From positions 1-59,648 of the forward strand of contig JADZDR010000095.1 in assembly GCA_020850945.1 (NCBI GenBank): DNA of 59,648 bases, written 5' to 3'. The translations under genes were made by a program, and so were the position numbers. Below the pieces are notes generated by a model. It saw nothing but the letters and a program-made list of their open reading frames with translations, was not told the origin of the DNA and did no database searches. Below, piece by piece: positions 1 through 59,648 of this stretch (positions within the stretch are counted from its first letter, which is position 1; each line of letters starts with the position of its first letter). The stretch comes from Acidimicrobiia bacterium (lineage in GTDB: Bacteria; Actinomycetota; Acidimicrobiia; UBA2766).

Positions 1-702
1 ATCGGCTACGAGATGTACGTGCGCAGCGAGGAGCAGTGGTTCCTGCAGGAAACCGCCCGCCAGCTCGGACTCGGCGCCAAGACGGGTGTCGACATCCCGG
101 GCGAGAGGGCGGGGCGTGTCCCGGACGAGGACTGGAAGCGCCGCGTGAACAACGAGAACCCGGCTGCGTTCCCCGACCCCTCCTGGTACCCCGGCGACTC
201 GATCAACATGTCGATCGGGCAGGGTGACCTTCTCGTCACACCGCTGCAGATGGCTGCCGTGTACGGGGCCATCGCGAACGGGGGAACGGTTTGGAAGCCC
301 CGTCTCGTGGACCGTGTGCAGGACCAGTCAGGCGAGGCGGTGCGTCAGGTCGCACCCGAACAGATCGGTGCCGTGCCGGTCTCCCCGGACGACCTCGCCG
401 TGATCCGTGAGGCGCTCTTCGGGGTGACATCAGAGGGGACGGCTCAGGCCGCCTTCCGCGGCTACCCGATGGAGGCACTCGCCGTGGCGGGCAAGACGGG
501 GACGGGCGAGGTGTCCGGCAAGCAGGACACGGCCTGGTTCGTGTCCTTCGCCCCCGTGGATGCCCCGGAGTATGTCGTCGCCGTCGTGATCGAGCAGGGT
601 GGTCACGGAGGCGACACGGCGGCGCCCATCGCCCGCCTCATCTACGAGAACATCTACGGCCTGCCCTCCGAGGGCCTCGTGCGGGGGGCGGTGACGGACT
701 GA
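1..702 (+). CDS. mrdA: Penicillin-binding protein 2, C-terminal part (truncated by window edge)
   Basis: This is the transpeptidase (DD-transpeptidase) end of an elongation-specific class B PBP. The reading frame is open from base 1, so the N-terminus, including the catalytic serine region, lies upstream of the window. The visible part has the family segment SIGQGDLLVTPLQMA followed by a KTGTGE motif at about nt 490-507, the third conserved box (KTG) of penicilloyl-serine transferases. It would cross-link peptidoglycan on the outer face of the membrane. The stop overlaps the start of rodA by one base, as expected for a PBP2-RodA pair in a cell-elongation operon. The identity as PBP2 rather than a division PBP rests mainly on the RodA neighbour. 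Confidence 0.9.
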   Translation: MGYEMYVRSEEQWFLQETARQLGLGAKTGVDIPGERAGRVPDEDWKRRVNNENPAAFPDPSWYPGDSINMSIGQGDLLVTPLQMAAVYGAIANGGTVWKPRLVDRVQDQSGEAVRQVAPEQIGAVPVSPDDLAVIREALFGVTSEGTAQAAFRGYPMEALAVAGKTGTGEVSGKQDTAWFVSFAPVDAPEYVVAVVIEQGGHGGDTAAPIARLIYENIYGLPSEGLVRGAVTD

Positions 703-1862
703 TGCAGCTCGGTACTGTGCCCGGAGTGCGCCACCTCGAGAAGTCGCGGCGGGCGGCGTCCGGCACGTGGCGTCACGTCGACTGGATCCTGGTGGGGGCC
801 TGCCTCGCGCTCATGACGCTCGGCACCGTCATGGTGTATTCGGCGTCGCGGTCGCGGCTCGCCGAACAGGGCGTCTCGGGCACGTTCCTGCTGCAGCGCC
901 AGATCGTCTTCATGGTCATCGCCGTCGCCCTCGCGCTCTGCGTCAACCTCGTGGACTACACGCGGTACCGCGATGTGGCCCCCGGCCTGTACTTCGCGTT
1001 CCTCGCCTCGCTCCTCCTCGTTCTCACACCGCTCGGGACCGAAGTGAACGGTGCCCGCGGCTGGTTCGAGTTCGGTGCGTTCCAGATCCAGCCGGCCGAG
1101 TACGGCAAGCCGATCCTCGTCCTCGTGCTCGCCGCTGTCGCGGCGCAGGGGGAGGGGTCGCTCGACCGGCGACGCGTGTTCCAGCTCCTGATCCTCGTCG
1201 GCGTGCCCATGGGGTTGCTCTTCCTGCAGCCGGATCTGGGGTCGATCATGGTCTACACCTGCCTGGTCCTCGCCGTGTTGCTCATCGCCGGGGCCAAGCC
1301 CCGCCACATCGGCACCCTCGCTGCGGCAGGGGCGATCGCCGTGATCTTCGCCCTGCAGCTCGGGATCATCAAGGACTACCAGCAGGCACGGCTCACGTGT
1401 TTCCTGAACGCCGACGAGGGTGTGCGTGCCGAGTGCTACAACATCCGCCAGAGCGGGATTGCGATCGGCTCGGGCGGACTTGCGGGCAAGGGCCTCTTCC
1501 AGGGCACGCAGACGAAGGGCAACTTCATCCCCGAGCAGCACAACGACTTCATCTTCACGGCCATCGGCGAGGAGCTCGGGTTCGTCGGGGCGGTGACAGT
1601 GATCGTGCTCCTCGGCATCATCGTGTGGCGAGGCGTGAGGACGGTCCAGCTCGCCCGCGACTTCTTCGGTGCGCTCGTCGCCGTGGGGGTCACGGCCGTC
1701 TTCGCATTCCAGTCCTTCCTCAACATCGCCGTCACGATCGGCGTCATGCCCGTCACCGGCGTCACGTTGCCCCTCGTGAGCTACGGCGGATCCTCGATCC
1801 TCACGACGGGGATCCTGATCGGCCTCCTCGTGAACGTGCACAGCCGCCGCTTCCACAGTTGA
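702..1862 (+). CDS. rodA: RodA, SEDS-family peptidoglycan glycosyltransferase
   Basis: This 386-residue, strongly hydrophobic protein has about ten membrane segments. It carries the SEDS signature around residue 278 (IPEQHNDFIFTAIGEELG) and a glycine/proline-rich late segment (TGVTLPLVSYGGSS) typical of RodA/FtsW. SEDS proteins polymerise lipid II into glycan strands and work with a class B PBP. The ATG at 702 overlaps the stop of the PBP2 gene (TGATG), which shows translational coupling. RodA is preferred over FtsW because the partner upstream is a PBP2-type protein. Confidence 0.93.
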   Translation: MQLGTVPGVRHLEKSRRAASGTWRHVDWILVGACLALMTLGTVMVYSASRSRLAEQGVSGTFLLQRQIVFMVIAVALALCVNLVDYTRYRDVAPGLYFAFLASLLLVLTPLGTEVNGARGWFEFGAFQIQPAEYGKPILVLVLAAVAAQGEGSLDRRRVFQLLILVGVPMGLLFLQPDLGSIMVYTCLVLAVLLIAGAKPRHIGTLAAAGAIAVIFALQLGIIKDYQQARLTCFLNADEGVRAECYNIRQSGIAIGSGGLAGKGLFQGTQTKGNFIPEQHNDFIFTAIGEELGFVGAVTVIVLLGIIVWRGVRTVQLARDFFGALVAVGVTAVFAFQSFLNIAVTIGVMPVTGVTLPLVSYGGSSILTTGILIGLLVNVHSRRFHS

Positions 1863-2165
1863 CGGAGGGACAGGGGAGTGTGGGGGCGGGGCTGCCATGC
1901 ACGGCGCGGCGCGATGTACTGATAGGCTGACACCTGGAATTTGTTGGTCGGTCGGCCCCGAATCCCTCCCGATCGAGACTGTGAGTTTCGAGACAGTGAA
2001 GCGCTCCAGGGCGACACGTCGTTCTGTCGAGCGGGGAGGGGTGCGACGCCGCCCGGACATGGCGCCGGCGCATGGCGGCACTCACCGTGACGTGGTTGTG
2101 ATGAGACGACGTCTCTCCACCGCTCATCGGCGGAGCGGCACGCGCCGGGGAGGATTGGCAGCAGA
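1863..2165 (+). other. 303-bp intergenic space with possible promoter and leader
   Basis: No convincing gene is seen here. A TAGGCT box at 1923-1928 could be a -10 element for the downstream radical-SAM operon, which would give a leader of about 230 nt; no good -35 is visible. A short inverted repeat GAGAC-GAC-GTCTC lies at 2103-2115. A strong Shine-Dalgarno sequence (GGGGAGG) lies just before the next gene. The open frame through this region has no recognisable features. Confidence 0.35.
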
Positions 2166-4091
2166 ATGACGACATCGGCGCACACGTCGCAGTCGCTGTG
2201 GCATCGGATCGAGGGCGTCCTGCCCGAGGTCTCCAAGCCGGCTCGGTACATAGGGTCCGAGGGCAACATCATCCGCAAGGAACCCTCGCCGGAGATGGTT
2301 CGCTGGCTCCTCGTCTTCCCTGACACGTACGAGATCGGCCTTCCCAACCTGGGAATCCAGATCCTCTACGAGCTGCTCAACGACCGCGCCGACGCCCAGG
2401 CAGAGCGGGCATACGCGCCGTGGACGGACATGGCCACCGTCATGCGTCGGGAAGGCATCCCCCTCTTCTCGGTCGACAGGCACGACCCGGCGCGGGCATT
2501 CGACGTCCTCGGCTTCACGTTTCCGTCCGAGCTGCTCTACACGAACCTCCTCGAGTGCCTCGATCTCGGGGGAGTTCCCCTGCGGGCAAGCGACCGGGTG
2601 GAGGGCGACCCACTCGTGATCGCCGGCGGCCACGCGGTCACGAACCCCGAACCGATCGCCCCCTTCGTGGACGCCGTCGTGATCGGCGACGGCGAGGACG
2701 CCGTTGCGGACATCACGGCCGTGCTCGGAGATCTGAAGGCGGCGGGCGCATCGCGGGAGGCACGTCTCACGGCTCTCGCCGCCGTCGACGGCGTGTACGT
2801 GCCTTCCCTCTATGCACCCGTCCCGGACTCCGGGCTCGAGGGGGAGGGATGCTCCGTTGCACCCAAGACAGCGGCCGCTCCGGATCGGATCGACAAGCGC
2901 ACCGTGGCGGACCTCGACGCCATGCCCTACCCCCGCCGGCCCCTGGTTCCGATCACGGAGGTCGTGCACGACCGCCTCAACGTGGAGGTGTTCAGGGGGT
3001 GCACGCGGGGCTGTCGCTTCTGCCAGGCGGGCATGATCACGCGGCCGGTGCGAGAACGCGACCCGGCGGCTGTGCGCCGCACGGTGGCGGCCGGCCTGGC
3101 CGCGTCCGGCTACGAGGATGTGAGTCTGCTCTCCCTCTCCTCGGCCGACTACTCCGGGATCGACACGGTCTTGGAGGACATCATGAGCGACCACGGAGAG
3201 GACCGGATCGCGGTGTCCCTGCCGAGTCTGCGGGTCGACGCCTTCACGGTCGACATCGCGGCACAGGTGCAGCGCGTGAAGAGCACGGGCCTCACCTTCG
3301 CGCCCGAAGCCGGGACGTGGCGCCTGCGGAGCGTGATCAACAAGCTCGTCACCGACGACGACCTCTTCGCGGCGGCCGAGGCGGCATACGCCTCGGGCTG
3401 GAAGCGCATGAAGCTCTACTTCATGATCGGCTTGCCGACGGAGACCGACGAGGACGTGCTCGCGATCGCCGCGCTCGCCACCCGATGCGTCGAGATCGGC
3501 CGCCGTCACCACAAGGGGGCGTCAGTGACCGTCTCCGTCGGGGGGTTCGTGCCGAAGGCACACACGCCGTTCCAGTGGTTCGGCCAGGACCCGCCGCACG
3601 AGCTGGATCGCAAGCTCGCCCTCCTCAAGGCGGCGACTCGTCGGAGTGGGATCAAGCTGCGCTGGCACGACTCCGCCGCGTCGACGGCCGAAGGAATCGT
3701 GTCGCGGGGCGACAGGCGGGTCGCGGACGTGATCGAGGCCGTGTGGCGTGGGGGTGGCGTGTTCCAGGAGTGGCGTGAGCACTTCCGCCTCGATCGCTGG
3801 CTGGACGCGGCGCAGGCGTGCGGCCTCGACCCCGAGACGAACGTACACAGGGAGCGGGGGCGGGACGAGGGCCTCCCCTGGGACCACATAGCCGCCGGAC
3901 CGCGTCGCGAGTTCCTCTGGGACGAGTGGGAAGACGCACATGCGGCCAGAGAGCTGGAGGATTGCCGATGGACACCATGCTACGACTGCGGAATCTGCAC
4001 CGATTACGGCCTCGAACATCGCGTCGGTTCCCTGACACCACCGGCTGGAGGCAGCCAGGGTACGGGTCGCGTGCCGGCCGAGGTTGCGTAG
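2166..4091 (+). CDS. B12-binding/radical SAM protein, TIGR03960-type
   Basis: This 641-residue protein has an N-terminal cobalamin-binding-like region and then a radical SAM core. The core carries C-T-R-G-C-R-F-C with cysteines 279, 283 and 286 for the SAM-binding 4Fe-4S cluster. A second cysteine cluster (C600, C605, C608, C611) lies in the C-terminal tail and may bind another metal centre. Family members sit next to the DUF2344 protein, RNase E/G and L21, exactly as here. The reaction is not established; the genomic context suggests RNA or ribosome modification, which is inference. A GGGGAGG Shine-Dalgarno about 10 nt upstream supports the ATG at 2166. Confidence 0.85.
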   Translation: MTTSAHTSQSLWHRIEGVLPEVSKPARYIGSEGNIIRKEPSPEMVRWLLVFPDTYEIGLPNLGIQILYELLNDRADAQAERAYAPWTDMATVMRREGIPLFSVDRHDPARAFDVLGFTFPSELLYTNLLECLDLGGVPLRASDRVEGDPLVIAGGHAVTNPEPIAPFVDAVVIGDGEDAVADITAVLGDLKAAGASREARLTALAAVDGVYVPSLYAPVPDSGLEGEGCSVAPKTAAAPDRIDKRTVADLDAMPYPRRPLVPITEVVHDRLNVEVFRGCTRGCRFCQAGMITRPVRERDPAAVRRTVAAGLAASGYEDVSLLSLSSADYSGIDTVLEDIMSDHGEDRIAVSLPSLRVDAFTVDIAAQVQRVKSTGLTFAPEAGTWRLRSVINKLVTDDDLFAAAEAAYASGWKRMKLYFMIGLPTETDEDVLAIAALATRCVEIGRRHHKGASVTVSVGGFVPKAHTPFQWFGQDPPHELDRKLALLKAATRRSGIKLRWHDSAASTAEGIVSRGDRRVADVIEAVWRGGGVFQEWREHFRLDRWLDAAQACGLDPETNVHRERGRDEGLPWDHIAAGPRREFLWDEWEDAHAARELEDCRWTPCYDCGICTDYGLEHRVGSLTPPAGGSQGTGRVPAEVA

Positions 4092-4122
4092 GGGGACCGA
4101 CCCCGCGCGGGGGTGTTTCCGC

Positions 4123-4971
4123 GTGACAGAGAACACGACGATCAGGCTGCGGTACGAGAAGACCGGCCGGATCCGCTTCGTCTCCCACCTCGACGATGTG
4201 CGTCTCTGGGAGCGTGCGATGCGGCGCGCGCGGCTTCCCCTTGCCTTCAGCCAGGGGTTCTCGCCGCGTCCTCTCATGCGCTTCGGGCCGGCACTGCCGA
4301 CGACGTTCGCCTCCTCCGCCGAGTACATCGATGTCGAACTGGCCGAGGAGATCATCCCCGAGGATCTCGCCACACGGCTCGCGGCGGTGCTGCCCGAGGG
4401 CTACGGCGTGCTCTGTGCCGAGGCGCTGCCTGGCAAGGGTGAGTCGCTCCAGGCGGCGATCGTCGCGGCCGAGTACGCCGTCTTGGTCGAGGACGTGTCG
4501 GGCCGCTTCCCGTCCGGCTTCGAGGCCGAGGTGGTCCACGCTCTCGAGGCAGACGCACTGCCCGTCACGATCCGCAGGAAGGGCGAGGAGAAGGTCGTGG
4601 ACCTACGCCCAGCCGTCCTCGATGCCCGTGTCGTACCGGCAGATGGGGCGGGTGCGGACGTCCTGGCAGCTGCACGTGCCGCCACGACGGCCCTGCCCCG
4701 CGACCTGCCGGACCACTGGCTCTGGTGCCGCCTCGCGTCCCAGCCGCGCAGCGCCAGACCGACCGAGTTCTTGTCGGTGTTGCCGTCGAGGCCCCGGGCC
4801 CGACTCGTACACCGCAGCGCACAGCTCGTGCGCGACGAAACCGGCTCGTTCGCAGAGCCGATCGACTTGTCACTGTCACAGGAGAGTTGCGATGGTCAGA
4901 TTCGCACGCAAACGCAAGGATCCGAGGAAGCACGGCAGCACGCACACGCCGCCGCGTCCGAGGCCGGATGA
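4123..4971 (+). CDS. DUF2344 / TIGR03936 radical-SAM-linked protein
   Basis: This protein of about 282 residues opens with TIRLRYEKTGRIRFVSHLD and has SQGFSPRPLMRFGPALP, the hallmark of the DUF2344 (radical SAM-linked) family. In many bacteria this domain is fused to the preceding TIGR03960 protein; here it is separate and 31 nt downstream. I take GTG 4123 as the start because homology begins there; an in-frame start at 4084 overlaps the upstream gene. The 3' end runs 80 nt into the best-supported start of the RNase E/G gene. Function is unknown beyond partnership with the radical SAM enzyme. Confidence 0.82.
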   Translation: MTENTTIRLRYEKTGRIRFVSHLDDVRLWERAMRRARLPLAFSQGFSPRPLMRFGPALPTTFASSAEYIDVELAEEIIPEDLATRLAAVLPEGYGVLCAEALPGKGESLQAAIVAAEYAVLVEDVSGRFPSGFEAEVVHALEADALPVTIRRKGEEKVVDLRPAVLDARVVPADGAGADVLAAARAATTALPRDLPDHWLWCRLASQPRSARPTEFLSVLPSRPRARLVHRSAQLVRDETGSFAEPIDLSLSQESCDGQIRTQTQGSEEARQHAHAAASEAG

Positions 4972-6631
4972 CGAGATGGAGGAGGAGCTGTCCGAAGTGG
5001 ACTTCGAAGAGCCGGGTGAGGTACCCGTGAGCGCCCCAGAATCCAGAGCGGTGTCGGACGACGCCGATCCCGCCGATGTCGAGGTGGTCTCGTCCGATGT
5101 CGAGGAGGTCGCCGTCGGTCCCGGCGCGGACGCCATGACGGCCGGCACAGCGCCCGACCCCGACGACGCCGCGTCCGAGACGGAGCCGCCCGCAACGGAT
5201 GGCGGGGGAGGTGCGGAGGCCGCGCGGAGGACAACGAAGCGCCGCCGGCGCCGGCCCACACGCACGTCTGCCGCCGACGAACCCGCAACGGAGGACGGCG
5301 CTGCCCCGGAGGATGAAGCGGGGCGCCCGGATGCGGTACAGGACAAGGCCGAGCGAGAGAAGGCGGCGCAGGAGGAGAAGGAACGTACCCGCAGCCAGAT
5401 GCTCGTGTACGTCCAGGACGACAAGATCCAGGTCGCGATCCTCGAAGGCCGTGTCCTCGTCGAGCACTACGTGGCACACAGGCGCGCGCAGTCGATTGCC
5501 GGCAACGTGTACCTCGGCAAGGTGCAGAACGTCCTCCCCGGCATGGAGGCGGCGTTCGTCGACATAGGCACGCCCAAGAACGCAGTCCTCTACGCAGGTG
5601 ACGTGCGTTTCGTCCCCGACGAGTTCCCGGGTCGCCAGCCCCGAATCGAGGAGATCCTCGAGGTCGGCCAGAGTGTCCTCGTCCAGGTCGTGAAGGATCC
5701 CATGGGGTCCAAAGGCGCACGCCTCACAACCGAGATCTCGCTCCCGGGCCGGTTCCTCGTGCTCGTGCCCGAGAGCGAGGCCACAGGGATCAGCCGGCGT
5801 CTCGCCGACAGCGAGCGGGAGCGTCTGCGGGACACGCTCAAGAAGCTGCGGCCCGAGGGGTTCGGGGTCATCGTGCGCACTGCTGCCGAGGAGACGACGG
5901 ACGCGCAGCTCAAGACCGACCTCGACCGACTCGAGGTGCTCTGGCACGACATCTACCGCACCGCCACGCGGGCGAATCCGCCCCAGATCGTCTACGAGGA
6001 GCCGGATCTCGTGATCCGCACCGTGCGGGAGATCTTCTCGGCGGACTTCCGTCGCCTCATCGTCGACGATACCGAGGTCCACGCCCGGATCTGCGAGTAC
6101 CTGAGCGAATACGAGCCCGACCTCGTCGCACGCGTCCAGCTCTACGAAGACGAGATGCCGATCTTCCGCCGCTACCACGTGACCGAGCAGCTCAAGCAGG
6201 CTTTGAGCCGCAAGGTGTGGTTGCCCTCGGGCGGGTCGCTCGTCTTCGACCGCGGTGAGGCTCTCACCGTGATCGACGTCAACACGTCCAAGAACGTGGG
6301 CAAGTCGTCTCTGGAGGAGACCGTCTACCAGAACAACCTCGAGGCAGCCGACGAGATCGCCCGCCAGCTCCGCCTGCGCGACATAGGCGGGATCATCGTG
6401 ATCGACTTCATCGACATGGAGGTGAAGAAGAACCGGGATGCCGTGCTCAAGGGGTTCCGTCGCGCCGTCGCCCAGGACAAGACCAAGACCCAGGTGTACG
6501 AGATCTCCGAGCTCGGCCTCGTCGAGATGACACGCAAGAACGTCTCGGAAGGTCTGCTCGAGAACTTCTCGCGGTCCTGCCCCGAATGCAACGGCCGCGG
6601 TGTGATCATCGACGAGGACCTGCTCATGTGA
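4892..6631 (+). CDS. rne: Ribonuclease E/G family endoribonuclease
   Basis: This 579-residue protein has a disordered, acidic then basic N-terminal extension of about 168 residues and then the conserved core. The core has an S1 RNA-binding domain (from MLVYVQDDK), the DNase I-like catalytic part with DVNTSKN (near residue 462) and IVIDFIDME supplying the Mg-binding aspartates, and the zinc-link CPECNGRG near residue 561. It ends soon after the zinc-link, so it has an actinobacterial layout with the extension at the N-terminus and no long C-terminal scaffold. It cleaves single-stranded RNA in rRNA/tRNA maturation and mRNA decay. ATG 4892 has a good GGAG at 7 nt spacing; ATG 4976 would avoid the 80-nt overlap but lacks a clear ribosome site. 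Whether it is RNase E or G cannot be settled from sequence alone. Confidence 0.92.
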   Translation: MVRFARKRKDPRKHGSTHTPPRPRPDDEMEEELSEVDFEEPGEVPVSAPESRAVSDDADPADVEVVSSDVEEVAVGPGADAMTAGTAPDPDDAASETEPPATDGGGGAEAARRTTKRRRRRPTRTSAADEPATEDGAAPEDEAGRPDAVQDKAEREKAAQEEKERTRSQMLVYVQDDKIQVAILEGRVLVEHYVAHRRAQSIAGNVYLGKVQNVLPGMEAAFVDIGTPKNAVLYAGDVRFVPDEFPGRQPRIEEILEVGQSVLVQVVKDPMGSKGARLTTEISLPGRFLVLVPESEATGISRRLADSERERLRDTLKKLRPEGFGVIVRTAAEETTDAQLKTDLDRLEVLWHDIYRTATRANPPQIVYEEPDLVIRTVREIFSADFRRLIVDDTEVHARICEYLSEYEPDLVARVQLYEDEMPIFRRYHVTEQLKQALSRKVWLPSGGSLVFDRGEALTVIDVNTSKNVGKSSLEETVYQNNLEAADEIARQLRLRDIGGIIVIDFIDMEVKKNRDAVLKGFRRAVAQDKTKTQVYEISELGLVEMTRKNVSEGLLENFSRSCPECNGRGVIIDEDLLM

Positions 6632-6650
6632 GTCGGACCCGCATCTGCAC

Positions 6651-6656
6651 TAGACT
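6651..6656 (+). promoter_or_regulatory. -10 box for rplU (likely leaderless or near-leaderless)
   Basis: TAGACT lies 9 nt before the rplU ATG (6666), placing the likely transcription start at or next to the start codon. There is no Shine-Dalgarno. No good -35 is visible. Confidence 0.5.
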
Positions 6657-6665
6657 GGCCCGTCT

Positions 6666-6968
6666 ATGCAAGCAGTGATCAAGACCGGTGGCAAGCAGTA
6701 CCGCGTGGCCGAGGGTGACGTCCTCGACGTAGAGCTCCTCGATGCCGAGCCCGGCGACGAGGTCGACATCGACCCCGTGGTGCTCTTCGACGGGGCCGAC
6801 CTCGTGCGTGCGGGGGGATCCGTGCGGGCTCGCGTGGTCGAACACGGCAAGGGCAAGAAGCTCGTCGTCTTCAAGTACAAGCCCAAGACCGGCTACCGCC
6901 GCAAGAACGGCCATCGCCAGCGATTCAGCCGAATCGAGATCACGTCGATCTCTGCCGAGGGGAAGTAG
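6666..6968 (+). CDS. rplU: 50S ribosomal protein L21
   Basis: At 100 residues it has the normal length, with the L21 start [14 protein letters not shown] and the C-terminal signature [12 protein letters not shown]. It binds 23S rRNA and L20 in the large subunit. It precedes rpmA by 4 nt, the usual L21-L27 pair, and follows RNase E/G as in many bacteria. Confidence 0.98.
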
Positions 6969-6972
6969 GCCG

Positions 6973-7221
6973 ATGTCCAAGACCAAGGGTGGCGGTTCGA
7001 CCCGCAACGGACGGGACTCGAAGGCGAAGCGACTCGGCATCAAGGCGCACACGGGCCAGTTCGTGACGGCGGGATCGATCATCGTGCGCCAGCGCGGCAC
7101 GCGGTACCACCCGGGTGAGAACGTGGGCCGGGGTGGCGACGACACCCTGTTCGCCAAGACCGACGGGCGGGTGCGCTTCCAGCGCAGCACCCGCAAGTTC
7201 GTGCACATCGACCCGGCCTGA
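6973..7221 (+). CDS. rpmA: 50S ribosomal protein L27
   Basis: This 82-residue protein starts [16 protein letters not shown] and contains [16 protein letters not shown] and the C-terminal FVHIDP stretch, all characteristic of L27. Its N-terminal tail reaches towards the peptidyl-transferase centre. There is no cleavable N-terminal extension of the Firmicutes type. ATG 6973 is 4 nt after the rplU stop. Confidence 0.98.
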
Positions 7222-7231
7222 CGCCGCCCCC

Positions 7232-7248
7232 GGCCGCCAGGTGCGGCC
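7232..7248 (+). terminator. GC-rich hairpin after rpmA
   Basis: GGCCGC-CAGGT-GCGGCC forms a 6-bp stem 10 nt after the L27 stop. No U-tract follows, so a terminator or 3'-stabilising role is only plausible. Confidence 0.35.
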
Positions 7249-7306
7249 TCCCCGACCTGGACCGACCCGCAGCCGTTCTGTGGTTCTGCGTGCACTCTCG
7301 GTGACT

Positions 7307-7312
7307 TATGAT
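7307..7312 (+). promoter_or_regulatory. -10 box fixing a leaderless start for the GGDEF/EAL gene
   Basis: TATGAT, close to the consensus, sits 7 nt before ATG 7320. It overlaps the alternative in-frame start at 7308, which therefore cannot lie within the transcript. There is no Shine-Dalgarno before 7320. Confidence 0.55.
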
Positions 7313-7319
7313 CGGGTCG

Positions 7320-10300
7320 ATGGCCCGGTATGAAGGACACACCACGGGGCCGGTAGGTCCACATGTGCGGGAAGGCGACGTCGTCGCGGACGCGGGAGTT
7401 CTGTGGCAGGCCTTCGATCGTGCCCACGTCGGCCGCGCGCTCGCAGGCCTGTATGCGGACGGCACGTCTCGCTTCCTCCACGTGAACCCCGCGTTCGCCG
7501 GCCTGACGGGGGCTTCCAGGGACGTGCTGCTCGGTATGGGACTCGACGACGTGAGGCCTCCCGAAGAGCGCGAGGCGTTCGCCCGCCTGCGGGACGAGAT
7601 CCTCGGCGGCGTGCGGGACGGGTACGAGGCCGAGACGCGCTACGTGCATCCCGACGGCGAGGAGCAATGGGTGCGCGAGGTCACGACTGCCGTCCGGGAC
7701 GGGGTGAGCGGCACGCTCCAGATGGTCGTCACGGTCGAGGACACCACGGACGACCGTCTCCAGCGCGAACGCAACAGGATCGTCGCGGCCGTGTCCGGCC
7801 AGCTCACGCTCGACGGCGCAGACGTCGAATCCGCGGCACAGCAGGCCGCGCAGGAGCTCGCCCTCCTGCTCGGTGACGGGTGCAAGATCGATGTCGTGGA
7901 TCGCGCCGACAGGACGTTGCGCCTCGTCGGCTTCGCGCACCGGAACCCCGATGCGGCCAGTCTCGCGCGGCAGATCATGGAGCAGGCCGCCCCGCAGCGG
8001 ATCGGTGAGGGACTCGCGGGGCGGGCCGTCGACACTGGCGAGGAGATCTGCTCCGGTCACGTCGACGACCCGGGAACCGTGTGGCGTCCCGAGACCGCTG
8101 CGTACCACGTTCGATATCCGACCGGGGCCCTCATATGCGTCCCCATGGGAGCACGGGGCGGGATCGTAGGTGCGCTCACCATGGTTCGTGTTCTGCCCGC
8201 GCGCCCCTACTCCGACGCGGAGGTCGAGACGGTGAGGGCGGTGGCGGACAAGGTCGGCGCAGTCGTGGCGAGCATCGTGCACCAGGCAGAGCGTCGCCGC
8301 ATGCACGATGCCCTGGCCGAGTCCCAGGCGCGGGTGAGTGCCGTGCTCGACACTGCTGTGGACGCGATCTTCACGAGCGACGAGCAGGGGACGATAGAGT
8401 CCGTGAATGCCTCGGGTCTGAAGATGTTCGGGTACGACACGGAGGCCGATCTCGTCGGGCGCGACGTCGCCCTGCTCATGCCCGAGTCCGACAGCTCCCG
8501 CCACGGCGGGCACATGCGCCGATATCTCGACTCGGGCGAAGCGCACATCATCGGCATCGACCGCGAGGTCCTGGCGCGGCGCAGGGACGGCACGGTCTTC
8601 CCGGTCGACCTCGCCGTGTCCGAGATCAACCTCGGAGGCAGGCGGGTGTTCACCGGCTTCATCCGCGACATCACAGAGAGGAAGAAGGCCGAGCACGCCC
8701 TGAGCCGGGCGGCCGCGCTGCTCGCGCTGAGCGAGCAGCGCTTCCGGTCGACGTTCGAGGAGGCCCCCGTGGGCATGGCGCTCGTCGAGATCGGTGCCGG
8801 CTCCATCGTCAACGTGAACAACGTGTTCTGCGAGTTGGCGCGCCGCGAGGCGGATGACCTCCTCGACCGCGTGGCGGTCAGCCTCGTGCACGCAGGTGAC
8901 AGGACGGAGTTCAGGTCACTGCTGAACGACGTCGCCTCCGGTGGCGCGCCGCGTGGCCAGACGGAACTGCGCCTCGTGGACGGGGCGGGAGACATCCACT
9001 GGGTGCGGCTCAGCATGTCCACGATCCCGGCGGTGCCGGACGAGGAGCGCTACGTGGTCATGCACGCCGAGGACGTGACCGCGCGGCGCACCGCCGAGGA
9101 GAAGCTGACCTGGCTCGCGCTCTACGACCCCCTCACGCAGCTCGCGAATCGCACGCTCCTCCTCGACCACCTCGCCCTCGCCCTCAACGAGTCGGAACGC
9201 CGTCCCCAGAGTGGAGTGTGCGTGCTCTACGTCGACATCGACGACTTCAAGTACGTGAACGACACGTTTGGACACACTGCAGGGGACAGGGTTCTCGTCG
9301 AGGTGGCGCGCCGCCTGCGCCGGGAACTGCGCGCGGCCGACACCGCCGCCCGCGTCGGAGGTGACGAGTTCGTCGTCGTGTGCGGTGGTGTGGGCGAGGC
9401 CGACCCCGAGGCAATAGCGACGAGGATCACACGTGCGGTCGCGCGTCCCATGCGGATCGAGGAGGCCGAGAGCGTGCTCACGGTCAGTGTCGGTATCGCG
9501 GTCGGGGCGGGCGGGGACGATCCCGCCGAGCTGATCCGGGCGGCCGACACCGCCATGTACCGCGCGAAGACGCGGGGCAAGAACTGCTGGGAGATGTACA
9601 CACAAGCCCTGCAGGAAGCAGGCGCGCACCGTGTCGAGACGGCGCATGTGCTTCGGCACGCCTTGGACACGTCCGGGCTCCGTCTCGACTACCAGCCGAT
9701 CGTCGATCTCGGGACGGATGCGGTCATCGGTGCCGAAGCCCTGCTCCGTGTGCGGGATCCGGCCGGGCGGGAGCTCGCCCCCGTCTCGTTCCTCGATGTC
9801 GCCGAGGACACCGGCCTCATCGTGCCGCTCGGCGAGTGGGTCATCCAGTCTGCCTGTCGCCAGTTCTGCACGTGGCGTGAGGGCGGTCAGGTCAACGGCT
9901 TCCGCCTCTCCGTGAACCTGTCCACGCGTCAGCTCCTTCGCCCCGAGACGCGTGAGGTGCTCGTCGCGGTCCTGCACGGCACGGCCGTCGATCCCTCCGA
10001 CGTGTGCCTCGAGATCACCGAGACGGCCGCCTTGCACACGGATCGTGTGTCGCGGCGCCTCCTCGACCGCCTCGCCGAGGACGGCTTCCACCTCGCGATC
10101 GACGACTTCGGAACCGGCTACGGAGGCTTCACCTACCTTCACGACCTCCCCGTCGACACCGTCAAGGTCGACAGGAGCTTCGTTGCCGGCCTCGGCACGC
10201 ACGCCCGCGATCTCGAGATCGTGCGCAGCATCGTCGCGCTCGCCGAAGCTCTCGGCCTCATGCTGGTCGCCGAGGGGGTCGAGACCGCATCGCAGCGAGA

Positions 10301-10412
10301 CACCCTTCTCGACCTCGGCTGCCGTTATGCACAGGGCTTCGCACTTCACCGGCCGCAGCCGCCGGCCGCGCTCACCGCTCTGCTCGAGGGCCAGATCAAG
10401 CGCGACACGTAG
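7320..10412 (+). CDS. PAS/GAF-linked GGDEF-EAL c-di-GMP turnover protein
   Basis: This soluble sensor of about 1030 residues has, in order, PAS (about 30-140), GAF (about 150-320), two PAS domains (about 335-590), GGDEF (about 600-760) and EAL (about 775-1030). The cyclase site reads GGDEF near residue 680, preceded at the normal 5-residue distance by the inhibitory RxxD (RAAD). The EAL domain keeps EAL, EITE, DDFGTGY, the KVD lysine and VAEGVE, so both activities look intact. It would make and/or degrade cyclic di-GMP in response to a ligand or redox signal sensed by PAS/GAF. No membrane segment is seen. ATG 7320 is chosen over 7308 because of the -10 box at 7307. Confidence 0.93.
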   Translation: MARYEGHTTGPVGPHVREGDVVADAGVLWQAFDRAHVGRALAGLYADGTSRFLHVNPAFAGLTGASRDVLLGMGLDDVRPPEEREAFARLRDEILGGVRDGYEAETRYVHPDGEEQWVREVTTAVRDGVSGTLQMVVTVEDTTDDRLQRERNRIVAAVSGQLTLDGADVESAAQQAAQELALLLGDGCKIDVVDRADRTLRLVGFAHRNPDAASLARQIMEQAAPQRIGEGLAGRAVDTGEEICSGHVDDPGTVWRPETAAYHVRYPTGALICVPMGARGGIVGALTMVRVLPARPYSDAEVETVRAVADKVGAVVASIVHQAERRRMHDALAESQARVSAVLDTAVDAIFTSDEQGTIESVNASGLKMFGYDTEADLVGRDVALLMPESDSSRHGGHMRRYLDSGEAHIIGIDREVLARRRDGTVFPVDLAVSEINLGGRRVFTGFIRDITERKKAEHALSRAAALLALSEQRFRSTFEEAPVGMALVEIGAGSIVNVNNVFCELARREADDLLDRVAVSLVHAGDRTEFRSLLNDVASGGAPRGQTELRLVDGAGDIHWVRLSMSTIPAVPDEERYVVMHAEDVTARRTAEEKLTWLALYDPLTQLANRTLLLDHLALALNESERRPQSGVCVLYVDIDDFKYVNDTFGHTAGDRVLVEVARRLRRELRAADTAARVGGDEFVVVCGGVGEADPEAIATRITRAVARPMRIEEAESVLTVSVGIAVGAGGDDPAELIRAADTAMYRAKTRGKNCWEMYTQALQEAGAHRVETAHVLRHALDTSGLRLDYQPIVDLGTDAVIGAEALLRVRDPAGRELAPVSFLDVAEDTGLIVPLGEWVIQSACRQFCTWREGGQVNGFRLSVNLSTRQLLRPETREVLVAVLHGTAVDPSDVCLEITETAALHTDRVSRRLLDRLAEDGFHLAIDDFGTGYGGFTYLHDLPVDTVKVDRSFVAGLGTHARDLEIVRSIVALAEALGLMLVAEGVETASQRDTLLDLGCRYAQGFALHRPQPPAALTALLEGQIKRDT

Positions 10413-10441
10413 CGCCCGATGTTCGCCTCCGGGTCGGCACG

Positions 10442-10447
10442 TAGGCT
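10442..10447 (+). promoter_or_regulatory. -10 box for obg (likely leaderless)
   Basis: TAGGCT lies 8 nt before the obg ATG at 10456, with no Shine-Dalgarno between them. It begins 29 nt after the preceding stop codon. Confidence 0.45.
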
Positions 10448-10455
10448 TGCACGCG

Positions 10456-11844
10456 ATGTTCGTCGACGAGGCCCAGATCTGCGTGAGCGGTGGTGCCGGA
10501 GGTGCCGGCTGCGTGAGCTTCCTGCGCGAGGCGATGCGTCCGCGGGGCGGGCCAGACGGAGGCGACGGCGGCAAGGGCGGAGACGTCATCCTCGTCGCCG
10601 ACCCGTCCGTAGGGACCCTGATCGGCTTCACACGGCGCATCCACTGGACAGCGGGAGCGGGCAGGCACGGTTCGGGGAAGAACAAGCACGGCCGGGCAGG
10701 TGCGGACCTCCGCATCCTCGTCCCCCCCGGCACGACCGCCCGCACGCTGGAGGGAGATCTCGTCTGTGACCTCGTGCGCCCGGGCGACGCCGCCGTCGTG
10801 GTCGAGGGCGGTCGCGGAGGCCGGGGCAACGCCCGATTCAAGACCGAGTCGCGGCGCATCCCCACCTTCGCCGAGCAGGGTGAGGCGGGTGTCGAGGCGT
10901 GGTTGCGCCTCGAGCTGAAGTTGCTCGCCGACGTCGCCCTGGTCGGCTGGCCGAACGCCGGCAAGTCGACTCTCATATCGAGGATCTCCGCCGCTCGCCC
11001 CAAGATCGCCGACTACCCGTTCACGACGCTCACGCCGAACCTGGGCGTCGTGACCGTGGACGACACGGACTTCGTGGTCGCCGACGTCCCAGGCCTGATC
11101 GAGGGTGCCGCGGAGGGGAAAGGCCTCGGCCACCGGTTCCTGCGGCACGTGGAGCGATCCCGGGTCCTCGCCGTGCTCCTCGATCCCCACAATCCCGAGG
11201 TCGACGTCGTGCGCCAGCACACGGTCCTCCTCGAGGAGCTGGAGAAGTACAGACCCGGCCTCCTCGATCGTCCCCGTGTGGTCGCCGTCACGAAGGCGGA
11301 TGTCATCGGGGACGCGTGGGAGCTGCCTGCCGGAGCACCTGTCGAGGTCGTGACGGCACACCGGATCTCCGCCGTCGCCGGTGAGGGACTGGACTCCTTC
11401 GTGCGTGAGCTCGGCGCGGCCGTCGCCGCGACGCGTACGGCGGCAGTCGCATCCGCCGGGCTCGTGGTGCACAGGCCTGCGCCCGGAGGGATCACCGTGC
11501 GGCGAGACGGTGGAGCCTGGGTCGTCGTGGGTGCAGACGCCGTGCGGGCCGTCGCTCTCTCGGACCTCACCGACCCGCAGGCGCTCGCGTACGTCCAGAA
11601 CCGCCTGCGCGGTCTCGGGGTCTTCGAGATGCTCGAGGAGGCCGGATGTGAGGAGGGGGGGATCGTGCAGATCGGGGATTTCGAGTTCGAGTACGCTCCC
11701 GAGTCCCAGGGGGCCACGTCGGCTCGCAGCGACGCGCACACGCGGCGTGCTCGTCCCGAGAGTGCGGCGGTGAGGCACCGTCTCGCGGGTGCAGGCCGCA
11801 AACGAGGGCAGCGGCGCGGGACTCGACAGCGGAGGAAGAGATGA
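10456..11844 (+). CDS. obg: Obg/CgtA GTPase
   Basis: This 462-residue protein has the glycine-rich Obg fold (MFVDEAQICVSGGAGGAGCVSF), a G domain with GWPNAGKST (about residue 165), DVPGLIEG and TKAD motifs, and a C-terminal OCT domain (GGITVRRDGGAWVV to about residue 410). A basic tail rich in Arg follows. It is a GTPase linked to 50S subunit assembly and stress signalling. The stop overlaps the proB start (ATGA), so proB is translationally coupled. L21, L27 and Obg clustering is widespread. Confidence 0.96.
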   Translation: MFVDEAQICVSGGAGGAGCVSFLREAMRPRGGPDGGDGGKGGDVILVADPSVGTLIGFTRRIHWTAGAGRHGSGKNKHGRAGADLRILVPPGTTARTLEGDLVCDLVRPGDAAVVVEGGRGGRGNARFKTESRRIPTFAEQGEAGVEAWLRLELKLLADVALVGWPNAGKSTLISRISAARPKIADYPFTTLTPNLGVVTVDDTDFVVADVPGLIEGAAEGKGLGHRFLRHVERSRVLAVLLDPHNPEVDVVRQHTVLLEELEKYRPGLLDRPRVVAVTKADVIGDAWELPAGAPVEVVTAHRISAVAGEGLDSFVRELGAAVAATRTAAVASAGLVVHRPAPGGITVRRDGGAWVVVGADAVRAVALSDLTDPQALAYVQNRLRGLGVFEMLEEAGCEEGGIVQIGDFEFEYAPESQGATSARSDAHTRRARPESAAVRHRLAGAGRKRGQRRGTRQRRKR

Positions 11845-12929
11845 ACGGGGTGAGGCTGCCGGCGAACCCCACGGTTGTGGTCAAGGTCGGGACGAGCTCG
11901 ATCACGGACGGCGCAGGTGTGCTCGCGCCCGAGCGCATCGCCCGACTCGTGGCCCAGGTGGTTGCCGTGCGGGAGGGTGGGGCTCGCATCCTGCTCGTGA
12001 GCAGCGGCAGTATCGCGGCAGGCGTCGGCACCCTCGACCTCGGCACGCGCCCGGCCGACTTCGAGGTCCTCCAAGCCGTCGCCGCCGTCGGCCAGGTCAA
12101 GCTCATGGACGCGTACGCAGGCGCATTCGGCGTACACGGCGTGCCGGTCGGCCAGGTCCTCCTCACGAGGTACGACTTCGAGAACAGGAGCCAGTATCTG
12201 CACGCGAGGTCGACTCTGCGGCACCTGCTGGAGCTCGGCGTGGTTCCTGTCGTGAACGAGAACGACACGGTGGCCGACGACGAGATCCGTTTCGGCGAGA
12301 ACGACCGCTTGTCCGCCCTCGTCGCCCACGTGATCGCGGCGGACATGCTCGTCCTCCTCACGGACCAACCCGGGCTCTTCACCGGCGACCCCCGCTTCGA
12401 CGAGTCCGCCACCCTCATCGAAGAGGTGCACCGGGTGGACGCCGAGCTCGAGGCGGTCGCAGGCGGGGCCGGTACTGGCCTCGGGTCGGGCGGCATGGCG
12501 TCCAAGCTCGCCGCGGCCCGGATGGCGAGCTGGTCCGGTGTCGCCACGGTCATCGCCGGCTCCCACGAATCCGATGTACTCGCCCGCATCGTCCGAGGTG
12601 AACGCATCGGGACGGTCGTGCGTCCCCACGACCGGCGCCTCTCGTCCCGCAAGCTCTGGATCGCGTTCGCGCAGGCCGCATCCGGGATCGTGATCGTGGA
12701 CGAAGGCGCCGCCCGCGCACTCGTAAGGGACGGGAGCCTCCTTGCCGTAGGCGTCGTCGCCCATTCGGGCACGTTCCGCACCGGCGACGCCGTCGAGATA
12801 CAGGACAGGGCAGGGGCCCTCATCGGCAAGGGGATCGTCCGCGTGGACCACAGGGAGCTTGCCGAGACGAGTGGCAGGCGCGACGCCCCCGTCGTCGTGC
12901 ACCGGGACGACCTCGTCATGCTCTCATGA
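11841..12929 (+). CDS. proB: Glutamate 5-kinase
   Basis: This 362-residue protein has an amino-acid-kinase domain (VVVKVGTSSITDG, LLVSSGSIAAG, VNENDTVADDEIRFGENDRLSALVA) and a C-terminal PUA domain (from about residue 270). It phosphorylates glutamate to gamma-glutamyl phosphate, the first step of proline synthesis, and is normally feedback-inhibited by proline. ATG 11841 overlaps the obg stop, and its own stop overlaps the next start (ATGA at 12926). The normal partner is ProA; the gene that follows is a ProA relative without the catalytic cysteine. Confidence 0.95.
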   Translation: MNGVRLPANPTVVVKVGTSSITDGAGVLAPERIARLVAQVVAVREGGARILLVSSGSIAAGVGTLDLGTRPADFEVLQAVAAVGQVKLMDAYAGAFGVHGVPVGQVLLTRYDFENRSQYLHARSTLRHLLELGVVPVVNENDTVADDEIRFGENDRLSALVAHVIAADMLVLLTDQPGLFTGDPRFDESATLIEEVHRVDAELEAVAGGAGTGLGSGGMASKLAAARMASWSGVATVIAGSHESDVLARIVRGERIGTVVRPHDRRLSSRKLWIAFAQAASGIVIVDEGAARALVRDGSLLAVGVVAHSGTFRTGDAVEIQDRAGALIGKGIVRVDHRELAETSGRRDAPVVVHRDDLVMLS

Positions 12930-13759
12930 CGGAGTCGGTGCGGCTGCGTGCGGCCGCGCGCTTCCTGGCGGCCTGTCCGCTCGGCCGGCGGCTCGACGCG
13001 TGCCGTCGCTTCGGGGTCGAGCGTGACCTCGACGTGGATCCACTCGGTCGGCACCTCTCGAGTCACCGCACGCGTGACGGACTCCGTGAGATCGAGACGA
13101 CGGTACCGGTCGGTGTGGTCGGCCTCGTCGACCCGACACACGACGAGATGGCCGACTGCCTCCTAGGTGGCTCGGTGATGGCTGTCGAAGGACAGGACGT
13201 GGACGACGTGCGGGCCGCGCTCGGCGCCGCGGGCCTGGTCGCGGACTGCGTGATCCCCGTCTCGTCGCTGGAGGGGGTGGAGCTCGACGCCCTCCACGTG
13301 GCCGGTGACACGCACGTGGCCGCCCGCACAGGCACGCACAGCCACATCTACATCGATGCGAGTGCGGACACCGGCCACACGAGTTACATAGTCGTGAACG
13401 CGGCTGCCCACGACGTCACCGACACGGTCGTCTTCCATGCCGACTTCAGTCGGGCAGGCGTGAACGACGTCGTGAGGTCACTCGAGCACATCGGCAAGGA
13501 GATGACGCTCGTGCGGGCCCGGACCCTCGGCGAGGCAGTGGATGTCGTCGACCGCCGCACGTCCGGCGAGGTCGAATGCATACTCACGGACAGCATCCGC
13601 ATCCTCCGGGACTTCCGGACCCGCCTCGACTCTGCGGTGCTCGCCGTCAACGCGTCACCTGCGTTCGCGCCCGAGGGCGGGTACTCGCGCACGCTCGACG
13701 GCTTCGTGCGCAGCCGGCTGCTCATCGAGGGGTCGGGACAGACCAAGTCGCTTGGCTGA
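12926..13759 (+). CDS. Shortened ProA-like (gamma-glutamyl phosphate reductase) protein, probably not catalytic
   Basis: This 277-residue protein aligns by eye with ProA in separate blocks: VPVGVVGLVDPTHDEMADCL matches the ProA VP.GVIG.IYEARP region, SHIYIDASAD matches CHIYVDES, and LDSAVLAVNASPAF...EGG matches the C-terminal VDSSAVYVNASTRFTDGG. ProA is normally about 415 residues. The block that carries the ProA active-site cysteine reads IVVNAAAHDVTDTVVFH here, without the cysteine and with a few residues missing. The NADP-binding half is strongly shortened. The ORF is intact and overlaps proB (ATGA), so it looks maintained. A role as a ProB partner or scaffold is inference; a decaying gene is the alternative. 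Confidence 0.7.
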   Translation: MTESVRLRAAARFLAACPLGRRLDACRRFGVERDLDVDPLGRHLSSHRTRDGLREIETTVPVGVVGLVDPTHDEMADCLLGGSVMAVEGQDVDDVRAALGAAGLVADCVIPVSSLEGVELDALHVAGDTHVAARTGTHSHIYIDASADTGHTSYIVVNAAAHDVTDTVVFHADFSRAGVNDVVRSLEHIGKEMTLVRARTLGEAVDVVDRRTSGEVECILTDSIRILRDFRTRLDSAVLAVNASPAFAPEGGYSRTLDGFVRSRLLIEGSGQTKSLG

Positions 13760-13780
13760 GGGCGTGTGCCGCGCCTGGTT

Positions 13781-13795
13781 GCCCGCATCACGGGC
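13781..13795 (+). terminator. Short hairpin between convergent genes
   Basis: GCCCG-CATCA-CGGGC is a 5-bp stem between the ProA-like gene and the convergent LuxR-type gene. It overlaps the last codons of the latter. No U-tract is present. Confidence 0.25.
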
Positions 13796-14111
13796 GGATA
13801 CCGAACCAGTGGGCGACGGCCTCGGCCCGGTGCGTGGCGCCGAGCTTCGCGAAGATGTTGCCGACATGGTTGCGCACGGTCTTCTCGCAGAGGCCGAGGG
13901 CGGCGGCGATCTCCCGGTTGGTCTCGCCTCCGGCGACGCGCTCCATGACCTCGCGCTCGCGTCGTGTGAGACGCCAGTGACCGTCGGGTTCGGCAAGCAC
14001 GGTCACCCGGACTGCCGAGGCGGCTGCGTCCACGACTGCGATCCCGGCGCGGGCGAGTGCCGTGGAGACACTGCTGCGGTAGGGCTCCACGCCGTGCACA
14101 CTCGCTCTCAC
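13788..14111 (-). CDS. Small LuxR-type HTH regulator
   Basis: The C-terminal part has a complete LuxR/FixJ helix-turn-helix: LTRREREVMERVAGGETNREIAAALGL, then EKTVRNHVGNIFAKLG. With the GTG start at 14111 it is 107 residues, with only about 40 residues before the HTH, so no receiver or ligand domain of known type is present. The start is uncertain: no ribosome site is visible and other GTG/TTG codons are near. It is divergent from the moxR operon. The 10-bp-phased repeats at 14122-14161 lie immediately upstream and may be its own binding sites. Confidence 0.75.
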   Translation of the reverse strand: MRASVHGVEPYRSSVSTALARAGIAVVDAAASAVRVTVLAEPDGHWRLTRREREVMERVAGGETNREIAAALGLCEKTVRNHVGNIFAKLGATHRAEAVAHWFGIRP

Positions 14112-14121
14112 GTCCGAATCA

Positions 14122-14161
14122 ACAGGCAATATCAGGCATCCAGAGGCAACGACAGGTAATA
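14122..14161. repeat. Four 10-bp-phased direct repeats upstream of the LuxR-type gene
   Basis: Copies of AGGCAA/AGGCAT/AGGCAA/AGGTAA begin at 14124, 14134, 14144 and 14154, exactly 10 bp apart, in an AT-richer stretch. A fifth, poor copy (ACGCTAA) follows in the same phase. The 10-bp period puts all sites on one face of the helix and is not a multiple of three, so it is not a peptide repeat. Likely a cooperative operator array, perhaps for the adjacent HTH protein. Confidence 0.6.
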
Positions 14162-14211
14162 CAACGCTAATTGATCCTGTTGAGGTCCGCCACCGTCGCT
14201 CCCGGGGAACA

Positions 14212-14243
14212 GTTGACCGCTCAGTCAACAAGGGTGATAGCCT
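14212..14243 (+). promoter_or_regulatory. moxR operon promoter with palindromic operator
   Basis: TTGACC at 14213-14218 is a good -35. Candidate -10 boxes are GATAGC (17-bp spacer) or TAGCCT (19-bp spacer, ending 14243). The -35 is embedded in the inverted repeat GTTGAC-N6-GTCAAC at 14212-14229, a likely repressor site. The transcript would have a leader of about 60 nt before GTG 14311. Confidence 0.55.
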
Positions 14244-14310
14244 GCTTCCCACGTCGAGACCCACCCGAAGGGCCCCCGGGCAGGCGCCCCGCGAAGGTGA
14301 AGGGAGAAGC

Positions 14311-15186
14311 GTGGAGATCGACCTCGTCTGGGCCGACGTCGCGGACGTCTCCGCCCGGCTGCGCGAGACCGGATACGTTCCGAGCGACCACATCGCCGGC
14401 GTCGCGTATCTTGCCGACAGGTTGGGCAAGCCGGTCCTCTGCGAGGGTCCAGCCGGGGTGGGAAAGACCGAGCTCGCGAAGGCGATCTCAGTGGCGTCGG
14501 GACGCCGGCTCATCCGCCTGCAGTGCTACGAAGGCCTCGACGAGGCCAAGGCGCTGTACGAGTGGAACTACAAGAAGCAGCTTCTGCGCATCCAGGCCGA
14601 CCAGGCCGAGGCCCACAACTGGGACGAGATCGAGGACTCCATCTTCTCCGAGCCGTTCCTCCTCACCCGTCCCCTCCTCGAGGCGATCAGATCACCCGAA
14701 CCCGTCGTGCTCCTCATCGACGAGGTCGACAGAGTCGAGATCGAGACCGAGGCGCTTCTCCTCGAGGTCCTCTCCGAGTTCCAGGTCTCGATCCCCGAGC
14801 TCGGCACGGTACAGGCCAAGTCGCGACCCACGGTCCTGCTCACGTCGAACAACACGCGTGAGCTCTCCGAAGCCCTGAAGCGACGCTGCCTCTACCTGTT
14901 CATCGACTACCCCGACATCGAGCGTGAGCAGGCGATAATCCGCTCCCGCGTACCCGAGGTGACCGAGCACCTCGCCGAGCAGGTGTCCCGCATCGTGCGT
15001 TCGGTGCGCTCGATCGACCTCAAGAAGCCACCGTCGATCTCGGAGGCCATCGACTGGGCGCGGACCCTCATGTTGCTCGGCGTGCGAGACGTCGACGCCG
15101 AGACGGCGAAGGCGACCCTCAACGTGCTGCTCAAGTACCAGAGCGACATCGAGAAGGCAGGCAAGGAACTCGACACTCCAGGCTGA
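14311..15186 (+). CDS. MoxR-type AAA+ ATPase
   Basis: This 291-residue protein has Walker A GPAGVGKT (about 46-53), Walker B LLIDEVD (about 134-140), sensor-1 LLTSNNTRE and an arginine-finger region RRCLYLF. It resembles the CoxD branch of MoxR ATPases. These act as chaperones or metal-insertion helpers with a VWA-domain partner, which is the next gene, 2 nt downstream. GTG 14311 is preceded by AGGGAG. No CO-dehydrogenase or other molybdoenzyme is in the window, so the client is unknown. Confidence 0.88.
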   Translation: MEIDLVWADVADVSARLRETGYVPSDHIAGVAYLADRLGKPVLCEGPAGVGKTELAKAISVASGRRLIRLQCYEGLDEAKALYEWNYKKQLLRIQADQAEAHNWDEIEDSIFSEPFLLTRPLLEAIRSPEPVVLLIDEVDRVEIETEALLLEVLSEFQVSIPELGTVQAKSRPTVLLTSNNTRELSEALKRRCLYLFIDYPDIEREQAIIRSRVPEVTEHLAEQVSRIVRSVRSIDLKKPPSISEAIDWARTLMLLGVRDVDAETAKATLNVLLKYQSDIEKAGKELDTPG

Positions 15187-15188
15187 CG

Positions 15189-16676
15189 ATGCCACTTCCC
15201 GACCTCGACCCACGGGCCGCGAGTGAGACGCTGGCGGCCGGCCTCTCCCGCACCCTCCTCTTGTTCGTGGACGAGCTCCGCACCGTCGGCGTACCCGTCT
15301 CGGTCGCCGAGGCCCTCGATGCCCTGCGGGCCGTCGACATGATCGGCATCGACGACCGGGACACCTTCAAGGCGGCGCTCGGGGCCACCCTCGTGAAGAA
15401 CGTCGGTCATTGGGCCGCGTTCGAGACGGCGTTCGACGTCTACTTCTCGCTCGCCCCTGCGGAATCCGTAGCGGGCCCCGACACCGACTCGGACCTGCCA
15501 CCCGAGCTGGCGGTGCCACCCCCGGGGCGGGGGACGGGCGCGGGCGGGACCGGCGAGATCGACGATCTCGTGGAGGCGCTCTTCCGGGCCCTCCAGGATG
15601 CGGACGATCCCCGCCTGCGGGCCCTCGCCCGTCTCGCCGTGAGCGAGTTCGCCGGCATGGAACCGGGACGGCCGGTCGGTGGGACCTACTACCTCTACCG
15701 GACCCTGCGGGGTGTGGAGCTCGAGAAGATCCTCGAACGCATCCTCGCCCGTGCCCGCGAGGAGGTCGAGGCGAGGACGGGAGCAGCGCCGACTCCGCTC
15801 GAGGAGCGGCTCATGCGCGAGGAGATCGAGGCTCGCATGGCACGCTTCAAGGACGAGGTGAAGGCCGAGATCCGGCGCCGCCTCGTCGACGACCGGGGCG
15901 CCGAGGCGCTCGCGAAGACGTTGCGCAAGCCCCTGCTCGAAGAGGTCGACTTCATGCATGCCACGTCGACGGAGATGCGGGATCTGCGGCGAGCGGTCGC
16001 GCCACTCGCGCGTCGCCTCGCGGCCCGTCTTGCCCGCCGGCGCCGGCACCGCCGACGTGGCCGCCTCGACATTCGCAAGACGATGCGCGAGTCCCTCTCG
16101 TCCGGTGGGGTCCCACTCGACCCCCGCTTCAAGCATCCGAACCCGCACAAGCCCGAGATCATGCTCCTCTGCGACATCTCCGGCTCCGTGGCGAGCTTCG
16201 CGAGGTTCACGCTGCAGTTCGTGTACGCGATGTCGATGCAGTTCTCGAAGGTGCGCGCGTTCGTCTTCATCGATGACATCGACGAGGTGACCGAGTACTT
16301 CGACACGGACGACCTCGGGAAGGCACTGGCCGACATCAACCAGAAGGCAAAGGTCGTCTGGATCGACGGCCACTCCGACTACGGGCACGCGTTCGTGCGG
16401 TTCGAGGAGGAGTGGGGCCGGGACGTGTCGGCCAAGACGTCGATCATCGTCACGGGTGACGCCCGGAACAACTACCACGCGAGCGAGGCGCAGGTCCTGG
16501 CCGAGCTCGGCCACACCGCCCGCCATGTCTACTGGCTCAATCCGGAACCGATGTCCTACTGGGACACGGGAGACTCCGTCATGTCCGAATACGGCTCCCA
16601 CTGCGACGGTGTGCACGAAGTGCGCAACCTGCGTCAGCTCGAGGACTTCATCGAGACCCTCGTGGAGTCGCATTGA
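15189..16676 (+). CDS. CoxE-like VWA-domain protein
   Basis: This 495-residue protein has a helical N-terminal part, a charged coiled region (about 180-310, rich in Glu/Arg) and a C-terminal von Willebrand A domain. The MIDAS motif is DISGS at about residue 329. The arrangement matches the CoxE/VWA partners of MoxR ATPases, in which the metal-binding VWA domain links the ATPase to a client. It is tightly coupled to the moxR gene and overlaps nadD by 4 nt. The client is unknown. Confidence 0.85.
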   Translation: MPLPDLDPRAASETLAAGLSRTLLLFVDELRTVGVPVSVAEALDALRAVDMIGIDDRDTFKAALGATLVKNVGHWAAFETAFDVYFSLAPAESVAGPDTDSDLPPELAVPPPGRGTGAGGTGEIDDLVEALFRALQDADDPRLRALARLAVSEFAGMEPGRPVGGTYYLYRTLRGVELEKILERILARAREEVEARTGAAPTPLEERLMREEIEARMARFKDEVKAEIRRRLVDDRGAEALAKTLRKPLLEEVDFMHATSTEMRDLRRAVAPLARRLAARLARRRRHRRRGRLDIRKTMRESLSSGGVPLDPRFKHPNPHKPEIMLLCDISGSVASFARFTLQFVYAMSMQFSKVRAFVFIDDIDEVTEYFDTDDLGKALADINQKAKVVWIDGHSDYGHAFVRFEEEWGRDVSAKTSIIVTGDARNNYHASEAQVLAELGHTARHVYWLNPEPMSYWDTGDSVMSEYGSHCDGVHEVRNLRQLEDFIETLVESH

Positions 16677-17326
16677 CCGAGCACGGCACCGGGCGCGAGG
16701 CGCGCCTCGGTGTGTTCGGAGGGACGTTCGATCCGCCACACCTCGGCCACCTCGCCGCCGCCCGCGCAGCCCGCGACGCGTTCGGCCTCGACCACGTCCT
16801 CTTCGTCGTCGCCGCCGAACCGTGGCAGAAGGAGGGGACCGTGGCCTCCCCGGCCGTCGATCGGTTCGAGATGGTGCGGCTCCTCGTCGCGGGCGAGCCG
16901 GACATGTCGGCAAGCAGCGTCGAGATCGAGCGGGGTGGGCCCTCCTACACGATCGACACCCTCGAGACGCTGGCGCGTCCAGACGGTCGCAGGTGGCGGC
17001 CTCCCCAGATGCGTGACGTCGCGCCCCACCTCTATCTGGTCCTCGGTTCCGACGCGGCCGCCCGGTTGCAGACGTGGCACAGATCGGCTGAGATCGCCGA
17101 TCTCGCCCGCATCGTGGTCGTGTCACGGGACGGCGGTGAGAACCCGACTCCCGCCTTGCCCGACGGCTGGTTGCACGTCCGCATGCCGGCCGTGCCCGTG
17201 TCGTCGACCGACGTGCGGGACGAGCTCGGCCGCGGCCTCAAGTCGCATCTCGTGCCCACCCCGGTCCTGGACTACGTGCGCCGGCACCGTCTGTACGGCT
17301 CGAATCCGGCTTCGCCGGACGGGTGA
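16673..17326 (+). CDS. nadD: Nicotinate-nucleotide adenylyltransferase
   Basis: This 217-residue protein has GVFGGTFDPPHLGHL near the N-terminus (nucleotidyltransferase GxFDPxHxGH signature) and SSTDVRDELGRG near the C-terminus, both diagnostic for NadD. It adenylates nicotinate mononucleotide in NAD synthesis. The TTG start at 16673 overlaps the stop of the VWA gene (TTGA), so coupled translation is likely. rsfS follows directly, a common bacterial order. Confidence 0.95.
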   Translation: MTEHGTGREARLGVFGGTFDPPHLGHLAAARAARDAFGLDHVLFVVAAEPWQKEGTVASPAVDRFEMVRLLVAGEPDMSASSVEIERGGPSYTIDTLETLARPDGRRWRPPQMRDVAPHLYLVLGSDAAARLQTWHRSAEIADLARIVVVSRDGGENPTPALPDGWLHVRMPAVPVSSTDVRDELGRGLKSHLVPTPVLDYVRRHRLYGSNPASPDG

Positions 17327-17334
17327 TCTGTAGC

Positions 17335-17766
17335 ATGGGACATCACGTGGGCAGGCGTTCGCGATCGACGGAGCTCGAGATAGACACTCACCCGCAGGAC
17401 ATCCGGCACACCTCCGAAGACACTGCCCGCATCGCGGCTCGGGCGATGGATGCGAAGAAGGCCCACGACGTAGTCGCCCTCGACGTCTCCACCACGCTGG
17501 GTGTGTGTGACTGGTTCGTCATCGCCTCCGGCGCGAGCACACGGCAGGTGAAGGCCATCGTCGATGCGGCCGAGGAGGCCCTGCACGCAGAGGGCCGGCG
17601 ACCGCGTGTCCGGGAGGGTCGGGAGGACGCAAGCTGGGTGCTGCTCGACTACGGCGACGTCGTCGTGCACGTCTTCCTCGAGGAGACGAGGGACTTCTAC
17701 AAGCTCGAGAAGCTCTGGTCGGATTCCCCACGGCTCGACTGGCGTGACGCCGCCGCGACCGGCTGA
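17335..17766 (+). CDS. rsfS: Ribosomal silencing factor RsfS
   Basis: This protein of about 143 residues has the family core AARAMDAKKAHDVVALDVS, then CDWFVIASGASTRQVKAI and DYGDVVVHVF. RsfS binds L14 and blocks subunit joining in starvation. ATG 17335 is 8 nt after the nadD stop; a GTG at 17323 overlaps the nadD stop and is an alternative. A TAGCAT box at 17331 overlaps this start, so an internal promoter using GTG 17347 is possible. The 3' end overlaps the convergent DUF3068 gene by 70 nt. Confidence 0.9.
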   Translation: MGHHVGRRSRSTELEIDTHPQDIRHTSEDTARIAARAMDAKKAHDVVALDVSTTLGVCDWFVIASGASTRQVKAIVDAAEEALHAEGRRPRVREGREDASWVLLDYGDVVVHVFLEETRDFYKLEKLWSDSPRLDWRDAAATG

Positions 17767-19007
17767 GAATCGTCCGCCCGCGACGCGGCTGCCTCCTCGT
17801 GGGCGAAGCCTGACCCTTCCTCTCCGCCGAGGACGCCGCCGTCCTCCGACCTGGCGTCGTCCGGGCCGGGACCGCGCCGCCGTATGGCCGCCGTCGCGAC
17901 GAGGGCGATTCCGGCGAGCCCGACTGCGAGCGGCAGCCACGTGCCGACGAGCCCGAGGGTGCGCAGATCACCCTGCACCTGTCTCGCGACGCTCGCAGCC
18001 GACGCCTCGGTCTGGGTGAGGTGGTACGTGAAGACCGGCAGCTCTGTCATCTCGTCCAGCGGGCCGAGTTGGGCGGCGAGGCGACTCCCGGCGGGATCAC
18101 CCCAGCTCCGCAGGGCCGCGGCCACCGCCTCGAGGCCGGACAGGTCGACGCGGGCCACGAGCAGGTGAGTCACGCTGCGTACGTTGACGAGGGCCCCCGA
18201 GCGTGGCTCGAAGTCGAACACGAGATCCCCGCTGACCCGGTACGAGACGGGGATGGGCACGTCCAACGTGGGCTCGATCGCGCTTCGCAAATCGGCGGGC
18301 AGGTCCGGGAGGGCCGCACGCAGGCTCGAGACGGCCACCCGATCCACGGGCTGCGGTGACATGCGATACACCTCGTCGGGAGTGAGGTCCTCGGGCAGGC
18401 CGAACGTCGCCAGGTTCATGAGGTAGGCACGGGATGCCGCTCCCTCGAACTCGGCCCCGAAGGTGACGAGCTCGAGTCCGCCGATCTCGGATCGCCGTCC
18501 TGTCGGTTCGAGATCGTAGATGCCGTCCGTGGTCGACTCGAACCACGGGTAGGTGCGGTCGGGGTCGAAACCGGCCGGGAGGCTGAGCGAGTAGGCAGGC
18601 GCCCGATCCACCACGATCGCAGGGTCGTACGCCCACGCCTCGTCGCTGTCGAGGTTCTGTCTGGTGCGGGGATCGATGATGTAGCGGTTCACGCTCTCCG
18701 TGTTCACAGCGGCCGAGGCCTGCGAGGTCTGGCGCACGTCCACGGCGATGCTGTGATCCGGTCCCGGCTCGGTGGAGGCCACCTGGTCCATCTCGAACCG
18801 AAGGGAGCGAGGCGGAACCACCGGATTCAGCGTCCAAGGGTCGAAATGGAGGTCGAGATCCCCTTCGAGGTTGACCTCCTGCCTGTGGCCAGGGGGGACA
18901 TCTTGGCGTCTCGGGACCTCGACGGCATGCCACGCCACGGCACCCACGACCACTGCGATCCCCGCGACAACACGTGCGCTGCGACTGGCTCTCCTGTCGA
19001 ATCTCAT
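17697..19007 (-). CDS. DUF3068 / PorA-family membrane protein
   Basis: This 436-residue protein has an N-terminal membrane helix (about 12-33), a large extracytoplasmic domain and a second helix near residue 375 (WLPLAVGLAGIALVATAA) followed by a Ser/Asp-rich tail. This two-helix layout and the domain between (GDLDLHFDPWTLNP, ESVNRYIIDPRT) fit the actinobacterial DUF3068 family. The role is unknown; some members are annotated as porins. ATG 19007 has CAGGAG upstream. Longer in-frame N-termini overlap the upstream receiver gene and are not supported. Confidence 0.8.
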   Translation of the reverse strand: MRFDRRASRSARVVAGIAVVVGAVAWHAVEVPRRQDVPPGHRQEVNLEGDLDLHFDPWTLNPVVPPRSLRFEMDQVASTEPGPDHSIAVDVRQTSQASAAVNTESVNRYIIDPRTRQNLDSDEAWAYDPAIVVDRAPAYSLSLPAGFDPDRTYPWFESTTDGIYDLEPTGRRSEIGGLELVTFGAEFEGAASRAYLMNLATFGLPEDLTPDEVYRMSPQPVDRVAVSSLRAALPDLPADLRSAIEPTLDVPIPVSYRVSGDLVFDFEPRSGALVNVRSVTHLLVARVDLSGLEAVAAALRSWGDPAGSRLAAQLGPLDEMTELPVFTYHLTQTEASAASVARQVQGDLRTLGLVGTWLPLAVGLAGIALVATAAIRRRGPGPDDARSEDGGVLGGEEGSGFAHEEAAASRADDSQPVAAASRQSSRGESDQSFSSL

Positions 19008-19081
19008 TCGTGTGCGTGCTCCTGGCACTCCGATCGGCCCCAGAGCGCCGGAGATGAGGTGCGGGGCTCGGCGGCCGGCTC

Positions 19082-19444
19082 TCAGCGGGCCAACAGGGCC
19101 TCGATCCGTGTCATGAGCTCCCGTGGTGAGAACGGTTTGATCACGTAGTCGTCCGCGCCTGCGCGAAAGCCGGCCTCGACATCGGCCTCGCGGCCCCGCG
19201 CGCTCAGGAGGAGGATCCGCATGGGCTGAGCGGTGCAGGAGGAGAGCTCGTGGCACACGGCCAGTCCGTCCACGTGCGGCATCATCACGTCGAGGACCGC
19301 CACGTCGGGCGCCTCGATCCGTGCCTGTTCGAGCGCCTCGCGTCCGTCGCTGGCTGTGATCACACGATACCCACTCTGCTCGAGCTTGAACTTGGTGAGG
19401 GCGAGCATGTCGGGGTCGTCGTCGGCGATCAGGATGCTTGCCAT
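19082..19444 (-). CDS. Single-domain response regulator receiver
   Basis: This 120-residue protein is a complete CheY-like receiver: acidic pair D8/D9, phospho-acceptor D52 (VAVLDVMMPHVDG), a serine in LLLSARG and the lysine in DDYVIKPF. There is no output domain, so it must signal by protein contact. It lies 40 nt downstream of a histidine kinase in the same orientation and probably receives phosphate from it. No Shine-Dalgarno is visible at the ATG. Confidence 0.9.
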   Translation of the reverse strand: MASILIADDDPDMLALTKFKLEQSGYRVITASDGREALEQARIEAPDVAVLDVMMPHVDGLAVCHELSSCTAQPMRILLLSARGREADVEAGFRAGADDYVIKPFSPRELMTRIEALLAR

Positions 19445-19484
19445 CGGGGTTTCGGAGGAGTGACAGGTGACGGGGAGGTTCTCG

Positions 19485-21032
19485 TCACGTTGTCGACACA
19501 ACGGGCTCGGCGGTTGAGCGGGTGAAGGAGTCGAGGAACGCCGCCACGTGGTCGGCCGCGACTGCCGTCACCTGCCAGGCGGAGAGCCGCTCGTCATCGG
19601 TCTGACGGAACGTCCTCACTGAGATCCGGGGGTCGCGCACGACACCGCGGAAGATGGGGCGCTTTTCCAGCGCCTCACGCATGTGCCCCGCCACCGTCTC
19701 GAGGTCGGCACGCGGATCTCCGGAGACCGCGAAGACGATGCCCGCATCCGTCCCCGGCACCCCCTGCACGACCATTCCTCGGCGGTCCGTCAGGGCCGTC
19801 AACGTCCGGCTGCACTCCCGCATGATCGCGCGCCGCGTCATCTCCTCGGGGGAATCCTCGGGGTGGGAGAAGAGGTCGACGGCGAGGACCCCGACCTGCG
19901 GCGACACGTCGTCGCAGTCGATGACGGCCGAGACCATCTCGTCGAGGGAGAAGACCGGGAGCGTGAAGGAGAACATCGCCCCCTGGCCGGGCACGTTCGC
20001 GACCCAGAGGCGGCCTCCCTGGCGCTGCACGAGGTCCCGTGACAGGGCGAGCCCGAGGCCGAGTCCCTGGCGGGACCGAGGCGACGTCGGTGAGGCCCGC
20101 GTGAACAGCTCGAAGACCTCGGCGATGGTCTCGGTGGGGATGCCCGGCCCCTCGTCCGCGATCGAGATCCGCACGAAGCCCGAATCGTCGATCCCGAGAT
20201 CGACTGTGATCGTGCCGGCGGGGGGTGAGTGCCTGACTGCGTTGTCGAGGAGGTTCGCGAATACCTGTCGCACGCGTACGGCGTCGGCGACGACGGGGGA
20301 GAGATCCGCCGCCGCGTGTGCCCGCAGGGAGAGGCCGGCCGCGAGCGTGGCTGCCCCCGCGCTCTCGAGCAGGTCCCGCGCGAGGAGGTTGCCGTCGATG
20401 CACTCGAGGTCGATCGGGAGGTGGCCTCTGTGGATGTCGGCGGCGTCGATGAGGTCACCGATGATCTTGCCGAGCTGGTCCGTGTTCCGCATCGCGATCT
20501 CCATGCATTCGGAGAGCTCGGACGGGAGATCGGCGAGGTGCGTGGACAGGAGCTCGACGGAGCAGTGGATCGCAGTGAGTGGAGTCCTCAGTTCGTGCGA
20601 GATGTGCGAGAGGAGTCCGTCCACGACGTCGATACCGGTGTCGGAGCGTACGGGGCCCACGCGGCGCTGTCCCCGGGCGAGCGTCTCGTGCATGTCGATG
20701 AGGCTGAGCCCCGTGCCGGGGCCGACCGTGAGGAACGCGTCGGCTCGCTCGGGGACGGCGCGCTTCGCATCGGGACGGCGGTCCGGGGTCGTGACTACGA
20801 CGAGAGTCGCGTCCGGATAGGCGTCCCTGACAGCGCGGCTCGTTGCGACCGAACACGCCTCGACGGGTAGCACCACCGTGTCGGGCCGTGTGTCGGTGCG
20901 TCCCAGGGCCGCCTCGAGGTGGGCGGCACGGCGTACGGAGGTGATACCCGGTACGGAGGCGACCTCACCTGCCAGCGCGACGCAGTGCGCGTCTTCGCCG
21001 AGGACGAGCACGTTGAGATCCTGCGTTGCCAT
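19485..21032 (-). CDS. Histidine kinase with N-terminal pseudo-receiver-like and C-terminal extra domain
   Basis: This 515-residue protein has no clear membrane helix. Residues 1-115 look like a receiver-fold module without the usual aspartates. The kinase core has the H-box SHELRTPL (H146), N-box FANLLDNAVRHS, G1 DEGPGIP and G2 GLGLGLALS, so it should be active. After the ATPase domain there are about 130 residues (from VFSLDEMVSAVI) that resemble a degenerate GGDEF-type fold (VGVLAVDLFS, VVQGVPGTDAGIVFAV) without the catalytic motif; this is tentative. It is 59 nt after the SDR gene and 40 nt before the receiver gene. Confidence 0.85.
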   Translation of the reverse strand: MATQDLNVLVLGEDAHCVALAGEVASVPGITSVRRAAHLEAALGRTDTRPDTVVLPVEACSVATSRAVRDAYPDATLVVVTTPDRRPDAKRAVPERADAFLTVGPGTGLSLIDMHETLARGQRRVGPVRSDTGIDVVDGLLSHISHELRTPLTAIHCSVELLSTHLADLPSELSECMEIAMRNTDQLGKIIGDLIDAADIHRGHLPIDLECIDGNLLARDLLESAGAATLAAGLSLRAHAAADLSPVVADAVRVRQVFANLLDNAVRHSPPAGTITVDLGIDDSGFVRISIADEGPGIPTETIAEVFELFTRASPTSPRSRQGLGLGLALSRDLVQRQGGRLWVANVPGQGAMFSFTLPVFSLDEMVSAVIDCDDVSPQVGVLAVDLFSHPEDSPEEMTRRAIMRECSRTLTALTDRRGMVVQGVPGTDAGIVFAVSGDPRADLETVAGHMREALEKRPIFRGVVRDPRISVRTFRQTDDERLSAWQVTAVAADHVAAFLDSFTRSTAEPVVSTT

Positions 21033-21091
21033 CGAGTACCTGATCGGCACGGGAACGTGAGGTGTGAGTGGTCCGCCGGCGATCGGGGATC

Positions 21092-21901
21092 TCAGCCTGA
21101 GGTCCCACCGGCCGGCGTGGGGTCGCTTTCGCCGTCGTCCCCATCTGTACCGCGTGCCGTCGGACCGATCGAGACGAGGCGGAACTCGATGCCGCGGGGT
21201 GCTGACACGACCTCGACTATCGCCTCCCCGACGTCGTCGACTGTGAGAACGGCATCCGTGGGCAGGACCGCATGGCGTTCCCACACCCGCCAGAGCTCCG
21301 CGGCCGCGCGCCCCGGCCAGCGGTCCCCGAACTCGGTCTCGGTCGGACCGAGGCGCACGGTGGAGACACGTGTGCCCGTGTCGACGAGCTCGGCGCGCAG
21401 ACCCTCGGCTATGTACTCGAGACCGGCCTTCGATGCCCCATAGGGGAGCATGTTGGGATAGGGCTTCTGCACGGCGTCCGACGAGATGAACACGATGTGG
21501 CCGGGGCATTCGGTGTGACGGAATACGCGAAGAGCCGCCTGGGCGCAGAGCACTGCCCCAACGAGGTTGGTGTCGATCATGCGCCGGACATCCCCGGCGT
21601 CGAGGTCGGCGAGGCATCCGGGGACGGAGATCCCGGCGTTGCAGATGACGGCGTCGAGTTGCCCCAGCTCCCCGGAGACCGTGTCGAAGAACTCCGTGAC
21701 CGAGGAAGCGGAGGTCACATCCAGCCCGGCCCCGAAGGCGAGCCCGCCTGTAGCAGTGATGTCGGCCACGACCTCGTCCACACGGTCCCCGCGGCGTGCC
21801 CCGCATGCCACGCTCCATCCGGCCGCCCCGAAGGCGAGGGCGGTCGCGCGCCCGATCCCCGACGAGGCCCCCGTCACGGCGACGACTCCTGGATCGGTCA
21901 T
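21092..21901 (-). CDS. Short-chain dehydrogenase/reductase
   Basis: This 269-residue classical SDR has the cofactor motif TGASSGIG near the N-terminus, NAG (CNAGIS) and the active-site YxxxK (YGASK) with an upstream serine (FISSDA). It would oxidise or reduce an unknown alcohol or ketone with NAD(P)H. ATG 21901 has GGGAG just upstream; a longer N-terminus from 21922 is less likely. The tandem hairpins at 21935-22056 lie directly before this gene. Confidence 0.9.
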   Translation of the reverse strand: MTDPGVVAVTGASSGIGRATALAFGAAGWSVACGARRGDRVDEVVADITATGGLAFGAGLDVTSASSVTEFFDTVSGELGQLDAVICNAGISVPGCLADLDAGDVRRMIDTNLVGAVLCAQAALRVFRHTECPGHIVFISSDAVQKPYPNMLPYGASKAGLEYIAEGLRAELVDTGTRVSTVRLGPTETEFGDRWPGRAAAELWRVWERHAVLPTDAVLTVDDVGEAIVEVVSAPRGIEFRLVSIGPTARGTDGDDGESDPTPAGGTSG

Positions 21902-21934
21902 GCTCCCCCTCTCCCGCGCCAAGCTAGCGGCGCG

Positions 21935-22056
21935 TTACGTGGGCGTACTGAGATACATCTGGTGTGGTTGGATACGCCCACGTGGGGGTCAGGGGTTACG
22001 TGGGCGTACTGAGATACATCTGGTGTGGTTGGATACGCCCACGTGGGGGTCAGGGG
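21935..22056. repeat. Tandem pair of 47-nt two-stem hairpins (copy A)
   Basis: Two perfect 61-bp repeats (21935-21995, 21996-22056). Each contains a 47-nt hairpin (21937-21983; 21998-22044): 11-bp perfect outer stem ACGTGGGCGTA/TACGCCCACGT, internal loop CTG/GGA, 6-bp inner stem AGATAC/GTGGTT (two G-T wobbles and one A-G mismatch), and 7-nt loop ATCTGGT. Both lie in the space between the M1-like peptidase stop and the SDR start. The same architecture occurs at 32086-32204 with a different inner stem and loop. Confidence 0.9.
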
Positions 22057-22063
22057 AGGGCGG

Positions 22064-23890
22064 TCAGAGGGTGCCGAGCAACTCGAGGAGGAAGGCGATG
22101 TCGCCGCTGCGCAGCGCGCCGAGGAGCTCCGAGACGGTGCTGAGTGCACCGCCGAGGATCCCCTCCGGCCCGCCGATGTCCGCATCGCCGTGGGTTTCCT
22201 CCATCCAGTGCGTCCAGAGCGCCCCGGTCTCGTCGGAATGACCTTCCATGCTGTCCGCGAGCGTTGCCACGAACTCCTCCTGCGTCACGATGGCCTGAGC
22301 GTGCTCCCGTGTCACGGCCGCGAGGGCTGCGTCCACCGCTTCGGCCCCCGCTTCGGACTCCAGGGCCTGCCAGAAGCCCGGCCCCTTCCCGTAGACGATG
22401 CCACCGTAGCTCGTGAACGTCTCGAACTCCGTCGTGGGCTGGTCGACCGGGGCGTCCGCATCCCCGAGGACTCGCATCGTCACGTATGCAAGATCTGTGT
22501 TCGCATCGCATGCCGTCTGGCCCGTGTCACCCTCGGCGTCGACGAGGAACCGGCACGCACCGTACTGCGCGAGTGGCTCGTCGATCGCAGCCGTCGTGAT
22601 CTGGTCCGAGCCGACGATCCCGTACCACCACTGGTGAGCCACCTCGTGTGCGATCGTGAAGTCGCGGACGAGGCGCAGGGCGCCCACGAGCTCTCGGACG
22701 ATCTCGCCGAGAGGTCCCTCGACGAGGCCGGCCGCCCCCTCGCCCAACGCCAGGATGTCACCGAGCTCGTCCGACCACTCGCCGCCACCTGGGATGCCAC
22801 CCGCGAAGATGTCGGCTGCAATCCAGACGGACCCGGACCACTCGACACCTCCCACGGAGAGGGGCAGTGGGGTTGCCACGACGTCGAGCTCCGGCCACGG
22901 GTATGCGCCCCACCGCGCGTCGAAGTACGACAGGGCGCCCGCTGCGATGCGTGCCGCCTCGGCTGCCTCGTCGGCGCGACCGGCTTCGGCCCATGCACGA
23001 ACGGTCACACCGCCGGCGTCGACGGTGACGGCTGCGAGGTCGCGGCCGGCGACACCGGACAGATCCCGCAGGCTCCGCCCCGCCTCACCGAATGCGACGA
23101 GGTCACCTTCGGGGGCGGACTCCACGGACGTCGCGTTGGTCGTGAGCTCCCAGCCCGGGGGGAGCCTGACCCGTGCCGCCCAGTCGGCGGCCGGGAAGTT
23201 GCCGATGTCACCCATCCCGAGGTCGGCGCCTGCCTCTCCTCCGGGAGTGATCGCCACGGGCAGCCAGTGCCCGAGGAGGACACGGTCTTCGGAGCGGCCG
23301 AGCAACGACGACGCGAGCTCCTCGTCACCCTCGTCCTCCCCCAAGCCGGGAACGAGATCCGCGAGGAGATCGGCGGGGGTCGGTTCGGGGAGCTCGGGCA
23401 GCACGTAGTCGACATCGAGGCGGATGGACTCCGTCCCCGCGGGTGCAGGCACACGCAGGGTCGTCTCCGAGAGGTCGGTGTCGACTCGTCTCCCGTCCAC
23501 GCGCACCTCGATGGCGGTGGCGGTGGCGGCTGCCGACAGGACACGGAAGGTGACGGCCCCGTCGTCGGTGACCGCGCCGACGCGTTCGACCTCGAGTCGG
23601 GCGTGCACCTGGCCCGTGCCGGGGTCGACAGTTGCATCGACGACGTATCGCGGGATCGTGGCCTCCGGCCCGGCGCTACCGCCGAGACTGACACGGGACA
23701 GCATGGATTCGATGCCCGCCTCGTCGCTCGTCGTGTCTGTGGACAGCAAGGTCACGACTGCAAGCGTGACGGCCAGAATCAGGATCGACGCACCCGCGAG
23801 GACGAATGGGAGGCGGCGCCCACGCCGCCTCGGGGGAGGTCCGGGTTGTGAGGTCGAATCCGGCACGGGCCGGGACAGCACCTGTGTCAT
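22064..23890 (-). CDS. Membrane-anchored M1-family-like zinc metallopeptidase
   Basis: This 608-residue protein has a short basic N-terminus, one membrane helix (about 28-50) and a large outside domain. The gluzincin site HEVAHQWW lies at about residues 414-421 and the third zinc ligand follows in AAIDEPLAQY. The aminopeptidase GAMEN-like site is changed to GGVEWSG, which keeps the glutamate. It is likely an extracytoplasmic peptidase tethered to the membrane; substrate unknown. ATG 23890 is preceded by GGAGG. The hairpin pair starts 7 nt past its stop. Confidence 0.82.
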   Translation of the reverse strand: MTQVLSRPVPDSTSQPGPPPRRRGRRLPFVLAGASILILAVTLAVVTLLSTDTTSDEAGIESMLSRVSLGGSAGPEATIPRYVVDATVDPGTGQVHARLEVERVGAVTDDGAVTFRVLSAAATATAIEVRVDGRRVDTDLSETTLRVPAPAGTESIRLDVDYVLPELPEPTPADLLADLVPGLGEDEGDEELASSLLGRSEDRVLLGHWLPVAITPGGEAGADLGMGDIGNFPAADWAARVRLPPGWELTTNATSVESAPEGDLVAFGEAGRSLRDLSGVAGRDLAAVTVDAGGVTVRAWAEAGRADEAAEAARIAAGALSYFDARWGAYPWPELDVVATPLPLSVGGVEWSGSVWIAADIFAGGIPGGGEWSDELGDILALGEGAAGLVEGPLGEIVRELVGALRLVRDFTIAHEVAHQWWYGIVGSDQITTAAIDEPLAQYGACRFLVDAEGDTGQTACDANTDLAYVTMRVLGDADAPVDQPTTEFETFTSYGGIVYGKGPGFWQALESEAGAEAVDAALAAVTREHAQAIVTQEEFVATLADSMEGHSDETGALWTHWMEETHGDADIGGPEGILGGALSTVSELLGALRSGDIAFLLELLGTL

Positions 23891-23924
23891 GACCCTCCTC
23901 GGGCACAGGTTCGAAGCCTCGACG

Positions 23925-24974
23925 TTATCGGGGGGAGGGCGGGAATTCGCTGAGAAACGTCATCAGGACCGCGGGCACCTGCTTCGGTGGGGTGAGCAGC
24001 ATGCGACGCGCAGCCTCCCGCACGATGTCACGATCCGCCTCTGCCTCGAGATATTCGACGGGTGACTTGCCGTCGATGCGGGCGAGGAGGAGGCCGGGGA
24101 GGAGAGCGGCCGTGCGAGCCTCGACGTCTGCAGGGTCCTCCCAGTCGATCCCCGTTCGGTACGCGTTCCACAGGTTCTCGTAGCTCGTCTCGTAGAGCCG
24201 CCCGTGCTCCGGTCTCCACACGCACTTGAGGAGCAGATGGTTCAGGCAGAAGGCGACATCGAAAGCCGGATCTCCCCAGCAGGCCGCCTCGGCGTCGAGG
24301 AAGACGGGGCCGTCCGGGCCGACGAGGATGTTCTTGGGGCTCATGTCCCCGTGCACGAGGGCGACGTCAGCCCGATCCAGAGCAGCGGCGAGCCCCTCGA
24401 GCTGCCGTGCCACATCCGGGTGTCTCGACGCGGTCGTGCGCAGGTAGGCGTCGGTGCGCTTCGCCTCGAACGTCTCCCGGAACGTGGCGGTCGAGAACCG
24501 CTCACGGATGTCGGGACGCCGTGCCGTCGCGGCGTGGATCTGCACGGCCAGGGAACCCACGTGCGCGCCCGTCGCCGCATCTGCGCGGCCGGCGGCGAGC
24601 TGGGACTTCCAGAGGGGATGCGTTCGCGGGGGGAACCAGGTCATGGCGAACCAGCCGCTCTCCCCGTCACGTGACGGGGGCACGTGCGTGACGACGCGCG
24701 GCACGTGTCCGGGCACGATCTCCGCCGCGGTGCGCAACCACGCAACCTCGCCGGCATTGCGCGCGACGGGTGCGTACCAGTCATCCGCCACACGGAGCCG
24801 GGGCAGAGCCCGCTTCACGACCAGCGTTCGGGCGGGGAGGTCGACGCGGTAGGTGTCGCAGGAGACCCCGCCGGTCAGCGGTGTGACGACGACATCCTCG
24901 GGGTCCCCGGCGAGTCCGGCCGCCACCATGTCGGCGACGGGATCCCACGTTTCCACGTGGGCGGATTCTGCCAT
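23925..24974 (-). CDS. APH-family (aminoglycoside phosphotransferase-like) kinase
   Basis: This 349-residue protein has a kinase-like fold with the catalytic loop HGDMSPKNIL (about 205) and the metal-binding DAEAACWGDPAFD that replaces DFG in this family. An N-lobe lysine is in LVVKRAL. Members phosphorylate small molecules such as sugars, choline or acyl-carnitine-like substrates; the substrate here is unknown and resistance is not implied. ATG 24974 is 19 nt from the divergent topA start. Confidence 0.85.
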   Translation of the reverse strand: MAESAHVETWDPVADMVAAGLAGDPEDVVVTPLTGGVSCDTYRVDLPARTLVVKRALPRLRVADDWYAPVARNAGEVAWLRTAAEIVPGHVPRVVTHVPPSRDGESGWFAMTWFPPRTHPLWKSQLAAGRADAATGAHVGSLAVQIHAATARRPDIRERFSTATFRETFEAKRTDAYLRTTASRHPDVARQLEGLAAALDRADVALVHGDMSPKNILVGPDGPVFLDAEAACWGDPAFDVAFCLNHLLLKCVWRPEHGRLYETSYENLWNAYRTGIDWEDPADVEARTAALLPGLLLARIDGKSPVEYLEAEADRDIVREAARRMLLTPPKQVPAVLMTFLSEFPPSPR

Positions 24975-24980
24975 GCCGGA

Positions 24981-24986
24981 TACAGT
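24981..24986 (+). promoter_or_regulatory. -10 box for topA (likely leaderless)
   Basis: TACAGT lies 7 nt before topA ATG 24994, within the 19-bp space between divergent starts. No Shine-Dalgarno is present. Confidence 0.5.
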
Positions 24987-24993
24987 CGCGGGC

Positions 24994-27600
24994 ATGGCGC
25001 ACACCCTCGTCATCGTCGAGTCGCCGGCGAAGGCGCGCACGATCGCCCGCTTCCTCGGCGACGGATACGTGGTCGAGGCGAGCATGGGGCATGTGCGGGA
25101 CCTGCCGCGTAAGGCGTCCGAGCTGCCCGCCCGGTACAGGGACAGGCCGTGGGCGCGCCTCGGCGTGGACGTAGACGGCGACTTCGAGCCCGTCTACGTG
25201 GTGCCCAAGGACAAGGCAGCGCGTGTGAAGGCGCTGCGCCTCGCAGTCCGGGATGCCCACGAGCTCCTCCTCGCAACCGACGGCGACAGGGAGGGTGAGT
25301 CGATCGCATGGCACGTCCTCGAGGTCACGAAGCCCTCCGTGCCCTTGCGGCGCATGGTCTTCCACGAGATCACACCTCTCGCCATCCGGCGCGCCCTCGA
25401 GGACACACGAGATCTCGACACACGACTCGTGGCGGCACAGGAGACGCGCCGGGTCCTCGACAGGCTCGTGGGCTGGGACCTCTCCGAGCTCCTCTGGAAG
25501 AAGGTGGCGCCGAAGCTGTCGGCAGGCCGCGTGCAGAGTGTGGCGACGAAGCTGGTCGTCGATCGCGAGCGGGCACGCATCGCCTTCCGGTCGGGAACGT
25601 GGTGGGAGGTCAGAGCCGACTTCGAGGCGGTAGCGGGGCGACTGCAGGCCACACTCACCCACATCGACGATGCCCGTGTGGCCGTGAGCCGGGACTTCGA
25701 CGCCGCGACCGGCGAGCCGTCCGACGCCGGCCTCGTGCTCCTCGACGAACCGCACGCGCGCAGGCTCGCGGCCGCGTCCCTCCAGCGCGAGTTCGAAGCC
25801 GGCGAGCCGGCACGCGCGGCGTGGCGGCGCCGGCCGGCTCCGCCCTTCGTGACGGCGTCCCTCCAGCAGGAGGCGTGGAGACGGCTGCGTCTCTCGGCCG
25901 CCCGCACCATGCAACTCGCGCAGCGCCTCTACGAGAGCGGCCACATCACCTACATGCGGACGGACTCCGTCGAGCTCGGGGAGGAGGCGCTCGGGGCGGC
26001 GCGTGCTGACGTGCGTGAGCTCTTCGGTGACGCAGCCTTGCCCGCGAAGCCGCGTCGGTACAGGCGCAAGGGCAAGCACGCGCAGGAGGCGCACGAGGCC
26101 ATCCGGCCGACTGGGCCTCGCTTCGCACGGCCGGACGAGATACGGGGGCGCGTGGAGGCCGACGCGGCCCGCCTCTACGAGCTGATCTGGAGGCGGACGC
26201 TCGGCTCGCAGATGACCGACGCGGTCGGGTTCGAGATACGTGTCGACCTCGTGGGAACCGTGGAGACCGGCCAGCGTCTCGTGTACACGGCGGCGGGCCG
26301 GATCGTCACCGACGCGGGCTTCCTCGCGGTGTGGGACGAACCGAACCGGGAGGTCGCCGACGAGACAGCCCTCGTCCTGGACCGCCTCACGAGGTCGGAC
26401 CGTGCCACCTGCCGTGCAGCCGATCCGGAGGGCCATGCGACGCAACCACCCGGCCGGTACACGGAGGCGAGCCTCGTCAAGGAGCTCGAGCGTCTCGGTG
26501 TGGGGCGTCCCTCCACGTACGCGGCGATCCTGCGCACGATCGTGGACCGGGGTTACGTGCGCCGGGCCGGTGGGAGCCTCGTTCCGACCTGGGCCGCCTT
26601 CGCAGTCGTGCAGCTCCTCGAGCGCCACTTCCCCGACCTCGTCGATGCCGGTTTCACCGCCGGCATGGAGGAGGCACTCGACGACATCGCGGCCGGCGCG
26701 GTCGAGGCCGTCCCGTGGCTACGTGCCTTCTACTTGGGTGCACCGCCCGCTCCGGGGCTGCGGGACGCGGTCGCGGCGGGAGCGGCCGGCATAGACGCGC
26801 GTGAGGTGACGACGATCTCGCTCCATCCCCACGATGCCGACGGCCCCTTCGACGTACATTTCGGACGCTACGGTCCCTACGTCGAAGCCGATGCCGGCCG
26901 GATCCGCGTCCCCGAGGACCTCGCGCCGGACGAGCTCACGGGCGAGAAGTTGACCGCACTCGTCGCCTCCGGTGCTGTCGCATCGGAGGACAGGGCGCTG
27001 GGGGCCGACCCGGACTCCGGTGAGCAGATCGTGCTGCGGCACGGGCCGTACGGCCCGTACGTGCAGCGCGGTGAAGGGAAGTCGGCCCAGCGTGTCGGGT
27101 TGCTCCGGTCGACGGATCCGGACAGCGTCTCGCTCGACACCGCGCTCGCCCTGCTCGGACTGCCCCGACTCGTCGGCTCAGACGACGACGGTGTCGAGAT
27201 CACCGTGCACACGGGCCGGCACGGCCCGTATCTGAAGCGGGGGCGGGACACGCGCAGCATCGAAGACAGCCTCGTGTTCACGATCGCACCCGCGCAGGCC
27301 CTCGAGATCCTCGCCCGGCCGAAGGCCCGGGCAGGGCGACCACGTGTCGGGAAGAGTGCCGCCACGGGGGGAGCAGGGCTGCTCGCCGATCTCGGGACCC
27401 ATCCCGAGACCGGGCAGCATCTCGTCGTGCGCGACGGCAGGTATGGGCCGTACGTCACGGACGGGAAGACGAATGCCTCGATCCCGAAGGGCACGGCACC
27501 CTCCGACGTGACCGTGGAAGGTGCGGTCGAGCTTCTCAGACGGCGGGCGGACTCGAAGCGACGCGGCCGGAACCCCCGGAAGAGGCGGCGGCGGGCCTGA
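24994..27600 (+). CDS. topA: DNA topoisomerase I (type IA)
   Basis: This 868-residue protein opens with the TOPRIM domain (HTLVIVESPAKART) with the acidic triad in DGDREGE, and has the active-site tyrosine in ITYMRTDS (Y320). The C-terminal region has four GRYGPYV-type repeats and ends in a Lys/Arg-rich tail, the actinobacterial form without zinc fingers. It relaxes negative supercoils by cutting one strand. ATG 24994 starts exactly at the conserved N-terminus. The 3' end overlaps the convergent ferric-reductase-like gene by 65 nt. Confidence 0.97.
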   Translation: MAHTLVIVESPAKARTIARFLGDGYVVEASMGHVRDLPRKASELPARYRDRPWARLGVDVDGDFEPVYVVPKDKAARVKALRLAVRDAHELLLATDGDREGESIAWHVLEVTKPSVPLRRMVFHEITPLAIRRALEDTRDLDTRLVAAQETRRVLDRLVGWDLSELLWKKVAPKLSAGRVQSVATKLVVDRERARIAFRSGTWWEVRADFEAVAGRLQATLTHIDDARVAVSRDFDAATGEPSDAGLVLLDEPHARRLAAASLQREFEAGEPARAAWRRRPAPPFVTASLQQEAWRRLRLSAARTMQLAQRLYESGHITYMRTDSVELGEEALGAARADVRELFGDAALPAKPRRYRRKGKHAQEAHEAIRPTGPRFARPDEIRGRVEADAARLYELIWRRTLGSQMTDAVGFEIRVDLVGTVETGQRLVYTAAGRIVTDAGFLAVWDEPNREVADETALVLDRLTRSDRATCRAADPEGHATQPPGRYTEASLVKELERLGVGRPSTYAAILRTIVDRGYVRRAGGSLVPTWAAFAVVQLLERHFPDLVDAGFTAGMEEALDDIAAGAVEAVPWLRAFYLGAPPAPGLRDAVAAGAAGIDAREVTTISLHPHDADGPFDVHFGRYGPYVEADAGRIRVPEDLAPDELTGEKLTALVASGAVASEDRALGADPDSGEQIVLRHGPYGPYVQRGEGKSAQRVGLLRSTDPDSVSLDTALALLGLPRLVGSDDDGVEITVHTGRHGPYLKRGRDTRSIEDSLVFTIAPAQALEILARPKARAGRPRVGKSAATGGAGLLADLGTHPETGQHLVVRDGRYGPYVTDGKTNASIPKGTAPSDVTVEGAVELLRRRADSKRRGRNPRKRRRRA

Positions 27601-28150
27601 CCCCTCCGGTGTTCCCGGGACGGGGATCGCCCTTGCCGCTCAGGACGCGCACGAGGGTGAGGAACATCACGGCGGCGACCGACGCGACGCCGACGACGCG
27701 CCACACCGCATTCCCGGCATCCGTTCCGGCCACCATGTGGAGCGCGGCCAGCCAGAAGAGCACGTAGCTGAGGAGGTGGACGAGCCGCCACACCCGCGGG
27801 CGGAGGCGCGAGCGCAACAGCGACGTGAGCTCGACGGCGAGAAGGAGGTAGAAGCCGACTACACCCGCGGCCATGGCGAGGGGATGCCAGTCCGCGGCGA
27901 ACGGCACGAGGAGGTCGGCGACGCCGAAGTCGAGCCACGAGTCGGCGAGGAACGCGACCATGTGCACCCCCACGAACGCGGTTGCGAGGCCTGACAGCAT
28001 GCGATGCACGTCGAGCAGCCAGGCGGGGGGAGGACGACGACCCGCGAGCCGTGTCGAGAGCATGAGGCCGAGGACGACCGAGAGCGTGAGGAGGACGAAG
28101 GCGACCAGTCCGGTCGCGCGCGCGATGTACCAGGCGGTGTGGGAGCTCAT
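27536..28150 (-). CDS. Ferric-reductase-like transmembrane (MsrQ/YedZ-type) protein
   Basis: This 204-residue protein has about five to six membrane helices with paired histidines suited to haem b (DVHRMLSGLATAFVGVHM and RLVHLLSYVLFWLAALHM). It matches the ferric-reductase-like transmembrane domain. It would carry electrons across the membrane to or from a flavin carrier. The start overlaps the stop of apbE (ATGA), which argues for a functional link with flavinylation. Confidence 0.82.
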   Translation of the reverse strand: MSSHTAWYIARATGLVAFVLLTLSVVLGLMLSTRLAGRRPPPAWLLDVHRMLSGLATAFVGVHMVAFLADSWLDFGVADLLVPFAADWHPLAMAAGVVGFYLLLAVELTSLLRSRLRPRVWRLVHLLSYVLFWLAALHMVAGTDAGNAVWRVVGVASVAAVMFLTLVRVLSGKGDPRPGNTGGVRPAAASSGGSGRVASSPPAV

Positions 28151-29100
28151 GTGGTCACCATCTCCTCGAAGGCCGTGTGGGCCGGGCCTGTCATGTGCAC
28201 TTCGCCGTTGACGTCGGTGGCGATCGCGATCACGTCGAGCTCCTCGAGGAGCTCGAGTCCGTCTCGAAGGCCGCCGACGAAGACGGCCTTCGTCAGCGCC
28301 TCGGCCCACCACGCGGCCGACGCAACCACCGACACCGCGATGATGTCGCCGCCGAGCGGGCGGCCTGTGCCCGGGTCGAGGAGGTGATGCATGCGGACGT
28401 CGCCGACACGCCAGGTCCTGCCGAGCCGGCTGCTCGTCGCCACGGCCCCGTCGGCCAGCGTGATGCGGCCGATCTCATCCTCGGTATCGAACGGGTTCGC
28501 GAGGACCACGGTCCAGAGTCCGTCCCCGCCGGGTGCGTGACGCACGCGGAGATCGCCTCCGACGTTGACGAGGACCTCGGTCGCGCCCTGGCCGAGGAGT
28601 TGGGCCGTGACGAGATCGGCGGCAAGCCCCTTGCCGACACCTCCCGGATCGAAGCCCACGTCGGACCCCAGGCTCACACTGCGGACGACGGGATCGAGTG
28701 AGATGCCGAGGTCAGGCCGCCGTGGCCGTGAAGCTGCCGAGGACACGGCTGCCTGCCGGAGCGGCACATCCTCGAAGGTCCGGTCGTACCCCGCGGCCAC
28801 GAGCGCGTCAAGGAGCGTGGGGTCGAAGCGTCCGGCCGTGACCTCCCACGCCCGCACCGCCACCTCGAAGAGTGCGTACGTCTCGGGCGACACGATGTAG
28901 GGGGAGTGCGGGGGAGCCGCGTTCAGTGTCGAGACCTCGCTCGTCTCGACGAAGCGACTCCAGGCACGTTCGAGATCGCGGAGGCGCGCCTCGCCCGGCC
29001 GGCCGAGATCGAGCGGGCCACCGACCCACAGGATCTCCGCCGCCGTGCCCATCACCCGGAAGGTGTGCCGTCGCGTGCCGCGTTCAGCTTCAGCTCTCAC
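28147..29100 (-). CDS. apbE: FAD:protein FMN transferase (ApbE)
   Basis: This 317-residue protein has RVMGTAAEI near the start, the family block DPGGVGKGLAADLV, then VNVGGDLR and HHLLDPGTGRP, all typical of ApbE. It moves FMN from FAD to a Thr/Ser of an extracytoplasmic protein. No signal peptide or lipobox is obvious in this form. GTG 29100 overlaps the end of the upstream small gene. No FMN-binding-domain target is encoded in the window. Confidence 0.92.
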   Translation of the reverse strand: MRAEAERGTRRHTFRVMGTAAEILWVGGPLDLGRPGEARLRDLERAWSRFVETSEVSTLNAAPPHSPYIVSPETYALFEVAVRAWEVTAGRFDPTLLDALVAAGYDRTFEDVPLRQAAVSSAASRPRRPDLGISLDPVVRSVSLGSDVGFDPGGVGKGLAADLVTAQLLGQGATEVLVNVGGDLRVRHAPGGDGLWTVVLANPFDTEDEIGRITLADGAVATSSRLGRTWRVGDVRMHHLLDPGTGRPLGGDIIAVSVVASAAWWAEALTKAVFVGGLRDGLELLEELDVIAIATDVNGEVHMTGPAHTAFEEMVTT

Positions 29101-29482
29101 TGCTCCGGCTCACTCTCGACGCGCCGGACGAGGAGGGTCGTGTCCCGCCGCTCGAGACGTGATCCGTCCCTGGGCGAGCGGTGACCGTGCCGGGGGACGA
29201 GGCGGGGACGTACACCTTGCGGTGGATCTCGATGCGGATGACCTTCTGGGCCGGAGAAGCACCTGTTGAGACGAGGCCGTCCTCGATGTACGACACCGGC
29301 CAGGGGGACTCCGGTCCCGCGCCGTCCGCTGCGTCCGGCGGGGCAGTCGCGGCCATCGCCGAGACGAGAGCGACGGTTGCCGACGTGCTCAGCCCGGCGG
29401 CGAGGAGCCTCGTCGCCGGGGCCTTGTGCGGCCGGCGCCGGTGTCTCGCCCGATCAGGTGCGCCACCTCGGGCCTCAGTCAT
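29090..29482 (-). CDS. Small single-pass membrane protein in the apbE operon
   Basis: This 130-residue protein of no recognised family has a basic N-terminus, a membrane helix (about 25-47, RLLAAGLSTSATVALVSAMAA), and a short outside domain with a VIRIEIHRKVYVP strand and a Ser-rich tail. A TGAS sequence (residues about 80) resembles loosely the [S/T]GA[T/S] sites modified by ApbE, but the spacing of the upstream Asp is not canonical. It is wedged between the Asp/His-rich gene and apbE with overlaps on both sides, supporting a shared role. ATG 29485 is an equal alternative start. Confidence 0.6.
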   Translation of the reverse strand: MTEARGGAPDRARHRRRPHKAPATRLLAAGLSTSATVALVSAMAATAPPDAADGAGPESPWPVSYIEDGLVSTGASPAQKVIRIEIHRKVYVPASSPGTVTARPGTDHVSSGGTRPSSSGASRVSRSSES

Positions 29483-29840
29483 CATCCTGGTCTCCCTCGT
29501 GGTCCTCGTGGTCGTCCTGGTCCCCGTGGTCGTCGCGGTCCCCGCGGTCGTCGTGATCGTCGTGCTCGGCCTCGTCGTCGTCGGCGGACGGCACGGGCGA
29601 GCCGAAGTCCCCGTAGCCCTCCTCCGCACCTGTCGCAGCCGGATCGGATGCGGGGACCGGTACCGGCTCCTCCACTATCACCGTCTCGATCGGTGCGGGT
29701 GAGGTCGTCGCGGGGAGGTCGCCGACGTCGGATTCGGACGTGGACGACAGGATGCCGAGGTTCGCGGCCGTGGCGACCGAACCTGCGAGGAGCACGGCCA
29801 CGACCGTGCCGGCTGTGGCGATGGCTGTCTTACGGCGCAT
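29475..29840 (-). CDS. Exported Asp/His-rich protein
   Basis: This 121-residue protein has a signal peptide or anchor (MRRKTAIATAGTVVAVLLAGSVATAA), a Pro/Val/Glu-rich linker and a C-terminal 35 residues made almost wholly of Asp, His, Glu, Gly and Arg (for example DDHDDRGDRDDHGDQDDHED). Such a tail could bind metal cations outside the membrane. It is the first gene of the minus-strand redox operon and is divergent from a two-component system across 128 bp. No family assignment is possible. Confidence 0.65.
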   Translation of the reverse strand: MRRKTAIATAGTVVAVLLAGSVATAANLGILSSTSESDVGDLPATTSPAPIETVIVEEPVPVPASDPAATGAEEGYGDFGSPVPSADDDEAEHDDHDDRGDRDDHGDQDDHEDHEGDQDDD

Positions 29841-29911
29841 TGGATTCCACCTTCTCGTGAAGCGGTCGGGTCCACCGTACGGTCGGGTGCGACAGCGGCC
29901 ACCCAGCGCCG

Positions 29912-29930
29912 GGCAAAGGTTTGGTAAAGG
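29912..29930 (+). promoter_or_regulatory. 11-bp direct repeat, likely OmpR-type operator
   Basis: GGCAAAGG (29912) and GGTAAAGG (29923) are spaced 11 bp apart, the usual geometry for dimers of winged-helix response regulators. They end 38 nt before GTG 29969. A GACACT box at 29957-29962, 6 nt before the GTG, may be the -10. The site could autoregulate the two-component system and also control the divergent redox operon. Confidence 0.55.
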
Positions 29931-29968
29931 TGAGTGACGGTCCGGTCGTGAGGTGGGACACTCCTTGC

Positions 29969-30637
29969 GTGCATCTGCTTCTCGTCGAGGACGACGACAC
30001 CATCGCCAAACCCCTCGTGACGGGACTCGAGAGAGAGGGTTGGGCGGTCAGCCGCGTCGAGACGGGCGAGGAGGCCCTGCGCATGCCGGTTCCGGACCTC
30101 GTCCTCCTCGATCTCGGACTGCCCGATCTCGACGGAGTCGAAGTGTGCCGCCGGCTCCGTGAGCAGTCCCCGGTCCCGATCATCGTCGTCACTGCGCGAG
30201 GGGAGGAGCTCGACCGTGTCCTCCTCCTCGAGATCGGTGCCGACGACTACGTCGTGAAGCCGTTCGGCTTCCGCGAGCTCGTGGCACGCATCCGTGCCGT
30301 GCTGCGCCGTTCCGGCCGGGACGCGACCGCCGGCACGCCGCCCGAGGTCTCGGAGTTCGGGCGTCTTGTCGTGGACCGCAGGGGACGGAGGGTGAGTGTC
30401 GACGGTGAGGACGTGCACCTCACGCCGAAGGAGTTCGACCTCCTGTCCTTCCTGGCGGCGCATCCCGGCGCCGTCCTGTCCCGGGAACAGATCCTGAACG
30501 AGGTGTGGGACACGGAATGGTGGGGGCCGACGAAGACCCTCGACGTGCACGTCGCGTCGCTGCGGCGCAAGCTGGGCGACGCCGCGAGCATCGAGACCGT
30601 GCGCGGTGTCGGCTTCCGGTTCGCGGGGCCGGCATGA
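29969..30637 (+). CDS. OmpR/PhoB-family response regulator
   Basis: This 222-residue protein has a receiver (acidic D8/D9, phospho-site D48, lysine in DDYVVKPFGF) and a winged-helix DNA-binding domain (LTPKEFDLLSFLAAHPGAVLSREQIL to ETVRGVGFRF). GTG 29969 begins at the conserved strand; earlier in-frame codons run through the operator repeats. Its stop overlaps the kinase start (ATGA). It faces the ferric-reductase/ApbE operon, which is its most likely target. Confidence 0.93.
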   Translation: MHLLLVEDDDTIAKPLVTGLEREGWAVSRVETGEEALRMPVPDLVLLDLGLPDLDGVEVCRRLREQSPVPIIVVTARGEELDRVLLLEIGADDYVVKPFGFRELVARIRAVLRRSGRDATAGTPPEVSEFGRLVVDRRGRRVSVDGEDVHLTPKEFDLLSFLAAHPGAVLSREQILNEVWDTEWWGPTKTLDVHVASLRRKLGDAASIETVRGVGFRFAGPA

Positions 30638-32001
30638 CGCGACGTCTCCTCCTCACCTACCTCACGATCACGGCGGTCGTCCTCGTCACGCTCGAGGTGC
30701 CCCTCGGGATCATCTTCGCCCGGAACGAGCGCGAGCGCCTCGCCGTCGATCTCGAGCGCGACGCGGTCGTGATGGCGAGCCTCGTCGAGGACTCGCTGGA
30801 GCACGGGACGGCCGGGGACTTCACGCCCCTGGTCGACCGGTACGTGGACAGGACAGGCGCACGTGTCGTGATCGTCGACGCCGACGGCGTCAGCATCGCC
30901 GACAACGAGGCGGCAGTGGGTCGCTCCTTCGCGAGCAGGCCGGAGATCGCGGCCGCGCTGGATGGCCGTCGCGAGACGGGCCAGCGGTACTCGGTGACGC
31001 TGGGCGAGGAGCTCTTCTATGTCGCGGTACCCGTCGCGTCGGGCGGCAACGTGTACGGGGCTGTGCGGATCTCCTTTCCCACGTCCGAGGTCGAGGGCCG
31101 CATCCGCCGCACGTGGCTCGGGCTTGCCGCCCTGGGCTTGGTCGTCCTCGCATGCGTCGCCGTCGTCGGGGCACTCCTCGCCCGGTCCGTGACCCGTCCT
31201 GTGCGTGAGCTCGAGGAGGCGAGCCGGCGCCTCGCGTCGGGCGATCTCGGATCGCGTGCTGCGACCGACTCCGGTCCGCGAGAGATCCGCAGCCTGTCGA
31301 AGTCCTTCGACGACATGGCCGACCAGATCGAAGAGCTGATCGCGTCGCAGCGCGCGTTCGTCGCCGACGCCTCACACCAACTCCGCACTCCCCTCACGGC
31401 GCTGCGCCTGCGTCTCGAGAACATGGAGGCCACAGAGGAGGTCGGCGCCGACGAGTACGAGGCGGCCGTGGCCGAGGTGGAGCGGCTCGGCGTCCTCGTC
31501 GACCAGGTGCTCCGGCTCACGGCGGCCGAACGCCCACACCAGGCACTGGACGAGGTCGACATCTCGGACGTGTTGCGAGTGCGTTGCGACGCGTGGGAAG
31601 CGATAGCCGCCGCCCGCGGAGTCGGGCTCGAGACAGATCTCGGGCGAGACGAGAAGGTCGCTGTGGTCCACGGCGCACTCGAGCAGATGGTCGACAACCT
31701 CCTCGACAACGCCATCCGCTTCTCGCCGGCGGGCTCGGCGGTACGTGTCCGTGTCGAACCGGACGGTCGTTGGACGTACATCCACGTCGAGGACGAGGGG
31801 CCGGGCATGTCGGAGGCCGAGGCGCACCGTGCCTTCGACAGGTTCTGGCGCGCGAACCGGAGCGAGAAGACGGGGACGGGACTCGGCCTCGCCATCGTGC
31901 GCGAGCTCGCGCGAGCGGGAGGAGGGGACGCCTCCCTCGGCAGGGGTGCGGGCGGAGGGGTCGACGCCGTCCTCCGCCTCGTGACCGTCGCGCCACGCTG
32001 A
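30634..32001 (+). CDS. Membrane sensor histidine kinase
   Basis: This 455-residue protein has helix 1 (about 5-28), an outside sensor domain of about 120 residues, helix 2 (about 165-187), a HAMP domain, the H-box DASHQLRTPLTALR (about H247), N-box MVDNLLDNAIRFS, G1 DEGPGM and G2 GTGLGLAIVRE. It is the partner of the OmpR-type regulator it overlaps. The last 13 codons are repeated 257 bp downstream, beyond the minisatellite and hairpins, so the C-terminus could change by recombination. The signal is unknown; the neighbouring genes suggest metal or redox state. Confidence 0.93.
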   Translation: MTRRLLLTYLTITAVVLVTLEVPLGIIFARNERERLAVDLERDAVVMASLVEDSLEHGTAGDFTPLVDRYVDRTGARVVIVDADGVSIADNEAAVGRSFASRPEIAAALDGRRETGQRYSVTLGEELFYVAVPVASGGNVYGAVRISFPTSEVEGRIRRTWLGLAALGLVVLACVAVVGALLARSVTRPVRELEEASRRLASGDLGSRAATDSGPREIRSLSKSFDDMADQIEELIASQRAFVADASHQLRTPLTALRLRLENMEATEEVGADEYEAAVAEVERLGVLVDQVLRLTAAERPHQALDEVDISDVLRVRCDAWEAIAAARGVGLETDLGRDEKVAVVHGALEQMVDNLLDNAIRFSPAGSAVRVRVEPDGRWTYIHVEDEGPGMSEAEAHRAFDRFWRANRSEKTGTGLGLAIVRELARAGGGDASLGRGAGGGVDAVLRLVTVAPR

Positions 32002-32009
32002 ACACCCCA

Positions 32010-32086
32010 CCACCAACCCACCACCAACCCACCGCCAACCCGCCGCCAACCCGCCGCCAACCCGCCGCCAACCCGCCGCCAACCTA
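32010..32086. repeat. 11-bp minisatellite, seven units
   Basis: Seven head-to-tail units of CCRCCAACCCR (first two with A, then G; the last unit ends TA). It begins 8 nt after the kinase stop and runs directly into the first 47-nt hairpin. The other strand is a run of GG/GGG tracts that could form a G-quadruplex. Confidence 0.9.
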
Positions 32087-32215
32087 CGTGGGCGTACTGA
32101 ACCACGCTCACGGTGGTTGGATACGCCCACGTGGATGTGGGGGCTTGTCGCTGATCTACGTGGGCGTACTGAACCACGCTCACGGTGGTTGGATACGCCC
32201 ACGTGGATGTGGGAA
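32084..32215. repeat. Tandem pair of 47-nt two-stem hairpins (copy B)
   Basis: Hairpins at 32086-32132 and 32158-32204, 72 bp apart. The outer 11-bp stem and the CTG/GGA internal loop are identical to copy A, but the inner stem is AACCAC/GTGGTT (fully paired) and the loop is GCTCACG. The left arm of the inner stem is changed so that pairing improves while the right arm stays the same. Flanks differ from copy A (GTGGATGTGGG instead of GTGGGGGTCAGGGG). Confidence 0.9.
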
Positions 32216-32219
32216 GGAC

Positions 32220-32260
32220 GACGCCGTCCTCCGCCTCGTGGCCGTCGAGCCACACTGAAC
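32220..32260 (+). pseudogene. Duplicated 3' end of the histidine kinase gene
   Basis: These 41 bp match 31963-32003, the last codons and stop of the kinase, at 38 of 41 positions. The copy keeps the reading ...DAVLRLV.V.P. and the stop codon but has no gene body. The two copies bracket the minisatellite and hairpins, so the insert may have arisen by or could be removed by recombination between them. Confidence 0.85.
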
Positions 32261-32263
32261 GTC

Positions 32264-32554
32264 CTACATGCCGTGGTCCTCTGCCGCATCGAGGAGGGCA
32301 AGGACGGCTGTCTCGATGTCTGCCGCCTCGTCGGCGATCACCGCGGCCTCGGCGTCGTCGTGACGTTCCGCCAGGGAGCGCACGTGGCCGGCCAGGGCAC
32401 TGACGGCCGCGCTCAGACCCTCGAGCACCTCGATGTCGTACCGCTCGGGTGCTGTGTTGATGTGGGCGAAGGGGAAGGCCACGATGACGTGCGGACTCCC
32501 GTGCCGGCCGCCGACGATCCGGCGCGCGTCGGTTCCGTCCCTCTCGTCGGTCAT
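32264..32554 (-). CDS. Hypothetical 96-residue protein
   Basis: An unrecognised small soluble protein. The N-terminal half contains a hydrophobic strand (HVIVAFPFAHIN) and the C-terminal half is an Ala/Glu/Asp-rich helix pair that may form a coiled coil. ATG 32554 has a good GAGGAG ribosome site 5 nt upstream, which is the main reason to accept it. It is divergent from the esterase gene and converges on the kinase across the repeat insert. Confidence 0.55.
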   Translation of the reverse strand: MTDERDGTDARRIVGGRHGSPHVIVAFPFAHINTAPERYDIEVLEGLSAAVSALAGHVRSLAERHDDAEAAVIADEAADIETAVLALLDAAEDHGM

Positions 32555-32634
32555 GTTGTCTCCTCGGTCCGGTATCTGGGGAGTGCCACGGTTGCCCTAA
32601 ACTCGCCCCATCCACGAAGGGGGCTTCTCTCTCT

Positions 32635-33930
32635 ATGGCTGCCTGGCTCTATCTCGTCGCAAGTCTTGTCGGTGCGTGGTTCACATGGAACGCCCACTTC
32701 CCGCGCCGCGGGCGCAGCCTCTCCGTCCCGAGTTTCTTCGCCGGCTGGCTCACCGCTGAGCTCGCCCTGCACCACATCGCGTGGCAGGCGCTGGCCACCG
32801 TGCTCTTCGCGAGGCGGGGCGCGTTGCGGCGACCCGCGGGCAAGCTCGGCCTCGCCGTCACGATCGCATCCTGGATCGGCCTCGGCGCGGCTGTCGCGAC
32901 ATGGCGTAGCTCCGGTGACGTCGTCGACGACGCCGTGACCGACGCACTCGGCCCCGATTTCCGCGACCAGATCCGGGAGGACGAGCGGCAGATGCTGAGC
33001 CGTCCCCCCCGCAGGGGTCTGAACGTCCTTCCCTTCATGTTCAGCGACCCCGACGTCGTGGTGGCGAGGAACATCCGGTACGCGGACGGCGCGAAGCGGC
33101 GCCACCTCCTCGACGTGCGCTATCCGAAGGCAGGTGTGTCCGGCGCGCCCGTCCTCCTGCAGGTGCACGGTGGCGGCTGGACGATCGGCGACAAGGGCCA
33201 GCAGGCACTCCCCCTCATGAACTTCCTCGCCGCGCGAGGCTGGGTGTGTGTCGCGGCCAACTACCGGCTGAGTCCGAAGGCGACGTTCCCCGATCACCTC
33301 GTCGACCTCAAGGCGGCGGTCGCGTGGATCCGGGCGAACATCGCCGAGTACGGAGGCGACCCCGAGTTCGTCTGTGTGACGGGAGGGTCGGCCGGAGGCC
33401 ATCTCACGGCGATGCTCGGCCTCACCGCCGGTGACCCCGAATACCAGCCGGGCTTCGAGGACGTCGACACTTCAGTGGCAGCGGCGGTGCCGTTCTACGG
33501 GATATACGACTTCCTCGACGCCAACCACATGCACGCACACGACGGCATGCAGATGTTCCTCGAGCACGCGATCCTCAAGGCCGATCCAGACGACGATCCC
33601 GACCTGTGGCGACGCGCCTCACCCATCTACCGCGTCGGCCCCCAGGCCCCACCCTTCCTCGTCATCCACGGGGCGAACGACACCCTCGCCCCGGTCGGCG
33701 AGGCACGTGAGTTCGTGGCGGCCCTGCGGGCGGTGAGCACGAACCCCGTCGCCTACGCCGAGCTCGCCGGCGCCCAGCATGCCTTCGAGCTGTTCCACTC
33801 TCCGCGCACTGCGCACGTGGTGCGGGGGGTGTCGGAGTTCCTCGCCTGGGTGCACGCCCGCCACGTCGCCGCCCGGGCCGGCGGAGCGGGCACCGGGACG
33901 GACGCCGGTGTGACAGCGCTGCACGTCTGA
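32635..33930 (+). CDS. Membrane-associated alpha/beta hydrolase (HSL-like esterase)
   Basis: This 431-residue protein has an N-terminal region of about 130 residues with two to three membrane helices, followed by a hydrolase domain. The oxyanion motif HGGGW is at about 178, the nucleophile serine in GGSAGGH at about 252, the acid in HGANDTLAP and the histidine in QHAFELF. This layout fits the carboxylesterase/hormone-sensitive-lipase group that acts on acyl esters. With the acyl-CoA ligase and wax-ester synthase nearby, a role in lipid turnover is plausible. Confidence 0.88.
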   Translation: MAAWLYLVASLVGAWFTWNAHFPRRGRSLSVPSFFAGWLTAELALHHIAWQALATVLFARRGALRRPAGKLGLAVTIASWIGLGAAVATWRSSGDVVDDAVTDALGPDFRDQIREDERQMLSRPPRRGLNVLPFMFSDPDVVVARNIRYADGAKRRHLLDVRYPKAGVSGAPVLLQVHGGGWTIGDKGQQALPLMNFLAARGWVCVAANYRLSPKATFPDHLVDLKAAVAWIRANIAEYGGDPEFVCVTGGSAGGHLTAMLGLTAGDPEYQPGFEDVDTSVAAAVPFYGIYDFLDANHMHAHDGMQMFLEHAILKADPDDDPDLWRRASPIYRVGPQAPPFLVIHGANDTLAPVGEAREFVAALRAVSTNPVAYAELAGAQHAFELFHSPRTAHVVRGVSEFLAWVHARHVAARAGGAGTGTDAGVTALHV

Positions 33931-33987
33931 CCCGACTGCGCGTGCGGCATCCCCCGACTGGCCGCAGGGCTCGCGGTGCGAAGCCTG

Positions 33988-35250
33988 TCAGGTGAGGACG
34001 GCAGCCGCGATCCGGCCGGAGCGTACGGCACCCTCGACGCAGGGTTGGACGAGCCAGTCCCCGCAGAAGACGATCGGAGGACGCTGCGACAGCTCCCGCA
34101 GACGGGAGAAGTAGCCGGTGTCGACTACCGGGACGGCGTGCTCCCAGCGCACGAGGTGCACGACGTCTGCCGTGCCGAGCCCGAAGATGCGGGGATCGAT
34201 GCGTGCCGCCTCGTCCCAGAGGCGTGAACAGGCCTCGCTTTCGGCGAGGTCGAGTAGGGGTGCACTCGTGGCGGCAGGTGCGCAGACGAGGAGCCACTCC
34301 CAGTGATCGGGCACATGCCCCCACGCACCGCCCCGACCCGAGGAGAGCTCGACGGTCGCGACCGTGTCGTTGGGGAAGGCGTGTGTGCCGCTGCGCGGCG
34401 GGCCTTCGCCGCGGCGCGCGGCGTAGAGACGCACGTGTGGTGCGTAGCGGATCCCGCTCAGCACGGGGGCGGCCGCGTGCTCCGGTGCGAGCCGCGCCGC
34501 GACCGACGCGGGAACGGCGACGACGGCGGTGTCGTAGCGGTGTGACCCGTCCGGTGTGACGACCTCGATCCATCCGGCTCCCTCGCGCACGGATTCGACC
34601 CGGACCCCGGTACGCACATCGAGGGACGCAGCGAGGCGGCGCCACGGCGCATCCATGCCGCCGTCGACCTGGAAGAAGCGGCCCGTCGCGATCGCACGCA
34701 TCCAGGAACGGACGAGCGCGCCGGACATCTCCTCGAGACGCGAGAAGAACGGACCCTCGAACGTGGGGCGCACGACCCGTTCGATCGCCGCCCGGCCCGC
34801 CGGGGCGAGGGTGTCGAGGGCTGGGATACCGTCCCAGGCCATGTCGATCTGCAGGTCGCCGCGCTGGCGCATCATGAGGGCGGCCATGTAGGCCAGGAAG
34901 CGGGCCTTGTCCCCGGGTCCGAGGAGGCCGGTCCCGAGTACGCGCGCCAGCGAGTTCGGTGCAGGGTGGAGGTCGCCGTCGAGGAGGAGGTCTCCACCTC
35001 CCCGCAGCCGCATGGGCCGCAGCCCGCCTGTCTCGCGCAGCTCTGCGAGGAGGCCGAGTGTCTCGGGGTAGAAGGAGGCGAGCCAACCGGCACCGGTGTC
35101 GTTCCAGTGTCCCTTCCCGAAGTGCTCGCTGTGTGTGCGCCCGCCGGCCGTCGTTTCGGCTTCGAGGACCGTGACGCGGTGCCCGCGTCCACGCAGCGTG
35201 TGGGCGGCGGTGAGCCCGGCGGGGCCGGCACCGATCACGACCGTGTGCAC
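33988..35250 (-). CDS. FAD-dependent amine oxidase/desaturase-like oxidoreductase
   Basis: This 420-residue protein has an N-terminal dinucleotide-binding motif VVIGAGPAGL, then the second FAD motif (AGGRTHSE) and a C-terminal FAD site (IVFCGDWLVQPCVEGAVRSG), the layout of the NAD(P)-binding Rossmann / amine oxidase superfamily. GTG 35250 has a strong GGGGGGAG ribosome site; the longer N-terminus predicted upstream is low-complexity and overlaps the ligase gene region. The substrate is unknown. It follows the acyl-CoA ligase in the same direction by 46 nt. Confidence 0.85.
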   Translation of the reverse strand: MHTVVIGAGPAGLTAAHTLRGRGHRVTVLEAETTAGGRTHSEHFGKGHWNDTGAGWLASFYPETLGLLAELRETGGLRPMRLRGGGDLLLDGDLHPAPNSLARVLGTGLLGPGDKARFLAYMAALMMRQRGDLQIDMAWDGIPALDTLAPAGRAAIERVVRPTFEGPFFSRLEEMSGALVRSWMRAIATGRFFQVDGGMDAPWRRLAASLDVRTGVRVESVREGAGWIEVVTPDGSHRYDTAVVAVPASVAARLAPEHAAAPVLSGIRYAPHVRLYAARRGEGPPRSGTHAFPNDTVATVELSSGRGGAWGHVPDHWEWLLVCAPAATSAPLLDLAESEACSRLWDEAARIDPRIFGLGTADVVHLVRWEHAVPVVDTGYFSRLRELSQRPPIVFCGDWLVQPCVEGAVRSGRIAAAVLT

Positions 35251-35296
35251 ATCTCCCCCCTGTCTCGTCGGCCCAGGGGTCGTGGGAGCGGCAGGC

Positions 35297-36898
35297 TCAT
35301 TCGTCGGTCCGCAGGGCCGCCTCCGCTTCGACGGTGCGTTTCGCCCACGCATAGTCCGGCTTTCCCGTCGGGGCCCGCACGACCTCGTCGACGGTGACGA
35401 GCGCGCGCGGCACCTTGAAGCCGGCAAGGCGGTCCCGGCAGTGCGCCTGCAGGTCCTCGAGCGTCAACGTCGCACCGGTCCGGAGTGACACCACGGCTGC
35501 CACGCGCTGGCCCCAGCGCGGGTCGGCTGCCCCGACGACGAGGGCGTCGTACACGGCCGGATGTGCCTTCACGTGGGTCTCGACCTCCTCCGGGTACACC
35601 TTCTCCCCCCCCGTGTTGATGCTCTGGTTGCCTCGCCCGAGGAGGGTGACGACACCGTCTTCGCCGACGGTCGCGAGGTCGCCCGGCAGGGCCCAGCGGC
35701 GGCCGTCGGGACCCGTCCTGAAGGTGCGAGCCGTCTTCTCGGGATCCTTGTGGTAGCGCAGCGGTATGTGCCCGGTGCGGGCGAGCATCCCCACGTCGCC
35801 CGAGCCGGGCGGCAGTGGCTCGAGGTTCTCGTCGAGGACCGCCGTCGTCGGCCCCACCAGGAATCGTGGTCCCGCCTCCGTGTCGTCGGGTTGCTTCGAG
35901 CCCTGGTACCCGGCTTCGGACACTCCGAAGCTGTCGACGATCGTGAGGTGGGGCACGAGGGCGCAGAGCTCGTCCTGGACGGCTTGCGAGAAGATCGCCC
36001 CTCCGGAGCCCACTATGTAGAGCGACGCGAGGTCGCGAGGCTGACGGGCGAGGGCGTCGGCGAGCGGTCGCGCCATCGCGTCACCGACGATCGTGATGAC
36101 GTTCACGTGCTCGGTTTCGACGACGTCGAGGACCCGGTCTGCGTCGAAGTTGCCGGGGGTGAGGACGAGGATGCCGCCCCCGAAGAACGTCATCCAGACG
36201 GTCCACTGGGCGGCACCGTGGATGAGGGGGGCGCAGGGCATGGTGCGCAGCCCGACGCGTTCGGCCGCACGCGTGCCGACCTCCTCGGGCGTGCGGGGCG
36301 GTTCGACGAGCGGGTTGCCACCGCTCAGGCAGGCGTAGAAGGCGTCCTCCTGTCGCCACACGACCCCCTTGGGCATCCCGGTCGTGCCACCGGTGTAGAG
36401 GACGTAGAGGTCGTCACCCGCGCGGGCCTCGAAATCGCGGGCGGGCGAAGCCGAGGCGAGGGCGAGCTCGTAGTCCGTCACCTTCGGATCGGGGGCGTCC
36501 CTGTCGACGGCGAGCGTCCAGCGCACGCCTGGGCAGACGGGCCGCACGGCGGCAACCCTCGCCGCGAAGCGTCCCTCGTGCACGACACCCACGAGGTCGG
36601 CGTCCTCGAAGAGGTAGCGGAGCTCGTCCTCCACGTAGCGGTAGTTGACGTTGACGGGGACGACACCGAGCTTGAAGGCGCCGAGCATCGTCTCGACGTA
36701 CTCCGTGCCGTTCTCGAGGTAGAGGCCGATGTGGTCTCCGCGCCGGCACCCCTTCTCCGCGAGCCAGTGGGCGACGCGGTTGCCCCGCTCGTCGAGCTCC
36801 GCGTAGGTGAGGCGCCGATCGCCGCAGATCAGCGCCCGCCGGTCACCCACGGCATCCGCAGTGATCTCGTAGAGATCCGCCCAACTGAACGTCGCCAC
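35297..36898 (-). CDS. Acyl-CoA synthetase (AMP-binding, FadD-like)
   Basis: This 533-residue adenylate-forming enzyme has the P-loop YTGGTTGMPKG (about 168-178), DSFGVSEAGYQG in the A5 region, GDLATVGEDG and the GRGNQSINTGGEKVYPEEVE hinge, and a C-terminal catalytic lysine in PTGKPDYAW. It activates a fatty or other carboxylic acid to its CoA thioester. The GTG start at 36898 has a strong GGAAGGAGG upstream, and a TACGAT box lies further upstream as a likely -10. Confidence 0.92.
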   Translation of the reverse strand: MATFSWADLYEITADAVGDRRALICGDRRLTYAELDERGNRVAHWLAEKGCRRGDHIGLYLENGTEYVETMLGAFKLGVVPVNVNYRYVEDELRYLFEDADLVGVVHEGRFAARVAAVRPVCPGVRWTLAVDRDAPDPKVTDYELALASASPARDFEARAGDDLYVLYTGGTTGMPKGVVWRQEDAFYACLSGGNPLVEPPRTPEEVGTRAAERVGLRTMPCAPLIHGAAQWTVWMTFFGGGILVLTPGNFDADRVLDVVETEHVNVITIVGDAMARPLADALARQPRDLASLYIVGSGGAIFSQAVQDELCALVPHLTIVDSFGVSEAGYQGSKQPDDTEAGPRFLVGPTTAVLDENLEPLPPGSGDVGMLARTGHIPLRYHKDPEKTARTFRTGPDGRRWALPGDLATVGEDGVVTLLGRGNQSINTGGEKVYPEEVETHVKAHPAVYDALVVGAADPRWGQRVAAVVSLRTGATLTLEDLQAHCRDRLAGFKVPRALVTVDEVVRAPTGKPDYAWAKRTVEAEAALRTDE

Positions 36899-37072
36899 TG
36901 CGCCTCCTTCCCCCGCTTATCGTAGAGAAGGGCTCCTCGTCCGTGCTTGCGTCTGTTGCACGAGAGCCTGTCACCCTCCCCGATGGCCGGGCTCGAGGTG
37001 TTGTTGTCGTCCCTCCGGGACGTGACGGCAGCGGCGCCCAGATCCGTGCGCGGAATCCCAACTCTGAGATCC

Positions 37073-37096
37073 AGCATGTGAGGCACATGCTATGGT
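37073..37096 (+). promoter_or_regulatory. VapBC operator palindrome overlapping the -10
   Basis: AGCATGTG-AGG-CACATGCT (37073-37091) is a perfect 8-bp inverted repeat. Its last base is the first base of TATGGT (37091-37096), a -10 box 6 nt before the antitoxin ATG. This is the expected place for antitoxin autoregulation. The transcript is probably leaderless. Confidence 0.65.
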
Positions 37097-37102
37097 GCAG
37101 CG

Positions 37103-37333
37103 ATGACGAAGATGGTGCAGATACGCAACCTACCTGAGGAGACCCACCGCGTCCTCAAGGCGAGGGCGGCCCTGGAAGGCACCACGTTGTCGCAGTACCT
37201 CGTTGCCGAGTTGAATGCTCTCGCCGAACGGCCGAGCCAGGCGGAGCTGCTGGCGAGGCTGGCCGCGAAGGCGGGCCGGGTGTCCACACGCGATGTGGTA
37301 GCCGCGGTCCATGCCGGCCGCCGTGACCGATGA
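37103..37333 (+). CDS. VapB/FitA-type antitoxin
   Basis: This 76-residue protein has an N-terminal ribbon-helix-helix (MVQIRNLPEETHRVLKARAALEGTTLSQYLVAEL) and a C-terminal toxin-binding tail. It would neutralise the PIN toxin next door and bind the palindrome in its own promoter as a dimer. Its stop overlaps the toxin start (ATGA), so production is coupled. Confidence 0.9.
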   Translation: MTKMVQIRNLPEETHRVLKARAALEGTTLSQYLVAELNALAERPSQAELLARLAAKAGRVSTRDVVAAVHAGRRDR

Positions 37334-37719
37334 TCGTGCTCGACGCGTCCGCCACCGTGGACCTCCTCGTGGGTGGCTCTTCGGCCGAGCGCATCGCACG
37401 CCGGCTCGACGGCGAGGTGCTGTGCGCGCCTGCGTTGCTCGACGTCGAGGTCGTTTCGGCGCTGCGGTCGCTCGAGCGCCGGGGCAAGCTCTCCGACGTG
37501 GCCGGCACCGAAGCCCTGAACGTGCTCGAGTCGCTGGGTGTCGCCCGCTACACGCTCGAGGCCTTCGCCGGGCGCATGTGGGAGCTGCGCGAGACCCTGT
37601 CCGCCTACGATGCCGCCTACGTCGCCCTGGCGGAGGCGCTCACTTGCCCACTGCTCACGTGCGACGGACGTCTCGCACGGTCGCACGGCCACGACGCCGA
37701 TGTCGAGACTCCGAACTAG
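37330..37719 (+). CDS. VapC-type PIN-domain toxin ribonuclease
   Basis: This 129-residue PIN domain has the acidic quartet for Mg binding: D5 (IVLDAS), E40 (LDVEVV), D94 (SAYDAAYVAL) and D112 (LTCDGRLA). Family members cut tRNA or rRNA. All catalytic acids are present, so the toxin should be active. Together with the antitoxin it makes a complete type II module. Confidence 0.92.
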   Translation: MIVLDASATVDLLVGGSSAERIARRLDGEVLCAPALLDVEVVSALRSLERRGKLSDVAGTEALNVLESLGVARYTLEAFAGRMWELRETLSAYDAAYVALAEALTCPLLTCDGRLARSHGHDADVETPN

Positions 37720-37978
37720 AGCCACCTTGGATGGGGAACGTCCGCCGAGTCCAAGACGGATCGAGTGTTCGAGCAGTGCCGGCTCCCGGCCGAGTCTGGC
37801 CGCACAGTCCCGGCCAGCATCACGGCGTTCCGCCTCGGGTGGATCGACCGTCCAGTGCCTCGACGGTCCTGGAACCGCAGAGCCGAGCGTGGGGCGGTTT
37901 GGAGCACGGCGCAGGCCCGCCACGTAGGATGGGCTGGTTCGTCAGCATGCTCCGCATGAGCGGAAGCCCGGGGGGGTC
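37720..37978 (+). other. 259-bp intergenic space before the wax-ester synthase gene
   Basis: No gene is recognised. A TAGGAT box at 37926-37931 is the best -10 candidate for the next gene. No clear -35 or operator is seen. Confidence 0.3.
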
Positions 37979-39382
37979 ATGGCAGTCCAGCGGATGCGAG
38001 GGGTCGATGCCAGTTTCCTCTATTGGGAGACTCCGACCCTCCACATGCACACGCTCAAGGTCTCGATCGTCGACCCAGCCGGGTTTCCGGGCGGGTACTC
38101 GTTCGACAAGTTCCGCAAGGTCCTCGCCGACGCCCTGCATCTGCTCCCGGCCTTCCGCCTGCGGCCTGTGCACGTGCCGTTGGAGTTGGACTATCCGGTC
38201 CTCATCGAGGACCCCGAGTTCGACATCTCACGCCACGTGCGACGCATGCAGGTGCCCACCCCCGGCGGTATGGAGGGCCTGCACACCGCGGTCGGCGAGA
38301 TCGCGTCGAGGCAACTGAGGCGGGGCCAGCCCCTGTGGGAGATCACGGCCGTTGAGGGACTCGAGGGCGGAAAGGTCGCCTTCGTCGTCAAGATCCACCA
38401 CGCCTTCGCCGACGGAGCGGCGGCTGTGGGCATGGTGCAGCGTGTCCTCCAGCCCGTGTCCGGACCCGAGTCACAGGAGCCTCCTCCGCCGTGGGAGCCC
38501 GACCCGATCCCGGGGAGGGGTGAGCTCCTGCGCATGGCGGCCGTCCATTTCGGTGAGCGTGTCGTGCACCTCCCCCTGCTCCTCTGGAGGACGATCGTGG
38601 CCCGGCTCGCGATCCTCGCCCGCCGGCTCCGCGGTGTGCGCCGCGCGGGTCGTCCCTTCCGCACGCCGGCGACCCGATTCGACCACGCGCTCACGCCGGC
38701 CCGGGCATTCTCGACGGCCGTCCTCCCGTTCGCCGATCTGCGTGAGGTAAAGGACGCGAGCGGTGCGACAGTCAACGACGTGGTGCTCGCCGTGTGCGCC
38801 GGGGCGTTGCGCTCGTACCTCTTCGCGAAGGGTGAGCTGCCCGATCGGCCGCTCGTGGCGAGCGTCCCCGTCGGGACGGAGCGGGCGACCGAGCAGCATC
38901 TGTTCGGCAACCACGTGAACGGCGTGTTCGCCACCCTGCCGACGCACGAGGCGGACCCCCTCGAACGCGTCCGGTTCGTGCAGGAGGTGATGGCGCGGGA
39001 GAAGGAGGAGCTGCAGATCAAGGGCGAGACGATGTTCGAGGAGTGGGCGGAGTACCGTCCCGGCCCGCTCGTGGCCGCCGTGAGCCGCTTCTACTCCAAT
39101 CGGCGCATGGCCGAGCGTCACCGCTCGATGTTCAACCTCATCGTCTCCAACGTCCCCGGTCCGCGCGAGCCGCTCCAGGTGGGCGGTGCCCTCCTCACCG
39201 AGCTCTACTCGGTCGGTCCGATCCTCGAGGGGACATGCCTCAACATCACCGCCTGGAGCTACGCGGGCAACCTCTACGTGAGTCTCCTCACGTGCCCGGC
39301 CCACGTGCCCGACATCGACGATCTCGCCACCCGCCTCCAGCCCGCCCTCGACGACCTCCTCGCCGCCGTGCGGTCGAAGTGA
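37979..39382 (+). CDS. Wax-ester synthase / diacylglycerol acyltransferase (WS/DGAT)
   Basis: This 467-residue protein has the catalytic HHxxxDG motif at 140-146 (HHAFADG), the N-terminal RGVDASFLYWETPT segment and the late NVPGPREPL block of bacterial WS/DGAT enzymes. It joins acyl-CoA to a long-chain alcohol or diacylglycerol to form storage lipid. This suits an actinomycete with the acyl-CoA ligase and esterase nearby. ATG 37979 begins at the conserved N-terminus; the ribosome site is weak. Confidence 0.92.
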   Translation: MAVQRMRGVDASFLYWETPTLHMHTLKVSIVDPAGFPGGYSFDKFRKVLADALHLLPAFRLRPVHVPLELDYPVLIEDPEFDISRHVRRMQVPTPGGMEGLHTAVGEIASRQLRRGQPLWEITAVEGLEGGKVAFVVKIHHAFADGAAAVGMVQRVLQPVSGPESQEPPPPWEPDPIPGRGELLRMAAVHFGERVVHLPLLLWRTIVARLAILARRLRGVRRAGRPFRTPATRFDHALTPARAFSTAVLPFADLREVKDASGATVNDVVLAVCAGALRSYLFAKGELPDRPLVASVPVGTERATEQHLFGNHVNGVFATLPTHEADPLERVRFVQEVMAREKEELQIKGETMFEEWAEYRPGPLVAAVSRFYSNRRMAERHRSMFNLIVSNVPGPREPLQVGGALLTELYSVGPILEGTCLNITAWSYAGNLYVSLLTCPAHVPDIDDLATRLQPALDDLLAAVRSK

Positions 39383-39535
39383 CGCAGGGATTCCCCACCG
39401 GTACCGGCGCTGTCGATAGGTCACGCTGATCGCAACGATTCGTCGGTGCTTGTTGTTCGCGACGCGGCAGCGGTGGACAATCGGGGGAGCAGCTCCCGAC
39501 CCCGCCCATCCCGTCCCGAGCCCGGAGGAAGAGGC

Positions 39536-41014
39536 ATGCCCGAGAGGCCAGTGCTGACGACCGAGTCCGGCGCGCCCGTAGCCGACAACCAGAACAGCCA
39601 GACGGCAGGACCGGCTGGTCCCATCCTCCTGCAGGACCAGCATCTGGTCGAGAAGCTTGCCCGTTTCAACAGGGAGCGGATCCCCGAGCGTGTCGTGCAC
39701 GCGGTCGGCTCGGGAGCGTACGGGACCTTCACTGTCACGAATCCCGAAGTGGCGCAGTGGACGCGGACGAAGATGTTCTCCGCGCCGGGTAAGGAGACCG
39801 GGGTCTTCGTGCGGTTCTCCACGGTCGCGGGCTCGCGAGGGGCGCCCGACGCCGTGCGTGACCCGCGGGGCTTCGCCGTGAAGTTCTACACGGAGGACGG
39901 CAACTGGGACCTCGTGGGCAACAACACGCCGATCTTCTTCATCCGTGACCCGCTCAAGTTCCCCGACTTCATCCACTCCCAGAAGTACGACCCGCACTCG
40001 AATCGCCAGGAGCCCGACAACGTCTGGGACTTCTTCGGCCACTCGCCCGAGGCGACCCACCAGTTCACGTGGCTCTTCGGCGACCGCGGGCTGCCCGCGT
40101 CCCACCGGCACATGGACGGATTCGGCTCGCACACCTTCCAGTGGGTGAACGCACACGGGGAACGGCACTGGGTCAAGTTCCACTTCAAGACCGACCAGGG
40201 GATCCGCTGTTTCACGTCCGAGGAGGCGGCGGGGGTGGCGGGGGAGAACCCCGAGCACCACCAGCAGGATCTCTACGACGCGATCGAAGGCGGGGACCTC
40301 CCGTCCTGGACCCTGAAGGTCCAACTCATGCCCGAGGCGGTTGCGCCGGACTACCGGATCAACCCCTTCGACCTCACGAAGGTGTGGCCGTTCGCCGACT
40401 TCCCCCTCGTCGAGGTGGGCCGGATGGTTCTGGACCGCACACCCGACAACTACTTCGCCGAGGTCGAGCAGTCAGCCTTCGATCCCGGCCACATGGTGCC
40501 CGGGGTGGGGCCGAGCCCGGACAAGATGCTGCAGGGGCGCCTGTTCGCCTACGGTGACGCGCACCGCTACCGCCTCGGAATCAATCACACGCGCCTCGGG
40601 GTCAACTCCCCCCACGGCTGCCCCTTCGACCATGGCCGCAACTACGGCCGGGATGGGTCGATGCGGTTCGACGACAACGGAGGCAGGGGCGTCAACTACG
40701 AGCCCAACTCCTTCGGCGGTCCGGCCGAGACCGGCGAGCCGCTGTACGCAGGTATGGAGACCGGCGGCCTGTCGGGCACGTACGGGCCTGACATCCGCGA
40801 GGTCGACGACTTCGAGCAGGCAGGCGACCTCTACCGTCTCATGAGCTCGGACGAGCAGGACCGACTCGGGCAGGAGATCGCAGGGTCGCTCGCCGGCGTC
40901 CAGAAGACGGGGGTGGGTGACGGCATCGTCGCCCGCGCGATCGGCCACTTCCGTGACGCCGATCCCGGGTACGGTGCCCGCATCGAGGAGCTCGTGAAGA
41001 CCCTGCGGGGATGA
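39536..41014 (+). CDS. katA: Monofunctional haem catalase
   Basis: This 492-residue, small-subunit clade catalase has the distal histidine in [12 protein letters not shown] (H55), the asparagine in VGNNTP (about 129), and the proximal haem tyrosine in [14 protein letters not shown] (Y339). All active residues are present, and it removes hydrogen peroxide in the cytosol. ATG 39536 has a strong GGAGGAAG upstream. No OxyR or Fur gene is adjacent. Confidence 0.96.
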
Positions 41015-41111
41015 GGGCGCGGCTTCCCGCGTTCACACGCCGTGGGGGACTCCCCAGGTGTGAGGTCGTGACTGGCATTCACGTGGACGTCCGACCCACA
41101 CTCCTGGCTCA

Positions 41112-42350
41112 GTGGCGGACGCAGCGACGAACAAGGAGCTCCCCCCGGCCGGCCGTTGGCTCACACCGGGCGTGCGCGGCATCGGGGCGGCAAGCCTGCT
41201 GTCGGATCTCGGCCACGAGGTCCCCACCTCGCTCATACCGCGATTCCTCACGTCGACCCTGGGTGCTCCTGTCGCGGCCCTCGGCATCATCGAGGGGATC
41301 TCCGACGGACTGGCCGGGTTCGCCCGTCTGGCCGGAGGCCCCCTCGCAGACGATCCGCACCGCCGGCGCAACGTCGCCGTGGGCGGCTACACCGCCACGG
41401 CTGTCTCGAGTGCTGCGATCGGGCTCACCACCGGCGTGTGGCAGGTGGCGATCCTGCGGGCGGGTGCGTGGGCAGCGCGCGGCTTGCGGGTTCCGTCACG
41501 CAACGCCCTCCTCGCCGACTCCGTCGCACGCGCCGCGTACGGGCGCGCCTACGGCTTCGAACGCGCCATGGACAACCTCGGCGCCATCGGGGGGCCACTT
41601 CTCGCCCTTGGGCTCGTGGCTGCCGTCGGGGTCCGCGCGGCGATCCTGCTCTCGATCATCCCCGGACTCCTCGCGGCTCTTGCGATCGTCTTCGCAGTCC
41701 GCCACATAGCGCTGCCGACCAGACGCGTTCGCTCGCCGATCCGGCTCCGGATCCGGCCTGTGCTCCGGGGGCGTCTCGGGCGGGCCCTGGGGGGCATCGG
41801 TGCGTTCGAGTTGGGCAACGTGGCCGCCACACTCCTGATCCTGCGCACCACAGAACAGATCGCCGTGACCCAGGGAACCGACCGGGGGACCACGGTCGGA
41901 CTCGTGCTCTACGCCGCATACAACCTCGCGGCGACACTCGCGAGCGTCGCCGCCGGACACACTGGGGACCGCATCGGCATGATCCCGGTCCTGGGGGTGG
42001 GGATCGCGCTGTTCGCGCTCGCCTACATCGGTTTCGCCGTGGAGACCACCGGTATCCTCATCCTCGCGGCGGCGTTCGTCGCCGCCGGTGTCGGCATCGG
42101 CTGCGTCGAGACCGCAGAGCATGCCGTCGTTGCAGGGCTCGCGCCGGAGGAGCTCCGGGGTTCGGCCTTCGGTCTGCTCGCCGCGGTGCAGAGCTTCGGG
42201 AACCTCCTCGCGAGCAGCGTCGCCGGCATCCTCTGGACCCTCGTCTCTCCAAGTGCCGCCTTCGGTTACGCGGCGGTCTGCATGTGCGCCGCCCTTCTCC
42301 TCCTCGCCCTGCTCCGCCCGGGACGCGCGCCCGCCGGGACCTCTGCCTGA
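41112..42350 (+). CDS. MFS transporter
   Basis: This 412-residue protein has about twelve membrane helices with the loop-2/3 motif region ADDPHRRRN and the GLRVPSRNALLADSV segment found in a group of MFS permeases. The substrate is unknown. GTG 41112 is taken as the start; no Shine-Dalgarno is visible. It lies alone between the catalase and the ABC1-SCP2 gene. Confidence 0.88.
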   Translation: MADAATNKELPPAGRWLTPGVRGIGAASLLSDLGHEVPTSLIPRFLTSTLGAPVAALGIIEGISDGLAGFARLAGGPLADDPHRRRNVAVGGYTATAVSSAAIGLTTGVWQVAILRAGAWAARGLRVPSRNALLADSVARAAYGRAYGFERAMDNLGAIGGPLLALGLVAAVGVRAAILLSIIPGLLAALAIVFAVRHIALPTRRVRSPIRLRIRPVLRGRLGRALGGIGAFELGNVAATLLILRTTEQIAVTQGTDRGTTVGLVLYAAYNLAATLASVAAGHTGDRIGMIPVLGVGIALFALAYIGFAVETTGILILAAAFVAAGVGIGCVETAEHAVVAGLAPEELRGSAFGLLAAVQSFGNLLASSVAGILWTLVSPSAAFGYAAVCMCAALLLLALLRPGRAPAGTSA

Positions 42351-42374
42351 GGTGCTCAAGACGACGCGGCATGT

Positions 42375-42411
42375 CTGCCACATGACAGTTGCGACATGAA
42401 GGCCATATGCT
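42375..42411 (+). promoter_or_regulatory. ABC1-SCP2 promoter with TetR-type operator
   Basis: CTGCCACATGACAG (42375-42388) is a palindrome of half-site CTGYCA. It contains the -35 ATGACA (42382-42387); 18 bp later is the -10 TATGCT (42406-42411). The same palindrome, differing only in the central dinucleotide, overlaps the -35 of the stand-alone SCP2 gene at 45087-45100. Confidence 0.65.
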
Positions 42412-42419
42412 TGCGAGCC

Positions 42420-42458
42420 ATGGGCACAGAGTCCGCCGCGTCCCGGGAAGTGGCATGA
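42420..42458 (+). CDS. Leaderless 12-codon leader ORF
   Basis: ATG 42420 is 8 nt after the TATGCT box, so the transcript probably starts at or beside this codon. The ORF reads MGTESAASREVA and its TGA (42456-42458) overlaps the ATG (42455) of the ABC1-SCP2 gene. It is in another frame from the main gene, which lacks its own Shine-Dalgarno. A role in coupling translation is likely; whether the peptide does anything is unknown. Confidence 0.5.
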   Translation: MGTESAASREVA

Positions 42459-44437
42459 ACACAACGTTCGATCCGGCCTCGATTCCGCTCCCGTCGAGCC
42501 TCGAGTTGCTCAGGCGGTCCAAGTGGACCGACGAGATCCCGGGCCTGCGCGAGGAGTCCGAAGGCCTCCTCGCGGCGGCCGAGGCCAAGCGGGTGCGGGC
42601 CGAGTCGACCGCACACAGGCTCGCCCGACCGCAGATCGACGCCATGATGGTCACGGCGATGGCCCGCATCGGCGGGCGCACAGGTGTGATCGCGGCCGCC
42701 GAGCTTCTCGCCACGGCAGTGGGAGGCGGCCGGGCGGGTTCGTCCCACCGCGGCGGGGATCGGATGATCCAGCGGGCCGAACAACTCGTGCGAGCGGGCG
42801 GGCCCGCCTGGGTGAAGCTGGGCCAGTTCGTCGCCACGGCCGGTGGCCTGCTGCCGGAAGACTGGGTCGAGACGTTCGCGTGGTGCCGGGACGAGGTGCC
42901 GCCGTTCCCGGCCGAGGTCGCCCGCGAGCGGGTCCAGCACCACCTCCACCGGCCGGTCGGCACCCTGTTCTCGGACTTCGAGGACACCCCGCTTGCGGCG
43001 GCGTCGATCGCGCAGGTGCACACGGCGACCCTCCCCGACGGACGGGACGTCGTCGTCAAGATCCGCCGTCCCGGGCTCCGCCGGCGTTTCTTCTCCGACA
43101 TCCGCGCCATGGCCGGCGCCGCGCATGTGGCCGAGCGCGTGAGCTCGGTCGCCCGAACCGGGAACGTCTCCGGCTTCGTGGAGCTGTTCGCCCGACTCGT
43201 GTTGGAGGAGCTCGACTTCGGACTGGAGGCGGCCAACATGGTCGAGCTCGGGTTGACGGCGGAGCACGCCGGCGCCGACTACGTGCGCTTCCCACGGCCG
43301 ATTCCGGGCATGGTCAGTGACGCAGTTCTCGTGATGGAGCGGGTGCCCGGCACCGCCTACACGGTCACCGACCTGAGTGCCGTGGACCGGGAGCGGCTCC
43401 TCCGCCTCGCCATCCAAGGCGTCCTCGAGCAGACCCTCGTGTACGGGGTCTTCCACGGAGACCTGCACGCCGGCAACGTCCTCCTCGACGAGGAGGGCAC
43501 GTTCTCCCTCGTCGACTTCGGCATCGTGGGCCGCCTCGACAAGGCCCAACGCGCAGCGCTCGTGCGGTTCCTCGTCGGTTTCGTGCGCAACGACATCCGC
43601 GACGAGCTCGAGGCGATGGTCACCTTCGGCGCCATCCCCGCGCGTGCCGACCTCGACGCGATCGCGGCCGACATCGAGGCCGAGGTCGATCCCGGGTCGC
43701 TCGGCACCGACGCGCCGACCACTGCGCTGGCCGCCGCCGTCGGCCGTCTCATCCGGGTCGTGGCCCACCGTGGCTTCCGTCTCCCCAAGGAACTGGTCCT
43801 CTTCTTCAAGAACCTGCTCTACCTCAACGGGTTCGCGAACGCCGTGGCTCCCGACTCGAACCTGCTCGCGCAGGTCGATCCGGTCTTCCAGTACTTCGAC
43901 TCCAAGTACGGCCGGGCGATCCCGCTCTTCCTCGGCAGCGACGGCACCCCTTCCGAGAACCCCGACGAGGCGGAGGGACCGGTCGCAGGGGGGTCGCTGA
44001 CCTCACAGGACCTCACGACAGGGCTCACCGAACGGGCCGTGTTGGCGCAACTCCTGCGGGGCCGCAGCGACGACGAGTTGTACGAGCTCGCCGCCGCGAT
44101 CGGCATGCCCACCCTCATGCAGATGGTGATCGAGGCGCTCGTGGCGCGGTTCCAGGCCGAGCGCGCCACCGGCCAGGAGGCTGTGATCCGTTGGGACGTC
44201 GCCGATGCCACCGGTGTGAGGCACTCCTTCGTGATCACCGTCGACGAAGGGAGCTGTGCGGGGTCGGTCGACGTGGCCGGCGACCCGCGGCTCACGCTCG
44301 GCATGACCGTCCCCGTGTTCCTGCGCTTCCTCGCGGGTCAGGTCGACTCGATGCAGGCGTTCATGGAAGGCGACTTCGAGGTCACGGGCGACCTGCCGTT
44401 CGCGGTCTCCTTCCAGTCGTGGTTCCGGGAGGACTGA
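42455..44437 (+). CDS. ABC1/UbiB-family kinase-like protein fused to a C-terminal SCP2 domain
   Basis: This 660-residue protein has the atypical kinase core: WVKLGQF (KxGQ motif), AAASIAQVH in place of a glycine-rich loop, VVKIRRPG lysine, catalytic HGDLHAGN and metal-binding DFG. The last about 130 residues (from DELYELAAAIGMPTLMQMV) are an SCP2-like lipid-binding domain, closely similar to the stand-alone protein at 45164. ABC1 proteins are ATP-dependent and act in isoprenoid-lipid and quinone handling. The fusion points to lipid binding or transfer. ATG 42455 overlaps the leader ORF stop. Confidence 0.88.
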   Translation: MNTTFDPASIPLPSSLELLRRSKWTDEIPGLREESEGLLAAAEAKRVRAESTAHRLARPQIDAMMVTAMARIGGRTGVIAAAELLATAVGGGRAGSSHRGGDRMIQRAEQLVRAGGPAWVKLGQFVATAGGLLPEDWVETFAWCRDEVPPFPAEVARERVQHHLHRPVGTLFSDFEDTPLAAASIAQVHTATLPDGRDVVVKIRRPGLRRRFFSDIRAMAGAAHVAERVSSVARTGNVSGFVELFARLVLEELDFGLEAANMVELGLTAEHAGADYVRFPRPIPGMVSDAVLVMERVPGTAYTVTDLSAVDRERLLRLAIQGVLEQTLVYGVFHGDLHAGNVLLDEEGTFSLVDFGIVGRLDKAQRAALVRFLVGFVRNDIRDELEAMVTFGAIPARADLDAIAADIEAEVDPGSLGTDAPTTALAAAVGRLIRVVAHRGFRLPKELVLFFKNLLYLNGFANAVAPDSNLLAQVDPVFQYFDSKYGRAIPLFLGSDGTPSENPDEAEGPVAGGSLTSQDLTTGLTERAVLAQLLRGRSDDELYELAAAIGMPTLMQMVIEALVARFQAERATGQEAVIRWDVADATGVRHSFVITVDEGSCAGSVDVAGDPRLTLGMTVPVFLRFLAGQVDSMQAFMEGDFEVTGDLPFAVSFQSWFRED

Positions 44438-45040
44438 TCAGTCCGGGCCGAGGTCGCCGAACTCGGCCACGGCGTGGCGGAGGGTCTCGGCCGCCGTTGC
44501 CCAGGGCGCGTCGAGGCGGCCGGTGAGCAGCATCGATTCGAACACGGCGAAGCAACCGGCCGTGATCACCGAGCCCATGACCCGGGGATAGGGGTCCGTG
44601 GGCGCGGCTCCGGTGCGGCGCGCCGCGTCCTCGATCATGCGCAGCCGGAGGTCGTCGATGATCCGCACCACGTGGTTCTGCACCTCGGGGAAGGTGACGT
44701 AGGCGACGACGTCACGGAGCTGCTCGGCGCCGAAGGGGTACTTGCCCGCCCGCCCGTTCTCGATGATCGTGGCGACGACCGCGGGGAGGGTCTGCTCCGG
44801 GGGGGCCTCCTCGACGTCGGCGAAGAGCCGCTCCAGCCACTCCCGCAGGGCAGCCACGGCGACGTCCTCCTTGGACTGGAAGTAGCGGAAGAACGTGCGC
44901 TCGGAGACGTCGATCGCCTCGGTGATGTCGACGACACGGGTCTCGGCGAAACCCCTCTCGGCGAACTGGGCGAGGGCCGCCTCCCGCAGGGCGGCACGGG
45001 TCTCGCTCTTCTTCCGCTCGCGTCTGCCTCTTTCCGCCAT
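44438..45040 (-). CDS. TetR-family transcriptional regulator
   Basis: This 200-residue protein has an N-terminal TetR HTH (ALREAALAQFAERGFAETRVVDITEAIDVSERTFFRYFQSKED, shown here as one block in residues about 15-58) and a helical ligand domain. Its stop codon abuts that of the ABC1-SCP2 gene (TGATCA). It is divergent from the SCP2 gene, with the palindrome 45084-45103 between them. It is the best candidate to bind CTGYCA palindromes at both SCP2-domain genes. Start ATG 45040 lies 8 nt after a TACCAT box. Confidence 0.92.
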   Translation of the reverse strand: MAERGRRERKKSETRAALREAALAQFAERGFAETRVVDITEAIDVSERTFFRYFQSKEDVAVAALREWLERLFADVEEAPPEQTLPAVVATIIENGRAGKYPFGAEQLRDVVAYVTFPEVQNHVVRIIDDLRLRMIEDAARRTGAAPTDPYPRVMGSVITAGCFAVFESMLLTGRLDAPWATAAETLRHAVAEFGDLGPD

Positions 45041-45048
45041 GTCGAGCC

Positions 45049-45054
45049 ATGGTA
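45049..45054 (-). promoter_or_regulatory. -10 box for the TetR gene (likely leaderless)
   Basis: On the minus strand TACCAT precedes the TetR ATG (45040) by 8 nt, with no Shine-Dalgarno. Confidence 0.45.
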
Positions 45055-45083
45055 GAGGGACGTTCCGGACCTAGCTGGTGACG

Positions 45084-45123
45084 GTCCTGCCAATTGACAG
45101 GACTGTCACAACAGGGTTAGGGT
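45084..45123 (+). promoter_or_regulatory. SCP2 gene promoter with TetR-type operator
   Basis: GTCCTG-C-CAATTG-A-CAGGAC (45084-45103) is a near-perfect 20-bp palindrome with core CTGCCAATTGACAG. It contains the consensus -35 TTGACA (45094-45099); TAGGGT (45118-45123) is the -10 at an 18-bp spacer, the same spacing as at the ABC1-SCP2 promoter. A second dyad TGACAG-GA-CTGTCA overlaps it. Confidence 0.7.
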
Positions 45124-45163
45124 GCGGAGATCTCGAAGGATCCTCGCAAGAACGGAGCAGACC

Positions 45164-45601
45164 TTGACCGACACCGTCCCCTCCAACTTCAGCGACCGGG
45201 ATTCCCTCGCCAAGCTGATCGAGAACCTCTCCGACGAGGAGCTCTACAAGCTCGCCGACACCATCGGCATGGACAACATGCTCGAGATGGTGATCGGTGC
45301 CCTCACGAGCCGCTTCCAGTCCGAGGCCGCCGGCGACCAGAGCGCGGCAGTTCAGTGGGACGTCATCGACGCGGCCGGTGCCACGCATTCGTTCGTGCTC
45401 GAGGTCGAGGACGGCAGGATGACGGGCAGCCTCGGCACGACACCGACGCCGCGCATGACTCTCGTGACGCAGGTGCCGGTGTTCCTGCAGTTCCTCGCCG
45501 GCACGGTCGACCCGATGCAGGCGTTCATGGGAGGTCAGCTCAACCTCAGTGGCGACATGACGTTCGCGCTCACGTTCCAGACCTGGATCCGCACCGACTG
45601 A
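45164..45601 (+). CDS. Stand-alone SCP2-like lipid-binding protein
   Basis: This 145-residue protein aligns along most of its length with the C-terminal domain of the ABC1-SCP2 protein (DEELYKLADTIGMDNMLEMV; HSFVLEVEDG; PVFLQFLAGTVDPMQAFMGG; FALTFQTW). SCP2 domains bind lipids or acyl-CoA in a hydrophobic tunnel. It is likely a paralogue from duplication of the fused domain, or the source of it. TTG 45164 is chosen because GGAG lies upstream at suitable distance. The 3' end overlaps the convergent aminotransferase gene by 32 nt. Confidence 0.85.
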   Translation: MTDTVPSNFSDRDSLAKLIENLSDEELYKLADTIGMDNMLEMVIGALTSRFQSEAAGDQSAAVQWDVIDAAGATHSFVLEVEDGRMTGSLGTTPTPRMTLVTQVPVFLQFLAGTVDPMQAFMGGQLNLSGDMTFALTFQTWIRTD

Positions 45602-46889
45602 CGGCACCACGCATCGCCTCGATCGTCAGCTCGACGTCGGAGTCGGTGTGAGCCGTCGAGACGAAGAACTTCTCGTGTGCCTTGAGCACGCCCCGGTCGA
45701 GCAACTCCTCGGAGAACCGCATGTGCGTGGCGGGGTCTGCATGTTGTGACGAGCGGAAGTCGACGATGTCGCGATCGGTGAACCAGACCTCGAAGGCGGG
45801 CGGTTCCCCCGTGACCCGAGCCGGAACACCGGCATCGTCGCATGCCGACTGGAGTGCGGTCATGAGGCGATTCCCGCGGGAGAACAACTCCTCGTACACG
45901 CCGGGTGCGCGGAGCTGCTCCAGCACCGCGAGGCCGACCGCGCACGAAACCGGGTTCCCGCTGAACGTTCCCGTCATCGCCACGTAGCCCCCTGTGAGGC
46001 GCCGGATTCCCTCGGCGTGACGCATCAGCTCCCCCGAGCCGCAGACGATCCCGATGGGGTGCCCACCCGAGACGCTCTTGCCGAGTGCGCACAGGTCCGG
46101 CACGACCCCGTAGTAGGCCTGCGCGCCGCCGTAGGCGAGGCGAAACCCCGTGACCACCTCGTCGAAGACGAGCGGGATGCCGTGCTGTGCCGTCACGTCG
46201 CGTAGCCCCTCCAGGAATCCCGGTGCGGGCGGGATCGTGCGCTGCAGGGGCTCGACGATCACGGCGGCGAGGGTGGGGGCGTGCCGTTCGACGATCTTCG
46301 CCGTGGCCTCGAGGTCGTTGAAGGGAGCGACGAGCACGTCGTCTCGGACCGACTCGGGGATGCCTTCGGAGTTGGGCACGGGGGAGGGGTAGGGCGCCGG
46401 GTCGCGGGTCCACTGGTTGCTCATCGACATCGCGTCGGACTGGCCGTGATAGGCGCCCTCGAACTTGAGGACCTTCGAGCAGCGGCGGTGCGCGCGGGCG
46501 AGGCGCAGGGCGAAGAACACGCTGTCCGATCCCGTGCTGCAGAAGGCCACACGCTCGGCGCACGGGACCGCTCTGACGATCTCCTCGGCGAGCAGGATGG
46601 AGGGCTCGTTCGGGAGCAGGAAGCTGGTGCCGTGGCCGACTTGGCCGTTCACCGCTGCCACGACGGCGGGGTGGGCGTGGCCGAGCAGCATCGGGCCGGA
46701 GCCGAGCAGGTAGTCGATGTACTCGTTGCCGCTCATGTCGGTGATCCGCGATCCCCGCCCCTCACGGACGACCAGCGCCGACGTCAACGACATCGTCGGC
46801 GTGAGCGCACAGGCGGGGAGCAGGGCGGCCGCTCGTTCCAGCATGTGCTGCTCGTGCGCCGACCGGGTGCGGCGGGAGAAGGTGCTCAA
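45570..46889 (-). CDS. Class III aminotransferase (glutamate-1-semialdehyde aminomutase-like)
   Basis: This 439-residue PLP enzyme has the cofactor segment CSTGSDSVFFALRLAR, the acidic residue in VIVEPLQ/FDEVVTGFR and the Schiff-base lysine in ALGKSVSGGHPIG. It resembles HemL but lacks haem-synthesis neighbours, and the family includes many amino-acid and diamine aminotransferases. TTG 46889 is 10 nt after the sulfotransferase stop; the first ATG (46844) is an alternative. Confidence 0.85.
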   Translation of the reverse strand: MSTFSRRTRSAHEQHMLERAAALLPACALTPTMSLTSALVVREGRGSRITDMSGNEYIDYLLGSGPMLLGHAHPAVVAAVNGQVGHGTSFLLPNEPSILLAEEIVRAVPCAERVAFCSTGSDSVFFALRLARAHRRCSKVLKFEGAYHGQSDAMSMSNQWTRDPAPYPSPVPNSEGIPESVRDDVLVAPFNDLEATAKIVERHAPTLAAVIVEPLQRTIPPAPGFLEGLRDVTAQHGIPLVFDEVVTGFRLAYGGAQAYYGVVPDLCALGKSVSGGHPIGIVCGSGELMRHAEGIRRLTGGYVAMTGTFSGNPVSCAVGLAVLEQLRAPGVYEELFSRGNRLMTALQSACDDAGVPARVTGEPPAFEVWFTDRDIVDFRSSQHADPATHMRFSEELLDRGVLKAHEKFFVSTAHTDSDVELTIEAMRGAVSRCGSRSGT

Positions 46890-46899
46890 AGGTCCACGC

Positions 46900-48081
46900 T
46901 CACAGGCCGAAGCGGTCGAGGTATGTGCCGAAGCGGTCGCGGATCTCCTCCCCGGTCACACCCGTGGCCTCCGCGTCGTACTCGTGGCGTCCGTGCCTGC
47001 CCTGGGGGTGCTCCCTCTGCCACACCTCGAGCTGCTGCCGTCCTTCGGCCGTGAGCGTGTGGTCGAAGTGGTCACAGATCCGTTCGACCGAGCCGATCGG
47101 GTCGGCCATGAAGTCGTCGAAGTACAGGTCGAAGAACGACTCGGGCTCGGGATGGGCGTCGCGGGCGGCGATACCGGCCTCGGCCGCGTCCGCCCAGCTC
47201 TCGACGAGCTCACGGGCGAGTGCGGGCGTGTCCACGGTGTTCTCGTGCAGGGCGCGGATCTTGGAGATGAAGCTCGTGTAGGAGGCGATCACGGCGCAGG
47301 GGTCGCGGTGGGTCTGCACGATGCACGCATCCGGGTACACGGCGAAGAGTGCCGGGAGCTGGCGGAGGTGCACGGGGTACTTGAGGAGCCAGCGGCGGGC
47401 GGGATCGGTGGAGCCGATGAGTTGGACGAGCCGGCGGTGGAGCCGGTAGGCCTCGTCGTGTCGAGTGTCGTGGTACCAGCGTGCATAGGTCGGGACCGTG
47501 GCGGCGACTTCGAAGCGGTCGTCGGTGAAGCTCTGCTCCAGCACGTGGCGGCACTCCTCGGGCCAGTCGGCCCGCATCTCGTGCACGGCCATGAGAGACG
47601 GCGCATTGTCGTAGAGGAACTCCAGCTCCGCGGCGGAGGCCTTGAAGTCGGGGTGGTCGTCCCACTCCTCGCGGGGTGGGCGGGGTTGGGGGTGAGCGGC
47701 GAGCCAGTAGGGGAGAGACTGAAGCTCGGGGTCCTGTCCCATGAGGTAGTGCAGCGCCGTGCTGCCGGTGCGGACGAGGCCGGTGATCACGATCGGACGG
47801 TGGATCTCGGTGTTCGACACGTCGGCGAGGTCGCCGAGGAGTCGTTGTGACCGCAGCCGGTTGGCCAGCGTGTTGACGATGGTGCCACGGAAGATCGCCT
47901 GCCCCGTCGGGCTGAGGTCGGCGTCGCGGTCGAGTGCCTCGAGCAGGTAGCCCAAGGCGGTGAGGTAACCGGGGTCACCGAAGTCGTCGAGGCCCGTCAT
48001 TCGGCGGGCCTCCTCGTGCATGGCATCCACAGCGGCGGCGGGTGACCCCTCGTCCGGCGGTCCCGTGTCCGGTCGTTCCAC
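46900..48081 (-). CDS. Sulfotransferase-family protein
   Basis: This 393-residue protein has the 5'-phosphosulfate loop [14 protein letters not shown], and a later [16 protein letters not shown] that fits the 3'-phosphate-binding region. Such proteins transfer sulfate from PAPS to lipids, glycans or small molecules. Some distant members in actinomycetes have unproven activity. GTG 48081 has AAGGA upstream; longer frames run into the tRNA gene. Confidence 0.8.
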
Positions 48082-48145
48082 GGGCGGATCCTTCCGGTGG
48101 CCTGCCAAGGCGCTACTTGGCGAGACGATGAGTGGAGACGATGGG

Positions 48146-48220
<75 letters not shown>

Positions 48221-48244
48221 TCGCACCAGCGGGTGCGGCTCGCC

Positions 48245-48250
48245 ATTGTA
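48245..48250 (-). promoter_or_regulatory. -10 box for tRNA-Ala
   Basis: TACAAT on the minus strand ends 24 nt before the tRNA 5' end. No clear -35 is visible. Confidence 0.55.
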
Positions 48251-48295
48251 GCGTCGCCGTGTCCCCCGACCCGATAGCGCCTCGCCCGCCTCCTG

Positions 48296-48310
48296 CGCCC
48301 ACGTGGGGGT
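48296..48310. repeat. Partial match to the 47-nt hairpin right end
   Basis: CGCCCACGTGGGGGT is identical for 15 nt to the right arm and flank of copy A hairpins (21.9 kb). The left arm is absent. It is a decayed remnant or a chance match. Confidence 0.35.
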
Positions 48311-48352
48311 GGAAGCGCCCCTTAACGATGGGAGGGGCCGAGGCGACGTCGC

Positions 48353-48358
48353 TACGAT
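48353..48358 (+). promoter_or_regulatory. -10 box for leuS (likely leaderless)
   Basis: TACGAT lies 8 nt before the leuS ATG (48367), with no Shine-Dalgarno between. The same CTACGATTC context recurs at the HAD gene. Confidence 0.5.
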
Positions 48359-48366
48359 TCTTCGGC

Positions 48367-50841
48367 ATGGCCCAAGCCCCCCCATACGACCCCCAGGAGA
48401 TAGAGGCGCGCTGGCAGGAGAGATGGCTCTCCGAGGGGACGTACGAGGTCGACAACGCCGATCCCCGCCCGCCGTACTACGTCCTCTGCATGTATCCCTA
48501 CCCGAGTGGGCCGGCCCACATGGGGCACGTGCGCAACTACACCTTCGGCGACCTCATCGTGCGCTACCGCACGATGAACGGGTACGGCGTCCTCTCACCC
48601 ATCGGTTTCGACAGCTTCGGCCTCCCCGCCGAGAACGCGGCGCTCAAGTCCGGTGAGCACCCCCGCACGTTCACCGACGCCCGCATCGAGGAACTGCGCT
48701 CGTCCCTGATCCGCCTCGGCGCCGTCTACGACTGGCGCCGCCAGGTCCGCAGCCACGACCCCGACTACATGCGCTGGACGCAGTGGATCTTCCTCCGCTT
48801 CCTCGAGAGGGGACTCGCCTACCGGGCGTCGGCACCCGTGAACTGGTGTCCCGGATGCCCGACGGTGCTCGCCAACGAACAGGTCCTCGCGGACGGGACG
48901 TGCGAGCGGTCCGGTGACGTCGTCGAGAAACGGGACCTCGAACAGTGGTTCTTCCGGATCACGGAGTACGCCCAACAGCTCCTCGACGACCTCGACGGCC
49001 TCGACTGGCCCGAGCGCGTCGTCACGATGCAGCGCAACTGGATCGGCCGGTCCGAAGGCGCCGAGTTCGAGATGCGGTTCTGCGATGCCGACGGCAGCCC
49101 GGAAGCGCAGGGCCGGAGCCTGCGGGTCTTCACGACACGTCCCGACACGAGCTTCGGCATGACCTATGCCGTGCTCGCCCCCGAGCACCCGCTCGTGGAC
49201 GAGGTCACGGCCCCGGAGCAGAGGGAAGCCGTCGCCGCCTTCGTGCGCCGCGCGCGTGAGACGAGCGAGATCGACCGCCTCTCGTCGGAGGGATCGCTCG
49301 CGACGCGAGGGGTCTTCACCGGCGCCTACGTGCTGAACCCGTTCACGCAGGCACCGGTTCCGGTCTGGCTCGCCGACTACGTCCTCATGGGATACGGCAC
49401 GGGCGCGATCATGGCCGTCCCCGGCGAGGACCAGCGTGACTGGGACTTCGCGCGGGCGCACGACCTGCCGATCATCCGCACGGTCGAGCCGCCGCCGGGA
49501 TGGGAGGGCGAGGCGTACACGGGTGACGGCCCGGCGACGAACAGCGAGTGGCTCGACGGCCTCGAAGTCGCAGCGGCGAAGGCCAAGGCGATCGCATGGC
49601 TGGAGGAGAACGATCTCGGCAGCCGGACGGTCAACTTCAGGCTGAGGGACTGGCTTCTGTCGCGCCAGCGCTTCTGGGGATGTCCGATCCCGGTCGTGTA
49701 CTGCGAATCGTGCGGGATGCAACCGGTTGCCGACAGCGACCTGCCCGTGCTCGCGCCCGACGACGTCGAGTTCCTCCCCACCGGCGAGTCACCGCTCCTC
49801 GACCATGCGGGGTTCCTGCACACGACCTGTCCGGCCTGCGGGGGCGTGGCACGACGCGAGACCGACACGATGGACACCTTCGTCGACTCCTCCTGGTACT
49901 TCCTCCGCTTCTGCGATCCGTGGAGCGAGACGGCGCCCGTGTCGACGTCGGGTGCGTCCCGCTGGATGCCGGTCGACCAGTACATCGGAGGCGTGGAGCA
50001 CGCCATCCTCCATCTCATGTATGCCCGCTTCTTCACGAAGGCCCTCGCCGATCTCGGCGTGATCGAACCCGACCTGCGCGAGCCCTTCCAGCGTCTCTTC
50101 ACGCAGGGCATGATCCGTCTCGGCGGCGAGAAGATGTCCAAGTCGAAAGGGAACCTCGTCGCCCCCGAGGCCTACCTCGACACGGTGGGCGCGGATTCCC
50201 TGCGGCTCTTCCATCTCTTCGTGGGACCGCCCGACGACGACGTCGACTGGGACGACCACGGCATCGAGGGCTGCAGCCGGTTCCTCCAGAGGCTGTGGCG
50301 GGCGGGTACGGACCAGGTGGGCACGGTCAGCGACCGCGAACCGACCCGCGACGACCTCTCCGTCGAGGCCGCGACGCACCGCCTCATCCGCCGTGTCACC
50401 GACGAGTTCGACCGCTGGTCCTACAACACGGCCGTCGCCGCCTGCATGGAGTTCACGAACGACCTCTACCGGTACCTGCAGGGTGACGCGGGCGGCCGAC
50501 GTGACACGGTCGACTTCGCCGTCGACTCCCTCCTCCTCGTGCTCGCCCCGATGGTGCCCCACGTCACTGCCGAGCTGTGGGAGCGCCGCCACGGCGCGGA
50601 GAACCACCTCCACGCGCAACGCTGGCCCGAGGCCGACGCGGACCGGCTCGTCGAGGAGACCGTCACCCTCGTCGTGCAGGTGCGCGGAAAGGTGCGGGAC
50701 CGCTTCGAGGTGCCACCGGACATATCGGAGGCGGACGCCGTGGCGCTCGCCCTCGCGAGCGACAAGGTGCAGACCCACCTCGACGGAGAGCCGAAGCGGG
50801 TGATCGCGCGGCCGCCCCGGCTCGTGAACGTCGTTCCCTGA
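48367..50841 (+). CDS. leuS: Leucyl-tRNA synthetase
   Basis: This 824-residue class I synthetase has [16 protein letters not shown] (HIGH box as HMGH, 51-54), the editing domain ([18 protein letters not shown]) and KMSKSKGN at about 589-593. It charges tRNA-Leu and edits mis-charged amino acids. ATG 48367 starts at the conserved N-terminus; the upstream open frame crosses the tRNA gene and is not real. Confidence 0.98.
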
Positions 50842-50884
50842 ACCGCATCGGCCTCCGCTTTCAGCGTGACGAGGCCGACCTCAC

Positions 50885-50890
50885 TACGAT
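50885..50890 (+). promoter_or_regulatory. -10 box for the HAD gene (likely leaderless)
   Basis: TACGAT lies 8 nt before GTG 50899. This supports the GTG over the upstream in-frame ATG at 50866, which would precede the transcript start. Confidence 0.5.
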
Positions 50891-50898
50891 TCACCGGC

Positions 50899-51666
50899 GT
50901 GAGACGTGCTGCCTTCTTCGATCTGGACCGAACCGTGATGTCGGGCGCGAGCTCGTATCACTTCGCGCGAGCTGCGCTGCGCCACGGCATGTACAGGCGC
51001 CGTTCCTTCGTGAAGTTCGCATGGCAGGCACGTCGCTTCCGGGCGGCAGGTCTCGGCGACGCGAAGACGGCCGCGGCCCGCGACCAGCTCCTCGCCGCCG
51101 TGGCGGGCCGGAGCCGGCGCGAGATGGAGGTCCTCGTACCCGAGACGATGGCGTCGATCCTCACCCGCGTGTACCCGCAGATGCACGCGCTCATCATCGA
51201 GTTCGAAGACGCCGGTGTCCCCACCTACCTCTGTTCGGCTTCGGCAGGCAAGATCGTCGACGTGGTCGCGTCGGTGCTCAACATGAGCGGGGGAGCCATT
51301 GCCACACGCACGCTCCTCGACACGGAAGGTCGTTACACGGGGGAGCTCGACGGCCCGTGGTGCCACGGCGAGGGCAAGGCGGCCGCCGTCGCCCTCGAGG
51401 CCAAACGTGCCGACATCGACCTCGCCGCGTCCTGGGCGTACAGCGACTCGAGCAGTGACCTTCCCATGCTCGAGCTCGTCGGCACACCCGTCGCGGTCAA
51501 CCCCGACGCGGCACTGCGTGACGTGGCCCGCGAGCGCGACTGGGATGTTCTCCGCTTCGAACCGAGGCGGGCGACACGGGCCGCGATCGGAGCCGGTGTC
51601 GTGACGGGCGCGACGGCGGCAGCGGTCGCGTCGGCCCTGTGGGTGACGCGCAAGCCCCACGCATGA
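50899..51666 (+). CDS. HAD-IB family phosphatase
   Basis: This 255-residue protein has the nucleophile motif FFDLDRTV (D8, D10), motif II serine in LCSAS, a lysine in GEGKAAAV and motif IV YSDSSSDLPML. This matches the PSPase-like HAD-IB subfamily. A membrane helix near the C-terminus (GAGVVTGATAAAVASALWV) may anchor it. The substrate is unknown; a lysophospholipid or phosphoserine-like monoester is possible. Its stop overlaps the next start (ATGA). Confidence 0.87.
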   Translation: MRRAAFFDLDRTVMSGASSYHFARAALRHGMYRRRSFVKFAWQARRFRAAGLGDAKTAAARDQLLAAVAGRSRREMEVLVPETMASILTRVYPQMHALIIEFEDAGVPTYLCSASAGKIVDVVASVLNMSGGAIATRTLLDTEGRYTGELDGPWCHGEGKAAAVALEAKRADIDLAASWAYSDSSSDLPMLELVGTPVAVNPDAALRDVARERDWDVLRFEPRRATRAAIGAGVVTGATAAAVASALWVTRKPHA

Positions 51667-52094
51667 CATGGGTGAGCCGCGAGTCGGTGCCCGACGCCGT
51701 AGGCGACCTCGCCCGCCACGACACGGGCGTCGGGGCGAAGGTGCGTGCTGGTCTCGACCGTGACCCCGTCGTCCTCGTGTGCACAGGCCCGGCTGCACGC
51801 TGCCTCGTGCCGCCCGCGGCCGCGGCGTGGACACTCGGCAGGATCGTCCTCGTGCGCGAAGGTGCGTGGGAGCCGGCGTCGAAGGCGACGCAGCTCCTGA
51901 TCGCACACGAGTGCGTGCACGTCGCGCAGTGGTACGAGCGGGGCCGCCTCCGGTTCCTCGCCCGGTACCTGGCCGACTACGCGAGGGGGCGCCTGCGTGG
52001 CCTCGGCCACGACGCTGCCTACAGGGCGATTCGGGCCGAGGAGGAGGCCTACGCCGTCCAGGGTCGGCTCGCGGCTGTCGCAGAGAAGTGGTAG
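51663..52094 (+). CDS. Small HExxH (DUF4157-like) putative metalloprotease
   Basis: This 143-residue protein contains LLIAHECVHVAQWYERG with HExxH at 82-86, followed by an acidic RAEEEAYA that could give the third zinc ligand. The pattern is like DUF4157-type proteins, which are small and often lack signal peptides. Its start overlaps the HAD gene. Function is unknown. Confidence 0.65.
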   Translation: MTWVSRESVPDAVGDLARHDTGVGAKVRAGLDRDPVVLVCTGPAARCLVPPAAAAWTLGRIVLVREGAWEPASKATQLLIAHECVHVAQWYERGRLRFLARYLADYARGRLRGLGHDAAYRAIRAEEEAYAVQGRLAAVAEKW

Positions 52095-52187
52095 AAGAGG
52101 GGCGGTGCCCTGTCGGCATTCCCTGACGGCTCCCCGCTTCCCCCACTCGGCTTCCCCCCCAGTGCAGTCGTGTGTGCGGAGGCCACC

Positions 52188-52901
52188 ATGGGCGAACCCT
52201 CTTTCGTCAAGATCCGAGATCGCGTCGAGAGCGCGCCTGAGTCGCGCATGGCGCGCCTCGCCGGCCGACTGCCGTGGGTGCCGCGCCGGGATCACGCGAT
52301 CCTTCTCGCCGTGACAGCCGTCGCGATCGGAGTGGTCGCCGTCACGTGGATCCGTTCGGGACCCGTCGCGCCGGTACCGGAGGCCCTGCCACCGGTCTCC
52401 GTGGACGAGGGGCCGGGCGCCACGGCGGGAGGTCTGCCCGGCGAGACCTCCGCCGGAGCCGCAGCGGCCACGATACGTGTGCACGTGGCGGGGGCCGTGG
52501 CCGTAGCCGGCGTCTACGACCTCGAGTCCGACGCACGTACGACGGATGCGATCGAGCGGGCGGGTGGGGCCAGTGCCGACGCCGATCTCTCCGCCCTGAA
52601 CCTCGCCGCCCGTCTCGCCGACGGGCAGCGCGTGTACGTCCCGCGGGCAGGTGAGGCGATCCCGCCCGAGCAGGGGCAGGCCGGGAGCGGGGCGGCCGGG
52701 ACGGGCGGGGCGCCCGTCAACCTGAACACGGCGGGGCCCGACGAGCTCGACTCGCTCCCGGGCATCGGTGAGGCGACAGCGGACGCGATCATCGAGCACC
52801 GCACCCGCAACGGGCTGTTCCGGTCGGTGGAGGATCTCCTCGACGTGCCCGGCATCGGCGACTCGAAGCTTGCCCGTCTCGAGGGTCTCGTCACGGTGTG
52901 A
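52188..52901 (+). CDS. comEA: ComEA-like DNA-binding competence protein
   Basis: This 237-residue protein has a membrane helix at about 36-55, a Gly/Pro/Ala linker, an SLBB domain (about 95-155) and a C-terminal tandem helix-hairpin-helix (NLNTAGPDELDSLPGIG; LLDVPGIGDSKLARL). It would bind incoming DNA outside the membrane and pass it to ComEC. ATG 52188 has GGAGG upstream. The stop overlaps comEC (GTGA). Confidence 0.92.
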   Translation: MGEPSFVKIRDRVESAPESRMARLAGRLPWVPRRDHAILLAVTAVAIGVVAVTWIRSGPVAPVPEALPPVSVDEGPGATAGGLPGETSAGAAAATIRVHVAGAVAVAGVYDLESDARTTDAIERAGGASADADLSALNLAARLADGQRVYVPRAGEAIPPEQGQAGSGAAGTGGAPVNLNTAGPDELDSLPGIGEATADAIIEHRTRNGLFRSVEDLLDVPGIGDSKLARLEGLVTV

Positions 52902-55099
52902 GGCGGGAGCTCGGATCCACCCTCGTCTCGTCCTGCGTCGCGTTCGCCGTCGGTGTCTGGGCGGCGCACGCGCTCCGTCTCCGTGGGGTCCTGCCCGTCG
53001 TGCTGGTCGCAGTGGCCGTCTGCCTCGTCTCCACGCGCCTCGCTCCCCTCGTCCTGTGCGGTGTCGGTCTGTGCGGCTTCGGCCTCGCGGCCTTGAACCT
53101 CGCTTGGGTCGAGGCTGCCGCTGTCACGGAACCGGTGCCGCTCCACGTCCGAGGTGTGGTGGGCTCCGATCCCGACAGGGGAGGGCGCGTCGTCGTACGC
53201 GTGCCGGGCGGCCGGATCCTCGTGTCCGGGATGCCGGAGGGGGTGAGGCAGGGGGCGAGGGTGAGTCTCGCCGGTGTCGTGCGGCCCGTGCCGACCGCCC
53301 GGGCGGGGTGGTACCGCGCGCGGCGCATCGGAGGTGTCATGGCGGCCTCGCAGGCAGATGTGGTCGCGCCACCGCCTGCCGTGACGCGGGCAGCCGACGG
53401 CATCAGGGCGAGCGTCTCGGAGTCGATCGAGGACCAACTGCCGGGTGAGGAGGGAGCGCTGCTCCTCGGCCTCCTCATCGGCAGGACGGACGGCCTTCCC
53501 GAGGCCCGACTCGAGGAGTTCCGCGAATCCGGGCTGAGTCACCTCCTGGCGGTCTCCGGCGCGAACCTCGTCCTCGTCGTGGGGAGCCTCCTCGCTGTCC
53601 TGCGCCTCCTGCCGGGAGGCAAGGGGGTGCGCCTCACCGTCGCCGCTCTCGCGACGGCGCTCTTCGTTGTCGTCACGCGTGCCGAGCCGAGTGTCATCCG
53701 GGCGGCCGTCATGGCCTACGTCGGGTTGGCGGCGGCGTGGGCGGGAGTGGTCCGTGATCCTGCCCGCGCGTATGCAACTGCCCTGCTCTGCATCGGTGCC
53801 GGGGATCCCCTCCTCTTCGCCTCGACCGCATTCCAGCTCTCGGCGTGCGCGACGGCGGGGGTCCTGTTCCTCGGCCCCGTCTTCCGCGATGCCGTCCCGG
53901 CGCGTGTGCCGGCCTGGATCGCCGAGGCGGCCGCGCTCACGCTCGGCGCCCAGATCGGTGTGGCGCCCGTGCTCACATGGCACTTCCACGAGATGAGCGT
54001 GGCCGGGTTCGTCATGAACCTGCCGGCCGTCCCCCTTGCCGGCGGACTCACGGTGGCCGGCGCGGCCGGGGCTGTCCTCGACGCCGTGGGCATCCACGTG
54101 CTCGGTCTTCTCGACGCTCCCCTCGGCTGGCTCCTGGACCTCGCTTCGCTGGGGGCCGGCCTACCTCTCGCCGGGATCCGTGTCGGGCTGCGCGCGCTGC
54201 CGGTCGCGGGTCTCGTGGCACTGGGAACACGCCCCCTCGTCCGCCACGGTCCGCATGCCCACGTTCTCGCCCCGGCTGTGGTCTTCGTGTTCATGGTGGG
54301 GGTGCTGGGTGTGGCCGAGCGGGGTGGGGGGACGACGGCTCCCGACTGTCCCGGGTTCGCGTTTCTCGACGTGGGACAGGGCGATGCTGTCCTCGTGCGG
54401 GGCAGGTCGGGCACCGTCCTTGTCGACACCGGGGGGGACGGCGAAGTCATGCGTGAGCATCTGCAGCGGCTGGGACGGCGGCGCCTCGACGCCCTCGTTC
54501 TCACGCACGGGCACGCCGATCACGTGGGAGGCGCAGGAGCCGTCTTCGACACCGTGGGGGTGGGCAGGGTCGTGGTGCCCGCGGCCATCTCCGCCCCGTC
54601 TGCATCCGGCGCGGCCGTACTTGCCGGCGTGCTCGCCCGCGTCCCCACGACGGTCATGCAGGCGGGAAGCCGGCTGCGCGTGGGTGACGTGAGGCTGGAG
54701 GCGATCTGGCCGCCCGCAGGCCGTCTGAGAGGTGAGCCCAACACCGACGCCCTCGTCCTCGTTGCCCGTGTCGGATCCCACAGTGCCGTCCTCATGTCCG
54801 ACGTGCCCGCCTCGGTGCAGCGGCGCCTGCCCCCGATCACCCCCGGCGTCGTCGCCGTGACCGTCGCCCACCAGGGTGCCCGTGACCAGCATGCCCCCTT
54901 CTACACGCAGCTCGCCCCCCTGCTCGCTGTGGTCTCGGTGGGCGAGAACCCCTACGGGCATCCGAGTCCTGCCGCCCTCGCGGTGGCGGAGAACGCGGCG
55001 GGCACGGTCGTCCGGACCGACATCGACGGCACGGTGGTCGTCTGCGTGGACGGCGACACGCCCCGCATGTACCGGGTCGGGTACGCTCCGGATCCGTGA
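52898..55099 (+). CDS. comEC: ComEC/Rec2-family DNA-uptake channel
   Basis: This 733-residue protein has N-terminal membrane helices and an OB-like outside domain, the ComEC competence domain (LLIGRTDGLPEARLEEFRESGLSHLLAVSGANL, split over residues about 185-220), and a C-terminal metallo-beta-lactamase-like domain with THGHADHVGG at about 536. It transports single-stranded DNA inwards, and the C-terminal domain is a candidate nuclease. The three-gene block with comEA and holA is typical. GTG 52898 overlaps comEA. Confidence 0.93.
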   Translation: MRRELGSTLVSSCVAFAVGVWAAHALRLRGVLPVVLVAVAVCLVSTRLAPLVLCGVGLCGFGLAALNLAWVEAAAVTEPVPLHVRGVVGSDPDRGGRVVVRVPGGRILVSGMPEGVRQGARVSLAGVVRPVPTARAGWYRARRIGGVMAASQADVVAPPPAVTRAADGIRASVSESIEDQLPGEEGALLLGLLIGRTDGLPEARLEEFRESGLSHLLAVSGANLVLVVGSLLAVLRLLPGGKGVRLTVAALATALFVVVTRAEPSVIRAAVMAYVGLAAAWAGVVRDPARAYATALLCIGAGDPLLFASTAFQLSACATAGVLFLGPVFRDAVPARVPAWIAEAAALTLGAQIGVAPVLTWHFHEMSVAGFVMNLPAVPLAGGLTVAGAAGAVLDAVGIHVLGLLDAPLGWLLDLASLGAGLPLAGIRVGLRALPVAGLVALGTRPLVRHGPHAHVLAPAVVFVFMVGVLGVAERGGGTTAPDCPGFAFLDVGQGDAVLVRGRSGTVLVDTGGDGEVMREHLQRLGRRRLDALVLTHGHADHVGGAGAVFDTVGVGRVVVPAAISAPSASGAAVLAGVLARVPTTVMQAGSRLRVGDVRLEAIWPPAGRLRGEPNTDALVLVARVGSHSAVLMSDVPASVQRRLPPITPGVVAVTVAHQGARDQHAPFYTQLAPLLAVVSVGENPYGHPSPAALAVAENAAGTVVRTDIDGTVVVCVDGDTPRMYRVGYAPDP

Positions 55100-55524
55100 C
55101 GCGGTATGCCGAGGTCCCCCTGCCGTCCCTTCCCGTTCGCGAGCCCGTGCCGCCGGTGCCGGGGCCGGGATCGGACAGCGCCGTCGTCACGATCGTCGGG
55201 CACGGTCCCGCCACAGACGTCACGGACTCGGGGGAGCGTGCTCTCGCCCGGTGCCGTGTGCTGAGGGACGAACCCCCCCCGGCGGATGCACCGGTCATGC
55301 TTCCCGGTGACGTGCACATCGCGCCCGCCGACGTTGCGTGGGTGCTGGATGCGCGGGGGCTCGAGACAGAGGGTCAGCTCGCGGCAGCCGTCGCGGCGGC
55401 CGTCCACCTCGGTGTGGCCGAGATCCACACGTCCGATCCAGTTACGGTCGCGCGGGCCGCGGTGACGGCACGCGAGATCCTGGATGCCCGCCTCACCGGA
55501 GCGGCGGGAGAAGCAGAACCGTGA
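55096..55524 (+). CDS. 142-residue protein between comEC and holA, weakly like the DHPS C-terminus
   Basis: The N-terminus is Pro/Val-rich, and the C-terminal part (AAAVAAAVHLGVAEIHTSDPVTVARAAVTAREI, in residues about 99-135) has some pattern similarity to the end of dihydropteroate synthases, where an RxHD motif is replaced here. This is a weak resemblance and no catalytic residues can be claimed. It overlaps both neighbours by GTGA, so it belongs to the operon. A TACGCT box 8 nt before the GTG could be an internal promoter. Confidence 0.5.
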   Translation: MTRYAEVPLPSLPVREPVPPVPGPGSDSAVVTIVGHGPATDVTDSGERALARCRVLRDEPPPADAPVMLPGDVHIAPADVAWVLDARGLETEGQLAAAVAAAVHLGVAEIHTSDPVTVARAAVTAREILDARLTGAAGEAEP

Positions 55525-56489
55525 GCCGGCCGCCTCTCGTCCTCGTCGTGGGAACTGACCGGTACTCCGTCGCGGACAGGTTCCGGGTGGAGCGTGACCG
55601 CCTCGTGGCGGGGGAGGCGGCCGGAATAGAGGTCTTCGACGCCGAGGAGGCCGACGGCGTGGGCAGGGCAATGGATGCCGCGCGCACTCCGGCCATGTTC
55701 GGGGGATCGCGGCTCGTGGGCATCCTCGGGACCCTCGATGCCGCTGCCCTCGACCGGCTCGACGCGTGGTGCGATTCCCCCTCACCCGACTGCACGCTCC
55801 TCGTCGCGCACGTGCAGGCAGGAGCGCCGTCGAAGGCCCAGAAGAACCTGCTGCGGCGAGCCGAAGAGCTGGGTCGCCTCGTCGAGCTGGGTGCCCCTCC
55901 CACTCGCCGCCAGGACGTGGGCCACTGGGTACGAGAGCGGGCCGCGGCGTGCGGTGTCACGTTCACGTCGGAGGCGGAACAGGCGGTCGGTGAGTCCGTC
56001 GGTGGGGACGCGGGGGCGCTCGACGCCCTGTGCCGCCAGCTCGCCGCGGCCCACCCCGGTGTGCGCCTCGGGATCTCGGAGGTACGACCGTACACAGCCG
56101 CCACGCCCGCAGCCCGAGCCTGGGATCTGACGGATGCGATAGACCGGGGAGACGTGGAGGGCGCGCTGCGCACGCTCCGTGGGCTCCGGGACCTGCATCC
56201 CCTGCAGATCCAGACGTCGCTCGCGAACCACGTGCGACGCATCCGTTTGGCGCTGAGCCTGCGTGCGACGGGGGCGCAACAGCTCCAGCAGGAGCTCGGT
56301 CTCAAGCCCTACCCTGCGAAGAAGCTCGCCGCCCAACTCCGCCACGTCGACCTCGTCTCGGCGGACAACGCGCACCGCCTCGTCACGAAGGCGGAGGAGG
56401 CGATGCACGGAGGGAGCGGCCTCGACCCCGAGACCGTCCTCGACATGCTTGTGGCCCGCCTCGCCCGCAGTCTCGGCCCGAGGCGGTAG
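55521..56489 (+). CDS. holA: DNA polymerase III delta subunit
   Basis: This 322-residue protein has the three-domain HolA pattern: LVVGTDRYSVADRF at the start, LLVAHVQAGAPSKAQKNLLRRAEE in the middle and a C-terminal helical part (LGLKPYPAKKLAAQLRHVD). It loads the sliding clamp as part of the clamp-loader complex. It follows comEC as in many bacteria. GTG 55521 overlaps the previous stop. bioB is convergent, 4 nt away. Confidence 0.88.
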   Translation: MSRPPLVLVVGTDRYSVADRFRVERDRLVAGEAAGIEVFDAEEADGVGRAMDAARTPAMFGGSRLVGILGTLDAAALDRLDAWCDSPSPDCTLLVAHVQAGAPSKAQKNLLRRAEELGRLVELGAPPTRRQDVGHWVRERAAACGVTFTSEAEQAVGESVGGDAGALDALCRQLAAAHPGVRLGISEVRPYTAATPAARAWDLTDAIDRGDVEGALRTLRGLRDLHPLQIQTSLANHVRRIRLALSLRATGAQQLQQELGLKPYPAKKLAAQLRHVDLVSADNAHRLVTKAEEAMHGGSGLDPETVLDMLVARLARSLGPRR

Positions 56490-56493
56490 GCGC

Positions 56494-57513
56494 TCACACG
56501 CTCCGGGACACGTGCGCGCCGCTCGGTCCGGCGACGGGCATGCCGAGCGTTTCGAGCATGGCGAGATCGGTCTCGGCCGGTCGGCCCGTGGTCGTGAGGT
56601 AGTTGCCGACGATGAGACCGTTGGCACCGGCGAGCATCGCCTTGTCCTGGAGCTCGCCGAGCACGAGCTCGCGCCCACCGGCGATCCGCAGCCAGACGTC
56701 GGGGAGGATGAGGCGGAAGAGCGCGATCGTCTGCAAGGCAGCGCGGGCGTCGAGGGGCGGTCTGTCGCCCAGGGGGGTACCGGGCCGGGGGTTGAGGAAG
56801 TTGACGGGGACCTCGTGCGGTTCGAGCGCGGCGAGCTCGAACGCGAGCGCGACGCGCTGTTCGACGGTCTCGCCGATCCCGACGATCCCGCCACAGCACA
56901 GCTCGAGACCGGCGGCCTTCACGGCGCGGGCCGTCGCGACCCGGTCGTCGTAGGTGTGTGTCGTGCAGACCGACGGGAAGAGCTCGCGGCACGTCTCGAG
57001 GTTGTGGTTGAAGCAGCGCACACCGGCGGCCGCGAGGGCCGCGGCCTGCTCGTCGGTCACGAGGCCGAGTGAGCAGCCGATGTCGAGGTTCGTCTCCGCC
57101 CGAACCGTCCGGATGAGCTCGAGGAGGCGCGGGAACGCCGAAGGTGACGGCGCCCGCTCGGCTGCCACGAAGCAGAACTGTGCCACGCCGTTCGCCTCGG
57201 TCGCGCGGGCGGCCTCGAGAACCGTGTCGGGGTCGAGCACGGGGTAGACAGCCGCGCCGGCGTCGTAGCGGGAGGACTGTCCGCAGAACGTGCAGTCCTC
57301 GGGACACGCACCTGACTTCACGTTCACGAGGCTCTCGAGCTCTACGTCTGGTCCCACCCAGGCGAGACGGACCCTGTGCGCCAGGTCACACAGGGCGTCG
57401 AGGTCGTCCGCCGGCAGATGTGCGAGGGCGAGGGCTTCGTCTCGGGTGATACGCCGCTTCTGCACGAGGAGGGCGTCTTCCGCCACGGCGAGGATGTCGG
57501 GTGCAGTCGTCAC
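56494..57513 (-). CDS. bioB: Biotin synthase
   Basis: This 339-residue radical SAM enzyme has CPEDCTFC with C70, C74 and C77 for the SAM cluster, followed by GQSSRYD. Later motifs NHNLET and NFLNPRPGTPL fit BioB. It inserts sulfur into dethiobiotin. GTG 57513 has GAGAGGA upstream. It is the last gene of a run with the J-domain protein and flavin reductase; other bio genes are not in the window. Confidence 0.95.
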   Translation of the reverse strand: MTTAPDILAVAEDALLVQKRRITRDEALALAHLPADDLDALCDLAHRVRLAWVGPDVELESLVNVKSGACPEDCTFCGQSSRYDAGAAVYPVLDPDTVLEAARATEANGVAQFCFVAAERAPSPSAFPRLLELIRTVRAETNLDIGCSLGLVTDEQAAALAAAGVRCFNHNLETCRELFPSVCTTHTYDDRVATARAVKAAGLELCCGGIVGIGETVEQRVALAFELAALEPHEVPVNFLNPRPGTPLGDRPPLDARAALQTIALFRLILPDVWLRIAGGRELVLGELQDKAMLAGANGLIVGNYLTTTGRPAETDLAMLETLGMPVAGPSGAHVSRSV

Positions 57514-57534
57514 ACGGGTCCTCTCGGAGCTCGG

Positions 57535-58011
57535 TCAGCCAGCGTAGTGGACGGGGACGTCGCGCATCGTGAGTGCGACTCCCTCGCGGCGCAGGCCCGC
57601 TTCCACGACCGTGCCTGTGTAGACGGTGTGGTCGCCGGGCGCGTGCCGTTCGAGGACCCGGCATTCGACGAATCCGAGTGCGTCCTCGAGGATCGGGCAG
57701 CCGGTGACGCCGGTGGTGAAGGGGACTCCTCCCAGGTCGTCGCCTGCCTCCTCCACAGGGCGATAGAACCGCGTCACGACGTCGAGCTGGCTCGTGTCCA
57801 TGAGGTTGACGGCGAACACACCGCCCGCCTCGATCATGCGGTCCCGTGCCGTTCCCCCACCTGCGGCGAGGGCGAGGAGGGGGGGAGCGAAGGAGCACTG
57901 CATGATCCAGGTCGCCGCCCAGCCGGCACGGCGTGTGCCGTCGGTTGTCGTGGCGACGTAGAGCCCGTAACCGAAGTTGCGCAGGACCTCCTGCCTCACC
58001 TGCGCGTCCAC
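57535..58011 (-). CDS. Flavin-reductase-like (FMN-binding split barrel) protein
   Basis: This 158-residue protein has the split-barrel pattern YVATTTDGTRRAGWAATWIMQCSFAPPLLALAAG and GVFAVNLMD typical of flavin reductases. It probably reduces or binds FMN for another enzyme. GTG 58011 is preceded by AGGGGA. It overlaps the end of the J-domain gene by 16 nt and is 21 nt before bioB. Confidence 0.85.
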   Translation of the reverse strand: MDAQVRQEVLRNFGYGLYVATTTDGTRRAGWAATWIMQCSFAPPLLALAAGGGTARDRMIEAGGVFAVNLMDTSQLDVVTRFYRPVEEAGDDLGGVPFTTGVTGCPILEDALGFVECRVLERHAPGDHTVYTGTVVEAGLRREGVALTMRDVPVHYAG

Positions 58012-59048
58012 GGATCCCCTGTGTATTCGTCGCAGTGTCTCGCCTGAGAGTGGGGGGCGGCATCGACCACGCAGACGGACGGGGGCGGGAGGCCGAGCCC
58101 CGACTCCGTCGCCGTGGGGTCGGCCCGCGTCGAGATCCAGAGGAGGACGGCGGCCACGATGGCGACGGCGATCCCTACGCAGACGAGCGTGGCGCTTCGC
58201 GTGGACAGGCGGCGCGGCCGGGGTTCCTCCACCGGCTCGGGTGGAGGCGGCAGGTAGGGCCTGGTGTCGAGGACGGTGGGGGCGCCGGTCGGTCCCACCA
58301 CGGGGACCTCGGGCCGGAGTGCCGTCTGGGGGGGGACAGGACCGGGAGGCCGCAAGCCTGGGGGATAGGCCTGTGCGGCGGCGTACCCGTTGCGGTCGTA
58401 CATGCCGTACATGCCGGACGGGACGGGCTGGGTCAGGGGCCGGCTCTGGGGCCGGTATGGGGTCAGAGGTGGGCAGGGAGGTATGGGTGGCACAGGCGCC
58501 ACTGCGGTGGGCCGAGGGAAAGCCGGCGCCGAAGGTGGGACGGGACGTACGGGTGGTACGGGTTCGACGACCGCCTGTGGTTCGTAGGGGATGTTCACGC
58601 CGGGGTGGTCGAACGGGTTGGAGCCGTTCGCACTCCCGCGCGGTTGAAGCGGCGTCATGTCGGGCGGCTGCACGCCCCGCCAACGGGCGAGTCTGCGTCC
58701 GTTCCTGGGATAGGGCACCGGCGGGGTGGCGGAATCGTCGAACTCGTCCGGATCGTCGGTCCAGAGGGGTTCGTAGAGGCCTGCCTCGGCGAAGACGTCG
58801 GGTGCGGGTTCCGGTGGCTCGGGCGGGAGGGCGGCGAGCAGCACGGCACGAGCCTCGTTGATGCGCTGCATGAGGCGCTCGGCCGTCTTCGCGCTGTCGG
58901 GGCCGGCAAGATCGGGATGGGCGAGGCGCGCCGCATCCCGCCATGCCTGGATCACCTGACGGCGCGTGGGAGCGGGGCCCAGACCGAACAGCTCCCTGGC
59001 CCTCTCGATCTCTTCGGTTGCGGGTAACACGCCCTCGTGTTCCGCCAA
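57996..59048 (-). CDS. Membrane-anchored J-domain protein with Pro-rich linker
   Basis: This 350-residue protein has an N-terminal J domain (about 15-75) with HPD in RLAHPDLAG, a long Pro-rich linker (about 150-280) and a C-terminal membrane helix (SATLVCVGIAVAIVAAVLLW). It would recruit DnaK at the membrane. The start is TTG 59048 with GGGAG upstream. Not a canonical DnaJ: no Gly/Phe-rich or zinc region. Confidence 0.8.
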   Translation of the reverse strand: MAEHEGVLPATEEIERARELFGLGPAPTRRQVIQAWRDAARLAHPDLAGPDSAKTAERLMQRINEARAVLLAALPPEPPEPAPDVFAEAGLYEPLWTDDPDEFDDSATPPVPYPRNGRRLARWRGVQPPDMTPLQPRGSANGSNPFDHPGVNIPYEPQAVVEPVPPVRPVPPSAPAFPRPTAVAPVPPIPPCPPLTPYRPQSRPLTQPVPSGMYGMYDRNGYAAAQAYPPGLRPPGPVPPQTALRPEVPVVGPTGAPTVLDTRPYLPPPPEPVEEPRPRRLSTRSATLVCVGIAVAIVAAVLLWISTRADPTATESGLGLPPPSVCVVDAAPHSQARHCDEYTGDPWTRR

Positions 59049-59215
59049 CGTATCTCCCTACCGGCCCACACTGCGTCCCGGCACCGGAATGCACGGCGTC
59101 GCCGGTTGCGGTTCACGCCCCACCTCGATGCCACCAGCGTGGTCCGCACGGACACATCGGCGCAAGTCCGGTCTCGAGGCACATTTCTATGTGATGCGGT
59201 CGCGCCCCTGCACCG

Positions 59216-59488
59216 TCAGTCGGATGTCCCGGAGGCAGCCACGCGGCGAGCGAGTTGGGACTGGGCGCGTGCGACCTTGCGCTTGTGCAGGACACCCTTG
59301 CGGGCGGCGATACCGAGGGCCTTCTGCGCCTTGCGGGCCGCGTCGACCACGGCGTCGGGCTCACCGGTGTCGACGGCTTCGTCGACCCGCCTGAGCCTCG
59401 TCCTGACCTCGGAGCGCACCGCCTTGTTGCGCACGCGGGCCTTCTCGTTCTGCTTGTTGCGCTTCTTCTGCGACGCGATGTTCGCCAC
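59216..59488 (-). CDS. rpsT: 30S ribosomal protein S20
   Basis: This 90-residue protein has ANIASQKKRNKQNEKARVRNKAVRS near the N-terminus (given here as two parts of the S20 signature) and KGVLHKRKVARAQSQLARRV at the end. It binds 16S rRNA early in 30S assembly. GTG 59488 has GAGAGGA upstream. A GATTAT box near 59598 on the minus strand is a possible -10. S20 near holA is a common arrangement. Confidence 0.97.
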   Translation of the reverse strand: MANIASQKKRNKQNEKARVRNKAVRSEVRTRLRRVDEAVDTGEPDAVVDAARKAQKALGIAARKGVLHKRKVARAQSQLARRVAASGTSD

Positions 59489-59648
59489 TTGGTCCTCTCG
59501 GGGGATGGAAGGAGTGCGGAGCCGGTCGAGGCTACCACGGGTGCCTGCCCGGCAGCCATGGGAGTCGCAAGGGGAGCGTCGCGGGCGGACCGCGCCATAA
59601 TCAGAGAGCGCGCCGAACCTCCCGACCCGGCCGCGAACCACGTGACCG

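Follow-up and report, generated by a model that had tools for sequence, protein, structure and literature searches.

The question raised by this locus is what two pairs of short hairpins are doing in two separate intergenic regions, and what could have placed them there. They lie in a 59,648-nt stretch of DNA from an Acidimicrobiia bacterium (contig JADZDR010000095.1), called the window below. A preliminary description, made from the letters of the window, took them for members of a REP/BIME-like or other non-autonomous family, or for a structured RNA.

The hairpin arrays of the window

The four hairpins lie where they had been placed, on the minus strand, and each is 47 nt long, with two 23-nt arms around a single central base (a 23+1+23 layout) and a perfect 11-bp outer stem. 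Array 1 consists of two identical copies (21937-21983 and 21998-22044) that start 61 bp apart and are separated by a 14-nt spacer (21984-21997). The copies of array 2 (32086-32132 and 32158-32204) are likewise identical to each other, but start 72 bp apart, one helical turn more than in array 1, with a 25-nt spacer (32133-32157) that represents a second spacing class. Hairpins of the window fold much more strongly than shuffled sequences (z scores of -5.2 and -6.0). The 6-bp inner stem that had also been described is present in array 2 but not in array 1, where AGATAC stands opposite GTGGTT and only about 3 inner pairs can form. Both arrays do follow stop codons, array 1 by 19 nt (the stop of a minus-strand gene, 22064-23755) and array 2 between convergent genes, at 84 and 59 nt from the respective stops.

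Read in a common orientation, the element consists of a C-rich flank, ACGTGGGCGTA, YYC, AACCAC, 7 variable bases, GTGGTT, CAG and TACGCCCACGT, frequently followed by AAC or GG. Across the family the outer arms are almost invariant and the centre is variable; among the 63 copies whose flanks were compared, the left flank is C-rich and the right one mostly begins with A or G. In array 1, the last 11 nt of the spacer (on the canonical strand) are identical to the 11 nt preceding the first hairpin, arguing that this pair arose by local tandem duplication.

Several other features were recorded in the window. An 11-nt tandem repeat (CAACCCGCCGC) at 31992-32085 abuts array 2, with a period that matches the offset between the two spacing classes. 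The 3' end of a histidine kinase gene is duplicated around the same array (31959-32010 and 32216-32267, 87% identical over 52 nt); apart from this case, no long target-site duplications were found around the arrays. Array 2 and the gene at 32264-32554 are absent from the corresponding place in a congener (G001), as is the M1 peptidase-like gene beside array 1 (22064-23755) from its syntenic site, where no gene separates the flanking SDR and phosphotransferase genes. The window also holds a 153-nt direct repeat (44285-44437 and 45449-45601, 73% identical). A Pup ligase gene supports the assignment to Actinomycetota.

A dispersed family in two related species

In the genome that contains the window (3.91 Mb in 97 contigs), the motif ACGTGGGCGTA-N25-TACGCCCACGT has 45 exact matches and the reversed-pattern control has none. 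With a tolerance of five arm mismatches, 63 copies in 41 arrays were recovered, none of them with more than two mismatches, and two more at C91 bring the count to at least 65. The congener contains 72 diverged copies (two-mismatch pattern). Elsewhere the family is nearly absent: a covariance-model search of 60 relatives returned G001 and otherwise one weak stray, a second model applied to 296 genomes of the class found the family in the window genome and G001 and in none of the other 294, and exact matching against 84,980 named species genomes produced two stray matches. A search for a phage or virus origin found no match to the hairpin in phages or viral contigs.

Almost all copies in the 41 arrays of the window genome are intergenic. 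Copies stand singly or, often, in pairs and are located mostly at gene 3' ends, 6-60 nt beyond the stop codon in most arrays (gene boundaries came from a simple in-house caller, so that individual stop-to-hairpin distances are approximate). Convergent gaps are enriched for arrays, both in the window genome (14/41, against a background of 15/141) and in G001 (19/44 against 10/61), and divergent gaps are depleted. The 166 genes neighbouring the arrays show no recurrent Pfam families other than common housekeeping ones. Next to co-directional genes the hairpins are oriented at random (22 of 45), and a strand-specific structured RNA is therefore not favoured. The REP/BIME-like reading, on the other hand, is borne out by the many intergenic copies, their position at gene 3' ends, their pairing, and the compensatory changes between species described below.

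The location of these strong hairpins, 6-60 nt beyond stops and between convergent genes, would also suit a role as bidirectional terminators of transcription or as stabilisers of mRNA 3' ends, with a sequence shared by chance. This is very improbable. No T-run follows the hairpin, and a terminator scan did not recognize it; in addition, the sequence is conserved far beyond what a terminator needs, the tandem pairs have fixed spacing, and the same palindrome brackets a nuclease gene (see below).

Paired copies point in the same direction (head-to-tail) and are nearly identical in the window genome. Their spacers are specific to each locus and tend to match the adjoining flank, which argues that pairs in general come from local tandem duplication. 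The start-to-start distance is 61-62 or 71-73 bp, and in G001 also 83 (twice) and 94 bp (once). The 83-bp distance was rejected as a primary class, being in both cases a composite of a spacer, a CCCACGT scar and another spacer; the 94-bp distance may be composite too, and two primary classes are claimed. Their phasing by one helical turn is suggestive. CCCACGT remnants mark places where a middle hairpin was lost (L120:467-596, L127:1908-2037, and L007 after 3120), and they are consistent with deletion between direct repeats of CCCACGT located at the ends of the element.

The outer arms of the congener's hairpins (ACGTGGGCGGA/TCCGCCCACGT) differ from those of the window genome in a way that preserves pairing. 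The outer-stem pair 10-38 has switched family-wide, from T-A in the window genome to G-C in G001 (UA 38, GC 37, other 3), and pairs 12-36 and 16-32 are likewise switched between the species. Compensatory change, which had been expected of a real family, is thus evident between the species, where the covariation score is higher than in every shuffle and slid control, but not within the window genome, where it barely rises above shuffles. About 6-8 array positions are common to both species, one with flanks conserved up to the hairpin, and part of the family must therefore be old. Hairpins at shared positions are nevertheless no more similar than random between-species pairs; the family is homogenised within each species. 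At the window's own array loci, gene content differs between the two species, and the syntenic G001 contig (L077) carries neither window array, with a different array located elsewhere. The comparison of the two genomes caught no recent insertion.

A nuclease gene bracketed by the palindrome

REP families of the classical kind are associated with RAYT (Y1) transposases, and the preliminary description, finding none in the window, suggested that a Y1-type gene might lie elsewhere in the genome. No PF01797 gene was found in the window genome or in the three closest relatives searched, with positive controls that matched. A reverse transcriptase, as for retron-like overwriting, was also looked for and none was found. 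What the palindrome does bracket is a DUF559 gene, one in each species (L147 in G001, and in the window genome L028:3092-4033, the final codons of which extend into a hairpin), which was noticed because it is located between two hairpin sites. It is one of four DUF559 genes in the window genome and one of two in G001. Within its N-terminal part, the reading frame at L147 is interrupted by an in-frame stop, even though the palindrome family is abundant in G001; this stop may be genuine or an artefact of assembly.

The N-terminal part of the L028-type protein matches AbiEi_4, the PADLOC AbiEi model (7e-27) and, by profile, the AbiEi-type structure PDB 6y8q. The C-terminal part is DUF559, with the profile relatives PDB 3hrl (endonuclease-like) and 3r3p (a mobile intron protein, which we take to be the Vsr-like I-Bth0305I). 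E203, D234, E245, D247 and H251 are near invariant and are putative catalytic residues, assigned by sequence only. The protein is predicted to combine an AbiEi-like DNA-binding module with a Vsr-like nuclease (DUF559, PD-(D/E)XK-type) in one fusion.

The AbiE type IV toxin-antitoxin systems, which share this N-terminal DNA-binding module, offer a possible account of the hairpin itself. In Streptococcus agalactiae, the site bound by AbiEi comprises two inverted repeats of 23 bp with 3 bp between them; the homologue from M. tuberculosis binds two pairs of this kind (PMC7319586). By analogy, the 23+1+23 hairpin fits an AbiEi-type binding site. There are also differences from AbiE: no AbiEii (DUF1814) toxin gene is adjacent on the start side of L028 or in the Tsukamurella example described below, the protein has a C-terminal nuclease, and its sites occur also past the stop codon and genome-wide.

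One might therefore regard the palindromes as ordinary operators of AbiEi-DUF559 genes, with the dispersed copies kept by selection as regulatory or structural sites and no nuclease-driven spread. AbiEi proteins do regulate their own genes, through upstream inverted repeats to which they bind (PMC7319586), and both the near-invariant arms with variable centres and the array positions held in common with the congener agree with this idea. However, a matching copy past the stop codon is unexpected for an operator, copies in general sit at gene 3' ends and are rare in divergent promoter gaps, and identical tandem copies with locus-specific spacers indicate turnover. We consider this account unlikely, although it is the strongest of the alternatives.

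The likeness to REP/RAYT systems (IS200/IS605-type Y1) is close in two respects: short palindromes are dispersed at gene 3' ends, often in pairs, and one dedicated gene is flanked by the same palindromes. In this family, however, the flanked gene is not a Y1 gene (PF01797) but an AbiEi-DUF559 nuclease of another superfamily, the GTAG tetranucleotide of GTAG REPs is missing from the stem end, and the pairs are direct, head-to-tail and fixed in spacing. CGTC-tagged REPs resemble the family in being dispersed palindromes without a RAYT, but here there is no unpaired CGTC (CGT lies within the stem, and the next base is C in 10/65 copies), and there is a candidate enzyme. Head-to-tail pairs are negligible among CGTC REPs (PMC3733652), unlike in the present family. 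A classical REP family mobilised by a RAYT that has since been lost, with the DUF559 genes merely inserted into palindromes, would explain the REP-like location, dimers and copy number, and the CGTC-type REPs likewise have no transposase (PMC3733652). Yet neither a Y1 gene (four genomes) nor the GTAG tag is present, and each DUF559 gene has its own palindrome, tracking the protein, which is unlike a chance passenger; a lost RAYT is accordingly improbable.

The sites of the bracketed gene bear on a further possibility, that DUF559 genes are homing genes targeting pre-existing palindromes that spread by another route. L028 and L147 are non-orthologous. On its start side the L028 gene neighbours chorismate synthase, and the G001 chorismate synthase locus (L152) has tandem hairpins without a DUF559 gene; the gene thus sits inside an array where the congener has the array only, although the two are different species and the flanks have diverged. 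In the window genome, the L033 locus also has a hairpin without the gene. A DUF559 gene at a site empty in a relative (with the same reservation about species and flanks) recalls the Vsr-like (EDxHD) homing endonuclease I-Bth0305I, and the DUF559 domain is related in sequence to the mobile intron nuclease 3r3p. The AbiEi-DUF559 gene nonetheless differs from I-Bth0305I in lying outside any intron or intein, in being bracketed by multi-copy palindromes, and in its fused AbiEi module. Homing into palindromes would also require that every genome has a second disperser, despite the co-variation of palindrome and protein; we give it as little credence as the lost RAYT.

The explanation that we favour, and hold to be probable, is that the hairpins are dispersed palindromic sites of a dedicated AbiEi-DUF559 nuclease, which binds its own palindrome and probably disperses and homogenises it. 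The AbiEi module would bind both 23-bp arms, and tandem palindromes one helical turn apart may let two bound dimers interact. The nuclease would then cut the palindrome or its immediate vicinity, and repair templated by a different copy could spread the palindrome, sometimes with the gene, and overwrite diverged copies. The association of gene and palindromes is observed; binding, cutting and dispersal are inferred. The window copies would be non-autonomous members residing at gene 3' ends, where insertion is least harmful.

DUF559 genes and palindromes across the class and beyond

The association of a REP-like family with an AbiEi-DUF559 gene is general. About 70 DUF559 loci were read from about 30 genomes of the class. 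Among the 57 genes in the long-type group (about 300 aa), 38 have matching repeats on both sides, one ahead of the start and one around or after the stop, whereas 2 of the 300 windows used as controls do (Fisher 2e-34). The matching repeats are mostly palindromic and close to the start; one third of the long-type genes lack matched flanks at the threshold used. The palindrome is private to each gene, and relatedness among palindromes follows that among the proteins (Mantel r 0.44, 0/2000 permutations). Tandem spacings of 60-63 and 71-73 bp recur beside unrelated palindromes at DUF559 loci of other genomes.

Dispersal of other DUF559 palindromes was seen in both genomes that were checked, the window genome and G014. 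A second family of the window genome, perfectly palindromic and 46 nt long, brackets the DUF559 gene L234 (2299-2344 and 3359-3404) and has further copies at L029:1118 and L012:251 among the sequence scanned. In G014, which belongs to another family, three DUF559 palindromes are dispersed, mostly just 3' of genes, in 400 kb. Shuffled versions of the L234 and G014 palindromes gave 0 matches. The same arrangement occurs in Tsukamurella tyrosinosolvens (NZ_LR134454.1), where EL451_RS09515 has TGCGGTGGAT...ATCCACCGCA on both sides and LysE and NAD(P)H-binding genes as neighbours.

Genes of a short DUF559 type (L170, L173, L223, L226) are flanked by different repeats and were left out of the supporting count; L170, L223 and L226, which have no AbiEi part, are flanked by direct repeats of 50-70 nt that are not simple palindromes. 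A DUF559 gene of G003 has a tandem hairpin pair at its 3' end (L162:1378-1489, 61-bp spacing) whose outer arm, GACGTGGGGACGT, resembles the window family; a matched upstream copy was not found.

A search of the open-licence literature found no description of DUF559 with palindromes, homing or repeats, which is not proof of novelty. It is conceivable, at somewhat less than even chances, that these genes form a novel class of selfish elements, widespread among Actinomycetota, in which single-gene AbiEi-Vsr nucleases spread their own 45-50-bp palindromic operator by break-induced copying, with lineage-specific palindromes and with diverged copies overwritten, leading to genome-wide concerted evolution. 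For many palindrome families of bacteria, no enzyme is known. Nucleases annotated as DUF559 or AbiEi-like are here tied to palindrome families by position and co-variation in many genomes, and the link suggests a rule for public genomes, namely to seek the same palindrome 5' and 3' of a gene. DUF559-AbiEi proteins thereby gain a testable role, and orphan REP-like repeats a candidate mover.
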